Assembly (NCBI RefSeq): GCF_030209445.1 | Contig: NZ_JARVSD010000007.1 | Location: 62,001-126,000 of the forward strand | DNA from: Promicromonospora sp. MEB111 | Lineage (GTDB): Bacteria; Actinomycetota; Actinomycetes; Actinomycetales; Cellulomonadaceae | Direction of reading: 5' to 3' | Length of the DNA stretch: 64,000 nucleotides | Translations under genes and position numbers: made by a program | Shown here: in pieces, positions 1-64,000 of the stretch | Layout: every line of letters begins with the position of its first letter | Numbering within the stretch: position 1 is the first letter of the stretch | The notes under the pieces: generated by a model | What the model saw: the letters and a program-made list of their open reading frames with translations, nothing else | What the model was told of the DNA's origin: nothing | Databases searched by the model: none

Positions 1-58
1 CCGTCGTCGCGAGCGTGGCCGCGACGGCTCCCCCGATGCCGAGTGATCGCATCTTCAT
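1..58 (-). CDS. N-terminus of a secreted protein, cut by the left window edge
   Basis: Only the first 19 codons are inside the window. They start at an ATG preceded at a normal distance by GGAG and read Met-Lys-Met-Arg, then a hydrophobic Gly/Ala/Val/Leu run, as in a signal peptide. The function cannot be told. A second in-frame ATG two codons in is an alternative start. Confidence 0.55.
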   Translation of the reverse strand, partial: MKMRSLGIGGAVAATLATT

Positions 59-241
59 CGTGTCTCCAGTTCTTCAGGGTGAGGTCACCCCAGCCACTTC
101 TGTACCGAGCGAGACATAAGTGCATCATGGGGCGCGCCGCACGGCAAGACTTACGGACCGATTGGGCCGGAAGTCTCGCCGGTGTCCGCCCCTGCGATCA
201 CCGCGAGGTGGAGACCCGGCATGCCGCACCGCTCCGGGCGC

Positions 242-1486
242 CTACTCGGTCTCGGAGCGCGGTCCCGGGACGATGGTGGTGAAGATCTGCCCGAGGCCTT
301 CGGCGCGGGTGACGATCTCGTCCCCCGGCTGGAGGTAGACGCCGGCCTCGTGGGCGTCCCGGACGTAGACGTCCAGGGCGGACGCGACGACGCTCTCGGC
401 GTTGGTGCCCAGGCTTCCGGCCCACTCCATGAAGCCCAGGAACCGCTGACGCGTGTCCGGGGCGCGGTAGATCACACCCTCCGGGGTGCCGCTCTGGATG
501 ACCGTGCCCCGCGAGATCACGCCGGCCTCGGGAGTCAGCGGGATCTGCTCGCCGTCGCTGTCCCAGGTGCGGTCGCCGATGGTGAGAACCATCTCGATGA
601 CGGTCGGGGCGTCCCAGACCATGTCGACGGGGTGGGCGCGCTGGCGCAGGTCGCCGTTGACGAAGAGGTCGAGCTCCAGGTCCTTGTAGTACGACTGCCA
701 GTCGGCGGGGATGACGAACAGGTCGCCGGTGCTGAAGAACCCGGGCTGGCTCTTCGCGTTGGTGAAGCCGGCACCACCGGTGAGGTTGTCGACCTCGATC
801 TGGCTGACGAGCAGCTCGCGGTCGGTCCAGTCGTTGCTGAGCACGAGTCCCATGTGCTCGGGGGTTCCGGTCTCGGCGGTGATGTCGTCGAGCGCGACCA
901 GGCCGAGCTCGACCTCGTAGTCCAGCAGGCCGCCCTCACCAGCCGGCAGCGGCTCGTTCGAGTCGGTCAGGGCGCCCACCTTCGGGAACAGGTAGGGCTC
1001 CTCGATGGTCGCCTCCGCCTGGTGCTCGACGTAGTTGGTGCCGGTGCCGATGTGGTCGGAGTGGGTGTCGATCGCGGTGAGCACCTCGGCGGAGGAGACG
1101 GTCGCTCGCCGCAGCGCGGTGTCGGTGGCGATCTCCTGGAGCGCCGGGTAGCCGAGCGTGTCGAAGGCCGCGATCGGATCGGTGAAGGCGGTGCCGGCCG
1201 CCGCGTTGATGTCGACTCCCGTGATCTCGTGGTCCGCGTACCCGGTGACGGCCAGGACCGTCGGGCCGGCCCCGGTATCGACACGGGCGAAGGTCAGGGC
1301 GGTGGCGGGGTCGGCGATGTCGACGGCCTGTGTGACACCCGGCTCGATCTTCTCGGAGTAGACGAGCGGGAACTCGGCCGGGATCGCACGGACGACGGCG
1401 TAGGAGCCGACGGCAGCGACGGCCAGGCCGGCCGCGACGCTGACGCTGATCGTGGCCGCCTTCCGGCGGCGGGACATGGTGCGCAT
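242..1486 (-). CDS. Membrane-anchored fumarylacetoacetate hydrolase (FAH) family protein
   Basis: The 414-residue protein has a basic N-terminus and one hydrophobic segment (about residues 10-30), so it is probably anchored with the enzyme domain outside. The rest resembles the FAH fold: an HSDHIG..TNYVEH segment near residues 142-155, a DYEVELG metal-ligand-type motif near 188, and SQPGFFSTGD further on. FAH-family enzymes act on 2-oxo/enol acids with a divalent metal; the substrate is unknown here. An anchored FAH protein is unusual because the family is normally cytosolic. The start is supported by GAGGAG upstream. A palindrome about 100 bases upstream resembles one before the histidine kinase gene (3646-3663). 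Confidence 0.8.
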   Translation of the reverse strand: MRTMSRRRKAATISVSVAAGLAVAAVGSYAVVRAIPAEFPLVYSEKIEPGVTQAVDIADPATALTFARVDTGAGPTVLAVTGYADHEITGVDINAAAGTAFTDPIAAFDTLGYPALQEIATDTALRRATVSSAEVLTAIDTHSDHIGTGTNYVEHQAEATIEEPYLFPKVGALTDSNEPLPAGEGGLLDYEVELGLVALDDITAETGTPEHMGLVLSNDWTDRELLVSQIEVDNLTGGAGFTNAKSQPGFFSTGDLFVIPADWQSYYKDLELDLFVNGDLRQRAHPVDMVWDAPTVIEMVLTIGDRTWDSDGEQIPLTPEAGVISRGTVIQSGTPEGVIYRAPDTRQRFLGFMEWAGSLGTNAESVVASALDVYVRDAHEAGVYLQPGDEIVTRAEGLGQIFTTIVPGPRSETE

Positions 1487-1582
1487 GGTGAATCTCCTCG
1501 TTCGGGTGGTGCCGTGTTCCGGCGGTGGCCCGAAGGTAGGAAGGCATGCCGTCCCGGATCATCACCCATCCGGTGCGTGTGG

Positions 1583-1600
1583 CCCGTACGCCGGTACCGG
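1583..1600. promoter_or_regulatory. Putative operator upstream of the FAH-family gene
   Basis: CCCGTACGCCGGTACCGG matches the perfect palindrome CCCGTACCGCGGTACGGG at 3646-3663 at 15 of 18 positions. It lies about 100 bases before the FAH start and just beyond the 3' end of the response regulator gene. Common control by that regulator is inferred. Confidence 0.4.
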
Positions 1601-1658
1601 CGACAACGACACACGCCGGACCACGCGTTGCCGTCGGGGCGGCAGGGGCGCGAGCTCG

Positions 1659-2351
1659 TCAGGCTGTGTCGCCGGCGAACCCTGCGGACCCCGGCGTGAC
1701 CAGGCCGGTCTCGTAGCCGAGCATCACCGCGTGCACCCGGTCGCGCAGGTGGAGCTTGGACATGATGCGGCTGACGTGGCTCTTGGCGGTCTGCTCGGCC
1801 ATGTAGAGGGTCCGGCCGATCTCGGCGTTCGACCTGCCCGTGGCGATCAGCAGGAACACCTCTCGCTCCCGGTCGGTCAGACTGTTGAACACGGTCATCG
1901 GCACCAGGCCGTCAGGCTTTCTCGCGACGAACTGCTCGATGAGCCGGCGCGTGACCTGCGGTGCGAGCAGCGAGTCGCCCCGCGCCACGACCTGGACGGC
2001 GGTGGCCAGCTCGCGGACGCCGGCGTCCTTGAGCAGGAAGCCGCTGGCCCCGGCCTCCAGGGCCGCATAGACGTACTCGTCGATGTCGAAGGTGGTCAGC
2101 ATGATCACCCGAGGGGCGTTCGCGGCGCCCGCGGGACGGGTGAGCCGGCGGGCGGCGTCGATGCCGTTCATCTTCGGCATGCGCACGTCCATGAGCACCA
2201 CGTCGGGGTGCAGCACGCGGTTGCGGGCGATGGCCTCCTCGCCGTCGCCGGCCTCTCCGACGACCGTGATCCCCTCCTCGGCGCCGAGCAGCGCCGTCAT
2301 GCCGGCCCGGAACATCGGCTGGTCGTCGACGACCAGGACACGGACGGTCAT
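1659..2351 (-). CDS. NarL/FixJ-family response regulator
   Basis: The protein has 230 residues. An N-terminal receiver domain contains the acidic pair VDDQ, the phospho-acceptor in VLMDVRMP (about residue 54), the switch threonine in MLTTFD and the lysine in LLKDAG. A C-terminal LuxR-type helix-turn-helix follows (LTDREREVFLLIATGRSNAEI). It should bind DNA as a dimer when phosphorylated by the kinase encoded immediately upstream, whose stop codon overlaps this start by four bases. Family assignment is firm; the signal and targets are not known. Confidence 0.95.
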   Translation of the reverse strand: MTVRVLVVDDQPMFRAGMTALLGAEEGITVVGEAGDGEEAIARNRVLHPDVVLMDVRMPKMNGIDAARRLTRPAGAANAPRVIMLTTFDIDEYVYAALEAGASGFLLKDAGVRELATAVQVVARGDSLLAPQVTRRLIEQFVARKPDGLVPMTVFNSLTDREREVFLLIATGRSNAEIGRTLYMAEQTAKSHVSRIMSKLHLRDRVHAVMLGYETGLVTPGSAGFAGDTA

Positions 2352-3589
2352 CGCGACTCCTCGGCGCTGATGGTCTGTTCGATGATCGCTGACGGCAGGA
2401 TCGCCTCGACCGAGTATCCGCCGGACCGGTCCGGGCCGGTCTCCAGACTGCCGCCGAGAAGGGTGACGCGCTCGCGCATCCCGCGCAGCCCGTGCCCGCC
2501 GCGGTCCGGGCTGTCGGGGTCCCCTCCCCCACCGTCCGCGGGCGGCCCGTTGTGCACGCGGACGTGCAGGACGGCGCCCTGGACGTCGATCAGCACCTGC
2601 GTCGACGCCGACCGGGCGTGCCGGGCGACGTTGCTCAGCGCCTCCTGCACGATCCGGTACGCGGTGAGCTGCGCGATGGGCGACGCAGCGGTGGCGCCGG
2701 GTGCGACGTCCAGCGTGACCGGGATGCCGGCCCGGACGGTCCCGGCCGCGAGGTCGGCGATGTCCTGGATCTGTGGTTGCGGCACGAGGTCGGCGGTGCC
2801 GTGGTCGGGCCGCAGGGCACCGAGGAGCTGGCGCATCTCGGCGAGCGCCGTGCCGGCCGAGCGGGCGATGTCCTCGAAGTCACGCTCCACCTCGGGGCGG
2901 GTCGGACCGAGCCGGGCCGGTGCGGACAGGGCCTGCATGTGCACGAGAGACATGCTGTGCGCGACGACGTCGTGCAGCTCGCGCGCGATCCGCGCCCGTT
3001 CCTCGAACAGGATGCGTTGCGCCTCGGCGTGCTCGACGTCCTTGCGTGCCTTGGCCAGCTCCGCCCGGATCCGGTGGCGTTGTCCCACGGCGATCGCGGC
3101 ACCGAGCACCAGGATCGTGTAGCTCGTGTAGATCGTGAGGTTGGTGCCCCACTGGTCGGGATCGGCGTAGCGGTCGGGCGTGAGCACGATGAGCGCCACG
3201 AGCAGTGCGACGCTCGCCCACCAGGTCCCGAACGAGACCGTCCATCTCTCCCGGACGCCGAGCAGGAGCACGAGGGCGCCGAGGGAGACGAGGCCGGAGA
3301 TCGGCAGCGGCCACATGTCCGCGTCGCTCGCGCGGGTGGCGAGCACGAGGGCCGCGATCGACAGCAGGTGCACGGCTGCGCCGAGGCGTGGGCGTGGGAC
3401 GGCGAGCACGAGCGAGCCGCACTGCACCGTGGCGATGGCGAAGGCCACGGCGAGGTCGAGCTCGTAGACCGCCGACGTGTAGGGCACCGCCATCGCGTAC
3501 AGGGCGGAGCAGAACAAGGCGAGCACGCACCGCGCCCAGAAGGGCAGCGGCGCGTGCTTCGTCTCCTTGTCCAGCTCCTCGTGAGGCAT
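2348..3589 (-). CDS. Sensor histidine kinase, HisKA_3/NarL-partner type
   Basis: The protein has several predicted transmembrane segments in its first 150 residues, then a coiled linker, the dimerisation/phospho-acceptor box ERARIARELHDVVAHSMS and a HATPase domain ending in a GxGLxGMRERV motif. No GAF, PAS or haem-binding sensor domain is visible, so sensing probably involves the membrane part, as in DesK-like kinases. The ATG at 3589 was chosen; an in-frame GTG at 3628 would add 13 residues, and neither has an ideal ribosome-binding site. It overlaps the response regulator gene by four bases. Confidence 0.92.
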   Translation of the reverse strand: MPHEELDKETKHAPLPFWARCVLALFCSALYAMAVPYTSAVYELDLAVAFAIATVQCGSLVLAVPRPRLGAAVHLLSIAALVLATRASDADMWPLPISGLVSLGALVLLLGVRERWTVSFGTWWASVALLVALIVLTPDRYADPDQWGTNLTIYTSYTILVLGAAIAVGQRHRIRAELAKARKDVEHAEAQRILFEERARIARELHDVVAHSMSLVHMQALSAPARLGPTRPEVERDFEDIARSAGTALAEMRQLLGALRPDHGTADLVPQPQIQDIADLAAGTVRAGIPVTLDVAPGATAASPIAQLTAYRIVQEALSNVARHARSASTQVLIDVQGAVLHVRVHNGPPADGGGGDPDSPDRGGHGLRGMRERVTLLGGSLETGPDRSGGYSVEAILPSAIIEQTISAEESR

Positions 3590-3645
3590 GTCCTGAGGGT
3601 ACGGTCCGCGCCGGGTGGCGGTCGTCACCCCTGGGTTGAGCGGGG

Positions 3646-3663
3646 CCCGTACCGCGGTACGGG
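3646..3663. promoter_or_regulatory. Perfect 18-bp palindrome upstream of the two-component operon
   Basis: CCCGTACCGCGGTACGGG is its own reverse complement and lies 57 bases before the kinase ATG. A near copy occurs before the FAH gene (1583-1600), and CGGTACGG/GCGGTAC half-sites occur before the SGNH hydrolase gene (about 4789-4817). It is a likely operator, perhaps for the neighbouring NarL-type regulator. Confidence 0.5.
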
Positions 3664-3691
3664 AGCGACGTACGGGCCGGTGCGGCCACGC

Positions 3692-3855
3692 TCAGTCCCG
3701 GACGTGGTTGTCCTCGTCGGACAGGCTGTCGATCCGGACGATGGTCCGGACCAGGATGTCGTTCATGTAGCGGCGCCAGGCCGGTGCGAAGAACGCCCGT
3801 GTGATGCCGTGCCGGTACGGCAGCGGGTGGAGGGCGACCTCCCACGGCCGTTCAT
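3692..3855 (-). pseudogene. Short coding-like remnant after the SGNH hydrolase gene
   Basis: About 54 codons, ending MNDILVRTIVRIDSLSDEDN and a few more residues, have strong G/C third-position bias, so this stretch looks translated. No start codon lies in that frame after the hydrolase gene. An ATG overlapping the hydrolase stop (ATGA, 3855) is one frame off, and a single-base indel in the first few codons would join them. It is either a frameshifted small gene or the tail of a deleted gene. I do not recognise the family. Confidence 0.35.
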
Positions 3856-4670
3856 CGGGTCTGCTCCATCCAACCGGCGGCGAGCCGGCCGGCCACGGCG
3901 GCGCCGCGCTCGTTGAGGTGCACGTTGTCGGCCGTGATCTGCAGGCCGTGGCCGGCCGACATCTCGTTGAACGTCCTGCCGAACAGGAACTTGTCGAACG
4001 CGGTCCGGATGATCGGGAACGAGAAGTCGGGGGCGTCGCCGTCGAGCAGAGGTTCCAGCGACTCGAACAGCGGCAGGTAGTCCACACCCCGCTCCTCGGC
4101 CTCGCTCTTGAGCATCGCGTTGTAGGCACGGACCCGGGTGTTCTCGTCGCTGTCGGGCTGCTCTCCCAGGGGCTGCAGCGACATCACGGCCACGTCCGCC
4201 GACGTCTGTGTGGTCAGCTTGTCCAGGATCTTGGAGATGTTCTCCTGCGACTGCGCGGGGTCGACATCGTTGCGGATGTCGTTGGTGCCCACCAGGGTGA
4301 TCACCCGCTCGGGGTCCAGCTCGACGACGTCGCGGTCCAGGCGCTCCAGGAGATCGGCGGTGGTGTGCCCGTTGATGCCGGCGTTGACCACATCGGTGCC
4401 GGGCTCGTACAGGCCGCTGACCCAGTCGGCGCTGATGGTGCCCTGCACCGTGCTGGCGCCCGCGACCACCATCAGGGAGTCCGATGCCGGGGCGTCGCGG
4501 AACGCGGCCGGCCCGTTGGCGGGCTTGAAGATGAAGGCCTTCACCAGCACCGTGACGCTGACCAGCAGGGCGAGGGCGAGGAGCGTCGCGACGACGGCGA
4601 CCAGGCGGCGGCCCCACCGGCGCCGCGGGCTGTCGGTGGCGGGGGCGAGTGCTTCGAGGGTGTCGGACAT
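3852..4670 (-). CDS. Membrane-anchored SGNH/GDSL hydrolase
   Basis: The 272-residue protein starts MSDTLEALAP, with AAGGAA before the ATG. A transmembrane helix spans about residues 22-45. The extracytoplasmic domain shows SGNH blocks: a GAST block with the serine nucleophile, the block II glycine (NAGINGHT), the block III asparagine (LVGTNDIRND), and a block V-type histidine in DNVHLNERG near the C-terminus. Such enzymes are lipases, esterases or deacetylases, often acting on cell-envelope or polysaccharide esters; the substrate is unknown. CGGTAC half-sites upstream link it tentatively to the neighbouring two-component system. Confidence 0.85.
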   Translation of the reverse strand: MSDTLEALAPATDSPRRRWGRRLVAVVATLLALALLVSVTVLVKAFIFKPANGPAAFRDAPASDSLMVVAGASTVQGTISADWVSGLYEPGTDVVNAGINGHTTADLLERLDRDVVELDPERVITLVGTNDIRNDVDPAQSQENISKILDKLTTQTSADVAVMSLQPLGEQPDSDENTRVRAYNAMLKSEAEERGVDYLPLFESLEPLLDGDAPDFSFPIIRTAFDKFLFGRTFNEMSAGHGLQITADNVHLNERGAAVAGRLAAGWMEQTR

Positions 4671-5046
4671 GGGAGTTCCTTCCAGGAGTCGAGATGCAGG
4701 CCGACCAGACGGCCGGTGTCCGCCGGACAGGTGCCCGGTCGGTGCGCGGTCATCGTGAGAGACCAGATCCACGTTCGACATCACCCACCGGTACGGACCG
4801 GGCCACACCCGCGGTACTCGTTCCTCAGCCGGATCAGCCGGCCGTCGGCCATCGGTCCTCGTCGGCCGCGCCCGGGACGGCCTCGGCGAGCGGCGGCACA
4901 CACCCTGGCCCACTTAAGTACCGATCGGAATGAAAGTCTGGTGGTTCGGTGTTGCCGCGTGTGTCACGGTCACCGACACGACATGCGGCGGCCGGACACC
5001 CGAGTCACGAACGCTGCCCGCCGGGTGGCACACGGAAAGGACGACC
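4671..5046. other. Intergenic region between the SGNH hydrolase and SnoaL-like genes
   Basis: This 376-base divergent promoter region has no convincing gene. It contains CGGTAC half-sites near 4789-4817, an AGTACCGATCGG element near 4918 and GTGTCACGGTCACCGACAC, an interrupted palindrome, near 4961-4979. AAGGACGACC precedes the downstream start. Confidence 0.5.
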
Positions 5047-5439
5047 ATGCCTGACATCGATCTGCGCGAGTTCTACGAGAACTACATCGCAGCGCTCAAC
5101 GCCCACCAGTTCGACCGGGTGGACGAGTTCATCAACGACCAGGTCACCCTGAACAGCGAACCCGGCACCAGGGACGACGTGGTCGCCGTCCTGACCGGCG
5201 ACGCGAAGGCCGTGCCCGACTTCCACTGGGACCTACAGGAGCTCGCCTTCGACGGCGACCGGATCGGCGCCCGCCTGATCAACACCGGCACCCCCGTCAA
5301 GGAGTGGCTCGGCGTCACCCCCACCGGTGCATCGTTCGAGATCGTCGAGTACGCCATCTACCAGGTGCGCAACGGTCGCTTCGTCCACATGTCCGCCCTG
5401 CACGACGCCGAGGTGCTCCGCCGACAGCTCGCCGGATGA
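5047..5439 (+). CDS. SnoaL-like / ester-cyclase-type NTF2-fold protein
   Basis: The 130-residue single-domain protein begins with an amphipathic helix ([19 protein letters not shown]), then shows the cone-shaped NTF2 pattern typical of SnoaL-like polyketide cyclases and related proteins of unknown function ([19 protein letters not shown]; the tail [17 protein letters not shown]). The length is typical. It is followed on the same strand by a TetR-family regulator, a common pairing in actinobacteria, so it may be part of that regulator's small regulon. The enzymatic role is unproven. Confidence 0.75.
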
Positions 5440-5494
5440 CCTGACCTCCGGACCGTCCGGCGCCGAGGTGACCTCGGCCTCGATCCCAGCAATA

Positions 5495-5550
5495 CGAAGG
5501 GTGGTGGTCTCGCGCCGAAAGGCTTGCCCGGACGAGACCACCGCCCTTCG
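5495..5550. terminator. Strong hairpin, terminator-like, without a T-run
   Basis: Arms 5495-5512 and 5533-5550 pair over 18 bp with one mismatch around a 20-base loop. The hairpin sits between the SnoaL-like gene and the tetR gene. No U-tract follows, as is usual for high-GC actinobacterial terminators; an attenuator or a mobile palindrome is the alternative. Confidence 0.5.
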
Positions 5551-5637
5551 CCGGTCCGAGCGACGGCGAGACGCACCTGCGTCGACGGCGGGAGCGGGCT
5601 CACCCAGCACATCTGTACCGAGGAGTATTCTAGTCGG

Positions 5638-6243
5638 ATGAGTGGTACACGTAGCGCCGTCATGGGCCGTCCGCGGGAGTTCGACATCGATGTTGCCCTG
5701 GACCGCGCGCTGCGGGTGTTCTGGCAACGCGGCTACGAGGGATCGAGTCTCACCGACCTCACCGGAGCCATGGGAATCACCAAGACGAGCATGTACGCCG
5801 CGTTCGGCAACAAGGAGCAGCTGTTCCGGAAGGCCCTGGACCTTTACACCGCCGGACCTGCGTCCTATGCGTCAAGGGCGTTGGCGGAGCCCACCGCACG
5901 AGCAGTGGTCGACGCGTGGCTTCATGGAGCTGCCCGAGCGACGACTCTTCCTGACAGCCCGCACGGATGCCTGGGAGTGCAGGCTGCGCTCGTCTCCGGT
6001 GACGGAGGCCGGGGTGCGCATGATGTGCTCGTGGCCTGGCGCCAGGCAGGCGGCAGGATGCTTGAGGAGCGCTTCGGGCGGGCTGTCGAGGAGGGTGACC
6101 TTCCGGCCGACGCGGACCCCGGGCGGCTCGCCCGGTACGTCATGTCCGTGGCGTTCGGCATCGCCGTCCAGGCCGCTACCGGCGTCGATCGCGAGCAGCT
6201 CGAAGAGGTGGCCGACATGGCGCTTCAAGGTTGGCGCCCGTAA
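5638..6243 (+). CDS. TetR/AcrR-family transcriptional regulator
   Basis: The 201-residue protein has an N-terminal helix-turn-helix (MGRPREFDIDVALDRALRVF, then SLTDLTGAMGITKTSMYAAFGNKEQLF) and a variable C-terminal ligand domain typical of the family. The start at 5638 follows GAGGAG at somewhat long spacing; an internal ATG at 5662 (MGRPREF) is the alternative. TGTACC at 5614 and GGTACA at 5644 form an inverted repeat flanking the start, which would fit autoregulation. The likely partner gene is the SnoaL-like gene upstream. Confidence 0.9.
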   Translation: MSGTRSAVMGRPREFDIDVALDRALRVFWQRGYEGSSLTDLTGAMGITKTSMYAAFGNKEQLFRKALDLYTAGPASYASRALAEPTARAVVDAWLHGAARATTLPDSPHGCLGVQAALVSGDGGRGAHDVLVAWRQAGGRMLEERFGRAVEEGDLPADADPGRLARYVMSVAFGIAVQAATGVDREQLEEVADMALQGWRP

Positions 6244-6505
6244 GGCTGTCGAAACATGATGGACGAGTCGCAGGGCGTGGCCCGGTCTTGAGGATCTCCC
6301 CGGAGCTCTCGAGCACGAGCGGTGCCGTGCTCGGTTCGTCCTTCAGCGGGACGACCTCGACCGGCGTGTCCGAGACCTCGAGGACCGCTCGCCCGACCTC
6401 CGGAGGTCTTCGACATCGCGCGCCGCGGAGGGCCACAGTCCCGGCGCTACGTTCACTTCCGTCGACCGCAACGATGACCGGGGACGGATTCCGGGGTGCA
6501 CTCAT
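6176..6505 (-). pseudogene. Universal stress protein remnant
   Basis: The frame opens with a USP-like N-terminus (PVIVAVDGSERSAGTVAL) behind GGAGTCCAGTC, but then departs from the family. The nucleotide-binding Gx2Gx9GS motif is missing and the frame runs on into the antisense of the tetR 3' end. Its ATG overlaps the shifted GH65 stop codon (6502-6504) as ATGA, so it was probably the last gene of the GH65 operon. Only about the first 30 residues are recognisable. It looks like a deletion remnant. Confidence 0.5.
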
Positions 6506-8981
6506 GACTGGACTCCTTTGCTCTGCTCCCTGTGCTGTTCCCCGGGCGGCTGTGCCCGGGGCGCACCCGTGGGCCCGCCGGGCGCGATCCCGTCCGGCCT
6601 CCGGGGTACGTCCCAGACCTCCCCGGGCTTCAGCTCTCGTTCCTGACCGTCGACTGCGGCGGTGATCGAGGGCTGCTGCGACCCGGGTATGCCGAGACGA
6701 ACGCCGTCGTGGTCACACCGCACGGTGATGCCCCGGTGGTCCCGGTAGCGGAGCCGCAGCTCCAGGGCGTCGAGCTCGTCGGGCAGCCGGGGTTCCAGGC
6801 GGAGCACCCCGCCAGTGAGGTCGAGCCCCTGTAGCACCGCTGGACGAGGTCGACGGCGCCGGCCATCGCGCCGAGGTGGATCCCCTCCGCGGTGGTGCCG
6901 CCCTGGACGTCGGCGATGTCGCTGTCGAGCGCCTCGCGGAAGAACCGCCACGAGGCGCCCCGGTCCCGGCTGGCCAGCACCCAGGCGTGCACGACGGCGC
7001 TCAACGTCGACCCGTGGCTGGTGCGAGCGAGGTAGTGGTCCACGGTGCGGTCGAGCCGCACCCGGTCGAACTCGTAGCCGAGCGACGCCAGTGCCCCCAG
7101 CAGGCCGTCCTCCCCGAGGAGGAACACGAGCATCAGGACGTCCGCCTGCTTGGACGCCTGGTAGCGCTGGACCGAGTCGCCCTCCGCCTCGAGGATCCGG
7201 TCGAGGCGGCGAATGCTCCCGTAGCGCGACCGGTAGGCCGGCCAGTCGAGCTCCACGAGCCGGTCGTAGCCCTCGAACTGGCTGAGCACGCCCTCGCCCT
7301 GGAACACCACACGCATGCGTCGGCTGACGTGGTCGAACAGTTCCGTCTCGTGCTCCTCCAGCCCGAGTCGCCGGCGCAGGGCGCGGCCTTCCCGCTCGGA
7401 CAGGAGCGCCATCGCGTCCAGGGCGTACCGCAGAACCCTGGTCACCATGACGTTCGTGTACGTGTTGTTGTCGATCCCGGCGCGGTCGGCCTCCGGGTAC
7501 CGGTCGTGATACTCGTCGGGCCCGACCACACCGCGGATGTCGTACCGGTCCGTCGCGGCGTCGTAGGTCGCGAGACTGCACCAGAACCGGGCGATCTCCA
7601 CGAGCATCTCGATGCCGTACCCGTGCAGGAACTCCAGGTCGCCGGTCGCCTGGTAGTACTGCCACACGTTGTGCGCCACCGCGATGCCGACGTGCCGCTG
7701 GAGGTCCGTGTGGTCCTCCAGCCACCGGCCGGAGACCGGGTTGAGGTGCGTCCGCTGCGTCTCGTCGCGGCCGTCGCTGCCGCTCTGCCACGGGTACATC
7801 GCACCCCGGTAGCCGGCGTCGGACGCCGCCCGCCGGGCCTGTGGGAGCCGCCGCCAGCGGTACATCAGCAGCGACCGCGCCACACGGGGCAGGCGCAGCA
7901 GCAGGAACGGGAACACGAACAGCTCGTCCCAGAACACGTGCCCGCGGTAGGCCTCCCCGTGCAGGCCACGTGCGGGCATGCCCGCATCGAGGTGCTCCGT
8001 GTGCTCGGACAGGACCTGCAGGAGATGGAAGACGTACAGGTCCAGCGCCTGCTGCGGCTGCCCCGGGACGACCACGCGGCACGACCGCCACAGGTGCTCC
8101 CACGCGCGCACGTGGTCCGTCAGGAGCTCCTCGAAGGGCGGGACACGAGCGGCGTGCGCACGCGCGGCGTCCAGGGGTTCGGAGATCGCCCGGTCCAGCG
8201 AGGTGTACATCGCGACGCGCTTCTCGATCGTCACGGGTACGCCCTCGGCCAGGTCCAGCCGCATCCGGACCGCGGACTCCCCCGCGGAGCGCTCGAAGCG
8301 GGTCGTCACCGGTCCCGGCCGGCCGACGACCACCGTCACCGCCGCCTGCGCGACCCGGATCTGCGACGTGGCGGTGCGGACCTGCAGCCAGGCGATGCGC
8401 TCCTCGCTGTCCCACCCTTCCTCCACGGGGACGAGGTGCTGCCCGTCGAGGTCGCGGTACCGGGCCACGCCGGCGTTGGTCACCCGGCCGTCGAGGCTCG
8501 CGCGGACCTCCAGCCGGCCGGACCAGTTCTCCGCGACGAAGGTCGTCTCCAGTGCGGCCACGTGCGGGTCGTGCATCGACACGAGCCGCCGCTGGGTCAC
8601 GGCGACCCGCCGGCCCATCGGGTCGCGGAACCGGGTGCGCCGCGTCAGGACGCCCCGCCGCAGATCGAGATCCTGCTGGTGCTCCAGGACCTGGCCACCC
8701 GCAAGGGTGAGCCAGTCCTGTCCGGGCGTGCGGAACCTGAGCGGCAACCAGTTGGGAGCGTTGACCAGGTCCTCGTTCTCGACCGCGCGGCCGGCCACCG
8801 TGGAGGTCAGCCGGTCGTAGCAGCCGGCGAAGTAGGTTCCCGGGTAGTGCACGCCGTCCGCCGCCGACTCCGGCGCGGCACCGCGGGTCGCGACGTACCC
8901 GTTGCCCAGCGTGCACAAGGCCTCGCGCAGCCCTTCGGTGGCCGGGTCGAAGCCCTCATACGACAGGGTGGCGTGTTCCAC
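6502..8981 (-). CDS. Glycoside hydrolase family 65 phosphorylase, frameshifted near its 3' end
   Basis: The gene starts at GTG 8981 with GGGAGG five bases upstream. It encodes the GH65 N-terminal beta-sandwich (LCTLGNGYVATRG) and an alpha/alpha-barrel core (GEAYRGHVFWDELFVFPFLL, GVVGPDEYHDRY with the general-acid-type Glu, YQASKQADVLML). GH65 enzymes phosphorolyse maltose, trehalose, kojibiose or similar disaccharides to beta-glucose 1-phosphate. At about 6833, after DLVQRCY, the expected C-terminal sequence (LDLTGGVLRLEPRLPDEL) moves to another frame, consistent with one missing base; the first frame would continue to 6630. The gene is either disrupted or contains a sequencing error. It overlaps the upstream HAD gene by 26 bases. 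Confidence 0.85.
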
Positions 8982-9753
8982 GGTGCCTCCCGACAACGGC
9001 GACGTCGGCCAGGTCCGCGACCACGACGTGTGCGCCCAGCTCCCGCATCTCCCGGCGCAACCGGCCCTGACGGTCCACCCCAATCACCAGCCCGAACCCG
9101 CCGCGACGGCCGGCCTCGACGCCGACCAGGGCGTCCTCGATCAGCGCACACCGGGCGGGCGGTACCGCGAGCCGCCGCGCAGCCTCCAGGAAGAGCGCCG
9201 GGTCCGGCTTGCCCGCGAGCCCGAGCCGCTGGGCGTCGAGACCGTCCACGCGCACGTCGACCAGGCCGTCCACGCCGGCCGCGCGCAGGACCGGCCCGCA
9301 GCTGCGGCTCGCCGACACGGCCGCGATCCCGGCCTGCCGATGCCGCAGCTCGTGCAGGAACGCCACGGTGGTCGGGAAGGCCCGGACCCCGTGCGTCCGC
9401 ACCTCGTCGAGGAAGTACCCGGTCTTGCGCTCGAGCAGGGACTCGAGCGTGTCGGTTCCGGCAGTACCGGTACCGTCCCGACCGTGCTCGGGCAGCACGA
9501 TGCCCCGCGAACCGAGGAAGGCCCGGGCGCCGTCCGCTCGCGACCTGCCGTCCACGAGACGCAGGTAGTCCGTCTCCACGTCGAACGGCGCCGGGCGGGT
9601 ACCGCTCCGCGCACCGCGGTTGTCGAGCAGCTCGTCGAACGCACGCTTCCAGGCGGCCGCGTGGGTCCGGGCGGTGTCCGTGATCACACCGTCGGTGTCG
9701 AGGACGACGGCGTCGACCGTCGCGAGGTCCAGGTCCGTGCGCGGCGACGTCAC
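8956..9753 (-). CDS. HAD-family beta-phosphoglucomutase-like hydrolase
   Basis: The 265-residue protein has HAD motif I (VVLDTDGVITDTA; the first Asp is the nucleophile), a helical cap, motif II in AVSASRS, the motif III lysine in GKPDPALF and motif IV in CALIEDALVGVEAG. The GH65-HAD pair is the classical phosphorylase plus beta-phosphoglucomutase module, converting beta-glucose 1-phosphate to glucose 6-phosphate. Motif I has DTDGV where PGM often has DLDGV, which still fits. The downstream GH65 start lies inside this gene, indicating translational coupling. Confidence 0.88.
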   Translation of the reverse strand: MTSPRTDLDLATVDAVVLDTDGVITDTARTHAAAWKRAFDELLDNRGARSGTRPAPFDVETDYLRLVDGRSRADGARAFLGSRGIVLPEHGRDGTGTAGTDTLESLLERKTGYFLDEVRTHGVRAFPTTVAFLHELRHRQAGIAAVSASRSCGPVLRAAGVDGLVDVRVDGLDAQRLGLAGKPDPALFLEAARRLAVPPARCALIEDALVGVEAGRRGGFGLVIGVDRQGRLRREMRELGAHVVVADLADVAVVGRHRGTRHPVV

Positions 9754-10087
9754 GTCGTCTCCTTCGGCAGTCGAGCGGTGTCCGGCGGTCGGTGTCCAGA
9801 GCCACCCGTGCCACCACCGAGGATCACTGTTCGCTCGGCCATGTCCTCAGTCTCCCGGCGGCGGTCCGGGCCTCGTAGGGGCGTTGGTCCTGGCGGGGCA
9901 GGGCCGAGGTCGCCGGTCGACGCGAGGTCCAGGGACCAAGGCCCGGAGGAGATGGGGACCTCCTGCCCTACCGCTCCCCGCGACCGGGCGCTGGACTGGA
10001 GCCAGGGGTGACCCGCGGGTCGACGGCGGCGCCCCGTGGCCTCCGGGCGCCGAGCGCCCGGCCGGCGGTGCGAGAGGGGCGAGGACG
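9754..10087. other. Divergent promoter region between the HAD/GH65 operon and acg-like gene 1
   Basis: The 334 bases contain no credible gene. The half nearest the nitroreductase gene holds two GGGACC-type boxes, annotated separately; the remainder is GC-rich. GAGGACG precedes the nitroreductase ATG. Confidence 0.5.
9932..9968 (+). promoter_or_regulatory. Tandem GGGACC-type boxes upstream of acg-like gene 1
   Basis: GGGACCAAGGCCC (9932-9944) and GGGACCTCCTGCCC (9955-9968) lie 23 bases apart, start to start. A similar pair with 22-base spacing precedes the second acg paralogue (23017-23052). GGGAC..N..GCCC resembles the DosR/DevR consensus and acg is a classical DosR target, so they are proposed as DevR-type activator sites. 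Confidence 0.5.
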
Positions 10088-11035
10088 ATGAACCTGATCG
10101 ACTCCAGGGTGGGGAAGATCCTGCGCGCAGCAGGAAGCGCCCCCAGCGTCTACAACACCCAGCCGTGGCGGGTGTCCGTCACGGGTAGCACGGTGACGAT
10201 CCACGCGGATCCGGCGCGTCAGCTGCAGCACTCCGACCCGCACGGCAGGGAGATGTACCTCAGCTGCGGCGCGTACCTGTTCAACGCGCGGACGGCCGCT
10301 CGCCGCGAGTCGCTGGACGCCGTGGTCCAGCTGCTGCCGGACCCGGACGACGAGCTGCTCGTCGCCGTCCTCGAGCTCGAACCCGGCAGGGTTCCCAACA
10401 CCGACGAGCTCGAGCTGTCCGTGGCGATCGCGCGGCGCACGACGTCACGCATTCCGTTCGACGACCAGCCCCTGTTCTCGGACGTCCTGCACGCCATCGT
10501 GTCCGCCGCCCACGACGAGAGCGCGGATCTGCGCGTCATCCAGCCCTCCGAGCCCGCTCGCGAGGAGGTCATCGCCCTGGTCCGCCGGGCCGAGGCCCTC
10601 GCCGCCGAAGACCCCGCGGCGCGTGCCGAAGAGCTGGCCTGGACGGGGACGGACGCGGACCGCGCCGACGGGGTCCCCCAGGAGCTGCTCGGTCCCGCCA
10701 GCGCCGACGACCACGCAGCGGCCCGGCAGTTCCTGGCCAGCACGGGCGTCGCGGAGTTCGAACGCATGTCGACGATGGCCGTCCTGACGACGCCGGGCGA
10801 CACACCCCGGGACTGGATCCTGGCCGGCCAGGCACTGGAGCACGTGCTGCTCGTCGCCACGACCTTCTTCGTCCGCGCGTCGTTCGCGACCACCGTCCTC
10901 GAGAACCCCACCACGCGCCACGACCTGCGCCGGGTCCTGTCCCTGGACGCGGCGCCGCAGATGCTCATGCGGCTGGGGTACAGCTCGATGCCCAAGCACA
11001 CGCCCCGCCGGTCCGTCGACGAGCTCAGCGGCTAG
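10088..11035 (+). CDS. Acg-family nitroreductase-fold oxidoreductase, paralogue 1
   Basis: The 315-residue protein has the Acg-type N-terminus (ILRAAGSAPSVYNTQPWRV) where the flavin-binding region of this double nitroreductase-fold family begins. Conserved blocks are AVLTTPGDTPRDWILAGQAL and FATTVLENPTTRHDLRRVL. The family is named after mycobacterial Acg, induced by hypoxia and nitric oxide; its activity is unclear and a role in sequestering or using flavin has been proposed. A close paralogue is encoded at 23179-24126. The start was chosen at the GAGGACG-ATG. Confidence 0.88.
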   Translation: MNLIDSRVGKILRAAGSAPSVYNTQPWRVSVTGSTVTIHADPARQLQHSDPHGREMYLSCGAYLFNARTAARRESLDAVVQLLPDPDDELLVAVLELEPGRVPNTDELELSVAIARRTTSRIPFDDQPLFSDVLHAIVSAAHDESADLRVIQPSEPAREEVIALVRRAEALAAEDPAARAEELAWTGTDADRADGVPQELLGPASADDHAAARQFLASTGVAEFERMSTMAVLTTPGDTPRDWILAGQALEHVLLVATTFFVRASFATTVLENPTTRHDLRRVLSLDAAPQMLMRLGYSSMPKHTPRRSVDELSG

Positions 11036-11192
11036 GGTCGGCGGGGGCTGGGGTCGACGCGCTCTCCTTCAGGGTCGCCGCCAGGTCGATCTCGGTCAGC
11101 ACGCCGAAGCCCTGCTCGGCGAGCGCCGCACGCACGGCCGCGACGGTGTCGTCGGAAGGGCGGTGGACGGTGGTGGTGATCTCGTAGCTCAT
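11025..11192 (-). pseudogene. Truncated DUF302 protein
   Basis: The frame of 55 codons begins like DUF302 proteins (SYEITTTVHRPSDDTVAAVR, then EQGFGVLTEIDLAATLKE), but the family normally continues for about 70 more residues. Here the sequence turns into a Ser/Pro/Ala tail and stops inside the 3' end of the convergent acg-like gene. The ATG overlaps the stop of the CoA-disulfide reductase gene (ATGA). It may be a remnant or a functional short form. Confidence 0.55.
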
Positions 11193-12985
11193 CGCGCGCT
11201 CCCGATCATGGTGCCGGTGTCCGGTCGTGCCGGACCGCTCTCGCGGCTGGCCTGTGCTGCGGTCTGTGTGGTGGACCGGGTGGCGTCCCGCCACGTGAGG
11301 TACCCGCCGTCGAGGTTGCGTACGTCGTAGCCGAGCTGGCTGAGGAGCCGGGCGGCGGTGTGCCCACGCTGCCCCACCTGGCAGTGCACGACGACCGGCG
11401 CCTCGGCCCTGATCTCATTGCGAGCTCGGGCACGGAGCTCGTCCAGCGGAACGTTCAGCGCCCGGGACCTGGCGTCGCCGGCGACGATCTCCACGGTACC
11501 GCGGGCGTGCTCGGCGGGGGTGCGGACGTCGACGAGGGTGGCGCCGTCGCGCACGAGACCGTCCAGCTCGTGCCACTGCACGCTGCGCGTCCGGCCGGTG
11601 CGGAGGTTGTCCGCGACGTAACCGAGCATGTTGACCGGGTCCTTGGCCGATCCGTACGCGGGTGCGTAGGCGAGCTCGAGGTCTGCGAGGTCCGAGGCGG
11701 TCAGGCCCGCGGTGATGGCGGTGGCGAGCACGTCGATGCGCTTGTCGGCACCGTCCTGGCCGACGGCCTGGGCGCCGAGGATCAGGTCGGTTTCCGGATC
11801 GACGAGGAGCTTGAGCGCCAGCGGGGTGGCTCCCGGGTAGTAGCCGGCATGCTGGCTCGGGTGGGTGTGGATGACGCGGTACGGCCGTCCCTCGGCCCGC
11901 AGCCTCTTCTCGTTGCGCCCCACTGCCGCGGCGGTCAGTCCGAACACGCCGACCACGGCGGTGCCGATCGAGGGCCGCATCCCGCTCCGGCCGAGGATGA
12001 CGTCCGCGACATGGCGCCCGTGCCGGTTGGCGAGGTTCGCGAGCGGGATGAGCGCGTACGGCTCCGCTTCGCCGGGCGCGGCCTGGGCGTCACGCTTGAC
12101 GGCGGCGTCGCCGACGGCGAACACGTCCGGCACCGACGTGCGAAGGTCCTCGTCGACCAGGACGCCGCCGCGCGGTCCCAGAGCGGCACCGGCCAGCACG
12201 GCGAGCCCCGTGTCGGGCCGGACGCCGACGGCGGCCACGACGACGTCGGCGGGGACCTCGCCGAACTCGGTACCCGTGGCGTCGGCCAGTCTCGCCGTGG
12301 TGGGCGTCAGGGCCGACACCTGCGTCGCCGTACGGACGTCGACGCCGTGGGACTCGAGCTCGTCCCGGACACGAACGGCCAGCTCCGGGTCCAGCGGCGG
12401 GAGCACCTGGTCGGCAAGCTCCACGAGGGTGACGGCGAGGCCTCGGCGGACCAGGTTCTCGACGACCTCCAGGCCGACGAAGCCACCGCCGATCACGACC
12501 GCGCTGCGCGCCCCGGTCCTGCCGGCGCCGTCGGCGGCACCATCGGCAGCGCCGGCGACGGCGGCCACGAGCCGGTCGGCGTCGGCCACGTCCCGCAGCA
12601 CGAGCGCGCGCTCGATGCCGGGAACCGGTGGCACGACCGGGCGGGCACCGGGGCTCAGCACGAGCCGGTCGTAGGTCTCGGCGTACTCGTCGCCCGTCCG
12701 GAGGTCACGCACCGTCAGCGTGTGCGCCTCCGCGTCGACGGCGGTCACCCGGTTGCGCACCCGCACGTCGAGGCGGAACCGCGACGCGAGGCTGTCCGGC
12801 GTCTGCAGGAGCAGCGCCTCGCGGTCCTCGATGACTCCGCCCGCGTAGTACGGCAGCCCGCAGTTCGCGTACGAGACGTGGTCGCCGGCCTCCAGCACGA
12901 CGATCTCGGCGTCCTCGGCCAGACGGCGGAGCCGGGTCGCCGCCGACATGCCTGCGGCGACTCCTCCGACGATGACGATCTTCAT
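11189..12985 (-). CDS. CoA-disulfide reductase with C-terminal rhodanese domain
   Basis: The 598-residue protein starts at ATG 12985 behind GAGGAGG. Residues 1-450 form an FAD/NAD(P)H pyridine-nucleotide disulfide oxidoreductase: the FAD motif VIVGGVAAGMSAA, the active-site cysteine in SYANCGLPYY, a second dinucleotide motif VVIGGGFVGLE and FAVGDAA. The C-terminal rhodanese domain (about 485-580) has the active cysteine in HCQVGQRG. Such fusions reduce CoA-disulfides or CoA-persulfides and handle sulfane sulfur. It is divergent from a CstR-like repressor gene across a shared ATACCCC operator, which points to polysulfide or persulfide detoxification. Confidence 0.93.
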   Translation of the reverse strand: MKIVIVGGVAAGMSAATRLRRLAEDAEIVVLEAGDHVSYANCGLPYYAGGVIEDREALLLQTPDSLASRFRLDVRVRNRVTAVDAEAHTLTVRDLRTGDEYAETYDRLVLSPGARPVVPPVPGIERALVLRDVADADRLVAAVAGAADGAADGAGRTGARSAVVIGGGFVGLEVVENLVRRGLAVTLVELADQVLPPLDPELAVRVRDELESHGVDVRTATQVSALTPTTARLADATGTEFGEVPADVVVAAVGVRPDTGLAVLAGAALGPRGGVLVDEDLRTSVPDVFAVGDAAVKRDAQAAPGEAEPYALIPLANLANRHGRHVADVILGRSGMRPSIGTAVVGVFGLTAAAVGRNEKRLRAEGRPYRVIHTHPSQHAGYYPGATPLALKLLVDPETDLILGAQAVGQDGADKRIDVLATAITAGLTASDLADLELAYAPAYGSAKDPVNMLGYVADNLRTGRTRSVQWHELDGLVRDGATLVDVRTPAEHARGTVEIVAGDARSRALNVPLDELRARARNEIRAEAPVVVHCQVGQRGHTAARLLSQLGYDVRNLDGGYLTWRDATRSTTQTAAQASRESGPARPDTGTMIGSAR

Positions 12986-13013
12986 GCGGTTCCTCCTCGG
13001 CTTTGCCCCCACC

Positions 13014-13029
13014 ATACCCCGGGGGGTAT
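13014..13029. promoter_or_regulatory. CsoR/CstR-type operator
   Basis: ATACCCC-GG-GGGGTAT is a perfect 7-bp inverted repeat with a 2-base centre. G/C-tract operators flanked by ATA/TAT are typical of CsoR/RcnR/CstR repressors. It lies 29 bases before the CoA-disulfide reductase start and 32 before the start of the small Cys protein that leads the repressor operon, so it can control both directions. Confidence 0.8.
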
Positions 13030-13060
13030 TCTGAGGAAAACCCGAGCGAAGGAGACCGGC

Positions 13061-13225
13061 ATGTGCCGAGCGGTGACCTGCACGACGTGCGGCAAGACGA
13101 CGTGGGCCGGCTGCGGCCAGCACGTCGACCAGGTGATGGCGGGCGTGCCGCGCCGCGACCAGTGCCAGGGGCACGCCGAGGAGCCCTCCAGCGGCTCGTT
13201 CCTGTCCCGCCGGTTCGGGCGCTGA
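13061..13225 (+). CDS. Small cysteine-rich putative zinc-ribbon protein
   Basis: The 54-residue protein contains CRAVTCTTCGKTTWAGCGQH and a later Cys-Gln-Gly-His. The closely spaced cysteines and histidines suggest a metal-binding knuckle. It has AAGGAGACC at ideal spacing and follows directly from the CstR-type operator, leading a two-gene operon with the repressor gene 14 bases downstream. No biochemical role can be given; co-regulation suggests sulfur or metal stress. Confidence 0.75.
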   Translation: MCRAVTCTTCGKTTWAGCGQHVDQVMAGVPRRDQCQGHAEEPSSGSFLSRRFGR

Positions 13226-13239
13226 ACGGAGGATCGGAC

Positions 13240-13500
13240 ATGGACCTCGACCCGGACGAGATGAAGAAGGTCGGCAACCGGCTCAAGCGCGCCCAGGGCC
13301 AGCTCGCCGCCGTCGTGCGCATGGTGGACGAGGGCGCGGACTGCGCGGACGTGGTGACGCAGCTCTCCGCCGTCTCCAAGGCGCTCGACCGGGCGGGCTT
13401 CGCCGTCATCGCCTCGGGCGTGAAGCAGTGCCTCGCCGACGAGGACAACGGCGAGGCCGACCTGCAGAAGCTGGAGAAGCTCTTCCTCTCCCTCGCCTGA
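13240..13500 (+). CDS. CsoR-family repressor, CstR-like (persulfide-sensing type)
   Basis: The 86-residue all-helical protein has the family core (NRLKRAQGQLAAVVRMVDEG). Cys35 and Cys64 sit at the two conserved cysteine positions, but the copper-ligand histidine expected four residues before the second Cys is Gly60. Copper sensors use Cys-His-Cys; CstR persulfide sensors keep only the two cysteines. With the divergent CoA-disulfide reductase/rhodanese and the operator between them, the best call is a sulfane-sulfur sensor. GGAGGATC gives a clear ribosome-binding site. Confidence 0.88.
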   Translation: MDLDPDEMKKVGNRLKRAQGQLAAVVRMVDEGADCADVVTQLSAVSKALDRAGFAVIASGVKQCLADEDNGEADLQKLEKLFLSLA

Positions 13501-13562
13501 GCGATCGGTTCCTCCCCGCCGTCCGCCGGGATCCGTCCCGCGAGCCGCACGGAGGACCCATC

Positions 13563-13697
13563 ATGCGCACCGTCGTCGTCACCGGATCTGCCTCGGGAAT
13601 CGGCGGCCACCCTGCGGCTCCCACCCACCTGTGCGGCCAGGTCGTCTTCATCGACGGCGGCTCCGACGCCGTCATCCGGGGCGACTCGACCTGGTGA
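13563..13697 (+). pseudogene. Internally deleted short-chain dehydrogenase
   Basis: The 44-codon frame behind GGAGGACCC begins with the SDR cofactor motif (VVVTGSASGIG) and ends with the usual SDR C-terminal block (GQVVFIDGGSDAVIRGDSTW). The central ~180 residues, including the Ser-Tyr-Lys catalytic set, are absent. Fusion of both ends in one frame indicates a clean internal deletion. Its end overlaps the convergent P-type ATPase gene. Confidence 0.7.
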
Positions 13698-15570
13698 GCG
13701 GCGGGCTCCCGACGGCAGCACGCTCCTCGAGCCCGGTGGGAGGGCCGCCGAGGGCACGCAGGGCGTACAGGATCGTCGCCAGGTCGACGAGCTCCTGCAC
13801 CAGGGCACCCGTGACGGCCGGGATGGCACCTGTCATCGCCACCACCATGAGGGCGATGCTGAGCCCTATGCCGAGCCAGATCGCGGTCAGCGCCGTGCGC
13901 AGGGTGTGCCGGCCGATCGAGACGGCGTCGACGAGCCTGTCGAGCGAGTCGACGAGCAGCACGACGTCGGCGGCGTCCCCCGCGGCGGTCGCGCCCTTGG
14001 CGCCCATCGCCACCCCGACGTCGGAGGCAGCCAGCACCGGCGCGTCGTTCACGCCGTCGCCGACCATCATGACCGGGCGCGGGCGCAGCCCGGCAGCGAT
14101 CCGCACCTTCTCGCCGGGCAGCAGCTCGGCACGCACGTCCTCGATGCCGACCTGCCGTGCGATCGACTCGGCCGTTCGCCGGGCGTCCCCGGTCAGCATC
14201 GTGACGTGCGCGACGCCATTGGCCCGGAGCCACGACACGACGGCGGACGACTCGGGCCGAGGATCGTCGGCGAGGACGACGACGCCGGCGAACCGCCCGT
14301 CGACCGCGACGTACGCCGCCGCCTGGCCGGGGGCGAGCTCCGCGCTGACCGTGTCTGGCGCGACGGCTCCGACGTACGCCGGCTTGCCCACGACGACCCG
14401 GCGGCCGCCGATGGTCGCCGTGACGCCGTTGGTGGCCACCTCCTCGGCCTCGTCGGCAGCGAGCAGGTCGAGGCCGTGGTCAGCTGCGGCACGACGGACG
14501 CTGTCGGCGAACACGTGCGACGAGTACTGCTCGGCGGAGGCGGCGAGCAGCAGCTCGTCGGCACCGAACCCCTCCGCGGGGCGGACCGCCACGAGATCCG
14601 GCCTGCCCTGCGTGAGCGTCCCCGTCTTGTCGAACGCGGCGGACCGCAGGCGCGCGAGCTGTTCGATGACCGCGCCGCCCTTCATGATCACCCCGAGCTT
14701 GGCGGCGCGGGAGAGGCCGCTGAGAAAGGCCACGGGCGCCGCGATGAGCAGCGGGCACGGGGTGGCCAGCACCAGCACCTCGGCAAAGCGCGTCGGATCT
14801 CCCGATATCGCCCAGGCCGTGCCCGCCAGCACCAGCGAGACGGCCGTGAAGGGCACGGCGAACTGGTCGGCGAGCCGCACCACCGGGGGCCGCGACTCCT
14901 GCGCTGCCGCCACGAGCGCGACGATCTGCTGGTACTGGCTGTCCACGCTGCGACGCACGGCTCGCACCCGCACCGCCCGGGTCCCGTTCACGGCACCCGA
15001 CAGCACCTCGCCGCCGGCCTCCCGGGTGACCGGAAGGCTCTCACCGGTCAGCGACGACTCGTCGAACGACCCGCCGCCGAGCAGCACCCCGTCGACGGGC
15101 ACGATCTCGCCGGGCCGCACGAGGAGGACGTCCCCCACCGCGACCTCGTCCACCACGGTGTCCCGTACGCCGTCGGAGCCCGCCGCCTGCGGGTCCACGA
15201 TCACGTGCGCGGTGCGCGGTGACCGGTCCAGCAGCGCCGTCAGGTCGTGCCGGGCCCGCCGGGCGGCGAAGTCCTCGAGCGCCTCACCGCCCGCGAGCAT
15301 CAGCACGATGACCAGGGAGGCGACGTACTCGTCGACCGCGATGGTCGCGACCATCGCCACCACGGCGAGGATGTCCAGTCCGACGTGCCCGCGCAGCACG
15401 TCGCGCACCATCCCGACGAGCGTCCACACGACGAACCCGCCGACGTAGACCGTCGCGACCCAACGTCCTGCGGCCGGCTCGCCCCTGGCCTGGAGCGCGA
15501 GCACTGTCGCGAGCACGACGGCGGCCGCCGTGATCGCCGGGTACCGCGTCAACGCCCGCACCGGCCGCAT
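13672..15570 (-). CDS. Heavy-metal-translocating P-type ATPase
   Basis: The 632-residue P1B-type ATPase lacks an N-terminal metal-binding domain. Visible parts are paired N-terminal membrane helices, the actuator TGES (SSLTGESLPV), the membrane CPx site as TPCPLLIAAPVA, the phosphorylation motif DKTGTLTQG and the hinge GDGVNDAPVLAASD. The TPCPL form occurs in a subgroup of soft- or transition-metal exporters; the ion cannot be assigned. The ATG at 15570 was chosen; a GTG at 15606 would add 12 residues. A GGACC-type box lies 42 bases upstream. Confidence 0.9.
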   Translation of the reverse strand: MRPVRALTRYPAITAAAVVLATVLALQARGEPAAGRWVATVYVGGFVVWTLVGMVRDVLRGHVGLDILAVVAMVATIAVDEYVASLVIVLMLAGGEALEDFAARRARHDLTALLDRSPRTAHVIVDPQAAGSDGVRDTVVDEVAVGDVLLVRPGEIVPVDGVLLGGGSFDESSLTGESLPVTREAGGEVLSGAVNGTRAVRVRAVRRSVDSQYQQIVALVAAAQESRPPVVRLADQFAVPFTAVSLVLAGTAWAISGDPTRFAEVLVLATPCPLLIAAPVAFLSGLSRAAKLGVIMKGGAVIEQLARLRSAAFDKTGTLTQGRPDLVAVRPAEGFGADELLLAASAEQYSSHVFADSVRRAAADHGLDLLAADEAEEVATNGVTATIGGRRVVVGKPAYVGAVAPDTVSAELAPGQAAAYVAVDGRFAGVVVLADDPRPESSAVVSWLRANGVAHVTMLTGDARRTAESIARQVGIEDVRAELLPGEKVRIAAGLRPRPVMMVGDGVNDAPVLAASDVGVAMGAKGATAAGDAADVVLLVDSLDRLVDAVSIGRHTLRTALTAIWLGIGLSIALMVVAMTGAIPAVTGALVQELVDLATILYALRALGGPPTGLEERAAVGSPPLTRSSRPG

Positions 15571-15611
15571 GTGCCTCAGTCTCGCCCGCGACGGCGCAGT
15601 CGGCACGGGCG

Positions 15612-15625
15612 AGGACCCTGGTCCT
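15612..15625. promoter_or_regulatory. GGACC-type palindromic box between the P-type ATPase and PFL-activase remnant
   Basis: AGGACCCTGGTCCT is an almost perfect inverted repeat resembling the boxes before the acg genes. It lies 42 bases upstream of the ATPase start and 77 upstream of the divergent remnant. Confidence 0.4.
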
Positions 15626-15701
15626 GGAACCCGGGGCCGCCTGGCTCTGCCGCCCCGGCCTCGTGGGCTGGTGTCCTGGGAGGGATCGAAGGAGAACGAT
15701 C

Positions 15702-16140
15702 ATGAGGACCGTTGACGATGCGCCCGTGACGCCGAGCCTGGGCCGCGTCCCGGCCGATCCTGGCCCGGACCGCCTCGCGTGGTCGGGGTTCGTGGGCGGG
15801 CCCTGGCAGGACCACGCGCGGCGCCAAGGAGCTCGGGGTGCACACCGCGCTGGACACCTCGGGGTTCCTCGGCGCGAACCTCACCGAGCGGATGCTCGCC
15901 GACACCGACCTGGTCCTGCTCGACGTGAAGTCCGGTGACCCCGACACCTACCGGCGGGTCACGGGCGGCGAGCTGGCTCCGACGCTCGCGTTCGGGCGGC
16001 GCCTCGCCCGGGCCGGCCTGGCCGGAGGCCACGCCCCCGAGGTCTGGATCCGGTTCGTCCTGGCTACCCGGCCGCCGTCGGCGGAGCTGACCGAGCGCGT
16101 GCGGAACCAGTTCCGCGAGCACGGCCTGACCACGTACTGA
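15702..16140 (+). pseudogene. Degraded pyruvate formate-lyase activating enzyme gene
   Basis: An ATG with AAGGAGAACG opens a frame that does not match the family. From about 15830 another frame reads a clear PFL-activase segment (ALDTSGFLGANLTERMLADT, LVLLDVKSGDPDTYRRVTGG, APTLAFGRRL, VWIRFVLA). It then jumps to a family-like C-terminus (VRNQFREHGLTTY). The radical-SAM CxxxCxxC motif is absent and parts of the C-terminal half are missing. It is a non-functional remnant with at least one frameshift and two deletions. PFL activation is anaerobic, consistent with the island. Confidence 0.7.
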
Positions 16141-16155
16141 CGGGAGGCCAGGTAC

Positions 16156-16193
16156 TGCCGGGCCGGCGCGGTCCGCGGTGCGCCGGCCCGGCA
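16156..16193. terminator. Bidirectional terminator hairpin
   Basis: Perfect 14-bp arms (16156-16169 and 16180-16193) with a 10-base loop separate the PFL-activase remnant from the convergent alcohol dehydrogenase gene, whose stop is three bases away. No T-run is present. Confidence 0.65.
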
Positions 16194-16195
16194 TG

Positions 16196-17251
16196 TCATC
16201 GAGGCCGGTGACCGGCGCCGAGGAGCGCCACCTTGAGCGCGCCCGTCTCGGACGGCCGCGAGAACACGTCGTAGGCCTCCTGCATCTGCGTCAGCTCGAA
16301 CCGGTGGGTGATCAGCTCGGGCAGCCGCAGCCGGCCGGCGGCGACCATCCCCAGCAGCGTCGGGGTGGTGCGCGTGTCGACGAGACCCGTCGTGATCGTG
16401 AGGTCGCGGATCCACGCGGTCTCCAGGTGCAGGGTGGCCGGGGCACCGTGCACACCGACGTTCGCCACGTGGCCACCGGGCCGGACGACCTCGACGCACA
16501 GCTCGAACGTCGCGGGGATGCCGACGGCCTCGACGGCCACGTCAGCGCCGAGACCGCCGGTGAGCTCGGCGACCCGGCCGGCGACGTCGTCGGCGGAGTC
16601 GAGCGCCACGTCCGCGCCGAGGCCAGACGCCGCATCGCGGCGGCTCTTCGCCGGGTCGACGACGACGATGTGCGACGGGCTGTACAGCCGCGCAGTGGCG
16701 ACCGCGGCAAGCCCGACCGGGCCGGCCCCCACGACCACCACCGTGTCCCCCGGCGTGACGGATCCGGCCAGGACACCCACCTCGTAGGCGGTGGGCAGGA
16801 TGTCGGCCAGGAGGACTGCGTCCTCGTCACTGATCTCGTCGGGCAGCCGGTAGGTCGACATGTCCGCGAACGGAACCCTGACGCGCTCGGCCTGAGTTCC
16901 GTCGACGCGGTGGCCCAGGATCCAGCCGCCACCCTCCAGGCACTGGCCGTAACGTCCCTCGCGGCAGTACCGGCACCGCCCGCAGGCCGAGATGCAGGAG
17001 AGCAGGACGCGGTCGCCGACACCGAGGTTCCGGACGCCGCCCCCGACCACCTCGACGGTGCCGACGGCCTCGTGACCGAGGATCCGTCCGGGCTCGACGG
17101 TCGGCACGTCTCCCTTGAGGATGTGCAGGTCGGTGCCGCAGATCGTGACGCAGTCGATCCGGACGACGGCGTCGTCCGGGTTCTCGACGGTCGGCTCCGG
17201 CACCTCTTCCCACCCGGTGCTTCCGGGTCCGTGATAGACGAGCGCCTTCAT
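16196..17251 (-). CDS. Zinc-dependent alcohol dehydrogenase, MDR superfamily
   Basis: The 351-residue protein has a catalytic-zinc site (CGTDLHILKGD with its Cys, GHEAVGTVEVVG with His-Glu), four structural-zinc cysteines (SACGRCRYCREGRYGQC) and a Rossmann motif VVVGAGPVGLAA. It belongs to the threonine-dehydrogenase-like/alcohol dehydrogenase group and would oxidise or reduce small alcohols with NAD(P). AGGAGGAGTC precedes the ATG. A GGACC-type box lies about 120 bases upstream in the region shared with the OmpR-type regulator gene. A fermentative role is inferred. Confidence 0.92.
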   Translation of the reverse strand: MKALVYHGPGSTGWEEVPEPTVENPDDAVVRIDCVTICGTDLHILKGDVPTVEPGRILGHEAVGTVEVVGGGVRNLGVGDRVLLSCISACGRCRYCREGRYGQCLEGGGWILGHRVDGTQAERVRVPFADMSTYRLPDEISDEDAVLLADILPTAYEVGVLAGSVTPGDTVVVVGAGPVGLAAVATARLYSPSHIVVVDPAKSRRDAASGLGADVALDSADDVAGRVAELTGGLGADVAVEAVGIPATFELCVEVVRPGGHVANVGVHGAPATLHLETAWIRDLTITTGLVDTRTTPTLLGMVAAGRLRLPELITHRFELTQMQEAYDVFSRPSETGALKVALLGAGHRPR

Positions 17252-17369
17252 GACTCCTCCTGGTGGCCGGGGCTCGGACATGGGCTGGCACGGGCGGCCA
17301 CAGTCGGCGAGCGCCGGTCGTGGTGTCCACCCGTTCCTCGACGACACCACCGCGGACGGCTCCGGATGC

Positions 17370-17383
17370 AGGACCGAACGTCC
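17370..17383. promoter_or_regulatory. GGACC-type palindromic box, ADH/response-regulator divergent region
   Basis: AGGACCGAACGTCCC contains inverted GGAC/GTCC halves around a five-base centre and resembles the boxes before the acg genes. It lies about 119 bases from the alcohol dehydrogenase ATG and about 113 from the response regulator ATG. Confidence 0.4.
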
Positions 17384-17495
17384 CGACTTCTCAGGCCGAC
17401 GGTCCCGCGTCCTGTCGGCCTGCTCCGACCGTTCGTGGGAACCTGGTCCGAGCGCACGTCCCACCACCTGACGCGTGCGGTGGAGAGGTGTGCTC

Positions 17496-18170
17496 ATGTC
17501 GGCGTCGGCCCGGGTCCTGTTGGTCGAGGACGACCGGCAGCTCTCGGGCATGCTCGCCGAGCTGCTCCGCACCGAGGGATACTCGGTCGACGTCGCGGGC
17601 GACGGCCAGCGCGGCCTGCACCTGGGCCTGACCAGGGAGTACGACGTCCTCGTCCTCGACCGCGGCCTGCCCGCCGTCGAAGGGCTCGACCTCCTGGCCC
17701 GCCTGCGCGCCAAGGGGGTGCCGACGCCGGCGCTCGTCCTGTCCGCGCTGAGCAACCCGGCCGACCGGGTGGAGGGTCTGGACGCGGGCGCCGAGGACTA
17801 CCTGGGCAAGCCGTTCGACGTCGACGAGCTGCTCGCGCGGCTGCGCGCGCTGCGCCGGCGCGCGGGGGCGACGCCGGCGAGCGCACTGGAGATCCGGCTC
17901 CCGGGCGGTACCTTCGACGTGTCGGCTCGGCGTGTCGATCTGAGCGACGGCCGGAGCGCCGACCTGTCCGAACGCGAGGCGTCGCTCCTGGAGCTCCTGG
18001 CGCGCCGCCCGAACCGCGTCTTCAGCCGGCAGGAGGTGCTCGACGAGGTGTTCCCTGACGCTGCCGACGAGGGTGTGGTCGACACCTACGTCTACTACGT
18101 GCGCCGCAAGCTCGGCCGCGGTGCCGTGGTGACGGTGCGCGGACTCGGCTACCGGTGGGGTGCGCTGTGA
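17496..18170 (+). CDS. OmpR/PhoB-family response regulator
   Basis: The 224-residue protein has a receiver domain (LLVEDDRQLSGMLAELL; phospho-acceptor in VLVLDRGLP; lysine in YLGKPFDVDELLARL) and a winged-helix DNA-binding domain (LSEREASLLELLARRPNRVF, then DTYVYYVRRKLG). GGAGAGGTGTGCTC precedes the ATG. The stop overlaps the kinase GTG (GTGA), so the pair is co-translated. The convergent flavin electron-transfer operon is a plausible target, but nothing in the sequence proves it. Confidence 0.95.
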   Translation: MSASARVLLVEDDRQLSGMLAELLRTEGYSVDVAGDGQRGLHLGLTREYDVLVLDRGLPAVEGLDLLARLRAKGVPTPALVLSALSNPADRVEGLDAGAEDYLGKPFDVDELLARLRALRRRAGATPASALEIRLPGGTFDVSARRVDLSDGRSADLSEREASLLELLARRPNRVFSRQEVLDEVFPDAADEGVVDTYVYYVRRKLGRGAVVTVRGLGYRWGAL

Positions 18171-19408
18171 GCACGGCACTTGTCACCGCGGCCGAACGTG
18201 ATCTCCTGCGGCGCACGAGCCGCAGGCTCGGCCTGCAGACGGGGGCCCTGGTCATGGCGTGCCTGCTGCTCGTCGCCGTGGTCGTGGTGCTCGTCGTGGC
18301 GCGCGCCTTCGCCGAGGAGGACGACCGGCGCCTCGAGTCGGCGGTCACCACCGCCGAGCACGTCGGCGCCGTGGAGCCCGGGGTCTGGGTGGCGATCGAG
18401 TCGGCCCGCGGGCTGGAGGTGTCCCCGGCGATGCCCGAGGGTCTGCCGGACCTGGAGCTGATGGCACAGGTGGCACGCACGGGACATGAGGTCCGGGAGC
18501 AGGTCGGCGTCGCCTCCGGGACCTACGAGGTGCTCACCGGGCGACAGGCGGACCGGGTCGTGCAGGCCGTCCTCGACCCGTCGGAACGGCGGGAGGAACT
18601 GGCACTGCTGGTCCTGGCCCTGTCCGTCGCCGGCGGTGCGGGCGTGGTGCTGGCCACCGTCGGTGGGTGGTGGTTCGCCCGCCGAGCGGTCCGGCCCACG
18701 GCCCAGGCCTTGGCCATGCAGCGACGCTTCGTCGCCGACGCCGGTCATGAGCTGCGCACCCCGCTCACGCTTCTGTCCACACGCGCCCAGCTGCTGCGCC
18801 GGAGGCTCGCGCAGTCGTCGTCGGACGACGCGCGTGGCATCAGCGAGGACGTCGACGGGCTGCTGGGCGACACCGCGGCGCTCACCGAGGTGCTCGACGA
18901 CCTGCTCGTCGCCGCGGACATGCGCTCGGTGGACCCGGTCGCGATGGACCGTGCCGCCGTCGTCCGCGAGGTCGTCGAGGCGGCCCGTCCGACGGCCGAC
19001 GAGCGTGGCGTGCGCCTTCGGGGTGAGGGCGAGCCGACGGCGCCGGTCATGGCCACCCCCGCCGCGGTCCGCCGGGCGGTGACGGCCCTGGTGGACAACG
19101 CCGTCGACCATGCCGAAGGCGAGGTGCAGGTCACGGTCCTGCTGGGCCGGAGCACGGCGAGCGTCGTGGTCGAGGACGACGGCCCCGGCCTTCCCCAGGA
19201 CGGTGCCGACCTGTTCGAGCGCTTCGCCTCGCGCCGGACCCCCGACGCGGCCGCGCCGGCGCGCAGGCACTACGGACTGGGTCTGGCGCTCGTCGCCGAG
19301 ATCGCCGCCCAGCACGGCGGCGACGTGACGGCGACGGGGCGCGAGGACGGTGCGCGCGGGACACGGCTCACGCTCACGCTGCCGGTCGCTGCCCCGCGTC
19401 GCCGCTGA
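18167..19408 (+). CDS. Sensor histidine kinase, HisKA type
   Basis: The 413-residue protein has TM helix 1 at about residues 25-50, an extracytoplasmic sensor of about 100 residues, TM helix 2 at about 145-170, the phospho-acceptor box (FVADAGHELRTPLTLLSTRA) and a HATPase domain with N (VDNAVDHAEG), G1 (VEDDGPGLP) and G2 (YGLGLALV) boxes. It starts at the GTG overlapping the regulator stop. Its 3' end overlaps the convergent apbE-like gene by about 35 bases. Confidence 0.94.
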   Translation: MSTALVTAAERDLLRRTSRRLGLQTGALVMACLLLVAVVVVLVVARAFAEEDDRRLESAVTTAEHVGAVEPGVWVAIESARGLEVSPAMPEGLPDLELMAQVARTGHEVREQVGVASGTYEVLTGRQADRVVQAVLDPSERREELALLVLALSVAGGAGVVLATVGGWWFARRAVRPTAQALAMQRRFVADAGHELRTPLTLLSTRAQLLRRRLAQSSSDDARGISEDVDGLLGDTAALTEVLDDLLVAADMRSVDPVAMDRAAVVREVVEAARPTADERGVRLRGEGEPTAPVMATPAAVRRAVTALVDNAVDHAEGEVQVTVLLGRSTASVVVEDDGPGLPQDGADLFERFASRRTPDAAAPARRHYGLGLALVAEIAAQHGGDVTATGREDGARGTRLTLTLPVAAPRRR

Positions 19409-20114
19409 CCAGGGTCCCGTCCGGACGTACGGCCAGGACCCACGCCGCTCCCTGCCCGAGCGCCCACTCGACGCCGTCGGGACCGAGTGCGAGGACGCTG
19501 GTGGCGAGCACGTCGGCCGTGGTGAGGTCCCCGGCCACGACGGTGGCGGCGACGAGCCCGTCCGCGGCGCGGCCCGTGCGCCCGTCCCACACGTGCTGCC
19601 CCCGCTCGTACGTGCCGGACGTCGCGACAGCGCCCTCGCGCACCTCGACCCGGGCGACGAGCTCGTCCGGCACGAGCGGCGACCTGACTCCCACTGCCCA
19701 GCTCCGGCCCGGCTCGGGGCCGCCCACGACCACGACGTCGCCGCCGGCGTTGAAGCACAGGTCACCGAAGCCCTCGGCCCGCAACAGCTCGACCGCGCGC
19801 TGGACCGCCCAGCCCTTGACGACACCGTTCGCGTCCAGGCCGCCGCCCGGTCGTCGGATGTCGAACGCACCCGCGCTGGCAGCCTGGACGCCCGCGGCGA
19901 TGCTCAGTACCTCGGCGAGCTCGGGCGACGGCGCGTCCACCAGCCCTCGCTCGTACCTGCGCAGCTCGCTGTCCGCCCGGAACGGGCTGAACCGCGCGTC
20001 CTCGGCCCGCAGGAGGTCGAACGCGGAGCGTGCCGCCGCACGAGACCGGTCGTCGTCCGGGTCCCGCAGGTCGAGCGACATCGGGACCCCCATGACCGTC
20101 TCCAGGTATCGCAC
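19374..20114 (-). CDS. FAD:protein FMN transferase, ApbE family
   Basis: The 246-residue protein, shorter than many ApbE proteins and without a signal peptide, shows the conserved blocks: MGVPMSLDL near the N-terminus, FDIRRPGGGLDANGVVKGWA, NAGGDVVVVG, and TADVLATSVLALG near the C-terminus with the metal-binding region. ApbE attaches FMN through a phosphoester bond to Ser/Thr of FMN-binding domains. The upstream neighbour encodes such a substrate four bases away, so the pair probably forms enzyme and target. Confidence 0.92.
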   Translation of the reverse strand: MRYLETVMGVPMSLDLRDPDDDRSRAAARSAFDLLRAEDARFSPFRADSELRRYERGLVDAPSPELAEVLSIAAGVQAASAGAFDIRRPGGGLDANGVVKGWAVQRAVELLRAEGFGDLCFNAGGDVVVVGGPEPGRSWAVGVRSPLVPDELVARVEVREGAVATSGTYERGQHVWDGRTGRAADGLVAATVVAGDLTTADVLATSVLALGPDGVEWALGQGAAWVLAVRPDGTLVSGDAGQRPAA

Positions 20115-20117
20115 GGG

Positions 20118-20624
20118 TCAGCCCCTCGCGTCGATCGCCGACTGGACCGACTCCCGGTAGCCCTCCGAGGTGTAGGTGGCACCGGAGACCGTGTCGATGC
20201 GGGCGGACTGCGCGTCCACGACCTCCTGCGCCAGGATCGGCGTCGACCGTGCGGCGATCTGGGAGCTCTCCGGTCCGCTCGGCGCCTGCACGGTCTGGAC
20301 GTCGGCGATCCGGGTGCCCGTGAACGTCACCGTCACCTGCACCGGGCCGTAGGGGGTCTGGGCCACGTCCCCCGCGACGGTCACGGTCGAGGTGTCGGGC
20401 GAGCCCGTGCCGGGGTTCGACGGTGAGGTGCTCGGGTCCGGTGTGCCCTGGCTGCCGGACCCGCCCGCGGCGCCGCCCGTGTCTCCGGCCGGGACGGTGC
20501 TGCCAGGGACGGGTGCCGCGGCCTGGTCGACGGGCAGGCCGCCGAAGCGGGCGACGGCGACGGCCGCCAGCCCAGCCAGGGCTCCCAGGTAGACGAACGT
20601 GCCCCTCCAGCGACGTGCGGTCAT
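20118..20624 (-). CDS. FMN-binding domain protein with one N-terminal membrane helix
   Basis: The 168-residue protein has an N-terminal membrane helix (about residues 8-26), a Gly/Ser/Pro/Thr-rich spacer (about 32-75) and an FMN_bind domain ending in TVSGATYTSEGYRESV, where SGAT is the expected flavinylation site for ApbE. It probably carries covalent FMN on the outer face of the membrane. It overlaps the ferric-reductase-like gene by four bases and precedes apbE, suggesting an electron path from a cytosolic reductase through haem to external FMN. Confidence 0.88.
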   Translation of the reverse strand: MTARRWRGTFVYLGALAGLAAVAVARFGGLPVDQAAAPVPGSTVPAGDTGGAAGGSGSQGTPDPSTSPSNPGTGSPDTSTVTVAGDVAQTPYGPVQVTVTFTGTRIADVQTVQAPSGPESSQIAARSTPILAQEVVDAQSARIDTVSGATYTSEGYRESVQSAIDARG

Positions 20625-21997
20625 GACAGGCTCAGCTCCTCGTGATGGACGGCGGACCTCGGGACACCGGCCGCGCGCGCTGCTCGCACGACGGTCGCGA
20701 CCATGCCCGGCGGCCCGCACACGAACACGTCGCGCCGTGCGAGGTCCGGCACGAGCGCCGGCAGGTGGCCTGTGTCGAGCGGGTCGTACCCCAGCTCCGA
20801 GCGGTGCCCGACCACCGGCCGGTAGTCGATCCCTGCCGCCGCGAGCTCGTTCCCGAGGCCCAGGCCGGCCGCAGACCGGGCGCGGTGCACCACCACGACG
20901 TCGTGCCCGCGCAGCCTCAGCTCCTCGGCCAGCGCGCGCACGGGTCCCACCCCGGCGCCACCGCCGACCAGCAGCACACCGGGCCGGCGGGCACGGGCCG
21001 CGGTGAACCGCCCGAACGGCCCCTCGAGAAGGACCCGGGTTCCGGGGCGCAGCCGTGCGACCGCGCTGGAGTGGTCGCCGAGCGCCCCGACGGTGAACCG
21101 GAGGTGGTCCCCCGCAGGCGCCACGGACAGCGAGTAGGGGTGGGCGGACACCAGATGCCCGCGGACGAGAAAGCGGACCAGGAAGAACTGGCCGGCCCTC
21201 GCGCCGAGATCTCCCAGGCCGCTGCCCGAGACCCACACGCTCGTCATGCCGCCCGCCTCGGGCAGCACCGCGGTCACCCGCGGCGCATGCCGGACCACGT
21301 CGACCAGCGGCAGGATCACCCGCCAGGTCAGCAGCGCGGCCGCGGTCACCGCGTACAGCAGGACCCAGACGACGCGCGCCACCGGGGATCCGACGAAATG
21401 GGCTCCCGCGGCGATCTGGTGCCCGAACGTGAGATAGATGCCGACGTACACGCTCAGGTGCACGACGAACCAGAGCTCGTAGGAGAGGTGCTGGCGCAGC
21501 AACCGCGCACTCGTCACCCCGACCAGCACGAACACCGCTGTGCCGAGCACTGCCGAGAGCATCTCCGGCTGAGTCGTCACGATCGTCACCGCCTCGGGCC
21601 AGAGCGCACGAGCGGACAGGAGCGCACCGCCCAGGATCATCAGCAGCACGTGCGTCAGGACCAGCAGGACGACGCTCGTCCCCAGGGTCCGGTGCCAGGA
21701 GACCAGCCGGTCGAGGCCGACGGCCCGCTCGAACCACGGGACCCTGCCGGTCAGGAGCACCTGGGCGCAGACCAGGACGGACGCGACCAGACCCGTGAGC
21801 TCTCCGAGCGCGGTCACCGCCCCGCCCGGGGAGCCACCCGTCGTGGGCGGTGTGCCGGTCCACCAGAAGACCGCCACGGCGACGACCGTGACGACCAGGA
21901 GGATCCGCAGGAGGAGGCCCCCGGGGTGGTTCAGCGCGACGGACCGTCCCGGCTGTCCGGTCGCCGACGGTGCGCGCGGTGGCGTGATCGTGCTCAT
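20621..21997 (-). CDS. Ferric reductase-like transmembrane protein with FAD/NAD(P) reductase domain
   Basis: The 458-residue protein has six or so membrane helices in residues 25-235 with histidines suited to b-haem (SWHRTLG, LTHVLLM, VVHLSVY, FGHQIAA), then a ferredoxin-reductase-type FAD domain (HPYSLSV) and an NAD(P) domain (GVLLVGGGAGVGPVRALAEE, FVCGPPGM). It should move electrons from cytosolic NAD(P)H across the membrane. With the FMN-binding protein and ApbE it forms a flavin-based extracytosolic electron-transfer operon. The natural acceptor is unknown. Confidence 0.92.
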   Translation of the reverse strand: MSTITPPRAPSATGQPGRSVALNHPGGLLLRILLVVTVVAVAVFWWTGTPPTTGGSPGGAVTALGELTGLVASVLVCAQVLLTGRVPWFERAVGLDRLVSWHRTLGTSVVLLVLTHVLLMILGGALLSARALWPEAVTIVTTQPEMLSAVLGTAVFVLVGVTSARLLRQHLSYELWFVVHLSVYVGIYLTFGHQIAAGAHFVGSPVARVVWVLLYAVTAAALLTWRVILPLVDVVRHAPRVTAVLPEAGGMTSVWVSGSGLGDLGARAGQFFLVRFLVRGHLVSAHPYSLSVAPAGDHLRFTVGALGDHSSAVARLRPGTRVLLEGPFGRFTAARARRPGVLLVGGGAGVGPVRALAEELRLRGHDVVVVHRARSAAGLGLGNELAAAGIDYRPVVGHRSELGYDPLDTGHLPALVPDLARRDVFVCGPPGMVATVVRAARAAGVPRSAVHHEELSLS

Positions 21998-22062
21998 GCC
22001 GACAGTCTCGGCGGCAAATCTCAGAGGACTCTCGGAGCGTGCGCCACCGGCGCGCAGTCCGC

Positions 22063-22390
22063 TCAGACGGCTCCGGCACTCGTCGCTCGACGCCGGCGGT
22101 GCCGGTGATCGGTGGCCGTCGCGTCCCGGTCGCGCAGGTTCCGGCGACGCCGGTGCAGGCGCCACGCCTCGTCGGTGCCCCAGACGATCACCGGGAACAG
22201 CACCAGGAGCGCGAGGTACTCGGCGGGCGGGGGCACGGTCCCGAACACGCGCTGCAGGGGCGGCAGGCCCACGAGCGCGGCGGCGAAGAGGATCTCGGCC
22301 CCGATGCCCCACAGCAGGAGCCGGTTGCTGAACAGGCCGATCGAGCGCAGCGAGGCGAACAGTGCGCCGTCCTGGTCGTGCACACCCCGA
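22063..22390 (-). pseudogene. C-terminal fragment of a cation-transporting P-type ATPase
   Basis: About 75 codons match the last membrane helices of P2-type cation ATPases (SIGLFSNRLLLWGIGAEILF, PPLQRVFGTV, VIVWGTDEAWRL), followed by a basic tail. The phosphorylation and nucleotide domains are absent from the window. CtpF-like pumps of this kind occur in dormancy regulons, consistent with neighbouring genes. No start is recognisable, so this is a remnant. Confidence 0.65.
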
Positions 22391-22515
22391 AGACACCCGA
22401 CTCTCCGGAACCGGGGCGGTGACGACGTCCTCGCGACCCGAGCCGTCGCGAGGCGGGTCGGATGCTGGCGGTACCACTCCGTGTGCAACCGGACTCGGCG
22501 AGGAGGCGGACTGAG

Positions 22516-22971
22516 ATGGAGATCGTTCGAGGCGAACGAACGGCGCAGGAGATCGTCGGCCTGCGCGAGAAGGTACGGATGGACGAGCTCGAGGACTTCT
22601 TTCCACGGGCCATGACGGCAGCGGCCGAGGCGCTCGGAGCGCGCGGTGTGGAGCCCTCGGGGCCGCCCGTGGCGCTCTACGAGGACATGTCCGCGGAAGG
22701 GTTCGACGTGACGGCGGGTTACCCGGTCCCGGCAGGGGCCGCACCGTCGGACGACGTCGTCGCCGCGATGCTCCCGGCCGGCGCGACGGTGGAAGTGGTC
22801 CACGAGGGCCCCTACGAGACACTGACGGCGGCCCACGAAGAGCTGACCGCCTGGTTCCGGGAGAACGGGATGCCCTCGCCGACGGTCGTGTGGGAGGAGT
22901 ACGTCCTCGGGCCCGAGAGCGGTGCAGATCCGAGCCGGTGGCAGACGCGGATCGTGTACCCGGTGGGCTGA
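22516..22971 (+). CDS. GyrI-like small-molecule-binding domain protein
   Basis: The 151-residue protein has a GyrI/SOUL-like fold pattern: an N-terminal strand (RGERTAQEIVGLREKVRMDE), a central PPVALYEDM, DVTAGYPVPAG, then HEGPYETLTAAHEELTAWFRENG and VVWEEYVLGPES. The HxGPYxxLxxAyxxL motif is diagnostic. Standalone members bind or hydrolyse small molecules or buffer xenobiotics. The ATG at 22516 was chosen because AGGAGG lies about nine bases upstream. It sits between a P-type ATPase remnant and the second acg-like gene. Confidence 0.85.
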   Translation: MEIVRGERTAQEIVGLREKVRMDELEDFFPRAMTAAAEALGARGVEPSGPPVALYEDMSAEGFDVTAGYPVPAGAAPSDDVVAAMLPAGATVEVVHEGPYETLTAAHEELTAWFRENGMPSPTVVWEEYVLGPESGADPSRWQTRIVYPVG

Positions 22972-23016
22972 CCCGGCCTTTCTCCTGCCGCGTCAGGCCC
23001 TTGGTCGGTCACACGC

Positions 23017-23052
23017 AGGACGAAGGGCAGTCGAAGACAGGACCACCTGCCC
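23017..23052 (+). promoter_or_regulatory. Tandem GGACC-type boxes upstream of acg-like gene 2
   Basis: AGGACGAAGGGCAG (23017-23030) and AGGACCACCTGCCC (23039-23052) lie 22 bases apart. The second matches the box at 9955 at 15 of 18 positions when extended by four bases. An additional AGGCCCTTGGTC lies at 22995-23006. They are proposed sites of the same dormancy-type activator. Confidence 0.5.
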
Positions 23053-23178
23053 TGCCGGGCGCGCGGGCCGGGTGCTGTCCTGGGTGAAGAGCACGGGTCG
23101 ACCAGATCCGGTGTCGACGCGGCTCCAGACCGGCTGGGCCGGTCGAGGCAGGCGAGCACGGACTGAGGGAGACGAGCC

Positions 23179-24126
23179 ATGGACGTCGGCGACGCACGGA
23201 TCGAGAGGATCCTGAGAGCGGCTGGAGACGCTCCGAGCGTCTTGAACACGCAGCCGTGGCAGGTGGCGGTCACGGGGAGCACCGTGACGCTTCGTGCCGA
23301 TCCGTCGAGGCAGCTCCGGCACAACGACCCGCAGGGCCGTGAGATGTTGATCAGCTGCGGGGCCTTCCTGTTCAACGCGAGGGTGGCTGCCCGGCGCGAG
23401 TCGCTGACCGCCGTCGTCACGCTCCTGCCCGACCCGGGCGACGAGCTGCTCGTCGCCGAGCTGGCGCTCGAGCCGGGCGACGACCCGAGCCCGGACGAGC
23501 TCGAGCTGTCCGTGGCGATCGAGCACCGCGCGACGTCCCGCGACCCCTTCGACGACCAGCCCCTGCCGACCGACCTCCTGGTCGCCATCCAGCGGGCCGC
23601 GGACCACGAGGGAGCCGGCCTGCGCGCGATCCAGCCCTCGGACCCCGCGCGGACAGGGGTGCTGGAGCTCGTGCGGCGGGCCGAGGCCATCGCGGCGGAG
23701 GACCTGGCCGGTCGCGACGAGGAGGCGGCTTGGACCGCCACCGAGCCGGGACGCGACGACGGCATTCCGGTCAGGTACCTCGGACGGGCGCCGAGCAACC
23801 TGGGTGCACCGGCGCGCCGGTTCCACGAGAGCGTCGGCCGGGAACGGTTCGAGCAGAACTCGACCCTCGCCGTCCTGAGCACTCCCGGCGACACGCCCCG
23901 GGACTGGGTCATGGCCGGCCAGGCGCTGGAGCGCGCGCTCCTGGTCGCCTCCGGCTACTTCGTCCGCGCGTCGTTCGCCACGACCGTCCTGGAGAACCCG
24001 ACGACGCGCCACGACCTGCGCCAGGTGCTCTCCCTCGGTGGCTTCCCCCAGATGCTGATGCGGCTCGGCAACGTCGCGCGGCCGGTCCACGCGCCCCGTC
24101 GCACCGTCCGTACGACCACGCCGTAG
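23179..24126 (+). CDS. Acg-family nitroreductase-fold oxidoreductase, paralogue 2
   Basis: The 315-residue protein aligns end to end with the protein encoded at 10088-11035. Shared blocks include ILRAAGDAPSVLNTQPWQV, LLPDPGDELLVAELALEPG, VLSTPGDTPRDWVMAGQALE and SFATTVLENPTTRHDLRQVL. It starts behind GAGGGAGACG. It is followed after 17 bases by the WS/DGAT gene and then a flavodoxin gene in one likely operon. In mycobacteria acg- and tgs-type genes are co-induced under hypoxia. Confidence 0.88.
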   Translation: MDVGDARIERILRAAGDAPSVLNTQPWQVAVTGSTVTLRADPSRQLRHNDPQGREMLISCGAFLFNARVAARRESLTAVVTLLPDPGDELLVAELALEPGDDPSPDELELSVAIEHRATSRDPFDDQPLPTDLLVAIQRAADHEGAGLRAIQPSDPARTGVLELVRRAEAIAAEDLAGRDEEAAWTATEPGRDDGIPVRYLGRAPSNLGAPARRFHESVGRERFEQNSTLAVLSTPGDTPRDWVMAGQALERALLVASGYFVRASFATTVLENPTTRHDLRQVLSLGGFPQMLMRLGNVARPVHAPRRTVRTTTP

Positions 24127-24143
24127 GCCTCGGGACGACCGTC

Positions 24144-25517
24144 ATGGACGACCCAGCTCCTTCGAACCTGTCGCCGCGACGAAGGGCCGGTGACCGTCGA
24201 CAGGTGCGCACCTCGATGCCACGCCTCGCCCCGGCCGACGAGGCCAATCTCGTGCTCGATCACTCGGGCCAGGTCAACGTGTTCCTGGTGGCGGGCCTCC
24301 TGACGCACGGCGGCTTCGTCGGAGACGACGGAGTCCTTGACCTCCCGGCCCTTCGCACCGCACTGCAGTCGCGGATCAGCCGACTGCCGTCGCTCCGTCG
24401 CGTGGCGGTCCCCGCGGGGCGGGGGCACGCGTGGGCCGAGGTGCCACCCGACCTGGAGCACCATGTCCGGCTCGTCGAGGCCGAGGAGGCAGTCGTGGCG
24501 CTCGAACGACGATGCGGTGAGCTGATGACCGTTCCGCTCGCCCGCGACCGTCCGCTGTGGGAGCTTCTGCTCGTGCCGGGCGGCGACCTGACGGATGCCG
24601 CCTTCATCCTGCGGATCCACCACGCGATCGCCGACGGGATGTCGGCAGTCGCGCTGGTGCACGAGCTCTTCAACCCCGAAGAACGGCGAACCCTCTCGGG
24701 AGACGTTCCCGTCGACGCGCCGACGGACCATGGGCGATCCGGGCGAGCCGGGGAGTCGGCGCGGCGGGTCCGTAGGCTCGGGTTCGGGCTGCGGCGAGTC
24801 CTGACGACGATCAGCGGTCGAGGAGTCCCGCCCACGGTGTTGCTCGGCGAACGGAGCCCGAACCGGGGTGTGGCTCTCGTCGACGTCGATCTGGGCGCGC
24901 TCACGTCGCGGGCGCGCTCGTTCGGCGCGACGGTCAACGACGCACTGCTCGCCTCCGTCGCGGCGGGCTTCGAAGCCGCACTCCGCGCCGCGGGCGAGCA
25001 GGTCCCTGCGACGCTGGCCGTCTCGTCGCCGGTCGCTCTGCGGCGGCATGGGTCGGCGAGCAACCAGGTCGGGGTCATGCTGGTGAGGCTCCCCCTCGCC
25101 GGGACCGGACCGGATGACCGGCTCCGGCTCATCGCCGCTCGGACGATGGCCGAGAAGGTGCGCGCGCGTCAACAAGGCACGCTCGAGCTGATGCGCGGTC
25201 CTCTCGGTGCGCGCCTCATGGACGGCGTCGGCCATCGGCAGCACCTCGTCGCCGGCTTCGTGACGAACGTGCCCGGCCCCGCCGAGACGATGCGCCTCGC
25301 GGGCGCGCCCATCACGGCCATCTGGCCGGTCGCGGTGCTCGCGGCCAACGTTCGGATCGGCGTCGCAGCGACGTCGTATGCCGGCCGCCTGCGCTGCGGG
25401 GTTCACTTCGACGCGCGGAATGTGCCTGGTGCCGCGTTCGCAGCAGCCATGCAGAACGAGCTCGCGTGCCTGGACGACCGTTCCAGGAAGGCTCACTTCG
25501 AAAGGGATGCGTCATGA
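24144..25517 (+). CDS. Wax ester synthase / diacylglycerol acyltransferase (WS/DGAT)
   Basis: The 457-residue protein has the acyltransferase motif HHAIADG (about residues 158-164), N-terminal MPRLAPADEANLVLDH, RPLWELLLVPGG, a central GATVNDALLASVAAGFEAAL and the C-terminal FVTNVPGPAETMRLAGAPI typical of the family. It would esterify diacylglycerol or fatty alcohol with acyl-CoA to make storage lipid, a dormancy-associated function in actinobacteria. The start is uncertain: ATG 24144 sits close to the upstream gene, and an internal ATG at 24216 begins at the conserved MPRLAPADEA. Its stop overlaps the flavodoxin start. Confidence 0.9.
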   Translation: MDDPAPSNLSPRRRAGDRRQVRTSMPRLAPADEANLVLDHSGQVNVFLVAGLLTHGGFVGDDGVLDLPALRTALQSRISRLPSLRRVAVPAGRGHAWAEVPPDLEHHVRLVEAEEAVVALERRCGELMTVPLARDRPLWELLLVPGGDLTDAAFILRIHHAIADGMSAVALVHELFNPEERRTLSGDVPVDAPTDHGRSGRAGESARRVRRLGFGLRRVLTTISGRGVPPTVLLGERSPNRGVALVDVDLGALTSRARSFGATVNDALLASVAAGFEAALRAAGEQVPATLAVSSPVALRRHGSASNQVGVMLVRLPLAGTGPDDRLRLIAARTMAEKVRARQQGTLELMRGPLGARLMDGVGHRQHLVAGFVTNVPGPAETMRLAGAPITAIWPVAVLAANVRIGVAATSYAGRLRCGVHFDARNVPGAAFAAAMQNELACLDDRSRKAHFERDAS

Positions 25518-26026
25518 CTGCTGTCGTGCTGTACGAGTCGATGTTCGGGAACACCCGCCAGATCGCCCAGGCGATCGGTGACGGCCTCTCGGACCTGACC
25601 GATGTCCGCGTGGAACCGGCGTCTGCGGGTCCCGATCTGGCGGTCGACCTGGTGGTGATCGGTGCGCCCACCCATGCGCACACCCTGCCGCAGGCGTCGT
25701 CGAGGGAGGATGCGGCGAGATGGGCGGCCGACCCAGACCAGCATCTCGTCCTCGAACCCGGCGCCGCCAAGCCCGGGGTGCGGGAGTGGATCGAGTCCCT
25801 CTCCACCCCGCCGGCCGCTTGGGCCGCATTCGGCACACGCGTGGACATCCCGCGTATCTTCGCCGGCGATGCCTCGGCGGGGATCGAGCGACGGATCCGG
25901 CGCCTCCACTCACGTCCGGTCGCCGATTCCGAGTGCTTCCTCGTGACCACGAAGAACGTACTCGTGGACGGCGAGCTCGATCGGGCCCGCGAGTGGGGTC
26001 GCTCGCTCGGCCAGGCCGTGAGATGA
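25514..26026 (+). CDS. Flavodoxin-like protein
   Basis: The 170-residue protein begins with the flavodoxin FMN-phosphate loop (VLYESMFGNTRQIAQAI), followed by LVVIGAPTHAHTLP and a C-terminal FLVTTKNVLVDGELDRA region. It is a low-potential one-electron carrier or flavodoxin-type oxidoreductase. It overlaps the WS/DGAT stop by four bases, so both are probably translated together with the upstream Acg-type protein. Confidence 0.88.
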   Translation: MTAVVLYESMFGNTRQIAQAIGDGLSDLTDVRVEPASAGPDLAVDLVVIGAPTHAHTLPQASSREDAARWAADPDQHLVLEPGAAKPGVREWIESLSTPPAAWAAFGTRVDIPRIFAGDASAGIERRIRRLHSRPVADSECFLVTTKNVLVDGELDRAREWGRSLGQAVR

Positions 26027-26078
26027 CATATACCGCAGGCGCCCGGACGTCGTGAGATGCGGTTCCGAGGAGATGAAC

Positions 26079-26945
26079 ATGCGTAACGCCTGGTACCGCG
26101 GCATCGTCGTCGGGGTCGACGGCTCCGCCCACAGCATGGCAGCCGTCGACTGGGCGGCGCTGACAGCCGACCGGCACGGGGCGCGGCTCACTGTGCTGAG
26201 CGCCTACGTCACCCCGCCGTCGAACACGACCGCCACCCTGGGCGTCAGCGTCACGGACCTGCGCGCGGACGCCCTCGACGCCGTCGAGCGCGCGGTCACC
26301 CGGCTGGACGACGCGCACCCCGGCGGCCACACGGTCGAGGAGCAGATCGTGCACGGCGAACCGGCCTACCTGCTTGTTCGGCGGTCCAGGTCTGCCGACC
26401 TGGTGGTCGTCGGCCGACGCGGACTCGGTGCGCTGGACCGGGCGGTGCTCGGCTCGGTGTCGGGATCGCTCGCGGCCTCGGCGCACGGTCCCGTGGCCGT
26501 GATCCCGGCCGGGGCGGAGGCCGGCGAACCGGGCCGGGTGGTGGTCGGCGTGAGCAGCGACGACGCCGCCCCTCAGCTCGACCTGGGCTTCGCGGAGGCG
26601 CAGCAGCGTGCCTGTCCGCTGGTGGCGGTGCACGTGATGGAGCCAGACCCCGCGGCAGGCCTTGACCTCGGCATGCCGGGCACGGGGTACCCGGAGACCG
26701 AGCGGGAGAGCGTGCGGCGACAGGTCACCCGGTGGTCCGAGAAGTACCCCACGGTGTCCCGGACGGTCGTCTTCACGAGCGGCAACACGGTGGATGCCAT
26801 CCTCGACGAGCTCCGGCCGGACGACCTGGCCGTCCTCGGTGGGCAGCCTCACGCTCCGACGGTCGGGCGGCTCCGGTACTCCGTCGCGGACGCCGTTCTC
26901 CGGCGGTCGCGCAACCCCGTGATCGTGGCTCATCAGCAGGACTGA
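26079..26945 (+). CDS. Universal stress protein with two USP domains
   Basis: The 288-residue tandem USP starts at ATG 26079, six bases after GAGGAG; an ATG at 26073 touches that sequence and is less likely. Domain 1 starts GIVVGVDGSAHSMAAV and carries the ATP-binding Gx2Gx9GS motif (GRRGLGALDRAVLGS). Domain 2 starts VVVGVSSDDAAP and has a degenerate binding loop (LGGQPHAPTVGRL), so probably only the first half binds nucleotide. Double USPs are typical members of actinobacterial hypoxia/dormancy regulons. Confidence 0.92.
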   Translation: MRNAWYRGIVVGVDGSAHSMAAVDWAALTADRHGARLTVLSAYVTPPSNTTATLGVSVTDLRADALDAVERAVTRLDDAHPGGHTVEEQIVHGEPAYLLVRRSRSADLVVVGRRGLGALDRAVLGSVSGSLAASAHGPVAVIPAGAEAGEPGRVVVGVSSDDAAPQLDLGFAEAQQRACPLVAVHVMEPDPAAGLDLGMPGTGYPETERESVRRQVTRWSEKYPTVSRTVVFTSGNTVDAILDELRPDDLAVLGGQPHAPTVGRLRYSVADAVLRRSRNPVIVAHQQD

Positions 26946-27042
26946 CCCGCTCCGTCCGGCCCCATGGTGCCGGCGGAGGCAAGCACGAGGGCCGCGAGGG
27001 AAGGCCGGCTACCCTAGGGGCCAGTCCTCTACCATCGGCCAG

Positions 27043-27984
27043 GTGTTGAAGACCCACCCTCCCGGCGCCCCGTCCGACGGGGACCTGGTCCGTGCCGCGC
27101 GGGGCGGCGAGACGAGTGCGGTCGGTCTCCTCCTGGCACGGCACCGACCCGCCATGCTCGCGGTCGCGACCAGCGTGCTGGGTCACGTCCCGGACGCCGA
27201 GGACGCCGTCCAGGAGGCCGCGCTCGTGGCCCTGCTGCGGATCGACGACCTGCGGGACGTGGACGCGGCAGGGCCGTGGCTCAGGTCCGTCGTGCGCAAC
27301 GCCTGCAGGATGCGGCGGCGGGCGCGGTCCGACCTGCCCCTGGACGAGCAGCACGCGGACCGGCTCCCGAGCATCGAGCCGGACCCCGCGGACCTGCTGG
27401 ACCGGTACGCCAGTCGCGACTGGTTGTGGGCCGCTCTCGGCGAGCTGCCCACGGACCTGCGCCTGACGCTGGTCCTGCGGCACCTCGGCGGGCTGCCGGC
27501 CTACAGCGACATCGCGACGACCCTTCAGATCCCCGTCGGCACGGTCCGCAGCCGGCTCGCGGAGGCTCGGCGGCGCCTCGCGAACGCGTTGCTCGCCACC
27601 GCCGAGGCCGCGCACGACGACGTCGCCGCCGTGACCCGCGCCCGTCGTGGCGAGGCCGCCGAGATGCTGGCGGCGGCCGACCGGGGCGAGTTCGGCTCGG
27701 CGCTGGGCGAGTGGTGGTCGCCGCTCGTGGAGTCGACGTGGCCACGCGGGCACACCACGACGGGGCACGACTACATCCTGCGGGCCATGGCGGCGGACGT
27801 CGCCGACGGCGTGCGTCATCGGCTCGCCGACGTCGTGGCTGGTCATGACCTCGCCCTGTGGGAGATCGAGCTGCTCAACCCGCCTCAGGACCCGGAGCAC
27901 TGCCCGCCCGGCGCACTGTGGGTCCTGCGCCTGGAGGACGGCCTGGTCCGACGGGCCCACCTGTTCCACCGCCCGAGGGAGTGA
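27043..27984 (+). CDS. ECF-type sigma factor with C-terminal SnoaL-like extension
   Basis: The 313-residue protein has sigma region 2 (VLGHVPDAEDAVQEAALVAL, WLRSVVRNACRMRRR), region 4 (LPTDLRLTLVLRHLGGLPAY, TVRSRLAEARRRLANAL) and about 120 further residues with an NTF2-like pattern. This resembles ECF groups with SnoaL-like C-terminal domains (SigJ/ECF41-like), where the extension tunes activity in place of a classical anti-sigma factor. No anti-sigma gene is adjacent. The start is GTG followed by TTG; no strong ribosome-binding site is seen and it may be leaderless. Confidence 0.88.
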   Translation: MLKTHPPGAPSDGDLVRAARGGETSAVGLLLARHRPAMLAVATSVLGHVPDAEDAVQEAALVALLRIDDLRDVDAAGPWLRSVVRNACRMRRRARSDLPLDEQHADRLPSIEPDPADLLDRYASRDWLWAALGELPTDLRLTLVLRHLGGLPAYSDIATTLQIPVGTVRSRLAEARRRLANALLATAEAAHDDVAAVTRARRGEAAEMLAAADRGEFGSALGEWWSPLVESTWPRGHTTTGHDYILRAMAADVADGVRHRLADVVAGHDLALWEIELLNPPQDPEHCPPGALWVLRLEDGLVRRAHLFHRPRE

Positions 27985-28051
27985 CGGACGTCACTCTCCT
28001 CGCGCCGAACTTCCTGACGCCGCCGAGCATCGTGAAGGTGTGAACACACGG

Positions 28052-28864
28052 ATGACGGACCCGACCGAGCTCGCGGAGAGCGTCGAGGCCGAGATGATGT
28101 ACCGCTACGAGACGAACGCGCCGGCCCTCGCACAGGAGGGGCTCGGGATCGCGACGACCCGGATGGGCGGCGGCGTGGTGCTGTCCGCCCGCCTCGACCC
28201 GTTCGACTACTGGAGCAAGGCGCTCGGGTTCGGGTTCGCGGAACCCGTCACGCACGAGCTGGTCGACCGGGTCGTCGCCTTCTACCGCGAACAGGGCACG
28301 CCCACCGCCGTCATCCAGGTGGCGCCGTCGGTGCTGCCGCGCGACTGGGCGCAGATCCAGGACGCCCACGGGCTGCGGTCAGCGGGATCATGGCTGAAGC
28401 TGGCGGCGCCGATCGCCGACGTCCGGGCCGAGGCCCGCACCGACCTGCGGGTGGGACCGGTCGGCGAGGCCGACGCGCACGAGTGGGCCTCCGTCGTCTC
28501 CCGTGCCTTCGACATGGAGAACGCCGCCATGGTCGCGATGATCGCCGAGAGCGTGCGGCACCCTGCCGCCACCCCGTTCGCCGCCTGGGACGGCGACACG
28601 ATCGTGGCCGGCGCGAACCTCTACGTGCACGGCACGGTCGCCTCCCTGAACTCCGGCGCGACACTGCCGGGCCATCGTGGCCGCGGCGCCCAGTCGGCGC
28701 TGATCGCCGCACGCCTGGCCGCCGCGCGTGCCGCCGGCGCCACCTGGGTGGTCTCCGAGACCGGCGCGCCCGCACCGGGCGAGCTGAACCAGTCCCTGGC
28801 GAACCTGCAGCGCGCCGGCCTGCAGGTCCGCTACGCACGCCAGAACTGGCGCTGGCGCGCCTAG
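28052..28864 (+). CDS. GNAT-family N-acetyltransferase
   Basis: The 270-residue protein has the GNAT acetyl-CoA loop in its C-terminal half (LPGHRGRGAQSALIAARLAA), preceded by a strand pattern (FAAWDGDTIVAGANLYVHG) and followed by NLQRAGLQVRYARQNW, which resembles the end of amine acetyltransferase domains. The N-terminal ~125 residues look like a degenerate first GNAT domain. The substrate is unknown. The ATG at 28052 was chosen; an in-frame GTG at 28040 is possible. Confidence 0.85.
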   Translation: MTDPTELAESVEAEMMYRYETNAPALAQEGLGIATTRMGGGVVLSARLDPFDYWSKALGFGFAEPVTHELVDRVVAFYREQGTPTAVIQVAPSVLPRDWAQIQDAHGLRSAGSWLKLAAPIADVRAEARTDLRVGPVGEADAHEWASVVSRAFDMENAAMVAMIAESVRHPAATPFAAWDGDTIVAGANLYVHGTVASLNSGATLPGHRGRGAQSALIAARLAAARAAGATWVVSETGAPAPGELNQSLANLQRAGLQVRYARQNWRWRA

Positions 28865-28908
28865 ACCGAGGCCTGGCACCGAGCCGGCCCGGCCGGGACC
28901 GCTCCGGG

Positions 28909-30465
28909 TCAGTCCAGGTGCCGCAGGTCCGGCCACAGGGCGTCCCAGCCGCCCGTCGGGCTGCGGCACTCCAGGATCGACACGCCCTGTTCCTCGTTGT
29001 CGACGCCCACGCCGTTGTCGAGCCGCCCCCGGACCGCGCACTCCTCGAACCGGCGGTCCCAGGCACCGGGGGCCTCGGTGAGGACCAGGGCGACGGTCGA
29101 GGACGCCGGGGGCGGCCCGTACTCCCATAGCTCGTTGTGCCCCGAGTACACGGCGGGCAGCCCGAGGTCGGGACCGTACCGGTCCACGGCCCCGGCCTCG
29201 CCGTAGTTCTGCGTCAGGACGACCGTCCGGTCGCGGTCCTCCGCGGGGAGCGCCGCGTACACGTCTGCGACCTGCCCGACGTAGGCGGGCCAGCCGACGG
29301 CGTCCTGCGCCGAGGAGTTGATGTCGGCGACCGGCGTGCTGCCCAGCACCGCCACCGGCACCAGCGGCAGGCTGATGACCAGGCATATCGCCGCGTTCAG
29401 CGCTACCGTCACGACGACCGCCCGCCGCCAGGCGGTCCCGGCCCAGTCCACGATCGGCACGCATCCCGCCGCGAACAGCACCGACAGCAGGCCCGTCGCG
29501 TAGTACGTCTGGGACCCGGCCACCCAGGTGAACGCGAGCAGCACCGGGTAGGCGACCACCAGGAAGCGCAGCAGGGGCCGACGGCGCCACAACCACACCA
29601 GCCCCACGAGCCACACCAGGGTCAGCGGCACGCCGAGCGTGAGCAGCTGGAACAGCCACATCTCGGAGCGCACGTCGGCGGCGTTGTTCTCGCCCAGCGC
29701 CGCACCCATCGCGAGCTGCGGCCAGCCGTTCGTGGCCTGGAACACCAGGTTCGGCAGGCCCACGAGGAGTGCGACGACGGCGCCGGCCCACGGCCACAGT
29801 GTCGCGAGCGGCCACCGGACCGGGGGGGCGGACCCGTGCAGCATCCGCCACGGCCAGCCGACGATCAGCCCCAGCAGGATCCCGCCGAGCAGCGCCACCA
29901 CCAGCAGCTTGTTGTACAGCGCGACGCCCGTGACCAGCCCGGCGGCGAGCCACCAGCGGGGGTCTCGCTGCACGGCCCGGATCACGCACAGCAGGACCGC
30001 CGGCCACATGACCAGGTCCAGGCTCGAGGTGAGCAGCGTGTGCCCGAACGCCACGGGGATCGCCGCCGTCCCGTAACCCCAGGCGGCCAGCGCCTGCGCT
30101 CCCGCGCGCCCACCCAGCTCACGGGCGACGAGCGCGATCACGACGATCGCGGCCAGGTGCGCGAGCGTCGCCGGGATGCGCATCACGAGAAGCGTGTCGC
30201 CGAACAGCTCGGCGAAGGTCCGCGCCAGCCACGGCGTCAGGGGCGGCTGGTCCACGTATCCCCAGGCCGGCTCCAGCATGCGGAAGTACAGCTCGTCCCG
30301 GTGATACCCGTACTGCGTGCTGGTCGCGGTCAGCAGCACGCCGAGCACCAGCACCGCGGCGACCACAGGACGCCACGCCACGGCGGGCCGCGGGCCGGTG
30401 GGCCGGACCTCGGCTGGGTACGCCGGGCCTCGGAGCGAGTCGGGTGGTGCGGACGCGTCCGCCAT
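28909..30465 (-). CDS. Membrane glycosyltransferase, GT39/ArnT-like
   Basis: The 518-residue polytopic protein has about ten hydrophobic segments. The first extracytoplasmic loop holds YGYHRDELYFRMLEPAWGY and DQPPLTPWLAR, the acidic and aromatic signature of polyprenyl-phosphate-sugar-dependent transferases (PMT/ArnT clan). It would transfer a sugar from a lipid-linked donor to a cell-envelope acceptor. The C-terminal ~150 residues form a soluble external domain. It is a single gene between the GNAT gene and the ECF transporter operon. Confidence 0.85.
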   Translation of the reverse strand: MADASAPPDSLRGPAYPAEVRPTGPRPAVAWRPVVAAVLVLGVLLTATSTQYGYHRDELYFRMLEPAWGYVDQPPLTPWLARTFAELFGDTLLVMRIPATLAHLAAIVVIALVARELGGRAGAQALAAWGYGTAAIPVAFGHTLLTSSLDLVMWPAVLLCVIRAVQRDPRWWLAAGLVTGVALYNKLLVVALLGGILLGLIVGWPWRMLHGSAPPVRWPLATLWPWAGAVVALLVGLPNLVFQATNGWPQLAMGAALGENNAADVRSEMWLFQLLTLGVPLTLVWLVGLVWLWRRRPLLRFLVVAYPVLLAFTWVAGSQTYYATGLLSVLFAAGCVPIVDWAGTAWRRAVVVTVALNAAICLVISLPLVPVAVLGSTPVADINSSAQDAVGWPAYVGQVADVYAALPAEDRDRTVVLTQNYGEAGAVDRYGPDLGLPAVYSGHNELWEYGPPPASSTVALVLTEAPGAWDRRFEECAVRGRLDNGVGVDNEEQGVSILECRSPTGGWDALWPDLRHLD

Positions 30466-30578
30466 GGTCCGGAGCGTACCGACGGCGCCGGGCGGCGCGC
30501 CAGGAAACGGCGCGGTCAGGAATCACCGGCCAAGCAGGACCGGTAGGTTTCCGTGGCCAGGGCCGGTCGAACCGAACG

Positions 30579-31322
30579 TCAGAGGCCGAGGTCCACCACC
30601 GCGGCCGCCACCCACGCGGCCAGCACCACCAGCGCGAGCACGACGTCCCCCCGGCCGATCGGGACGGGACGCCACACGGTACGGGAGCGCTCACCCAGGC
30701 CCCGGGTCTCCAGCGCCAGCGCGATGCGTTCGGCCGACCGGATCGAGGTGACCAGCAGCGCGAAGGCGGCCCGCCCGGCGTCGGACAGGCCGAATCGGGG
30801 ACGCCCGCGCCGCAGGGGCGCACGCACCGCCTGCGCCGCCCGGACCGTGGCCCATCGCGCGGGCATCGCCGCGAGCATGCGGTGGCCCGCCAGCACCGGG
30901 TAGGCGTACCGGGGGCTGAGCCGGGCGTGCTGCACCAGGCTCACCATCAGGTCGCGTGGCGGCGTGGAGGCCAGGAACCCGATCGTGAGCACGCCGATGA
31001 CGAGGCCGCGCAGCGCGAGGGCGACACCGACCGTCAGCCCCTCGGCGCTGACGGGCGATCCCGGCACGATCGGGGTGCCCGGCCGGCTGAGGCCGTTGAC
31101 GGCGACCAGCCCCACGCCGAACACGACGAACGGCACCTGGCCCAGCACCAGGGTGCGCGGCGGGACGCGGCCTGCGACCCCGACCGCGGCGACCGCGAGC
31201 GCGTAGAGACCCAGCAGCGGGCGCGGGTCGAGGAAGCCGAGGATGGCGAGCGAGGCGGCCAGCAGGATCGCCGCCTTGACCGTCGGGTTGCGACGGCCCA
31301 GGTAGGGGGTGGCGGCCGTCAT
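30579..31322 (-). CDS. ECF transporter transmembrane (T) component, YkoC-like
   Basis: The 247-residue membrane protein (CbiQ/EcfT family) has about five helices and the coupling-helix signature ending in ARG-type triplets (LALRGLVIG; ALETRGLGERSR). It couples the ATPase to the substrate-binding S component. Its ATG overlaps the ATPase stop by four bases. It is the last gene of the TPP-riboswitch operon. Confidence 0.9.
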   Translation of the reverse strand: MTAATPYLGRRNPTVKAAILLAASLAILGFLDPRPLLGLYALAVAAVGVAGRVPPRTLVLGQVPFVVFGVGLVAVNGLSRPGTPIVPGSPVSAEGLTVGVALALRGLVIGVLTIGFLASTPPRDLMVSLVQHARLSPRYAYPVLAGHRMLAAMPARWATVRAAQAVRAPLRRGRPRFGLSDAGRAAFALLVTSIRSAERIALALETRGLGERSRTVWRPVPIGRGDVVLALVVLAAWVAAAVVDLGL

Positions 31323-33076
31323 GCGGCCACGCCCAGCGCCAGAGCGGCGGCGTCCATGGCTCGCAGCACCTCGACCAGCTCCCGGCCGTCGCGCACCTCG
31401 TGCGCCAGCCGGCGGAGCAGGACGGGTGGGCGCAGTCCCGCGCGCGCGAGCAGTGCCTCGTCGCGGAGCAGGTCGAGCGGAGCCGTGTCGGCCAGCAGTG
31501 CGCCGTCCGCGAGCACGAGGACGCGGTCGGCGTAGCCCGCGACGGCGCGCAGGTCGTGGCTGGAGAACAGGACGCCGCGGCCGTCCGCCGCGGCGTCGCG
31601 CAGCGCCCGGAGCACGCCCACCGAGGCGTGCCGGTCCAGGCCGAAGCCGGGTTCGTCGGCGAGCAGGAACGGGTGCTCGTGCACGAGCATCGCGGCAAGG
31701 CTGAGGCGGCGCTTCTGCCCGCCGGAGAGCCGGTAGGGGTTGTGGTCGGCGAGCCGGGTGAGCCCGAAGCGCGCCAGGGCCCGCTCGACCCGGGGCGCGG
31801 CGTCGGGCGACAGGCCGTGCGCCACCTCCTGGCGCACGGTCGTGGCGGTGAGCTGGTGCTCCGGGTTCTGGAACACGAGCCCGGCCCGGGGGCCGTGCAC
31901 GCTGCCGGCGGCGGGCCGGTCGAGGCCCGCGAGGCAGGTCAGCAGCGTGGACTTGCCGCTGCCGTTGGCCCCGACCAGCGCCGTCGTGGTCCCGGGGTGG
32001 AGCTCCAGGTCGACTCCGCGCAGCACCTCGCGGCGCCGGGCCCGGGGACCGCGCACCACGGACAGGCCGCGGGCGCGCAGGGTCGGGCCGTCGTGCGGGG
32101 CAGGACGGGACGCGACGTCGGACGCAGGCAGGGCACCCGGCGCGACGGCGACCCCGCCGAGCTCCCGCAGCAGCCGGGCCGCCAGCGACGCGCCCGCGAG
32201 GTGCGCTTCTACCCAGCCATCGCGCCCGGAATCAGGCTGTTTCCGGGCGTGATCGCTGGGTAGAAGCGCACCTCGCGGGCGCCCCAGGAGCGCCTCCAGC
32301 TCCAGGTCGAGCGGGAGCCAGCAACCCTCGCCGACCAGGTCCCGGAGCATCGGCACGGTGAGGTCGCCGACGGCGACGTCGTGCCGGACGCGCCCGTCGG
32401 CGCCGAGCACGATCCAGCGCTCCGGAAGGGCCTCCGCCCCGGCGTCGCCCGCCAGCTCGTCGAGCCGGTGCTCCACGAGCACCCAGGCGGCGCCGGTCGT
32501 GCGCCGGACGACGTCGAGCGCGCGCCGCACGGCGTCGATCCCGGCGGCGTCGAGCATGGAGGTCGGCTCGTCGAGCAGCAGCAGGGTCGGAGAGGGCGCG
32601 ATCGCCGCGGCGAGCGCCACGCGCTGCAGCTCCCCGCCCGACAGCTCCGCCGTGGCCCGCCCGGCCAGGGCCACCGCCCCGGCCCGTTCGAGCGCCGTGC
32701 GCACGAGCGGGCCGATCGCGGCGGGGTCGACGGCGAGGTTCTCCAGCGGGAACGCGACCTCGTCGAGCACGTCGGGGAGGCAGACGCCGGACTCCGGATC
32801 CTGGGCCACGACGCCCACGACGTCGGCGAGCGCCGCGATCCCGGTGCCGGCCACGGACCTGCCGGCGACGCTCACCGTGCCGTCCACCTGCGCGTGGACG
32901 GCGTGCGGTACCGCGCCGTGCAGCATCCGCAGCAGGGTGGACTTGCCGGACCCCGACGGGCCGAGCACGAGCACGCTCTGCCCCGGACCGATGCGCAGGT
33001 CCACGGGCCCCACCCCGTCGCCGGTGCCGTACACCGCCTCCAGGCCGGTGGCCTCGACGACGGTGTCAGCGCTCAC
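31319..33076 (-). CDS. Fused ECF transporter ATPase (two ABC domains), YkoD-like
   Basis: The 585-residue protein contains two complete ABC ATPases. Domain 1 has Walker A GPSGSGKST (about 39-47), signature LSGGELQRVALA and Walker B LLLLDEPTS. Domain 2 has Walker A GANGSGKST, signature LSGGQKRRLSLA and Walker B LLADEPGFGLD. Residues about 266-295, between the domains, are encoded by a long palindrome (32192-32280) that keeps the frame open. It powers thiamine-precursor import with the neighbouring S and T components. Its start overlaps the S-component gene by 11 bases. Confidence 0.93.
   Translation of the reverse strand: MSADTVVEATGLEAVYGTGDGVGPVDLRIGPGQSVLVLGPSGSGKSTLLRMLHGAVPHAVHAQVDGTVSVAGRSVAGTGIAALADVVGVVAQDPESGVCLPDVLDEVAFPLENLAVDPAAIGPLVRTALERAGAVALAGRATAELSGGELQRVALAAAIAPSPTLLLLDEPTSMLDAAGIDAVRRALDVVRRTTGAAWVLVEHRLDELAGDAGAEALPERWIVLGADGRVRHDVAVGDLTVPMLRDLVGEGCWLPLDLELEALLGRPRGALLPSDHARKQPDSGRDGWVEAHLAGASLAARLLRELGGVAVAPGALPASDVASRPAPHDGPTLRARGLSVVRGPRARRREVLRGVDLELHPGTTTALVGANGSGKSTLLTCLAGLDRPAAGSVHGPRAGLVFQNPEHQLTATTVRQEVAHGLSPDAAPRVERALARFGLTRLADHNPYRLSGGQKRRLSLAAMLVHEHPFLLADEPGFGLDRHASVGVLRALRDAAADGRGVLFSSHDLRAVAGYADRVLVLADGALLADTAPLDLLRDEALLARAGLRPPVLLRRLAHEVRDGRELVEVLRAMDAAALALGVAA
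32192..32280. repeat. Long palindromic element inside the ATPase gene
   Basis: Arms 32192-32230 and 32242-32280 pair over 39 bp with two mismatches; the outer 26 bp are perfect. The loop is 11 bases (32231-32241). It lies wholly in the coding region for the interdomain linker and is translated without a stop. Codon-level need cannot explain such symmetry, so an inserted palindromic element, comparable in principle to Rickettsia palindromic elements, is proposed. No second copy was seen in this window. Confidence 0.85.
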
Positions 33077-33692
33077 GGCGCACCACGGGCCCGCGGAGCG
33101 CGGCGTCCGCCCGGCCGATGGCGAACTCGTCGAGCACGCCGGTGCCGTGCAGGCGGTCGACGATCACCTTGGCGAGCAGGCCGCCCAGCACGAGACCCGA
33201 GACGAGCTGCATCCCCAGGCGCAGCGCCAGGATGTCCTGCCCGTACCAGCCGAACCGGAACGCGGACCACACGAAGACCAGGCCCGCGCCCAGCAGGCCC
33301 GACGCCGCGTACAGACCCCACCCGAACCGGCGGTAGCGGGTCAGCGCGAACGGGAGCTCGCTGCCGGCGCCCTGGATCGCCGCGGCCACCAGCAGGAGCG
33401 GCCCGACCGGGGAACCCAGGAACACCACCTCGACGACGGACGCGATCACCTCGGCGATGATGCCCACGAACGGCTTGCGGATGATCGCGACCGCGATCGG
33501 CGCCACCAGGAGCCAGCCGCCCAGCAGCAGGTGCTGGGCCAGGTCGCCGGCCGGTCCCATCGCCACGGCGAGCCCGTTCCACGCCTGCACGAGCGCCCAG
33601 TACAGGAATCCGAACACCACGCCGAGCATCACCATGAGCACGATGTCGCGCAGCGGCAGCCGCGCCCGGCGGCGCGTCGTCGGCTCACTCAT
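33066..33692 (-). CDS. ECF transporter S component, YkoE family
   Basis: The 208-residue membrane protein has about five to six helices and the YkoE pattern (FGFLYWALVQAWNGLAVAMG, KPFVGIIAEVIASVVEVVFL, IQGAGSELPFALTRYRRFGW). YkoE proteins bind thiamine or its hydroxymethylpyrimidine precursor. Overlaps with both neighbours (8 bases upstream, 11 downstream) show a tightly coupled operon. The upstream TPP riboswitch supports the substrate assignment. Confidence 0.92.
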   Translation of the reverse strand: MSEPTTRRRARLPLRDIVLMVMLGVVFGFLYWALVQAWNGLAVAMGPAGDLAQHLLLGGWLLVAPIAVAIIRKPFVGIIAEVIASVVEVVFLGSPVGPLLLVAAAIQGAGSELPFALTRYRRFGWGLYAASGLLGAGLVFVWSAFRFGWYGQDILALRLGMQLVSGLVLGGLLAKVIVDRLHGTGVLDEFAIGRADAALRGPVVRRER

Positions 33693-34347
33693 CGTTGCCG
33701 GCCGCGCTATGGCTCGGGCTGTTCACCGAGAGGGTGAGGTGGCTGGTGACGTGCTGCACCGTGCGTCCCGCGAGGACCCAGCCGGCGAAGGCACTGGCGA
33801 GCACCCGTCCGGCGTCGCCCTCCAGGCGGGTGACGAAGTGCTGCGAGCCGCGGAACGTCCCGTTGTCCTTGGCCAGCTCGATCGCGGCGTAGATGTCGCG
33901 CATGTGGTCCGGTGTCACGTCCGCGCGGACGTCGTCGGCCAGCGGGTACAGCGCCCACTCGGCCGAGACGAACCGGCCGGTGTCGCGCCCCTGGGGCACC
34001 TCGGTGACCCGCGGGCCGGCCCCGCCGGGCAGCTCGCACACCACCTCGCCCGGGCAGCCCCGGGACAGGTGCACGGTGATCGCCGCGTGCCTGCCCGACG
34101 CCGCGATCCCGGCCGTCAGGTCGGTCACGTACCGCAGCAGGTCGGCCTCGGCGCCGCCCACGTAGGTGCTCACGTCGCCGGTCTCGACGACCAGCCCTGT
34201 GGTGTCGGCCTGCCGCAGCGCGCCCAGGATCACGTCGACGTAGTCGTCCGACATCACCGCGGCGGTGATCCGCGCGCCGACGCCGAAGCGCATCGGGTCG
34301 CCGCGCAGCTCTGCGGTCTCGTCGGTCACGGTGGCGTGGTCCGCCAT
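33685..34347 (-). CDS. YkoF-family thiamine/HMP-binding protein
   Basis: The 220-residue protein has two repeated ferredoxin-like halves, each starting with a GARITAAVMSDDYVDVILGAL- or ISAEWALYPLADDV-type strand-helix unit, as in YkoF. The known B. subtilis protein binds thiamine. The start at 34347 follows GGGAGG. It is the first gene after the TPP riboswitch in the order ykoF-E-D-C. Confidence 0.88.
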   Translation of the reverse strand: MADHATVTDETAELRGDPMRFGVGARITAAVMSDDYVDVILGALRQADTTGLVVETGDVSTYVGGAEADLLRYVTDLTAGIAASGRHAAITVHLSRGCPGEVVCELPGGAGPRVTEVPQGRDTGRFVSAEWALYPLADDVRADVTPDHMRDIYAAIELAKDNGTFRGSQHFVTRLEGDAGRVLASAFAGWVLAGRTVQHVTSHLTLSVNSPSHSAAGNDE

Positions 34348-34414
34348 GAGGTCCTCCCCTGTCCGTCGGATGTCCGTCGGGCACAGGAGGACGGGACCGG
34401 TACGGCCACGTCCT

Positions 34415-34505
34415 GAGGTCGCTCCCTGCGCCGGCATGATCCGGATCAGGTTCAACGGTCGGAGTTCGATTACTCCCTCTCAGCCCGGCATACCGGACTC
34501 CCGTG
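34415..34505 (-). promoter_or_regulatory. TPP riboswitch (thi-box)
   Basis: On the minus strand the conserved elements are present in order: a GGG(G)TGCC-like P1/P2 region, GGGCTGAGAGGGAG, then GAACCTGATCCGG.TCATGCCGGCG and AGGGAG closing the helix. CTGAGA and ACCTGAT are diagnostic. It ends about 70 bases before the ykoF-like ATG and should repress the transporter operon when thiamine pyrophosphate is abundant. Confidence 0.95.
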
Positions 34506-34660
34506 CTCGGCGCTCACCGTAACAGCACCCGTCACACCACCTGGACATTCCGGCTGAGCACCTGGACGCTTCGGCTGTTTTGCCCGTTTATCACCCCTGT
34601 TCGTGCTAGGTTCCCGGACGCCTGGTTTGAGCTCGCTCGATGACGAACGGAGCACCTGCC

Positions 34661-37018
34661 ATGACCTTCGAATCAAGTCGCCGTGACTTCCTGCGCCTGA
34701 CGGGCGCCGCCGGCGCGGGCCTCGCGCTCGGCGGGGTCCCCTTCGCCGCGCACGCCACGCCCGTGCGCCCGGAGTCCGACCCGGCAGTGCCTCCGTCGGC
34801 GGCCACGACGCTGTGGTACCCGGAGCCGGCCGCGGAGGACCGGATCATCGAGGAGGGCCTGCCGATCGGCAACGGCCGGCTCGGGGGCCTGGTCACCGGC
34901 GGCCCCGGCGACGACGCGCTCTACCTGACCGACGGCTCGTTCTGGACCGGCGGACGCAACGACGTCCTGCTCGACGACGGGCAGCTGCCGTACGGTCGTG
35001 ACGACTTCGGCAGCTTCGGGCTCCTCGCGAAGGTGCGCGTCGCGGTCCCCGCGCACAGCGGTGACGCGGTCGGCGACTACCGGCGCGAGCTCGACCTCGC
35101 CAACGGGGTCGTGTCCGCCACCTATCGCCACGGCGGCCGGCGCTTCCGTCGCGAGGCCTACGCCAGCCATCCCGACGACGTCGTGGTGATCCGGCTGACC
35201 GGCGGACCCCTGACCGGCACCATCGCGCTGGACGGTACCCACGGGGAGACGACGTCCGCCGCCGGGCGGCACCTGTCCTTCGCGGGGGCGCTCGGCAACG
35301 GGCTGCGCCACGCGGCGGCGGTGACTGCGGTGAGCACCACCGGACGGGTGGCTGCCGACGGCGGCGTGCTGTCGTTCGAGGACTGCACGGACCTGCTGAT
35401 CGTGGTGTGCGCGGGCACCGACTACGTGCCGGACGCCGCCCGCGACTTCCGCGACCCGTCGGCCGACCCGCTCGCGCTGGCCGTCGAGAAGGTCACCGCC
35501 GGCGCCCGTGTTGCCGGGCACCGGCTGCGGGCCACGCACGTCGCCGACTACCGGCGTCTGTACGGGCGCATGTCGATCGACCTGGGCGACTCCACCACGG
35601 CCCAGCGGGAGCTGGACTCGTGGTCCCGGCTGACCGCCCGGCACGCCGACCCCGACGTACCCGACCCGGAGCTCGAGGCCGCGTACGTGCAGTACGGGCG
35701 CTACCTGACCATCACCGGCTCGCGCGACCGGCTGCCCATGAACCTGCAGGGCGTGTGGGTCCACAACAACACACCGGACTGGTACGCGGACTACCACACC
35801 GACATCAACATCCAGATGAACTACTGGCTCGCCGATCCCGCCGGGCTCGGCGAGTGCGCGGTCCCTCTCGCCGACTACTGCGTCGCACAGCTCCCGGTCT
35901 GGACCGACGTGACCGGCCGGCTCTACAACGACCCGCGCAACCGGTTCCGGAACTCCAGCGGCGAGATCGCGGGCTGGGCCATCGCCTTCTCCACGAACAT
36001 CTACGGCGGCAGCGGCTGGGCGTGGCACCCGGCCGGCAACGCCTGGCTGTGCAGCACGCTGTGGCGCCACTACGAGTACAGCCAGGACCAGGCCTACCTC
36101 GAGAAGATCTACCCGGTGCTGCGGGGTGCGGCCGAGTTCTGGCGGGCACGGCTGGTCACCGTCACCGTGACGGGCCCGAGCGGCGCCCCGCGCGAGGTGC
36201 TCGTCGACGACACGGCCTGGTCGCCCGAGCACGGCCCCGACGCTCGCGGCACCACCTACGGCCAGGAGCTGGCCTGGGACCTGTTCCAGCAGGTGCAGGT
36301 CGCAGCGCGCCGCCTGGGGCGGGACGCCGCCCTCGCCGCCGAGCTCGCGGACCTCCAGGCCCGGCTCCACCTGCCCGAGGTCAGCCCGGAGACAGGCTGG
36401 CTCCAGGAGTGGATGAGCCCCGCGAACCTGGGCGAGGTCACCCACCGGCACCTCTCGCCGCTGGTCGGTTTCTACCCGGGCGACCGGATCGCCACGGACA
36501 CGAGCCCGGCCGACCTGATCGACGGCGTCCGGAACCTGCTCACGGCCCGGGGCACGGACAGCTACGGCTGGGCGTGCGCCTGGCGGTCGCTGTGCTGGTC
36601 CCGGCTCAAGGACGCCGACAAGGCGTACCAGCTCTACCTGACGGTGCTGCGCCCGTCGGTGGACAACGGCAACGGCACGGCCCCGAACTTCTTCGACATG
36701 TACAGCCAGGGCAGCTACACGATCTTCCAGATCGACGCCAACCTCGGGGGCGCGGCCGCCGCCCTGGAGATGGTCCTCTACTCCCGCCCCGGCGTCATCG
36801 AGCTGCTGCCCGCGCTGCCCGCGGCCTGGGCGGACCGCGGCAGCGTCACCGGCGTCGGCGCCCGCGGCGGGTTCGAGGTCGACGTCGCCTGGCGTCGGGG
36901 ACAGGTCACGCAGGCGACCATCCGCAGCGTCGGCGGGACCGAGACGGAGGTGCGCGCCGGGACCTGGCGGCGGCACGTCAGGCTGCGCCACGGGCAGTCG
37001 ATCACGGTCCGGCCCTGA
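34661..37018 (+). CDS. Tat-exported GH95 alpha-L-fucosidase
   Basis: The 785-residue protein begins with a twin-arginine signal (SSRRDFLRLTGAAGAGLALG). It then has the GH95 N-terminal domain (WYPEPAAEDRIIEEGLPIGNGRLGG) and the catalytic alpha/alpha barrel: the Asn pair in TDINIQMNYWLAD near residue 385, the general-acid Glu in AWSPEHGP near 525 and Asp in FQIDANLGGAAAALEM near 690. Members hydrolyse alpha-1,2-fucosides or related alpha-L-galactosides. The ATG at 34661 is used; an in-frame ATG lies seven codons upstream. It is monocistronic and divergent from the TPP-riboswitch operon. Confidence 0.92.
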   Translation: MTFESSRRDFLRLTGAAGAGLALGGVPFAAHATPVRPESDPAVPPSAATTLWYPEPAAEDRIIEEGLPIGNGRLGGLVTGGPGDDALYLTDGSFWTGGRNDVLLDDGQLPYGRDDFGSFGLLAKVRVAVPAHSGDAVGDYRRELDLANGVVSATYRHGGRRFRREAYASHPDDVVVIRLTGGPLTGTIALDGTHGETTSAAGRHLSFAGALGNGLRHAAAVTAVSTTGRVAADGGVLSFEDCTDLLIVVCAGTDYVPDAARDFRDPSADPLALAVEKVTAGARVAGHRLRATHVADYRRLYGRMSIDLGDSTTAQRELDSWSRLTARHADPDVPDPELEAAYVQYGRYLTITGSRDRLPMNLQGVWVHNNTPDWYADYHTDINIQMNYWLADPAGLGECAVPLADYCVAQLPVWTDVTGRLYNDPRNRFRNSSGEIAGWAIAFSTNIYGGSGWAWHPAGNAWLCSTLWRHYEYSQDQAYLEKIYPVLRGAAEFWRARLVTVTVTGPSGAPREVLVDDTAWSPEHGPDARGTTYGQELAWDLFQQVQVAARRLGRDAALAAELADLQARLHLPEVSPETGWLQEWMSPANLGEVTHRHLSPLVGFYPGDRIATDTSPADLIDGVRNLLTARGTDSYGWACAWRSLCWSRLKDADKAYQLYLTVLRPSVDNGNGTAPNFFDMYSQGSYTIFQIDANLGGAAAALEMVLYSRPGVIELLPALPAAWADRGSVTGVGARGGFEVDVAWRRGQVTQATIRSVGGTETEVRAGTWRRHVRLRHGQSITVRP

Positions 37019-37079
37019 CGGCGGGCCCGTAGGCTCGGGACGATCCACCGCTGTTCCGCCGTCCCCGAGGAGCTGTCCG

Positions 37080-37751
37080 ATGCGCCCCGTCCTGCATGCC
37101 GCAGCCGTCCTGTTCGACAACGACGGCGTGCTGGTGGACTCCAAGGCCGCGGGCGAGGCGGCCTGGCGCACGTGGGCGGTTCGTCACCGGCTCGACCCTC
37201 GTGCGGTGCTGGCCGACGTGCACGGGCGCAGGTCTCGGGAGACCGTGGCCCGGTTCCTGCCCGACGACGAGGTCGATCCTGCGACGGCCGAGATCGATGC
37301 CCTGGAGCTCGAGACCGCTGACCGGACCGTGGCGATCAAGGGCGCGACCGAGTTCGTCGCCTCCGTCCCGGGACACCTGCGTGCGGTCGTCACGTCGGCG
37401 TCCCGGGACCTGGCGGTCGCCCGCCTGTCCGCGGCCGGCATCCCGCTGCCCGACGTGCTCGTGGCGGCCGAGGACGTCGCCGCGGGCAAACCCGCGCCCG
37501 ACCCCTATCTTCGTGCGGCACGGCTGCTCGGGATGTCCCCCGCGGAGTGCGTCGTGCTCGAGGACAGCGCCAACGGCATCCGCTCGGCGCGGGCGGCGGG
37601 CGTCGGTGCCGTTCTCGGCATCGGCGACCCGACCGTCGAGCTGGGAGCCGACGTCGTCGTCCCCGATCTCACCGCGGTGCGCTGGACCCGCGACGGAATC
37701 GTCCCCGCCGAGGGTCACGAGGTCGAACCGGTCCGCCGCCCTGGCCGGTAG
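37080..37751 (+). CDS. HAD-family sugar-phosphatase-like hydrolase
   Basis: The 223-residue HAD-IA protein has motif I (VLFDNDGVLVDSKAAG, nucleophile Asp), motif II (AVVTSASRDLAVARL), the motif III lysine in AAGKPAPDPYLRAARLLG and motif IV (CVVLEDSANGIRSARAAG). These features resemble 2-deoxyglucose-6-phosphate or glycerol-phosphate phosphatases. It follows the fucosidase gene by 61 bases and its 3' end overlaps the convergent SDR gene. Confidence 0.9.
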   Translation: MRPVLHAAAVLFDNDGVLVDSKAAGEAAWRTWAVRHRLDPRAVLADVHGRRSRETVARFLPDDEVDPATAEIDALELETADRTVAIKGATEFVASVPGHLRAVVTSASRDLAVARLSAAGIPLPDVLVAAEDVAAGKPAPDPYLRAARLLGMSPAECVVLEDSANGIRSARAAGVGAVLGIGDPTVELGADVVVPDLTAVRWTRDGIVPAEGHEVEPVRRPGR

Positions 37752-38566
37752 GACGCGAACCGCGGCAGCCGCTCCAGGTACAGCTCCGCGAGCCGCCTGC
37801 GGTTGCGGGGATCGCGCGACGCCGCGCTCGTCGGGACCACCCGGTCACCCTCCAGGTAGGAGCCGGAGGGGACGTCGGCGGCCGCCGCGAAGAGCACGCG
37901 CTCCGCGCCCACCGTCGGCGGCCCCCCGATCGGCCCCGCCATGGCCGCGCTGAGCGGCGTCTCGTTCAGGCCCGGGCACAGCGCGACGACCGTGACGGGC
38001 TCGGAGCCGAACTCCTTGGCCAGGAGCGAGGACCAGGTCACCATCGCCAGCTTCGCCCGCGAGTACGCGGTGACCGGGGTGTACCCGGCCACCAGGTCGG
38101 GGTCGGCGAGGTCGAGATCGGCGACACGGTGGGCCGACGACCCGACGTTGACGATGCGCGCGCCCTCGGCGAGGGAGGGGGCCAGCAGACGGGTGAACAG
38201 GGCGGGCGCGAGGGCGTTGACCTGCAGCGTCCGCTCGAACCCGTCCGCCGTGACCAGCCGCTCGGGAGCGCCGGGCACACCGGCGTCGTTGATCAGCAGG
38301 TCCACGGTCGACACCGCCTCGCGGACGGCGCGAGCGGCCTCGGCCACGGCCGTGAGGCTCGTGAAGTCGACCGACAGGTACCGGACGTGCGCGCTGCCGG
38401 ACGCGCGGATCCCCGCCAGCACCCCGGCGACCTCGTCCTCCGGCTCCGGCCCCTGCACGATCAGCTCGTCGGCCCGGCCGGCGAGCCGCCGCGCCGTCGC
38501 CTCACCGATCCCGCTCGTGGCGCCCGTGAGGACGACCGTGCCCCAGTGCGCCTCCCGCGCCCTCAT
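37715..38566 (-). CDS. Short-chain dehydrogenase/reductase
   Basis: The 283-residue protein has the cofactor motif TGATSGIGEATARRL, the NAG-like motif as LLINDAGVPG, catalytic Ser in VNVGSSAHRV and YSRAK for Tyr-Lys. The arrangement resembles retinol-dehydrogenase/oxidoreductase-type SDRs. Its ATG overlaps the stop of the upstream alpha/beta hydrolase gene (ATGA), so the two are co-translated. Confidence 0.9.
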   Translation of the reverse strand: MRAREAHWGTVVLTGATSGIGEATARRLAGRADELIVQGPEPEDEVAGVLAGIRASGSAHVRYLSVDFTSLTAVAEAARAVREAVSTVDLLINDAGVPGAPERLVTADGFERTLQVNALAPALFTRLLAPSLAEGARIVNVGSSAHRVADLDLADPDLVAGYTPVTAYSRAKLAMVTWSSLLAKEFGSEPVTVVALCPGLNETPLSAAMAGPIGGPPTVGAERVLFAAAADVPSGSYLEGDRVVPTSAASRDPRNRRRLAELYLERLPRFASYRPGRRTGSTS

Positions 38567-39540
38567 GAGGCGTTCCTCGTTCCCAGCACCCGGCCGAGCC
38601 ACTCGGTCCGTGTCCGCCGCGCTGCCGCCGAGACCCGCGCCCCGGGCACGAGCGCGTCGAAGCCGTGGAAGCCGCCGGCCCACACGTGCAGCTCCGCGTG
38701 GCCTCCGGCCGCCCAGATGCGGCTCGCGTAGCTGACGTCCTCGTCCCGGAACACCTCGGCCGAGCCGACGTCGACGTAGGTGGGCGGCAGGCCGGACAGG
38801 TCGTCGGCGCGGGCCGGCGACACGTACTGCGACACCTCGGTCGCGTGCCCCTCGCCCAGCACGGCCTGCCAGCCGAACGCGTTCATCGCCCGGCTCCACG
38901 TGGCGGGGCCGGCGGCGAACTGGTGGCTCGAGCCGGAGTCGTTGCGATGGTCGAGCATGGGGCAGACCAGCACCTGCGCGGCGACGGCGGGCGTCCCGCG
39001 ATCCCGCGCGAGCAGGGCGAGCCCGGCGGCGAGGCCGCCTCCCGCGCTGGTCCCCGCCACGACGAGCCGGGCCGGGTCCACACCCAGGTCGGCGGCATGC
39101 TCGGCGACCCAGGTCAGCCCCCGGTAGCAGTCCTCTACCAGGGTCGTGCCGGTCGCCTCCGGCGCCAGCCGGTAGTCCACGGTCACCACCACGACACCGA
39201 GCTGGTCGAGCCACTCCAGCGGGATGTCGATGTTCGAGAACCGGTCCCCCATCACCATCCCGCCGCCGTGCACCCAGAAGACGCAGGGCACGGGGGTCGA
39301 GCGGTCCAGGCCCGGTGGGCTCAGGACGGTGAGCGGGACCGGCGTCCCGTCCGGCGCGGTGACGCCGACGTCGCGCCGGCCGACGGTCCGCCCGGCGGTG
39401 AGCAGGCTCTCGACGCTCTCCGCCGTGGGCGCGGCGAGGTCGCGCACCTGCGGCAGCGTGCCGGTGGTCAGGGTCGCGGCGGGCAGGAGGTCGAGCAGCG
39501 GACGCAGCTCGGGATCGATCTCGGGGCGGGTGGTCGTCAT
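38563..39540 (-). CDS. Alpha/beta hydrolase, hormone-sensitive-lipase family
   Basis: The 325-residue esterase has the oxyanion motif HGGGMVMG, the nucleophile elbow GTSAGGGLA, catalytic Asp in the PTYVDVGSAEVFRDED block and His in GGFHGFDAL. The family hydrolyses short acyl esters. It forms an operon with the SDR gene and possibly the ABM gene 66 bases upstream. The divergent AraC-type gene is the likely regulator. Confidence 0.92.
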   Translation of the reverse strand: MTTTRPEIDPELRPLLDLLPAATLTTGTLPQVRDLAAPTAESVESLLTAGRTVGRRDVGVTAPDGTPVPLTVLSPPGLDRSTPVPCVFWVHGGGMVMGDRFSNIDIPLEWLDQLGVVVVTVDYRLAPEATGTTLVEDCYRGLTWVAEHAADLGVDPARLVVAGTSAGGGLAAGLALLARDRGTPAVAAQVLVCPMLDHRNDSGSSHQFAAGPATWSRAMNAFGWQAVLGEGHATEVSQYVSPARADDLSGLPPTYVDVGSAEVFRDEDVSYASRIWAAGGHAELHVWAGGFHGFDALVPGARVSAAARRTRTEWLGRVLGTRNAS

Positions 39541-39606
39541 GGCATGTTCCTCTCGGTAAGGGTTCGGATCGTCGGCGGGCTCGACCGCTTCGGCGGGGCG
39601 TGCGGC

Positions 39607-39912
39607 TCAGAGCTCGGCCTTGCCGCCGACGGGCACCTGGTCGGTGTACTCGGACTCCCCCGCCAGCAGCTGCTGCAGCTCGGCGACGAGGGCCTGCGCC
39701 TCGGCGCTCGCGAAGAACGCGGCGTGGGCCTCCTCGGAGGTCCAGCCCTCGGTGACGTGCACGACGTCGGCGTTGCCCGCCGAGCGGCTGATCAGAAAGA
39801 CGGGGCAGTCGTCGCGGGACAGCGACGGGGCGTGCAGCAGCATCTCGACCAGGGCGTCGCCCTTGCCGGGCTGCGCGGTCATGGTGGCCTGGAATCCGTG
39901 GCGGACGGTCAT
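39607..39912 (-). CDS. Antibiotic biosynthesis monooxygenase (ABM) domain protein
   Basis: The 101-residue single ferredoxin-like domain (HGFQATMTAQPGKGDALVEM, VHVTEGWTSEEAHAAFFAS) matches small ABM/quinol-monooxygenase-like proteins. The start at 39912 follows GAAGGAGA at good spacing. It leads the ABM-esterase-SDR cluster, suggesting oxidation, ester cleavage and reduction of one substrate. That pathway is inferred. Confidence 0.85.
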   Translation of the reverse strand: MTVRHGFQATMTAQPGKGDALVEMLLHAPSLSRDDCPVFLISRSAGNADVVHVTEGWTSEEAHAAFFASAEAQALVAELQQLLAGESEYTDQVPVGGKAEL

Positions 39913-40062
39913 GTGGGTCTCCTTCGGTGGGGGCTCCTGGGAGCCCGTGTGCTGTGTGTCCATCACACCGTGCAGGCCCTCCCCGCCGACAGACCGATCG
40001 TCCCGGCCACTTGCACGATCCTCTCGTTGTCGCGAGCATCGTGAATGTGCCATGATCGGGGC

Positions 40063-40980
40063 ATGAACGGTGTGGACCTCGAGGAGCTACGTGCTCTGCT
40101 CGCCCGGCACGCACGGCGGGACAGCAGCGCGACGGCGCTCGACGACGTCCTGGTCTCGGCGGTCCACAGCACCGCTCCGCCCGCGCCGTCCATGTCGGGT
40201 GTGGTCATGGCACTGATCGCCCAGGGCTCGAAGCGGATAGCGCTCGGCGACCGCGTGTACGAGTACGGTCCCGGGCAGTACCTGGTGGCGTCCGTCGACC
40301 TGCCGGTGACCGGGCTCTTCACGAGGGCTCGCCCCGACGAGCCGGCACTCGGCTTCGGGCTCGTCCTGCGACCGGCGCTGATCGCGGAGATCCTGCTGCA
40401 GGCCGCACCCGGCGACCTCCCTCCCACCAGCGCCGCGGCCCCGCCCGGCATGGTGGTCAGTGATGCCCCCGCGCCCCTCGTCGACGCCGTGGTGCGACTG
40501 CTGCGGCTCCTCGAGAACCCACGCGACGCCGCGGTCCTGGCACCGCTCGTCAAGCGCGAGATCCTCTGGCGGCTCATCACCGGGGAGCAGGGCGCCACCG
40601 TGCGCCAGCTCGGCCTTGCCGACAGCGGGCTCGCCCACGTCGCCCGGGCCGTCCGGTGGATCCGCGAGCACTACGCGCAGCCCTTCCGCGTCCAGGACGT
40701 GGCGGCGCTGTCAGGCATGAGCGTCTCGGCGTTCTACCGGAACTTCCAGGCCGTCACGGCGATGAGCCCCATCCAGTTCCAGAAGCAGATCCGGCTCCAG
40801 GAGGCACGGCTGCTGCTCGCCACGCGCCCCGGCGACGTGACGGGCGTGGGGCTGCGGGTCGGCTACGACAGCCCGTCACAGTTCAGCCGTGAGTACCGGC
40901 GCCAGTTCGGCCTGCCGCCCAGCCAGGACGCCGTCCTGCTGCGCGACACGTCGGCCGACCGCACTCCAGCCCTCGTGTAG
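40063..40980 (+). CDS. AraC-family transcriptional regulator
   Basis: The 305-residue protein has an AraC_N cupin-like domain (VVMALIAQGSKRIALGDRVY, YGPGQYLVASVDLPV) and a C-terminal double helix-turn-helix (HYAQPFRVQDVAALSGMSVS, FYRNFQAVTAMSPIQFQKQI, VGYDSPSQFSREYRRQFG). It is divergent from the ABM-esterase-SDR operon with 150 bases between, the usual layout for a local activator of such genes. The ATG at 40063 was chosen. Confidence 0.92.
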   Translation: MNGVDLEELRALLARHARRDSSATALDDVLVSAVHSTAPPAPSMSGVVMALIAQGSKRIALGDRVYEYGPGQYLVASVDLPVTGLFTRARPDEPALGFGLVLRPALIAEILLQAAPGDLPPTSAAAPPGMVVSDAPAPLVDAVVRLLRLLENPRDAAVLAPLVKREILWRLITGEQGATVRQLGLADSGLAHVARAVRWIREHYAQPFRVQDVAALSGMSVSAFYRNFQAVTAMSPIQFQKQIRLQEARLLLATRPGDVTGVGLRVGYDSPSQFSREYRRQFGLPPSQDAVLLRDTSADRTPALV

Positions 40981-41112
40981 GCGCCTGCCCTCGGCTGCGT
41001 CCGCGCAAACCACGGATCCTCCGTGCGCGCCACACCCAGGATCTTCCGAGGTGGCGCTACCGTACGGGTGCCTGCCTGGCAGACGTCGACGCCGACCTGA
41101 AACGGAGTTCCT

Positions 41113-42462
41113 GTGGCACGAGGTACCGGCATCCCCCGCCGCACCGGCGCACTGCTCGCCGCGACGGGGGTCGCGGCGGCTCTCCTGGCCGGGTGCGGGA
41201 CCTCCCCCACCACCGGCGCGGCGGCCGACCTGTCCCCGGACGCGGTCACCGCGGCCCTCGAGGAGGGCGGCGACCTGCTGGTCTGGGCCTGGGAGCCCAC
41301 GCTGGACCAGGTCGTCGAGAGCTTCGAGGCCGAGTACCCGAACGTGAACGTCGAGCTGGCGAACGTCGGTACCGGCAACGACCACTACGTGGTGCTGCAG
41401 AACGCGATCAGCGCGGGCTCGGGGGTGCCCGACGTCGCGCAGGTCGAGTACTACGCCCTGCCGCAGTTCTCCATCGCCGGGTCGCTCGCGGACCTCGCGC
41501 CGCTGGGCGCGAGCGGGCTCGACGGCACCTACTCCCCCGGGACCTGGGGATCGGTGACCGACGGCGACGCGGTGTACGGCCTGCCGATGGACTCCGGCCC
41601 GATGGCCCTGTTCTACAACGCGAAGACGTTCGAGGAGGCCGGCGTCGAGGTACCGGCGACGTGGGACGAGTTCGTCGAGGCCGCACGGAAGATCCGTGCG
41701 CACGACAGCGACACCCACCTCATCGCGGACGACGGCAACGCCGGGTTCGCGACGTCGATGATCTGGCAGGCGGGCGGGACGCCGTACACCGTCGACGGGA
41801 CCAAGGTGACCGTCGACCTCGCCGACGAGGGCTCGGCCCGGTTCGCCGGCATGTGGCAGCAGCTCCTGGACGACGACCTCGTGGCGAAGGTCCCGGAGTG
41901 GTCGGACGAGTGGTTCCAGCGGCTCGGCGACGGGACGATCGCCGCGCTGGTGACGGGCGCCTGGATGCCCGCGAACCTGGAGTCCGGCGCGCCCGGGGCC
42001 TCGGGCGACTGGCGCGTGGCGCCCATGCCGCAGTGGACGGCGGGCGCCACCGAGACCGCCGAGAACGGCGGCTCCGCGCTGTCGATCACCGAGGCCAGCA
42101 CCCAGAAGGCCCTGGCCTACGGGTTCCTCCGGTACGCGAACGCCGGCGACGGCGTGCAGGTTCGGCTCGACCACGGGAACTTCCCGGCCACGACGGCGGA
42201 CCTCACCAGCCCCGAGTTCCTCGCCAAGCAGCCGGAGTACTTCGGCGGGCAGAAGATCAACGAGGTGCTCTCGGCATCCGCCACCGGTGTGGTCCCCGGC
42301 TGGCAGTACCTGCCGTACCAGGTCTACGCGAACAGCGTGTTCCCCGATACCGTCGGCCAGGCCTACACCGGCTCGACGCCGCTGGCGGACGGCCTCGGCG
42401 CCTGGCAGGACTCGATCGTCAAGTACGGCAACGAGCAGGGCTTCACCGTCTCCGGCTCGTGA
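41113..42462 (+). CDS. Sugar ABC transporter substrate-binding lipoprotein, no permease nearby
   Basis: The 449-residue protein starts at GTG and has a lipoprotein signal with lipobox LLAGC at about residues 28-32. The mature part matches family-1 solute-binding proteins (LLVWAWEPTLDQVVESFEAE, YPNVNVELANVG, FYNAKTFEEAGVEVPATWDE, SDEWFQRLGDGTIAALVTGAW). No permease gene follows on the strand, so it must use a distant transporter or be orphaned. It is followed by a convergent small gene. Confidence 0.9.
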   Translation: MARGTGIPRRTGALLAATGVAAALLAGCGTSPTTGAAADLSPDAVTAALEEGGDLLVWAWEPTLDQVVESFEAEYPNVNVELANVGTGNDHYVVLQNAISAGSGVPDVAQVEYYALPQFSIAGSLADLAPLGASGLDGTYSPGTWGSVTDGDAVYGLPMDSGPMALFYNAKTFEEAGVEVPATWDEFVEAARKIRAHDSDTHLIADDGNAGFATSMIWQAGGTPYTVDGTKVTVDLADEGSARFAGMWQQLLDDDLVAKVPEWSDEWFQRLGDGTIAALVTGAWMPANLESGAPGASGDWRVAPMPQWTAGATETAENGGSALSITEASTQKALAYGFLRYANAGDGVQVRLDHGNFPATTADLTSPEFLAKQPEYFGGQKINEVLSASATGVVPGWQYLPYQVYANSVFPDTVGQAYTGSTPLADGLGAWQDSIVKYGNEQGFTVSGS

Positions 42463-42535
42463 GCAAGACAGCACCGGAGCCCCACGCCGAGCACCGAGAC
42501 CGACGTCGCGGCCGCCGACCAGGAACCAGGGACTT

Positions 42536-42844
42536 CTACCGGATCTCCACGTCGAGGAAGAGGCCGGTGATCTTGCCCCCGGTCGCTTCGATCACGGCGC
42601 CGAAGAACGCGCCGCCCTCGGGTGACGCCGTGGCCGCCGAGGCCTCGTCATAGCCGTCGAAGAACAAGTCGAGCGTGCGGTAGGCCGGGGTCGGCGTGCC
42701 GTCCTCCTTGGGCCATACCCGGCTCGACTCCAGGCTCCGCAACCCGGGCAGGGCGCGCGCCTTGTCGAGCACGTCCGGCAGGACGGCCTCGAAGGCGTCG
42801 GGAGAGTCGAGGTTGTCGATGATGATCTCAACCTTGGTAGCCAT
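42536..42844 (-). CDS. Small ferredoxin-like-fold (EthD/ABM-like) protein
   Basis: The 102-residue protein (KVEIIIDNLDSPDAFEAVLP, ESSRVWPKEDGTPTPAYRTL, DLFFDGYDEASAATASPEGG) has the strand-helix rhythm and length of dimeric alpha/beta-barrel proteins. The exact family is uncertain. GGAAGGAAGC precedes the start. A strong palindrome at 42877-42898 lies 33 bases upstream and probably controls it. Confidence 0.7.
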   Translation of the reverse strand: MATKVEIIIDNLDSPDAFEAVLPDVLDKARALPGLRSLESSRVWPKEDGTPTPAYRTLDLFFDGYDEASAATASPEGGAFFGAVIEATGGKITGLFLDVEIR

Positions 42845-42876
42845 GATGCTTCCTTCCTCAGAGTGAGCAACTCAAT

Positions 42877-42898
42877 GTAGACTGACTAGTCACTCTAC
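42877..42898. promoter_or_regulatory. 22-bp near-perfect palindrome, TetR/MarR-type operator
   Basis: The sequence is GTAGA-C-TGACTAGTCA-C-TCTAC; only one symmetric pair is unmatched. It is AT-richer than its surroundings and sits at promoter distance from the small gene starting at 42844. No TetR or MarR gene is adjacent in the window. Confidence 0.6.
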
Positions 42899-42929
42899 TA
42901 CCCGCTCCGGCGTGTTGGGAAGTGGGACC

Positions 42930-43058
42930 GTGCCGAGTACGGGAAGTCGACGACTCAGCCACCTCGCCGAGCCGGTGATCGTGCCGGGCACGCACGAGAC
43001 GATCCTCACCCACCCGGACGACGTAGCCAGGGCGCTGCGGAATACCACCGGCGGCTGA
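42930..43058 (+). pseudogene. C-terminal fragment, perhaps of an alpha/beta hydrolase
   Basis: A 42-codon frame ends VIVPGTHETILTHPDDVARA and a few more residues, then stops. The PGxHxTIL..P pattern is like the last catalytic-histidine region of thioesterase-type or other alpha/beta hydrolases. Nothing upstream continues it, so it is a probable remnant. Confidence 0.3.
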
Positions 43059-43098
43059 CCCGCCCGCGCGACGTCGCGCCCCCCGGGCTCTCGATGTT

Positions 43099-43152
43099 GA
43101 GCACAGCAGCTGCTGCCAGGATCGGCCGGGCGCGGCAGCAACTGCTGTGCTC
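43099..43152. terminator. Long hairpin downstream of the LLM monooxygenase gene
   Basis: Arms 43099-43117 and 43134-43152 pair over 19 bp with one G-T-type mismatch around a 16-base loop. It lies about 40 bases past the stop of the minus-strand LLM gene and probably terminates the long minus-strand cluster. Confidence 0.6.
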
Positions 43153-43191
43153 GAGGTCGTGACCAAGGCAACGCCGCGGACGGCAGCAGTG

Positions 43192-44166
43192 CTAGCCGAG
43201 CACCAGGTCGCGGAGGGCGGCGTCGGAGGCCGCCTGGGCGTTCCGGTCGTACGTGGAGCTGAACGCCATGATCTCAACCGCCCCGGTCGCCTCCACCACC
43301 CGGTCGAGCTGGCTCCGCACCGTGCCTGGCGACCCGACCGCGCCCTGCGCGAGGTGCGCCTCGACGCGGTCGCGCAGCTGGCTGGTCCACGGCTGGGCAC
43401 GGATCGCCTCGACCGCCTCCAGCGGGCCGAACTCGCCCGTCTGCCGGGACCGGGCCATCGCCCACGCCTCCGGCAGGGCCAGCTCACGCGCCTCGGCGTC
43501 CGAGTCCGCGACGAGGACGTCGAGCGAGACGGTCACCGACGGCTCCGGCGCGCGGGACGAGGGGCGGAACTCCTTGCGGTACGTCGCGAGCGCGTCGGGC
43601 AGCGACGGGCTGCTGAGCACCGGCCCGCCGATGACCACGGGCAGCCCCAGGGCGGCGGCGACGGCGAGGCCCCGCCCGGTGGCGAGCACGAAGACCGGGA
43701 TGGTGCGCGCGGCGGCGGGCCTGGCGGTGATGGCCGCGGCACCGTCGAGATGGTCGCGCAGTTCCTCGATGTCCTCGATGAAGGTGTCGGGGGCGTCCGC
43801 CCCGTGCCGGAGCGCCCGGCGTACCGGCACGGTGAAGCCGAGGGTGCGCCCCACCCCGAGGTCCACCCGGTCCGGGTAGAGGGCGTCGAGCATGAGGAAC
43901 TGCTCGGCCACGACCAACGGCTGGTGATGCGGCAGCATCACCCCGCCCGACCCGATCCGGATGGTGCTGGTGCGCGCGCCGAGGGCACCGAGCAGCACGG
44001 GCGGCGACGCCGAGGCGATCCCCGGCACGGCGTGGTGCTCGGCGACCCAGAAGCGGTGGTAGCCGAGTCGCTCGGCCACCACCGCCCGCTCGATCGTGTG
44101 GCCCAGTGCGGCGGCGTCGGGGTATCCGGCTCGGGTGCGGGAACGGTCCAGGAGGGAGAGCCTCAC
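43192..44166 (-). CDS. LLM-class flavin-dependent oxidoreductase
   Basis: The 324-residue luciferase-like protein has YHRFWVAEHHAVPGIASASP, IRIGSGGVMLPHHQPLVVAE and RVDLGVGRTLGFT, the MsnO8-type pattern of F420- or FMN-dependent monooxygenases. The GTG start at 44166 follows GAGGG. It lies 44 bases after the GH71/99-like gene on the same strand, but its metabolic link to that cluster is unclear. Confidence 0.88.
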   Translation of the reverse strand: MRLSLLDRSRTRAGYPDAAALGHTIERAVVAERLGYHRFWVAEHHAVPGIASASPPVLLGALGARTSTIRIGSGGVMLPHHQPLVVAEQFLMLDALYPDRVDLGVGRTLGFTVPVRRALRHGADAPDTFIEDIEELRDHLDGAAAITARPAAARTIPVFVLATGRGLAVAAALGLPVVIGGPVLSSPSLPDALATYRKEFRPSSRAPEPSVTVSLDVLVADSDAEARELALPEAWAMARSRQTGEFGPLEAVEAIRAQPWTSQLRDRVEAHLAQGAVGSPGTVRSQLDRVVEATGAVEIMAFSSTYDRNAQAASDAALRDLVLG

Positions 44167-44210
44167 ACGAGCCCTCAACCGCGACGGGACCCGGGCGCTT
44201 CCCGCCCCGG

Positions 44211-45491
44211 CTACGGCTGCGGAGGTGTGGGCCGCGTCGCCGTCACCGGCAGCTCGCCCCGCAGCATGCGACCCCCGTCGTTCGTCAGGCGCAGGTAGTA
44301 GTCCGAGGAACAGGCCGTCCCGTCCTCGTCGAGCGCCCAGATGCCCGAGCCCGCCGGCACGTCTCCCGCCGTCGCGGCGGTCTTGGCGATCTGGTTGCCC
44401 TCGTTGTACTCGTCGAACATCGAGATGTACGCGCTGGCCACCCCCGCCCGGGCGTGGTTCCAGAACTGCCGCCACATGAAGTCGCCGTGCGCGCGCTGGC
44501 GCTCCTGCAGGTCTCCGGGGAGCACGCAGGGCTGGTAGTCGATGCCCAGGCGGGTGCACTCCGCCAGGTCGGGAACGGTCGCCCGCGCGTAGAAGTCGTC
44601 CGCGCCGGCGACGTTGCCGATCCGCCCGACGAGCCACGGCGAGATCATGTCGAACGAGCGGTAGACGTCCGCGAAGCCGTCCCGCGAGTCGTCGCCCTCG
44701 GTGCGCCACCAGGTCGGCACACCGCCCATGACGTAGCAGCCCTGCGCCTGGAACCAGTCGACGACCTCCTGGCACTCCTGCGGCGTGAACGGCCGCTGGG
44801 GGTCGTCGAACCCGAAGCCCCAGATGCCCACGACCGGCTTGCCGTTCTGTCGCGCGTAGGCGGAGGAGGCCGTGTGGGCCGACATCTTGCCCGCCCAGTC
44901 CTGCGTGATCTGCGAGCGCATCTGCTGCCAGTCGCTGACGTCGTACATGACGTAGTACTTCACCCCGGTCCGCTCCGCGGCCGACCGGACCCGCCCGGCG
45001 ACGGCGTCGCGCGTCGGTCCCTCGGCGCCGAAGGGGTTGAACCGCTGCAGCGCCGCCGTGTGGATCCCGTTCTCGGCCATCCAGCGCAGGTGGACGTCGA
45101 CGGTCTGCTGGTCGTAGGAGGAGAAGAGCCGCGCCGGGCGGCCGTCGTTCAGCGCGGGGAACGCCGTGGCGTACGTGGCCGCGTACTCGCGGACGTCCGG
45201 CCACGACTTGATCGCGGAGTTGCCGGTCGACGGCGGCTGGTCGGCCTGGCGGGCCCAGTGCCACCACAGGTCGATCGGGGCGCCGTCGCCCCGGCAGGCG
45301 AACCAGCCCTGGTAGCCGGCGGTGATCTTGCCGACGACGTCGCCGGGCGGGCTCACGGCGGCGGCCGGCACGACGGCCGCCGATGAGCCCGCGGTGGGCG
45401 TCGCCGCGGCGGCCGAGGCGCCGGGTGCGGCGGCCGCCGTCGCCGCGACCGCCGCGGAGAGGCTGAGGAAGGAGCGTCGGGAGATGGTCAT
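44211..45491 (-). CDS. Secreted GH71/GH99-like glycosidase
   Basis: The 426-residue protein has a Tat-type signal (SRRSFLSLSAAVAATAAAAP), then a barrel with GKITAGYQGWFACRGDG, WWHWAR, YDQQTVDVHLRWMAENGIHT and a late ISMFDEYNEGNQI block carrying acidic residues. This matches the glycoside-hydrolase family 71/99-like domain found in bacterial endo-mannosidase-like and xylosidase/arabinosidase annotations. It probably cleaves a polysaccharide in the periphery; linkage specificity is unknown. Confidence 0.8.
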   Translation of the reverse strand: MTISRRSFLSLSAAVAATAAAAPGASAAAATPTAGSSAAVVPAAAVSPPGDVVGKITAGYQGWFACRGDGAPIDLWWHWARQADQPPSTGNSAIKSWPDVREYAATYATAFPALNDGRPARLFSSYDQQTVDVHLRWMAENGIHTAALQRFNPFGAEGPTRDAVAGRVRSAAERTGVKYYVMYDVSDWQQMRSQITQDWAGKMSAHTASSAYARQNGKPVVGIWGFGFDDPQRPFTPQECQEVVDWFQAQGCYVMGGVPTWWRTEGDDSRDGFADVYRSFDMISPWLVGRIGNVAGADDFYARATVPDLAECTRLGIDYQPCVLPGDLQERQRAHGDFMWRQFWNHARAGVASAYISMFDEYNEGNQIAKTAATAGDVPAGSGIWALDEDGTACSSDYYLRLTNDGGRMLRGELPVTATRPTPPQP

Positions 45492-45552
45492 GTGGTGTCC
45501 GTTCGTCGAGGTGGCGGGGCACGACGTCGTCGTCGCGCCCCTGGTACGTCGA

Positions 45553-46584
45553 TCACGTGTGGTGCGGCGGAGCGGTGGGTGACCTCCCTTCGGCCGGGAG
45601 CCGGTCGACGTCGAAGCGCAGGGAGTACGAGACGGACTCCCCCGGCGCGAGCACGGGCAGGGTGCCCGCCTCGCGCGCGGCCGCGCGACCCTGGATCGCG
45701 GGGGCGTTGGCCGGTTCGAGCCCGAGGACGTTCTGCCCGGGGGCGAACATCTTCCACTGGTAGAGCACGGGCAGCGTGGCGGTCGGAAACGTCAGGGTCA
45801 GCCGCAGGCCGAGCGCCGGGTTGGACACCACGGCCCGCCCCGTGCCGGGCGCCAGGTCGTGCCGGTGCACGCGCTGGCGGTAGCCCGGCTCGGGCGCCGA
45901 GACCTCGCGCCACGGGTCGCCCACCGCGTCCGGGCCGTCGGGTTCGACCCGCTCCGAGGAGACGTGGAGCACGGCGGCCTCGGACACCAGCGGCCACCCC
46001 AGGTTGGCGTGGTAGAGCACCAGGTGCGGCTCCGGACGCCATCCCTCGTTCGTCACGGTGTCCTCGACCGTCACCCACGTCGACCCCAGGCCGGCCCTGA
46101 TCCGGCGGCGGAGCACCAGGTGCTCCTCGTGCAGGGCGGCCTGGCGCACGACGCCCTCCACGACCAGCTCGTCGCCCACGACCGCGGCCCGCTCCAGGCT
46201 CGCCGGGAGCGAGGTGAGGCGGCCGTGCTGCGGGAACCGCCGCCCGCCGTCGACCACCGGCGAGCCCACGTGGTCGAGGCCGCAGGTGACGAGCAGCCCC
46301 CCGCCGAACGACGTCCCGAAGTCGTCGGCGCGGTAGAGGCCGGGGGCGGAGAACCCGGCGGGCGCGAGCCACGCGAGCGGCACCCCGTGCACCGTCAGCG
46401 CGCCGAGGTCGAGCGCCCGGTCGGGCAGGACGTCGAGCTCGAGCCCGCCGCCGGTCACGAGGCGCAGGCGGCGGGCGCCCCGGGCCGGGCCGTCCGCCTC
46501 GACGACCTGCTCGACCCGGGCCACCTGCGCCAGCGACCCCACGCGCCGCCCGACCTCGTCCCGCGTCAGTCCCGCGATGCGCAC
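45553..46584 (-). CDS. DUF4432 family aldose-1-epimerase-fold protein
   Basis: The 343-residue protein has a galactose-mutarotase-like beta-supersandwich pattern (LELDVLPDRALDLGALTVHG, DDFGTSFGGGLLVTCGLDHV, QHGRLTSLPA, LPVLYQWKMFAPGQNVLGLE). DUF4432 members occur in sugar catabolic loci and may epimerise or mutarotate sugars such as uronates. The GTG at 46584 was chosen because GGGAGG lies ten bases upstream; a GTG at 46614 is possible. It lies between the two polysaccharide-cleaving enzymes. Confidence 0.82.
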   Translation of the reverse strand: MRIAGLTRDEVGRRVGSLAQVARVEQVVEADGPARGARRLRLVTGGGLELDVLPDRALDLGALTVHGVPLAWLAPAGFSAPGLYRADDFGTSFGGGLLVTCGLDHVGSPVVDGGRRFPQHGRLTSLPASLERAAVVGDELVVEGVVRQAALHEEHLVLRRRIRAGLGSTWVTVEDTVTNEGWRPEPHLVLYHANLGWPLVSEAAVLHVSSERVEPDGPDAVGDPWREVSAPEPGYRQRVHRHDLAPGTGRAVVSNPALGLRLTLTFPTATLPVLYQWKMFAPGQNVLGLEPANAPAIQGRAAAREAGTLPVLAPGESVSYSLRFDVDRLPAEGRSPTAPPHHT

Positions 46585-46719
46585 AGGTCCGGGTTCCTCC
46601 CGCGGTGCTGACACAGCTCGACCCCTCTCTCTCGGTACGGCGGGCCCGCCCTTCGGACCCACCTCACGCGGTACTCCCCCGCGCGTCCTGCCCCGGCCCC
46701 GCCCGCACCGGCTCCGCCG

Positions 46720-49700
46720 TCAGCCGCAGGCCGCCGCGTCGTACGGCAGCGCGACGACACCGGCCGAACCGTCACCGCCCGTCACCGCCATCGCGACCTC
46801 GCCGGCCGCGACCGACCGGGACCGCGTCGGCAGCGCCAGGCGGGCGTCCGCACCGGGTTCGAGCGCCTCGACCTGGCGCTGCCCGAACGGCGACGACAGC
46901 CGGACCGCGAGCGCCTCCGGCCCCGCGTTGCGCAGCCGCACCACGACCTGGGCCTTGTGGCCCGTGCACCTGGTCGCGGCCTGGGCCTCGACCCACGTCT
47001 CGGGTGCCGGCTCGAACGTCGCCACCAGCCGGGTGTCGGCCGCGAGCGCGAACGTGTACCGGTCCTCGGACGAGACCGTGCCGCCGTCGGCGTCCTTCCA
47101 GCCCGCGAACCTGGAGCCGGGCGCGGGATCGGCGACGGCGGTGACCGTGCCGCCGGTCTCGTACCGGCCGGGCTCGGCCTCGTTGCCCTCGACGCGGGCG
47201 GTGCCGTCGCCGTCCGCGGTCACGGCGAGGGCCGACGTCGGCATGTTGATCGCCATCGGGTTGACGATCGTCACGTCGCCGCGGCTGGTCGTGCCGTTGT
47301 AGCGCATGAGGTTGACGACCGTGACGGCGCTGGACCCGTCGGCGTCGACCGTGTGCCCGCCGGGACCGAGGTTGTCGGTCCCGAGGTTGAAGGCCGTCAC
47401 GGTCGCGCCGTCGCTCGCCACGATCCCGTCGTGGGAGCCGTAGGCGAAGGTGTTGCGGACCTGGAGGTCCTGCGCGCCGACGGCGTGCAGGAGCACCTCG
47501 CGCTCGCGGCTGATCCCGTCGATGACCTGGGCGAAGAGGTTGGTCTCCTCGACCTGGCCGGGCAGGCCGTAGGCGTTGCGGGTGACGACGTTGCCGTTGG
47601 ACAGCACGCCGTCGACCACGCCGTCCGACGCCGCGCCCACGCGGACGCCCTGGTCGAGGAAGACGCCGAGCACCCGCCGCACCAGGAACCCGTCGGCGCG
47701 GTCGGTGAGGTCGACCGCGTTCCACGCGTTGTCGAGGCCCACGTTCTCGACGTAGACGCCCGGGGCGTCGCCGCGCACGGCGAACGGGTAGGGCACGGCG
47801 CCCTCGGGCGACGCCGGGTTGTTCTCCGGGTGCAGCACCCGCAGGCCCCGCACCCCCGCGTCCCGGCCGGCGAGGGTCACGACGGCGGGTGCGGCGGCGG
47901 CCGCCGCGACCGACGCGTCGTCGGTGCCCTCCTGGCGGCCCTCGTACGCCACGAGCACGGTGCCCGAGGACTCCACGAGCGAGGTGCGGTTCGGCACGGC
48001 GGACGAGCCGCGCAGCTCGACCCCCGCCGGGACGGTGAGGTGCCCGCGCACGGTGTACCAGCCGGCCGGCAGGTACACCACGCCTCCCCCGGCCTGCCCG
48101 GCGTCGTCGAGCGCGGCCTGGATGCCGTCGGTCGCGTCGACGTCGGAGAACTGCTTCGGGGTGCGCGGTACGTCGTACGGCGCGGCCGTGACGTCCCAGA
48201 GCCGGTCCGCGGGCCTCGGGGCCGTGCGGGCCGGTCCGGGCTGCGGCACCTCGTCCGGGCCGTCGAGGGTGTGCACGGTCCCTTCGAGGGCGCCGCTGAC
48301 CGCGGTGTCCGTCAGCTTGACGTAGCCCGCCGAGGTGTTGCGCACGGCGGCCACGGAGCCCTCCAGGGTGCTGGAGGCGAAGGCGGACCCCCAGCGCTGG
48401 TCGGAGTTCTCGGCCAGCACGGCGATGTCGGTGTCGACGATCTCGGCGTCGACGAACACGCCGGTGAACGAGGCGCGCGGCCCCTTGACGAGCTTGATGC
48501 CCACCGCGTAGTCGGCGGCGTGCAGGCCCACGAACTGGTCCCACTCGAGGTCGGCGAGCACGAAGCCCGTCCCGTGGGCACGGGTCCACGCGTCGAGCAC
48601 CGCCCGGTCGGGCGCGCCGTAGGCCGCGCCCGCAGAGGCCCAGTAGCCGTTGTCGAGACGCACGTCCTCCCAGACGCCGACGTCGGCCCCGTTGTACCCG
48701 GCGGCGCCCTCGTACAGCACCGTCCCGGACACGTTGCGCACGTTCGCGAGCTCGTGCCCCTGGGCGCCCGGCCCCTCGCCGCGGTCGTTGCGCATGGTCG
48801 AGATGCCGATGCCGCGGTAGGAGTTGAGGAACGTCAGGTCCTGCACGGTGCCGAGCATGTAGTTCTCGTTGCCGATCCACGCGAGCCCGGGCACCTCGAC
48901 GGTCCACCCGTAGGGCACGGGGTCGGCGGCGTCCTGGTCCGGGTAGTACGTCGTCAGGCCGACGACGCCGGCCGAACCGCCCACGCGCAGCAGCGGCGGA
49001 CCGTCGTCGCCCGACGGCAGGTGCGCCTCCAGCACGGTGCCGAGCCCGGCGGGCGCCCCCGGGGCGCCGACCGGCTGCTCGTCCAGGTCGCGGTGGTCGC
49101 CGCGCAGCGTGCAGTAGGCGTACACCTCCAGGGTGTCGCTCACGCGGTAGGTGCCGGCGGGCAGCCACACCGTGCCGCCCCCGGCGTCCCGGCAGGTCGC
49201 CAGGGCCTCCTGGATCGCGGCGGTGGAGTCCTCCGTGCCCGTGGGGTCGGCGCCGAGCTCGGTGGCGTCGAGGTCGGCCACCACGACGTCGTCCGTGGGG
49301 AACACCGTCCGGACGGCCCGCGGCTCCAGGCGCACCGGGCGCGCGTCGCGGACCTCCAGCGCGGTCAGCCCGTAGGCGCCGCGCTGCGTGGCGAGCTCGT
49401 CCAGGGCGAGGCGCACGTAGCGCGCCGTCGTCTCCTCGAAGCCGGTGCGGACCGGGGTGGCGCCCAGCGACCCGGCGGTCGCGACGGTACGGAACGTGCT
49501 GCCGTCGTCCGACACCTGGACGCGGTAGACGTGCGCGTAGTCCGCGGTCCAGTCCACCACGACCTCGTCCAGCGTGGTCGGCTCGCCCAGGTCGACCTGG
49601 ACCCAGGCCGTGGCCTGGTCCCGCCCGGACACCCACGCGGAACCTGTGCCGTCGGTCACCGCGCCGGGCGTGCCACCGCTCGTCGAGCTCGCGGTCGCGG

Positions 49701-50961
49701 CGGCGCCGCGGGCGAGGTCCGTGGTGCGCTCGGCACCGAGGAAGGCCTCCAGGGCGTCCTGCAGCGCGTCCGTCGCGGCGTCGATCTCGTCCCCGGACGC
49801 GCCGGGGTCGTCCAGCACGGCCTGGGCCGCGTCGATCGCGGCGCGCAGCACGGCCCTCGACCCGGCGGGGAACTGCCCGTCGCGCCCGCCCTCGCGCGCG
49901 GCGAAGTGCGCCACGTCCGCCTGCCGGACGAGCTGGCGGAGTCCGACGGCGGGGTCCACCGTGCGCGGCACGACCGTCACCGCGAGCGAGTCGATCCGCA
50001 CGTCCTGCGCGGAGCCCTCGACGGAGAGCCGGAAGTCCGACCCGTTGGAGCGGTTGGTCAGGACGGCGTCCTCCAGGAGCCACGCGCGCGAGCCCCAGGT
50101 CCCGTCGTCGGCCAGCTCGAGCCGGGCCGACGGGCGGAACATGTCCGGGATCGTGTCGCCCGGCGAGTCGTACTGGAGGAACATCGACCCGCCGCCCTGC
50201 CGCACCGTGGCGTCGACCAGCACGCGGTCGCGCACGTCGCGCGCGTACGCGTCCGAGACGTTGGCGTAGACGAAGTTCGTGCCCTGGGCGCGGCCCGTCT
50301 GCCAGTACCCGCGGCCGTCGGCGGTGCCGGTCACGAGGCCCGCGGTGTCGTCCCCCGCCCGGACGGCGATGCCGCGCTCGGCCACCGCCGGCCCGAGGTC
50401 CACGCTCGTGCCCTGCGCCACGACGCGGACGGCCGCGACGGTCAGCTCGCCGTCGGCGCCCGCGAGCTCGACCTCGGCGCCCGCGCCCGCCGCGCCCGCC
50501 GACAGGGTCCCGGCGGGCAGCACCACGACGGTGGTGGTCCAGCCGTCGCCGTCGGCGTCCGCCTCCGGTGCGCCGGACGGCGTCTGCTCGCCGCCGGCCG
50601 TCGCGACCACGGCCTCGCCGGCCCGGTGGTCCACGACGAGATAGCCCGGCGTGCCGTCGAGCCGGCCCACGTACTCGTCGGCGAGGTCCAGCGCGAGGCG
50701 CCCCGCGCCCGCCGGCCCGTCGGTGCGCCAGTACGCGCGCCCGGCGTGCTCGCCCGTCACCTGGCCGCCCGCCGTGGGCGCCGTGGCGACGGCGATCCCG
50801 TGGGTCAGCGGGGTCGCCGACAGGTCGGCGCCGACCCCCACCGGGTAGCGGTCGACGTCGACCACCGGCCCGGCGGCGGCCGGGGCCACGAGCCCCGCCG
50901 TCGTCAGCGCCACGGTCGCGGCCGTGGCCAGCACCCGGGCTCTTCCTGCGTTCATGTTCAT
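46720..50961 (-). CDS. Very large secreted enzyme with two pectate-lyase-fold (beta-helix) domains
   Basis: The 1413-residue exported protein has a signal peptide (to about residue 32), two tandem lectin-like repeats (about 35-190 and 195-340; compare GHAGRAYW/GRGYW patterns), a FIVAR-like helical segment (about 345-410) and an F5/8-type carbohydrate-binding domain (ASSTSGGTPGAVTDGTGSAW; about 415-545). Two pectate-lyase-3 beta-helices follow (AIQEALATCRDAGGGTVWLP near 585; IQAALDDAGQAGGGVVYLP near 955), then a B-repeat-like module (GSRFAGWKDADGG) and a C-terminal beta domain. It is expected to depolymerise an acidic polysaccharide. No sortase motif is seen. The ATG at 50961 follows AAAGGTG. 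Confidence 0.85.
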   Translation of the reverse strand: MNMNAGRARVLATAATVALTTAGLVAPAAAGPVVDVDRYPVGVGADLSATPLTHGIAVATAPTAGGQVTGEHAGRAYWRTDGPAGAGRLALDLADEYVGRLDGTPGYLVVDHRAGEAVVATAGGEQTPSGAPEADADGDGWTTTVVVLPAGTLSAGAAGAGAEVELAGADGELTVAAVRVVAQGTSVDLGPAVAERGIAVRAGDDTAGLVTGTADGRGYWQTGRAQGTNFVYANVSDAYARDVRDRVLVDATVRQGGGSMFLQYDSPGDTIPDMFRPSARLELADDGTWGSRAWLLEDAVLTNRSNGSDFRLSVEGSAQDVRIDSLAVTVVPRTVDPAVGLRQLVRQADVAHFAAREGGRDGQFPAGSRAVLRAAIDAAQAVLDDPGASGDEIDAATDALQDALEAFLGAERTTDLARGAAATASSTSGGTPGAVTDGTGSAWVSGRDQATAWVQVDLGEPTTLDEVVVDWTADYAHVYRVQVSDDGSTFRTVATAGSLGATPVRTGFEETTARYVRLALDELATQRGAYGLTALEVRDARPVRLEPRAVRTVFPTDDVVVADLDATELGADPTGTEDSTAAIQEALATCRDAGGGTVWLPAGTYRVSDTLEVYAYCTLRGDHRDLDEQPVGAPGAPAGLGTVLEAHLPSGDDGPPLLRVGGSAGVVGLTTYYPDQDAADPVPYGWTVEVPGLAWIGNENYMLGTVQDLTFLNSYRGIGISTMRNDRGEGPGAQGHELANVRNVSGTVLYEGAAGYNGADVGVWEDVRLDNGYWASAGAAYGAPDRAVLDAWTRAHGTGFVLADLEWDQFVGLHAADYAVGIKLVKGPRASFTGVFVDAEIVDTDIAVLAENSDQRWGSAFASSTLEGSVAAVRNTSAGYVKLTDTAVSGALEGTVHTLDGPDEVPQPGPARTAPRPADRLWDVTAAPYDVPRTPKQFSDVDATDGIQAALDDAGQAGGGVVYLPAGWYTVRGHLTVPAGVELRGSSAVPNRTSLVESSGTVLVAYEGRQEGTDDASVAAAAAAPAVVTLAGRDAGVRGLRVLHPENNPASPEGAVPYPFAVRGDAPGVYVENVGLDNAWNAVDLTDRADGFLVRRVLGVFLDQGVRVGAASDGVVDGVLSNGNVVTRNAYGLPGQVEETNLFAQVIDGISREREVLLHAVGAQDLQVRNTFAYGSHDGIVASDGATVTAFNLGTDNLGPGGHTVDADGSSAVTVVNLMRYNGTTSRGDVTIVNPMAINMPTSALAVTADGDGTARVEGNEAEPGRYETGGTVTAVADPAPGSRFAGWKDADGGTVSSEDRYTFALAADTRLVATFEPAPETWVEAQAATRCTGHKAQVVVRLRNAGPEALAVRLSSPFGQRQVEALEPGADARLALPTRSRSVAAGEVAMAVTGGDGSAGVVALPYDAAACG

Positions 50962-51019
50962 CCTCAACACCTTTGTTCGGACTGACGTGACTGGGACGTG
51001 CGGGTCGTGGTGCGGCCGG

Positions 51020-51976
51020 TCAGACGGTCATGCCCTCGGCGACCGCCGTGACGTCGGGGTCGAGCGCGTCGCCCGTGCGCCACGAGTGCACGGGCACGAA
51101 GCCGAAGAGCTCGCGGACGGCCGTCGTGTCGATGACGGTCGCGGTGCCCTCCAGCGGACGCACCACGACGGTCTCCGGGTGGAAGCGGGCGAGCAGCTGA
51201 GCCGTCGGCACGTCGCTGGTCGTGTCCGGCGCCGCCACGTTGACCACGTGGTAGCCGTCCACGCCGGACTCCAGCACGGCGCGCACGACGCCCGCGGCAT
51301 CCCGCGTGTCGAGCCAGGTCCACAGCTCCTGACGCATCGCCCCCGGGTCGCGGCGGGCGAGCTCGACCATCTCCCGCAGCCGGTCCCCCGTGCCCACGAA
51401 CGGGATGCGCAGCAGGGTGGTCGGCATGCCGTACCGGCGCGCGGCGTACGCGCCGACCTGCTCCGAGGCCAGCTTGGACAGCGCGTAGGCGTCCACCGCG
51501 ACCGGCTCCTGCGCCTCGTCGACCGGCACGTACGCGGGCGACAGGTGACGCCCCGCCCACGGGTACCCATACGCGGAGAAGGACGACGCCGCCACGGCGA
51601 CGCGCACGCCCGCCCGGCCCGCGCCGTCGAGCACGCAGAAGGTGCCCTGCGCGTTCTGCGTGAACGTCTGGTCGTCGGGCACCTGGCCCGGTGACGCGAT
51701 CGCCGCCAGGTGCACGACGCCGTCGACCACCGCGGGCCCGGCCCCCGCCCGCAGCGCCGAACCCACGAACTCCGGGTCCCGGGTGTCCCCGACCAGCACG
51801 GCCTGCGCGGACGGCGCGTCGAACGGGATGCGGTCGGTCGCCACGACGCGGTAGCCGGCCGCGGCGAGCGCCGGGACGACGACCCGGCCGATGCCGCCGG
51901 CGGCGCCGGTCACCAGCACGGCGTCGCCGGGGCGGAGCGCACCGGCGCGGCCGGCCGGGGGCAGGGTGTGGTTCAT
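51020..51976 (-). CDS. NAD-dependent epimerase/dehydratase, uronate-dehydrogenase-like
   Basis: The 318-residue extended SDR has VLVTGAAGGIGRVVVPALAA, the catalytic Ser in VAASSFSAYGY, and Tyr-Lys as YALSKLASE. Uronate dehydrogenases (oxidising glucuronate or galacturonate to the aldaric lactone) share this architecture. The context, with a sugar transporter, beta-helix lyase and mannonate-dehydratase-like protein, supports a hexuronate role. The start is uncertain: ATG 51976 was chosen, but an ATG at 52030 overlaps the permease stop (ATGA). Confidence 0.85.
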   Translation of the reverse strand: MNHTLPPAGRAGALRPGDAVLVTGAAGGIGRVVVPALAAAGYRVVATDRIPFDAPSAQAVLVGDTRDPEFVGSALRAGAGPAVVDGVVHLAAIASPGQVPDDQTFTQNAQGTFCVLDGAGRAGVRVAVAASSFSAYGYPWAGRHLSPAYVPVDEAQEPVAVDAYALSKLASEQVGAYAARRYGMPTTLLRIPFVGTGDRLREMVELARRDPGAMRQELWTWLDTRDAAGVVRAVLESGVDGYHVVNVAAPDTTSDVPTAQLLARFHPETVVVRPLEGTATVIDTTAVRELFGFVPVHSWRTGDALDPDVTAVAEGMTV

Positions 51977-52026
51977 GACGTGGTGGGTTCCGATCTGTCG
52001 TGCGGCCGTGGCCGGTGGGTGGTGGA

Positions 52027-52923
52027 TCATCCCTTGACCGCGCCGGCGAGCCCGTTGACGAAGTACCGCTGGGTGGCCAGGAACAGGATGATCACGGGGA
52101 TCACCACGATCAGGGCGCCGGCCATGAGCTGGTTGTACTGGACGACGTTGGACGACTGGAGCTGCTGCAGCGCGATGGGCAGCGTGAACGTGGCCGGGTC
52201 GTTGAGCGAGACCCGGGACAGCAGGTACTCGTTCCACGTCGGGATGGCGGTGAGCAGCGCGACCGTGATGAGGGCGGGCCGGGCGAGCGGGAGGTAGATC
52301 CGGGTGAAGATCCGCAGCTCGCCCGCGCCGTCGACCCGCGCGGCGTCGCGCAGCTCGTCCGGCAGGGACCGGAACGAGTTGGTGAGCAGCAGGATCGACA
52401 GCGGCGCGGTGCCGTTGACGAACGGGAGGATCAGGCCCAGGTGCGTGCCGAGGATCCCCATCTGGTTCTCGAGCAGCACGATCGGCAGGAGGGTGACCAC
52501 GCCGGGCACGAACAGCAGCACGAGGAACAGCCGGAAGAACGCCTGCCGGCCCGGGAACCGCAGCACCGCGAACGCGTACGAGGCGGCGGAGTACACGACG
52601 ACCACGCCGAGCGTCGTCAGCCCGGTGACCTTGAGGCTGTTGAGGAAGTAGTCGAAGAAGTGCAGCTGCGCCCAGGTGTCCACGAGCGTGCTGAGCGTGG
52701 GGTCGTGCGGTATGAGGTGCCCGCCCTGGATCACCTCCTGCTGCGTCTTGAACGCCGCCGAGACCATCCAGAGGAACGGGTACAGGCTCACGACGGCGTA
52801 GCCCGCGAGCAGCACCGCCACGACGGAGCGGGCCACGACCACCTTCGCGGGGGTACGACGGCGGCGCGGCGTCCGCTGGACGGCCGGCGCGTCCGGGACC
52901 GTGCGGTCGGTGACGGTCGTCAT
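52027..52923 (-). CDS. Carbohydrate ABC transporter permease, MalG type
   Basis: The 298-residue protein has six membrane helices and the EAA-type loop (LRDAARVDGAGELRIFTRIYLPL) of the CUT1 inner-membrane subunit. Its start overlaps the MalF-type gene's stop by four bases. No ATPase gene is in the operon, so a shared MsiK-like ATPase elsewhere is likely, as is common in actinobacteria. Confidence 0.95.
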   Translation of the reverse strand: MTTVTDRTVPDAPAVQRTPRRRRTPAKVVVARSVVAVLLAGYAVVSLYPFLWMVSAAFKTQQEVIQGGHLIPHDPTLSTLVDTWAQLHFFDYFLNSLKVTGLTTLGVVVVYSAASYAFAVLRFPGRQAFFRLFLVLLFVPGVVTLLPIVLLENQMGILGTHLGLILPFVNGTAPLSILLLTNSFRSLPDELRDAARVDGAGELRIFTRIYLPLARPALITVALLTAIPTWNEYLLSRVSLNDPATFTLPIALQQLQSSNVVQYNQLMAGALIVVIPVIILFLATQRYFVNGLAGAVKG

Positions 52924-53903
52924 GGCTTCTCCCGGGTGACGCGCTGGTTGACGATCGCGACGGCGAGCGCGGCGAAGAACAGGAGCCAGCCCAGCGCGCT
53001 GGCGAGGCCGAGCGTGGGCGCGAGCTCCTGCTGGAAGGCCAGGTCGTAGGTCTCCAGGCCGAGCACGTTGGTGCGGCCCGCCGGACCGCCGTTGGTCATG
53101 ATCAGGAAGATCTGGAAGCCCTGGAGGGCCTCTCGCACGTTCAGCAGCGTGATCACCGCGGTGGTCCCGGCCAGGAGCGGCCGCACCACCGCCAGGTTGG
53201 TGCGCCACCAGCCGGCACCGTCGAGCTGCGCGGCCTCCAGGAGCGAGGGGTCGATGGACTGCAGCCCCGTCAGGTACAGCAGCATCGCCACGGGCACGCC
53301 CGACCAGACCATGATGACGACGAGGGTCGGCATCGCGGTGGCGGGGTTGCCGAGCCAGCCCTGCGGCTGTTCGAGGCTGCCCAGCCCGACCGTGCGCAGC
53401 AGCAGGTTGACGGCGCCGTTCGGCTCCAGCACGTACTGCCAGGCCATGTACACCGCGATGCCCGCGGTCACGTAGGGCACGAAGTACACGGAGCGCAGCA
53501 CGCCCGCGAACCGCCGCGCCTGGTTGAGCACCACCGCGAGCGGGAAGGACACCAGGACGGTCAGCAGGGGCACGGCGACCATCACGCCGAGCGTGTTCAG
53601 GGCGGCCCGGTGGACGACCGGCGCGTACACCGGGCTCGCCCACAGCAGGTCGGCGTAGTTCTTCAGGCCGACCCACTCCCAGGTGGGGGTGAGCCCGTTC
53701 CAGCGGACGAACGAGAGCTGGGCGCTGAAGAAGAGCGTGTAGACGCCCATGACGAGGAAGAGCAGGAGCGCGGGGGCGATGAAGACGTAGCCCCACGCCA
53801 CCTCCTGGCCGCGGTGGTGCACCGGGTGCCGGCGGCGGCCCCGCCGGCCGCCGCCGCCGTCCCCGGTGGGGACGACGGCGGCGAGCGCGGTCGACGTCGT
53901 CAC
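52920..53903 (-). CDS. Carbohydrate ABC transporter permease, MalF type
   Basis: The 327-residue protein has six membrane helices and the EAA loop (LLEAAQLDGAGWWRTNLAVVRPLL). It pairs with the MalG-type protein to form the CUT1 channel for oligosaccharide or uronide import. Its ATG overlaps the binding-protein stop by four bases, so the three transporter genes are translationally coupled. Confidence 0.95.
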   Translation of the reverse strand: MTTSTALAAVVPTGDGGGGRRGRRRHPVHHRGQEVAWGYVFIAPALLLFLVMGVYTLFFSAQLSFVRWNGLTPTWEWVGLKNYADLLWASPVYAPVVHRAALNTLGVMVAVPLLTVLVSFPLAVVLNQARRFAGVLRSVYFVPYVTAGIAVYMAWQYVLEPNGAVNLLLRTVGLGSLEQPQGWLGNPATAMPTLVVIMVWSGVPVAMLLYLTGLQSIDPSLLEAAQLDGAGWWRTNLAVVRPLLAGTTAVITLLNVREALQGFQIFLIMTNGGPAGRTNVLGLETYDLAFQQELAPTLGLASALGWLLFFAALAVAIVNQRVTREKP

Positions 53904-55303
53904 TTCGACTGGGACCAGAAGGTGTCGACGAGCGTCGCGACGTCCTTGCCCACGGTCGCGACGTCCTTCGTCTCGAGCGGGGTCAGCTCCATCACGGCGT
54001 CGCCGATCTGCGCCGCGTCGTACGCCGCGGGGCGGTACGAGGTGTCGCCGGGGTTGTACGCGTTCTCGCCCTCACCGAAGGCGCCGATCATGGCGCCGAG
54101 CACCGGGCCGACGGTCGAGGACGGGTCGTCGCCCAGGTCGACCGGCGGCACGTCGAGCGCGTCCTGCGCGAAGGTGGCGGCCACGTCGGTCTCCGAGAGG
54201 TACTCGATCCACTGCAGGGCGCCGTCCTTGTTGTCCGTCGAGGCCGAGACCGAGAGCCCGGTCAGGCCGAAGGGCGCGAGCTCGAGGTCGTCGATCGCAC
54301 CGTCCTCGGGCGCCGGCACGGGGAAGGTCACGATGTTCTCGGGGTCCATCCCGTTCTGGTCGAGGAACGCGAGGGTGAACGTGCCGCCGATGTCGAAGGA
54401 CGACTTGCCCTGGGCGAAGGCGATGTCGGCGTCGTCGATCGTGAGGGACTGCGTGCCCGGCATCCAGTAGGGCTGGACCTGGCTGTAGGCCTCCAGCACC
54501 TGGGTGCCGTTGTCCGACGCGAAGTTCTTCGCGGGGTCCTGCCCGAACAGTGCGCCGAAGTCCTCCTTGCCGAGCTGACCGTAGGCCATGGGCTGCATGA
54601 GCCACTCCAGCCCCGTCGTGGAGGACTGGAAGCCGATGCTCACGCCGCCGTCGTCAGGCCGGGCGGTCTGGACGGCGTCGAGCGCGGCGACGAACTCCTC
54701 CCAGGTGGTCGGGGCCTCGGTGATCCCGGCCTCCTCCAGCCGCTCCTTGTTCGCGTAGACGATGCCGAACGTGCCGATGGTCAGCGGCACGGAGAACCGC
54801 TGCCCCTTCTCGATCCCGGCGGTCTTGGACCCCTCCGCGAGCGACTGCTCGTAGTACGCGTCGGTGACGGTGCCGTCGTTCGCCACGGCGGGCAGGAACC
54901 GCGAGGTCCACTCGTCGTCCACGTCGTCGGAGAGGTCCTCGAGCAGGCCGGCGCCGCCGAACGTGAAGTCGTCGCCGTGGGTGTGCACCTCCAGCACGTC
55001 GGGCAGGTCACCGGTCTGCGCCGCGGCCTGCACCTTGGTGATGAAGGCGTCGTCCGGCGTGTAGGCCTGGACGTCGACTGCGATGCCCGTCTTCTCCTCG
55101 AAGGACTTCGCTGCGTTCTGCAGCGGCTCGACGTGCGACTGCTTGAAGGTCCACATGGTCAGGGTGTCGGGGTCGCTCTCCTGCGAGCCCCCGGCAGCAC
55201 CGCCGACCGGCCCGCTGCACGCGGCGAGCGCGCCGACGAGCAGGACGGAGGTGGCGGCGGTGGTCAGGCGTGCAGAGGACGGACGACGTCGGTGTCGTAT
55301 CAC
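53900..55303 (-). CDS. Sugar ABC transporter substrate-binding lipoprotein
   Basis: The 467-residue protein starts at GTG and has a lipoprotein signal (SVLLVGALAACSG, acylated Cys about residue 29). The mature part is a CUT1-type binding protein (LTMWTFKQSHVEPLQNAAKS, DDFTFGGAGLLEDLSDDV, IVYANKERLEEAGITEAPTT). It leads the transporter-uronate dehydrogenase operon. A TAAATCAA..GATG element 58 bases upstream is a candidate site for the ROK regulator encoded nearby. Confidence 0.94.
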   Translation of the reverse strand: MIRHRRRPSSARLTTAATSVLLVGALAACSGPVGGAAGGSQESDPDTLTMWTFKQSHVEPLQNAAKSFEEKTGIAVDVQAYTPDDAFITKVQAAAQTGDLPDVLEVHTHGDDFTFGGAGLLEDLSDDVDDEWTSRFLPAVANDGTVTDAYYEQSLAEGSKTAGIEKGQRFSVPLTIGTFGIVYANKERLEEAGITEAPTTWEEFVAALDAVQTARPDDGGVSIGFQSSTTGLEWLMQPMAYGQLGKEDFGALFGQDPAKNFASDNGTQVLEAYSQVQPYWMPGTQSLTIDDADIAFAQGKSSFDIGGTFTLAFLDQNGMDPENIVTFPVPAPEDGAIDDLELAPFGLTGLSVSASTDNKDGALQWIEYLSETDVAATFAQDALDVPPVDLGDDPSSTVGPVLGAMIGAFGEGENAYNPGDTSYRPAAYDAAQIGDAVMELTPLETKDVATVGKDVATLVDTFWSQSK

Positions 55304-55360
55304 GGGCTGTGCCTCTCGGTCATCAGGCGGCACCGGGCGGTGTCGCGGACCATCGGAAGA

Positions 55361-55378
55361 TAAATCAATTCGATGTAC
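55361..55378. promoter_or_regulatory. Putative ROK-regulator operator, transporter/dehydratase divergent promoter
   Basis: TAAATCAATTCGATGTAC is a strikingly AT-rich island between the divergent binding-protein and enolase-superfamily genes. It matches TAAATCAAACTGATGGAC at 59784-59801 at 14 of 18 positions. AT-rich sites of this look are typical for ROK/NagC-like repressors. Confidence 0.5.
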
Positions 55379-55463
55379 AGTGTCAACGGGCGCCGCCGCC
55401 GGTGCCCGTCCAGTGCGCGGGAACGCCCCCGCGCGAACCGCTCGTCCCGGATCGAGGTCACCG

Positions 55464-56783
55464 ATGACACCCCTGCAGGCAGCCGACGCCGACGCCCGCG
55501 ACACCCCCCGTCCCGACGTGCTCGCCCCCGCGCCCTGGACCGCTGTCGGCGCCGACGCCGACGGTGTGCGGGTCACCGCCGTGCGCACCTTCCTCACCGG
55601 CCCGCAGGGTTGCCCCTACGTGGTCACCCGCGTCGAGACCAACCAGCCCGGGCTCTACGGCCTCGGCGACGCGAGCGACCCGCAGCGCCCGCTGGCGACC
55701 CGCACGCTGATCGACGAGTACCTCGGGCCGCTGCTCGTCGGCCGGGACCCCGCCGACATCGAGGACCTGCACCGCCTGCTGCTCAACAGCGGGTACTGGC
55801 GCGGCGGGTCGATCGAGCACAACGCGCTCGCGTCCCTCGACCTCGCGCTGTGGGACCTCAAGGGCAAGGTCGCGGGGCTGCCGGTCCACCAGCTCCTCGG
55901 GGGCCGGGCACGGGAGCACGCCGACGCGTACACGCACGTCGACGGCGCCGACGCGGCCGAGGTGGCCGAGAAGGTGCTCGAGGCGGCCGGCCGCGGCTAC
56001 CGGCACGTGCGCGTCCAGGTCGCCGTGCCAGGCCGGGACACCTACGGCACCGCCCCGCGCGACGCCGCGGAGGCCGCCCGCCGCCGGGCCCGCACCGACC
56101 GCTGGGACACGCTGGCCTACCTGCGGCACGTGCCCGGGATCCTCGCGGACGTCCGCGACCGGGTGGGCCCCGACGTCGAGCTGCTCCACGACGCCCACGA
56201 GCGCATGACCCCGGCCGAGGCCCGGCAGCTCGTGCGCGCTGTCGAGGACGCCGGGCTGTACTTCCTGGAGGACGCGCTCGCCCCCGAGGACGCCGCCCAC
56301 TTCCCGGAGCTCCGGGCCGCCGGCACGACGCCGCTGGCCGTCGGCGAGCTCTACCACGACCCGCGCGCGTACCTGCCCCTGCTGGCCGGGCGGTCGATCG
56401 ACTTCGCGCGCATCCGCATCCCCACGCTCGGCGGCCTCACCCCGGCGCGCAAGCTCGTGGCCGTGTGCGAGATGTTCGGCGTCCGCACCGCGCCCCACGG
56501 GCCGGGCGACGTGACGCCGGTGGGCATGGCGGCCAACATGGCGCTGAACATCTCCTCCCCCGCGTTCGGCGTCCAGGAGGCGGCGACGTTCCGCGACGCG
56601 ACGCTCGAGGTGTTCCCGGGCGCCCCCGTCCCGGCCGGCGGGCACCTGCTCGCCTCCGAGGCGCCGGGGCTCGGCGTCGACTTCGACGAGCGGGCCGCGC
56701 GCCGCTACCCGGTGGGCGCCCCGCTGGAGCACGACCGCTGGGCGCTGCTGCGGGCCACGGACGGGAGCGCGCACCGCGCATGA
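55464..56783 (+). CDS. Enolase-superfamily dehydratase, mannonate-dehydratase (ManD/RspA) type
   Basis: The 439-residue protein has the metal ligands Asp in LLHDAHERMTP, Glu in YFLEDALAPED and Glu in AVGELYHDPRAY, the ManD-type catalytic Arg/Tyr region (HVRVQVAVPGRDTYGT) and His in DAHER. RspA/ManD enzymes dehydrate D-mannonate or D-gluconate to 2-keto-3-deoxygluconate. GAGGTCACCG precedes the ATG. It is divergent from the sugar transporter and downstream of the shared operator, consistent with hexuronate catabolism. The exact substrate is not determined. Confidence 0.88.
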   Translation: MTPLQAADADARDTPRPDVLAPAPWTAVGADADGVRVTAVRTFLTGPQGCPYVVTRVETNQPGLYGLGDASDPQRPLATRTLIDEYLGPLLVGRDPADIEDLHRLLLNSGYWRGGSIEHNALASLDLALWDLKGKVAGLPVHQLLGGRAREHADAYTHVDGADAAEVAEKVLEAAGRGYRHVRVQVAVPGRDTYGTAPRDAAEAARRRARTDRWDTLAYLRHVPGILADVRDRVGPDVELLHDAHERMTPAEARQLVRAVEDAGLYFLEDALAPEDAAHFPELRAAGTTPLAVGELYHDPRAYLPLLAGRSIDFARIRIPTLGGLTPARKLVAVCEMFGVRTAPHGPGDVTPVGMAANMALNISSPAFGVQEAATFRDATLEVFPGAPVPAGGHLLASEAPGLGVDFDERAARRYPVGAPLEHDRWALLRATDGSAHRA

Positions 56784-56789
56784 GCCCCG

Positions 56790-56817
56790 GTCCGGGCGCC
56801 CCGCGGGGTGCCCGGAC
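56790..56817. terminator. Bidirectional terminator hairpin
   Basis: Arms 56790-56802 and 56805-56817 pair over 13 bp with one mismatch around a 2-base gap. It lies between the convergent dehydratase and ROK-regulator genes, five bases from each side. Confidence 0.6.
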
Positions 56818-56821
56818 GGGC

Positions 56822-58027
56822 TCAGCCGATCAGGAGCGCGTGCGGCTGCGGGGAGAGGGTCTGGTCGAGCACGAGGCAGGCCGCGCCGACGGCGCCGACG
56901 TCCTCGCCGAGCCGCGTGTTGACCACCTGGATCTCGTGCATCTTCTCGACGAACGGCCAGCTCGTGATCACCGGTTCGACGACCGCCAGGAAGCGCTCCG
57001 ACAGCATGGGCCAGATGGGCCCGCCGAACACCACGAGCTCCGAGTCGAGCAGCGTCGCCGCCGCCGCGACCCCGGTGCCCACGCGGCGCGCCCAGCGGTC
57101 GATGATCACCTGGGCGCCCCGCTCCCCCTCGGCCGCGAGGTCGGCGAGCCGGCCGAGCTGCTCGGCCACGGCCTGCGGGCCGGGCGCCGGTGCGACCTCC
57201 AGGACGCCCGCCGCCACGGCCTCGTCGACGAGCGCACGCGTGGTGCAGTTGGCGTCGAGCCCGCCCACCTCGCCGGCGTTCCCGGACGCGCCGCGCAGCA
57301 CGACGTCGTCCGCGACCACGCCCATGCCGGAGCCGGTGCCCAGGTAGAAGAAGAGGAAGTTGCCCGAGTGCGTCGCCGCGCCCGCCCAGCGCTCGGCCAC
57401 CGCGGCCGCGATGACGTCCTTGTCCATGAGCACGGGCAGCCCCGTGGCCTCGACGAGCCGGTCCCGCAACGGCACCCGGCCCCAGCCCTTGAGCTGCGGC
57501 GGGTCGACGACGGAACCGGTCGCGAAGTCGACGGGGCCGGGCACGGCGAGGCCGAGACCGAGGATCCTGTCGCGGGCCGCCCCCGACTCCTCGATCACGG
57601 TCTCGATGGTGTCGCTCATCTCGGCGATCGTCGATTCCTGGTCGACGACCGCGGGCGTGGGCCGGTGCATGCTGTGCACCACCCGGCCCGCGAGGTCGAG
57701 GACGACGTACGTGATGACCGCCGGGTCGAGGTGCACGCCGAGGGCGTACCGGCCGCCGGGCACGACCTGCAGGACGGTGCGGGGCTTGCCCGCGCGCCCG
57801 CCCTTCTTGCCGGTCTCGGCCAGGAGCCCCGCGTCGAGCAGGCGCCGGCAGATGTTGGAGACCGTCTGCGCCGACAGGCCCGTCGCGCCGGCGAGCTCGA
57901 CGCGGCTCAGCCCGTCGGGCGCGCGCCGCACCGCGTCGAGGATGACCGACTCGTTGAAGTCGCCCATCCGCGGGAGGTTGGTGCCCCGCCGGGCGGTCGC
58001 CGGCGCGGCCGACTGGTCGATCGTCAC
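56822..58027 (-). CDS. ROK-family transcriptional regulator without the zinc-cysteine motif
   Basis: The 401-residue protein has an N-terminal MarR-like winged helix (ILDAVRRAPDGLSRVELAGA, TGLSAQTVSNICRRLLDAG) and a ROK sugar-binding fold (ALGVHLDPAVITYVVLDLAG, GLAVPGPVD, FLFFYLGTGSGMGVVADD). The usual GHxxxx..CxCGxxGC zinc motif is replaced near residues 246-262 by GEVGGLDANCTTRALVDEA, leaving a single Cys. The GTG start follows AGGAGG six bases upstream. It is the likely repressor of the uronate locus. Confidence 0.92.
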   Translation of the reverse strand: MTIDQSAAPATARRGTNLPRMGDFNESVILDAVRRAPDGLSRVELAGATGLSAQTVSNICRRLLDAGLLAETGKKGGRAGKPRTVLQVVPGGRYALGVHLDPAVITYVVLDLAGRVVHSMHRPTPAVVDQESTIAEMSDTIETVIEESGAARDRILGLGLAVPGPVDFATGSVVDPPQLKGWGRVPLRDRLVEATGLPVLMDKDVIAAAVAERWAGAATHSGNFLFFYLGTGSGMGVVADDVVLRGASGNAGEVGGLDANCTTRALVDEAVAAGVLEVAPAPGPQAVAEQLGRLADLAAEGERGAQVIIDRWARRVGTGVAAAATLLDSELVVFGGPIWPMLSERFLAVVEPVITSWPFVEKMHEIQVVNTRLGEDVGAVGAACLVLDQTLSPQPHALLIG

Positions 58028-58128
58028 GCCATACCTCCTGCTCGATGACCGGCCGGCGGGCGGCCCGGATGCCCGCTCCCGCACATCTTCGCACCCCGGA
58101 TCCTGGTCGGGCGCACTGTCGGGCTCAC

Positions 58129-59718
58129 TCAGGCGACCTGACGCACGAGCAGGAGCGACCAGGGGGCGAGCGAGCGCTCGACCCGCAGCACGCCGTCCGC
58201 GGGGACGACGAGCGACTCGCGGCGCGTCGCGCGGGCGGCGGCGTGCAGCGCCGCGGTCTGCTCACGTGTGGGCGACGACGGCGCCCCCATCGCGCGCCAC
58301 GCGGCCACGGGGTTGGCGTTCGACGGGTCGAGCGTCTCCAGCTCGACGACCGCGCCCGGCGTCAGCCCGTCGACGGTGATCTCGGTGTCGCGGACCGAGC
58401 CGACCGCCTCGGTCGCGTCGGCGACGGTTCGGTCGTCGAACGAGGCCGGCACCGAACGCGTCACCTCGTGCGGGTAGTGGTGCACGAGCGCGGCGATCCG
58501 GCCGGTCGCCTCGTCACGCGTCACCACGCCGTCGGCACCGGCCGCGAGCAGCGTCCTGCCCAGCGCGTTCAGCATGCGGTAGGCGTGGAACGTCGGCTTG
58601 GGCACGCCCTGGAGGGTGAGCATCCCGAACCCGCCGTGGAACATCTCGTCGCCGGCGCCGCCCTCCTCGAAGACGTCCGTGAACGTCCAGTAGGCCAGGG
58701 AGTCGACCGTGCCGATCGAGCGCAGCACCGACCGGACGACGTAGACCGCCGCCGGGACGGTGTCGTGCGTGAAGTCGCGGGGCGACGACGACGAGTTCCA
58801 CTCGGTCAGGTGGATCTCCGCGCCGGGGAACGGGCTCGCGTCGACCAGGCGGCGCAGCAGCGCGAGGTCCTTCGGCGTCGCGTCGGCCTCACGCGTGAGC
58901 CGCTGGCCCTGCCCGTGCTCGTCGAGCGCCCAGTCGGTGGGGTACGGGTGCGTCGAGACGAAGTCGACGGGCAGACCCTCCCCGGCGCAGAACTCGAGGA
59001 AGGCCTCCAGCCACACGGGCTTCCACTCGAGCGCGTCCAGGTCCGCGCCCAGCGTCGCCTCGTGCACCTGGAAGTCCTCGGTCTCGCCGTCGAAACGGGC
59101 GTCCGGCACGAAGTTCGACGTGGCGGGGCCACCGACCCGCAGGGCGGCGTCGACCGCCTTCACGGCGCGCGCCGAGGCGGCGTAGAGCGCGAGGTACTCG
59201 CTGCGCGTGCCGCGGAAGAAGCCGCGCAGGTTCGCCTCGTTCCAGACCTCGAAGTACCACTCGCGCACCTCGGCCGGGCCGTACCGGTCGACCCAGTGCT
59301 GGACGAGCGACCGCACGAGCCAGGACCAGCGGTCGAGGTCGGTCGGCGGGGCGCCGTGCGCTCCCCACCAGAACACGGTCCCGGTCTCGCGGGCGAGCGC
59401 CCGGGGGCTGAAGCCGAGCTCGACGAACGGGCGCACACCGGCGTCGAGCAGAGCGTCGAACAGCGCGTCGACGTACTGGAAGTTCAGGACGGGTGTGCCG
59501 TCCTCCCGCTCGGTGTACACGAACATGTCGTCGTGCAGCAGGCCGTGGAACCGGACGTAGTCGAACCCGCACTCCTCGCGCACCGTGGCGAGGTGGCGCT
59601 GCCAGTCGGCCCGGAGGCCCTCGTTCGCGCGCCCCGCACCGACCACGGTGCTCCAGAAGTGGCGCAGCGGGCGCCCCGGCCCGGTCGCGGTCGCCCGCAG
59701 GTTGATCGGCTCGGCCAC
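58129..59718 (-). CDS. GH39 family glycosidase, beta-xylosidase-like
   Basis: The 529-residue protein without a signal peptide, probably cytosolic, is a (beta/alpha)8 barrel with the acid/base Glu in YFEVWNEANLRGFF (about residue 155) and the nucleophile Glu in IHLTEWNSSSSPRDF (about 305), plus FDYVRFHGLLHDDMFVY near the N-terminus and a C-terminal beta-sandwich. GH39 includes beta-xylosidases and alpha-L-iduronidases, so it may trim imported xylose- or uronate-containing oligosaccharides. The element at 59784-59801 lies 66 bases upstream. Confidence 0.9.
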   Translation of the reverse strand: MAEPINLRATATGPGRPLRHFWSTVVGAGRANEGLRADWQRHLATVREECGFDYVRFHGLLHDDMFVYTEREDGTPVLNFQYVDALFDALLDAGVRPFVELGFSPRALARETGTVFWWGAHGAPPTDLDRWSWLVRSLVQHWVDRYGPAEVREWYFEVWNEANLRGFFRGTRSEYLALYAASARAVKAVDAALRVGGPATSNFVPDARFDGETEDFQVHEATLGADLDALEWKPVWLEAFLEFCAGEGLPVDFVSTHPYPTDWALDEHGQGQRLTREADATPKDLALLRRLVDASPFPGAEIHLTEWNSSSSPRDFTHDTVPAAVYVVRSVLRSIGTVDSLAYWTFTDVFEEGGAGDEMFHGGFGMLTLQGVPKPTFHAYRMLNALGRTLLAAGADGVVTRDEATGRIAALVHHYPHEVTRSVPASFDDRTVADATEAVGSVRDTEITVDGLTPGAVVELETLDPSNANPVAAWRAMGAPSSPTREQTAALHAAARATRRESLVVPADGVLRVERSLAPWSLLLVRQVA

Positions 59719-59783
59719 ACGTCCTCCAGTCGTCCACGCCTCGCCGGATCACGAGACACAGCGCGTACAGCGCGTCACCAGTG

Positions 59784-59801
59784 TAAATCAAACTGATGGA
59801 C
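59784..59801. promoter_or_regulatory. Putative ROK-regulator operator upstream of the GH39 gene
   Basis: TAAATCAAACTGATGGAC contains ATCA-AAC-TGAT, an inverted repeat, and matches the element at 55361-55378 at 14 of 18 positions. It sits between the GH39 start and the DUF4118 gene's stop. Confidence 0.5.
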
Positions 59802-59803
59802 TA

Positions 59804-60568
59804 TCACGCGGACGAGCCGAGCGCGGCGACCTGGTGTGCCATGAGGACGGCGAACCGGCGTTGCTCGCGCGTCGGGAAGACCGCGTGCGACACCGCGGTG
59901 ACCAGGAAGTAGCCGACGACCTCCGCGCCCCGGCGGACCGGGATCGCGACGTACTCGTCGACCGGCAGGCCGATCCGGTCGACGTCGACCGGCCGGCCGT
60001 TCCGGGTGAGCACGCCGTCATGGTCCAGCACGGCGAACCGCACGTCCCCCACCGGCCCCGCGACGTACCGGCAGTCGTCGGCCTCCAGCACGTCGGTGAT
60101 CTGGCGCGCCACGACGTCGACCACCGTCTTGGCGGGCGTCGTGCCCTCGGCGACCGCGCGGGCGGCGCCGAGCACGCCCTCGAGGTAGCCCGAGCGCCGG
60201 GCCTCCCGCCCTTGCTGCCGGTAGCCCCACAGGGCGATCTCGGTCACCGCGAGGCTGATCACGACGAGCAGGGTGGTCGCCTCGATGTCCTCGGCGTCGG
60301 CGATGACGAAGCGCAGGTACGGCTCGGTGAGGAAGAAGTCGAACCACACCCCGGCGGAGAAGGCGGCGAGAAGTGCCGCCAGCCGGTCGCCCGTGGCCGC
60401 GGCGGCCACCACGAGGAGGACGAGGACCAGCACGTCGGTCGCCGCGGTGACCTGGTCACGGACCGTGAACAGGATCGCGCAGACGACCAGTGGCGTCAGC
60501 ACGGCCGCCACCCGCACCGCCGGACGCCACCACGTCGCCGAAGGCCATGCCGAGACACTTCTGGTCAT
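59804..60568 (-). CDS. DUF4118 membrane-GAF sensor protein without a kinase domain
   Basis: The 254-residue protein has four membrane helices with the KdpD-type DUF4118 loop (FSAGVWFDFFLTEPYLRF; residues about 15-115), then a GAF-like domain (YLEGVLGAARAVAEGTTPAK to REQRRFAVLMAHQVAAL). No histidine-kinase domain follows. DUF4118 normally precedes kinase domains, so this is a truncated-architecture sensor of unknown partner. AGGAG precedes the ATG. Confidence 0.85.
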   Translation of the reverse strand: MTRSVSAWPSATWWRPAVRVAAVLTPLVVCAILFTVRDQVTAATDVLVLVLLVVAAAATGDRLAALLAAFSAGVWFDFFLTEPYLRFVIADAEDIEATTLLVVISLAVTEIALWGYRQQGREARRSGYLEGVLGAARAVAEGTTPAKTVVDVVARQITDVLEADDCRYVAGPVGDVRFAVLDHDGVLTRNGRPVDVDRIGLPVDEYVAIPVRRGAEVVGYFLVTAVSHAVFPTREQRRFAVLMAHQVAALGSSA

Positions 60569-60670
60569 GGTGCTCCTGTCCCCACATCATCGTGGCGCGG
60601 GCCGCGACGGCGCGCGAGCGCTGGGCGCCGGAGAGCTGGACCACGGAGAGCTCGGCGGAGTCCCCGTGCC

Positions 60671-61285
60671 TCAGCGCCGTACCCGGTGGTCGACCGCGAT
60701 CCAGTTCGTCTCCCAGGTCTCTCCGCCGTCGGCCGAGAACGCCTGCTCGAACCTCGCCTCGTCCCGACCCACGCGGGTGACGAGGAACCGCACCTTGATC
60801 GGCCGGTCGCCGAGCCGGTCGTCGCCGTAGAACTCACCGACGCCGTCGCGGAACCCGCCGTACACGGCCGGCGTGAGCAGACCGTCGCGCATGTTGACGA
60901 AGGTCAGGCTCCACCGCTGCGCCTGCGGCTCGTACAGCCTCAGGTTGATCGCGTCGATGCTGCCGGCCGGACCCGACACCGCGAGCTCGACGACGTTGGC
61001 CCGTCGGTCCATCAGCGGACGCACGGTGCTGGTGCCGCTGAACTCGAGCCACTCGTCCGGGGACTCCGAGAGCGGGTCGGCGAGGACCCGCACGGCGGAG
61101 CGCCAGGTGCCGATCTCCCAGTTGAAGTCCCGTTGGCCGTCGGTCGCGGTGGTCCGTGCGGGAGAGAGCGAGACGGGAGAGGACGAGGCGGGAGACGGTG
61201 CGGCGGCGCCGGAGGCCGCCGTCGCGAGCAGCATGAGGGCGGCGGAAAGGCTAGCGGTCAGGATTCTTCGGTGTGAAATGGTCAT
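60671..61285 (-). CDS. Secreted protein of unknown function
   Basis: The 204-residue protein has a signal peptide (MTISHRRILTASLSAALMLL and following AASGAAA). The mature part (DFNWEIGTWRSAVRVLADPL, DRRANVVELAVSG, INLRLYEPQAQRWSLTFVNM, FLVTRVGRDEARFEQAFSAD) resembles lipocalin-like beta-barrel proteins related to DUF1579. It starts 27 bases from the divergent HxlR-type regulator gene and is its likely target. Confidence 0.8.
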   Translation of the reverse strand: MTISHRRILTASLSAALMLLATAASGAAAPSPASSSPVSLSPARTTATDGQRDFNWEIGTWRSAVRVLADPLSESPDEWLEFSGTSTVRPLMDRRANVVELAVSGPAGSIDAINLRLYEPQAQRWSLTFVNMRDGLLTPAVYGGFRDGVGEFYGDDRLGDRPIKVRFLVTRVGRDEARFEQAFSADGGETWETNWIAVDHRVRR

Positions 61286-61312
61286 AATTCGACTATCGAG
61301 CGGAGCGCGGCC

Positions 61313-61714
61313 ATGAACAAGAAGGCACCTGCGGGTAACCCCTCTCGTCCCAACCCGCTGCCGGGCTGCCCCATGGCCGCGGCGTTCACCGCGATCGGCG
61401 GCAAGTGGAAGCTGACCCTCCTCTACTGGCTCGCCCACGGCGAGTCCCACTTCGCCGGCCTGCGCCGCAGGGCTGCGCCCATCACGCCCAAGGTGCTGGC
61501 CGAGCAGCTGCGCGAGCTCGAGGCCGACGGGCTCGTCGAGCGGGACGTGACCGGACCGGTACCGGCGCCCGTGATCTACCGGCTGACCCCGTACGGGGCC
61601 ACGGTCCTGCCCGTCGTCGAGGGGGTCCGGGTGTGGGGCGAGGCGCACCTGCGGCGCACCGACGGCGTGGCCGCGACGGACACCGCGATGAGCTGCGCCA
61701 CCACGATCGCGTAG
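61313..61714 (+). CDS. HxlR-family transcriptional regulator
   Basis: The 133-residue winged-helix protein has the family core (AFTAIGGKWKLTLLYWLAHG, FAGLRRRAAPITPKVLAEQL, LEADGLVERDV, YRLTPYGATVLPVVEGVRVW). A Cys in the N-terminal PLPGCPM segment matches the redox or electrophile-sensing cysteine of many HxlR proteins. It is divergent from the secreted-protein gene and probably controls that intergenic region. Confidence 0.92.
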   Translation: MNKKAPAGNPSRPNPLPGCPMAAAFTAIGGKWKLTLLYWLAHGESHFAGLRRRAAPITPKVLAEQLRELEADGLVERDVTGPVPAPVIYRLTPYGATVLPVVEGVRVWGEAHLRRTDGVAATDTAMSCATTIA

Positions 61715-62031
61715 GCGACCCCGCGGGGCGGCACCGGTCCGGGCGGAGGCGTGCGCGGCGGTAGACTGCGTGTTCTCCGGTGATCAGGCAGTGCCATGAC
61801 CACCGCCCGCGGTGGTTCGCGGAGACGCCCGGGGGCGTGTCACCATCGGCGTGAGCACGGGTCCACAGGCGGTGCGGGCGGGGACGCCGCGCGGTGACCC
61901 CACGGCCGGCCGGAGCAGTCCGGCGTGGGCGCTCGCCCCACAGGCCGACGTCCGCGCGTCGGGCCGGTCCCGGGCGTGCAGGCGCAGGGGCGGCACCGCG
62001 GTCGCAGTACGCATGCAGCGAAGGAGAAGAA
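61715..62031. other. Intergenic region upstream of the SNF2-type helicase gene
   Basis: No credible gene is seen in 317 bases. TAGACT at 61762-61767 could be a -10 element and AAGGAG at 62021-62026 serves the helicase GTG. Long open frames on both strands here lack protein-like composition. Confidence 0.4.
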
Positions 62032-64000
62032 GTGGCACGAGCAGGCCAACGCCGGTCCGGCCGCGCACGGAGCGGGTCCGGCACACGGACCGGGTCCGGC
62101 GCACAGCGCCGCCGTGCCCCGCGTCCCGCCGAGCAGGGGATGATCCCGGTCCTGGCGGAGGCCGCCCGTGAGGTCGACGGCGCCGTCCGGAGGCCGCCGA
62201 CCCGCCCGGCGACGCGGACGAAGTTCCAGGTCGTCGCCCTGCTCATGCGGGAGGAGCGGACCCGGGTCAGGGAGGACGGCACCCTGACCGAGCCCCAGCG
62301 GGCCAAGCAGCTCAAGCAGCTCGACGCGGTCGGGACGCTGCTGGCGAAGATCGCCGCCCGCGACACCTCGCTGCTCGAGCTGCTCGCCGAGGACGCCCGG
62401 GTCTCCGACGCGGCCCGCGAGCTCAAGGCGACCATGATGCGCGCGGGCGGTCTGGAGCCGCCCGAGGAGCCCCCGCCGGCCCCGCCTGCCCCGCCGTCGC
62501 CCGGCGCCGAGAAGCAGGTGGTGCCCCGCTCTGTGATCTCGCGCCAGCTCGCGAACCCGTTCCTCGCCCCGGACTTCTCGGCCGCGGCCGAGCGGCAGGC
62601 GCCGCGGGCCCGCCTGCTCGCCGGCTGGGAGCTGCTCGAACCGCTCTTCCGGTCCTTCGAGCACGCCGGCCCCGGCGCACCCGCCTGCATGCCCCTGCCC
62701 GAGCCCCGCTCGTTGTCCGCCGCCCACGGCGGGAAGCTGATGCGGCACCAGGCCCAGGTCGTCGAGGCCACGGCCCGCGGGCACCGCACCTTCCTGCTCG
62801 CCGACGAGCCCGGCCTGGGCAAGTCCGCGCAGGCGCTGCTCGCCGCCCAGGCGGCCGACGCCTACCCGCTGCTGGTCGTGGCGCCGAACGTGGTCAAGAC
62901 GAACTGGGCGCACGAGGTCGAGCTGTGGACGCCGCGGCGCCGGTCCACCGTGGTCCACGGCGACGGCGAGCGGGTCGACGGGTTCGCGGACGTCGTGATC
63001 GTGAACTACGAGCTGCTGGACCGGCACGTCGGCTGGCTCGGCGACCTCGGCTTCCGCGGCATGGTCGTGGACGAGGCGCACTTCATCAAGAACAAGGGCA
63101 GCCAGCGCTCCCAGCACGTGCTCGCCCTCTCCGAGCGCATCCGCGCCCGGGCCGGCCGGCCCCTCCTGATGGCCCTGACCGGCACCCCGCTGATCAACGA
63201 CATCGAGGACTTCCGGGCGATCTGGCAGTACCTCGGCTGGATCGACGACGCCAAGCCGCTCGGGCCCCTGATGACCGCCCTCGAGGACGCCGGGCTCACC
63301 CCGGCCGACCCGGGGTTCTACGCGGCCGCCAGGACGAGCGTGATCGACATGGGCATCGTGCGCCGCCGCAAGGCCGACGTGGTCGCCGACATCCCCGCCC
63401 GCCGCGTGGCGGACATGCCGGTCGAGCTCGACGGCGCGGCGGGCCGCTCGATCCGGGCCGCCGAGGAGGCGCTCGCCAGCCGTCTGGTCGATCGCTACCG
63501 GTCCGCCGTGGCGGCGCGCGCCGAGAGCACCGTCGTGGACGACGTCGTCGTGGACGGCGTCGACCTCGACCTCGCCCGCCGGGTGGCGGCGGCCGAGCTG
63601 AAGGACTCGAGCTCGAAGGCCAAGGGCGACAACGTGTTCACCATGGTGCGCCGGATCGGCCAGGCCAAGGCCGGGCTGGCCGCGGACTACGCCGCGCAGC
63701 TGGCCCGCAACGTCGGCAAGGTGGTGTTCTTCGCCAAGCACGTCGACGTGATGGACCAGGCCGAGCAGACCTTCGCCGACCGCGGCATCGGCTACGCCTC
63801 GATCCGCGGGGACCAGACGCCCCGGGTGCGCGAGAAGAACATCGCCGCGTTCACGGACGACCCCGACGTGTCGATCGTGGTGTGCTCGCTGACGGCCGCC
63901 GGGGTGGGGCTGAACCTCCAGGTGGCCTCCAACCTGGTGCTGGCCGAGCTGTCCTGGACCTACGCCGAGCAGACCCAGGCCATCGACCGGATCCACCGGA
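62032..64000 (+). CDS. SNF2-type DEAD/DEAH-box helicase, cut by the right window edge
   Basis: At least 656 codons are open from a GTG behind AAGGAG. A very basic, Arg/Ser/Gly-rich N-terminus (about residues 1-35) and a Pro-rich linker precede the motor. Motor motifs are Walker A DEPGLGKSAQ (about 260), Walker B/DEAH VVDEAHFIKN (about 345), motif III LTGTPLIND and motif IV-VI GKVVFFAKHV, TAAGVGLNLQ and AIDRIHR at the edge. It resembles SMARCAL1/HepA-like ATP-dependent DNA translocases, which remodel forks or annealed DNA. Whether it belongs to a defence system cannot be judged from this side. Confidence 0.9.
   Translation, partial: MARAGQRRSGRARSGSGTRTGSGAQRRRAPRPAEQGMIPVLAEAAREVDGAVRRPPTRPATRTKFQVVALLMREERTRVREDGTLTEPQRAKQLKQLDAVGTLLAKIAARDTSLLELLAEDARVSDAARELKATMMRAGGLEPPEEPPPAPPAPPSPGAEKQVVPRSVISRQLANPFLAPDFSAAAERQAPRARLLAGWELLEPLFRSFEHAGPGAPACMPLPEPRSLSAAHGGKLMRHQAQVVEATARGHRTFLLADEPGLGKSAQALLAAQAADAYPLLVVAPNVVKTNWAHEVELWTPRRRSTVVHGDGERVDGFADVVIVNYELLDRHVGWLGDLGFRGMVVDEAHFIKNKGSQRSQHVLALSERIRARAGRPLLMALTGTPLINDIEDFRAIWQYLGWIDDAKPLGPLMTALEDAGLTPADPGFYAAARTSVIDMGIVRRRKADVVADIPARRVADMPVELDGAAGRSIRAAEEALASRLVDRYRSAVAARAESTVVDDVVVDGVDLDLARRVAAAELKDSSSKAKGDNVFTMVRRIGQAKAGLAADYAAQLARNVGKVVFFAKHVDVMDQAEQTFADRGIGYASIRGDQTPRVREKNIAAFTDDPDVSIVVCSLTAAGVGLNLQVASNLVLAELSWTYAEQTQAIDRIHR

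Follow-up and report, generated by a model that had tools for sequence, protein, structure and literature searches.

The ECF transporter operon and the palindrome in its ATPase gene

The window analyzed here is a 64-kb stretch (64,000 nt) of the Promicromonospora sp. MEB111 genome, in which a minus-strand operon for an ECF-type transporter contains a long palindrome inside its ATPase gene. The features of the locus are as follows.

30579..31322, minus strand: CbiQ-like transmembrane component, same operon as the ATPase (PF02361; TIGR02454 below cut-off)
31319..33076, minus strand: double-ABC ECF-type ATPase gene, 585 aa, with the palindrome in frame at residues ~265-296
32190..32282, no strand assigned: inverted repeat, made up of the 79-nt core and extra complementary bases on either side (arm search, RNA fold, recodings)
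32197..32275, no strand assigned: family-wide 79-nt core (matrix scan with aligned copies; covariance-model match G000:C22:94197-94275)
33066..33692, minus strand: PF09819 membrane component, same operon as the ATPase (Pfam)
33685..34347, minus strand: YkoF-related protein, encoded by the operon's first gene (PF07615; start taken from a purpose-built gene caller)
34406..34514, minus strand: TPP riboswitch upstream of the ECF operon (RF00059, 58.5 bits against a gathering score of 54.3; L009:5227-5335, minus)

Pfam recognizes two ABC_tran stretches in the ATPase; the cbiO NCBIfam model scores above its cut-off, and the ECF_ATPase_1 and ECF_ATPase_2 models score below theirs. We take the operon to be akin to the YkoEDC thiamine-type transporters. 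An AlphaFold2 model of the ATPase, calculated with 12 homologues, has a mean pLDDT of 84.1. Both ABC domains are well modelled, and pLDDT drops below 50 at residues 268-295, which belong to the palindrome-encoded insert, and at residues 310-325 and 345-347. The insert segment of the linker is predicted to be disordered.

A preliminary description of the locus had placed 39-nt arms at 32192-32230 and 32242-32280 around an 11-nt loop, with the outer 26 positions perfect and two mismatches overall. These figures are correct, and the symmetry in fact extends 2 nt further at the outer ends: the complete arms, 32190-32235 and 32237-32282, are 46 nt each, 93% complementary, and separated by 1 nt. The in-frame position was likewise given accurately. 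The palindrome contains no stop codon as read in the minus-strand ATPase ORF (31319..33076), of which it occupies residues ~265-296 (about 30 linker residues, 266-295, had been reported).

Symmetry of this kind might be a product of chance or a by-product of coding. The RNA strand of the palindrome folds with -101.3 kcal/mol (z -13.2), a value equaled by 0 of 200 dinucleotide shuffles. None of 1000 synonymous recodings, made with the peptide fixed and with the codon usage of the window, folds as well (observed -97.0; recodings: best -75.1, mean -57.7, sd 4.4); the preliminary description had stated that constraint on the protein does not give such symmetry. None of 2130 sampled 111-nt segments of the 64 kb folds as well either, and the palindrome is the sole match in a scan of the 64 kb for strong short-loop hairpins (loops of 3-12 nt; arm score, defined as length minus 3 per mismatch, of at least 16). 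Homologous palindromes, moreover, occur outside genes, and these copies refute an origin by chance or coding, which we regard as practically impossible.

A dispersed hairpin family in Promicromonospora

Searched with the palindrome at the DNA level, the own genome (G000) returned 45 matches at about 24 places. Twenty-five copies were read there, and 22 of them were aligned into a covariance model of 79 positions and 25 pairs, which finds matches in 13 of the 13 Promicromonospora genomes searched. With both strands counted, there are at least 109 matches in G006, at least 72 in G010 (P. sukumoe), at least 55 in the own genome, while in G005 the number falls to 4; these are lower bounds, with 150 candidates scored per genome, and one copy usually gives a match on each strand. 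Nearly all aligned copies are 79-80 nt long.

The family appears confined to the genus. An exact pattern of the element found 27 stretches in a named genome collection, 25 of them in Promicromonospora and two as single arms in metagenome bins (L066 and L085); the latter do not score as elements and were not accepted as members. The same pattern had no match in viral contigs. Weak model matches were present in 15 of 187 genomes of the same bacterial family outside the genus. One locus from each of four such genomes was considered and rejected, all four being other hairpins without the CTACCCAG motif; at least two of these, L193 and L194, lie beside or between convergent gene ends. An Rfam scan of four loci found no family at gathering score over the element, and microRNA models that overlapped it, all below their gathering scores, were set aside as generic hairpin matches. 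In the literature searched, with subscription journals mostly outside its coverage, we found no description of a 79-nt Promicromonospora family, and publications on palindromes in Promicromonospora include, by title and opening of the abstract, none on such repeats.

To describe the genomic position of the element, we read 104 copies from nine species (25 from the own genome, 38 from G006, 28 from G010, and 13 from G001, G002, G003, G004, G011, and G012), relying throughout on gene calls from the purpose-built caller, which is based on codon usage. Two weak copies missed by the scanner, L027 and L030, both intergenic, are outside this set. Ninety-nine copies are intergenic, 46 of them between convergent, 48 between tandem, and 5 between divergent genes; one lies at a locus edge and is unclassed, and the remaining four, which are in coding sequence, all belong to the ATPase gene. 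Among own-genome spacers, the 22 with an element are 10 convergent, 11 tandem, and 1 divergent, versus 6, 32, and 25 for the remaining 63 that are 80 bp or longer. Element spacers are hence enriched for the convergent arrangement (Fisher p 6e-4) and depleted for the divergent one (Fisher p 2e-3). Copies are partly orthologous across species and therefore not independent, a complication from which this own-genome comparison is free. The nearest stop codon is at a median distance of 26.5 nt (94 copies) and within 70 nt in 75 of the 94. Among tandem copies, 45 of 48 are closer to the gene that ends than to the gene that starts. We conclude that the palindrome in the ATPase gene is one member of a dispersed, Promicromonospora-specific family of hairpins that habitually lie at gene ends.

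In one own-genome locus (L017, 3092-4178), about 1.1 kb including a gene that adjoins an element is missing from the P. sukumoe orthologue, L151.

The copy within the ATPase gene

The palindromic segment of the ATPase is found in frame at the same position in P. sukumoe (G010, L048). In G006 (L051), a 50-codon stretch of the ATPase is tandemly doubled and each unit contains a palindrome, while in G009 the assembly enters Ns ahead of the segment. At a threshold of E 1e-60, none of the nine remaining congeners yields a match to the ATPase. Beyond the genus, a match was obtained in 33 of 137 genomes, and the insert peptide is missing from all 12 orthologues taken from these 33 and aligned. The preliminary description had proposed that a small palindromic element was inserted in a linker that tolerates extra residues, a view to be given up if orthologues in distant genera all carried the same residues or if related genomes held no further copy. 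Neither was encountered: the searches of the genome and its relatives gave the ~24 places and 13 positive genomes described above, and the aligned orthologues gave the 12 sequences devoid of the peptide. The existence of a repeated family and the predicted disorder of the segment, where additional residues are plausibly tolerated, support this part of the proposal. As for the event itself, outgroups without the segment make it very probable that the element was inserted into the ATPase gene. Fusion of two genes around an intergenic hairpin is disfavoured: the double-domain form, with no such segment, already occurs among the orthologues of other genera.

One hundred intergenic copies, read on both strands, give 200 readings; frame 0 is open in 154 of them, frame 1 in 41, and frame 2 in 29, and it is in frame 0 that the ATPase reads the element. 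Three species or more, among them those of G000, G006, and G010 (P. sukumoe), would descend from an ancestor in which a copy came to lie in frame between the ABC domains; read through in the element's usually stop-free frame, that copy would have added ~27 residues that the protein tolerated.

Substitution rates were compared between the insert and the flanking domains. For the G000-G010 pair, pN is 0.089 and pS 0.105 in the insert, and the corresponding values (pN/pS) are 0.058/0.240 and 0.055/0.271 in the two ABC domains; the other species pairs give an insert pN of 0.107-0.161 and pS of 0.053-0.207. Compared with the domains, these values indicate that the residues of the insert are little constrained. 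Its silent sites may be slow, as judged from small counts (2 changes at 19 sites for G000-G010).

A rival reading gives the coding copy a function within the gene, as an mRNA hairpin between the two ABC domains that slows the ribosome or the polymerase and thereby tunes output of the second half of the ATPase. Three species have the insert in common, silent changes in it are few between G000 and G010 (pS of 0.105 versus 0.240 and 0.271 in the domains), and the stem in the window species equals those of intergenic copies in strength: of 34 paired positions, 32.5 are paired in the window copy and 31 in P. sukumoe, the intergenic mean being 29.65. Against such a function, both G006 copies have weaker stems, with 25 and 26.5 paired positions and predicted folds of 150-nt stretches at -71.8 and -75.3 kcal/mol versus -122.1 and -104.8 kcal/mol in G000 and P. 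sukumoe. Moreover, six non-independent comparisons of coding copies show 29 one-sided breaks and 6 compensated changes, the silent-site counts are small, and pS reaches 0.207 between G010 and the second G006 copy (G006b). We consider a role within the gene improbable. Since the stem is weakened only in G006, simple tolerance does not by itself account for the strong stem of the window copy; even so, we infer that the coding copy has survived by passive tolerance. The overall reading that we prefer, to which we assign a probability of about 0.6, is that of a family of gene-end hairpins, one copy of which is carried in frame in a tolerant ATPase linker.

The preliminary description likened the palindrome to Rickettsia palindromic elements (RPEs), which are also dispersed palindromic repeats found in frame, without a stop, in coding genes. 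According to the available part of one report (PMC10969869), RPEs are ~150 bp long and form ten families, and nearly half of the 44 elements in R. conorii are within genes. The element described here, in contrast, is 79 nt long, belongs to an unrelated genus, has a single coding site, and is intergenic in 99 of 104 copies. RPEs are in frame in many unrelated genes; here, the 4 of 104 copies in coding sequence all occupy one orthologous gene. The comparison therefore holds for the in-frame palindrome and fails for the habit of entering genes. Translated small repeats have been reported, in the portions available of the respective papers, from Rickettsia (PMC10969869) and from enterobacteria (PMC2759123). 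The ATPase provides a case outside Rickettsia in which a dispersed palindromic repeat has turned into (predicted) protein, and it can be compared with intergenic relatives, with outgroups that lack the segment, and across the three species that have it.

Hairpins at gene ends and the spread of the family

Covariation was counted in 22 pairs of orthologous intergenic copies, most of them taken from spacers that contain a single copy in each species (L028/L145, L021/L112, and L011/L118 were left out). These pairs comprise 624 paired positions, of which 534 do not differ between the two copies, 37 have two-sided changes that retain Watson-Crick pairing, 17 have one-sided changes to G-U, 32 have one-sided breaks, and 4 have other two-sided changes. 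If the arms changed independently, 6.9 two-sided changes would be expected, 2.3 of them compensated, as against the 37 observed. The compensation may be due to selection for the hairpin, to templated correction within the palindrome, or to replacement from another copy. We also considered that the element might sit within older stems, the window copy being paired beyond the 79-nt core, and dropped the idea, as flanks pair no better than re-dealt ones (100 intergenic copies: mean longest run 3.97 versus 4.12 re-dealt, reached in 277 of 300 deals).

Five orthologous spacer sites (A-E), some without the element in one or another species, were aligned. At site A, two other types of hairpin are seen among three relatives. 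At site B, there is another hairpin in G003 and degenerate relatives in G006, and the own genome apparently retains the right end only. At site C, the own genome is without the element and G003 carries a second palindromic family. Site D has apparently the left end in the own genome and no hairpin in three relatives, and at site E another hairpin is present in G010, G006, and G003. In 4 of the 5 spacers, at least one relative without the element has a different hairpin; the scan of the 64-kb window showed no further strong short-loop hairpin. That a hairpin of some kind often holds the same place favours use of the shape at gene ends.

The copies share with intrinsic terminators a stable hairpin close behind stop codons. 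As for a U-tract, TTTT occurs in 0 of 200 outward 10-nt tails, and the T fraction there is 0.161 versus a background of 0.137, so the element falls outside the textbook definition of an intrinsic terminator. Two further points speak against a gene-end role: 5 of the 104 copies lie between divergent genes, and the site D relatives have no hairpin. On balance, the intergenic element probably has a terminator-like or RNA-end role. Situated behind stop codons and often between convergent genes, the hairpin would act in both directions as a 3'-end element, which would halt or slow RNA polymerase or shield the RNA end from decay.

Covariation of the arms could alternatively result from templated arm correction or from conversion among copies, with no selection for the hairpin. 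Some base shifts are common to the copies of a genome, as conversion would produce: position 25 is C in 67% of copies in G000, and T in 93% and 96% of those in G006 and G010. Such genome-wide shifts hint at conversion or at a trans factor. On the other hand, orthologous copies (mean identity 0.838 over 20 pairs, a comparison that included the three pairs left out above) are on average more alike than copies from other places between genomes (0.784, 0.798, and 0.835), so vertical descent is still visible; within genomes, mean identities are 0.780, 0.832, and 0.852. The replacement of the element by other hairpins at the same places also points to use for shape, and we consider correction or conversion an unlikely source of the covariation. 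Less likely still is a more elaborate scheme, in which the family shifts in sequence across the genome together with a trans-acting termination or RNA-end factor and the coding copy has been recruited as a translated, structure-bearing regulator situated between the halves of the ECF ATPase.

The same low degree of credence as for conversion is given to a non-autonomous mobile element of the MITE or REPIN kind, served by a transposase in trans, whose position at gene ends would stem from target choice or purging with no host function. Such an element would be dispersed in tens of copies of nearly constant length within one genus, as is the case here. Copies also form clusters at 90-280 bp spacing, chiefly in G006, where part of the clustering is local duplication (four copies in L124; three each in L114, L126, L130, and L155), and the arms contain CTAC/GTAG, GTAG being tied to REPs in the available text of PMC10969869. 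However, a search for the Y1 transposase family (PF01797) found the RAYT transposase in none of the 13 Promicromonospora genomes, while the control search succeeded in 5 of 14 named genomes. Arm matches in the own genome number 45, of which 44 are within palindromes and the last, located elsewhere, has 3 mismatches, which leaves no insertion sequence with these ends there. The five spacers compared contain no clean empty site or target duplication, and many copies occupy orthologous places in several species.

Repeated stem-loop families as such are already well known, as stated in the parts available of PMC2267715, PMC3116915, and PMC1852404. Repeated stem-loop (SLS) and REP/REPIN families are described there (PMC2267715; PMC3116915) as short, repeated palindromes that are often intergenic, and the Promicromonospora element resembles them in being repetitive, palindromic, and extragenic (99 of 104 copies). 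It differs in that the genus has no Y1 transposase and one copy is translated, and, from REP/REPINs, in that each copy forms a single long stem instead of a pair of REPs, each with its own hairpin. Paired DNA uptake sequences of Neisseria and Pasteurellaceae similarly place a repeated sequence as a hairpin behind genes. In the excerpt available of PMC1852404, uptake sequences are 9-11 nt long and generally number at least 1,000 per genome, and intrinsic terminators have a T-rich tail; here, the element is 79 nt long, occurs in tens of copies with 44 of 45 own-genome arms paired, and has no T tail. ERIC/RU, BOX, and SPRITE, small repeats with open frames that are sometimes intragenic or terminator-like (PMC10969869 and PMC2759123, as far as their text was available), are comparable by description, not by sequence. 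What Promicromonospora offers is a set of gene-end hairpins, found across the genus, that covary, have no U-tract, and are swapped for unrelated hairpins at the same spot. With these natural replicates, transcript ending without U-tracts in high-GC actinobacteria becomes a testable question.

Other palindromic repeats were observed near copies of the element. A second one, of ~45 nt (GTGTTGCTC ... GAGCAACACAC), lies between element copies in the spacers of L124, L116, L131, and L025 and in L190, and stands in the element's place at one site. A third (GGTTGCATTGAGACCGGTCC ...) is found close to element copies in L141 (~2698-2780), L116, and L129. In P. sukumoe, a repeated GCTGGTCGAGCTTGTCGAGACC hairpin (L171) is present in a spacer where the window genome carries the element.
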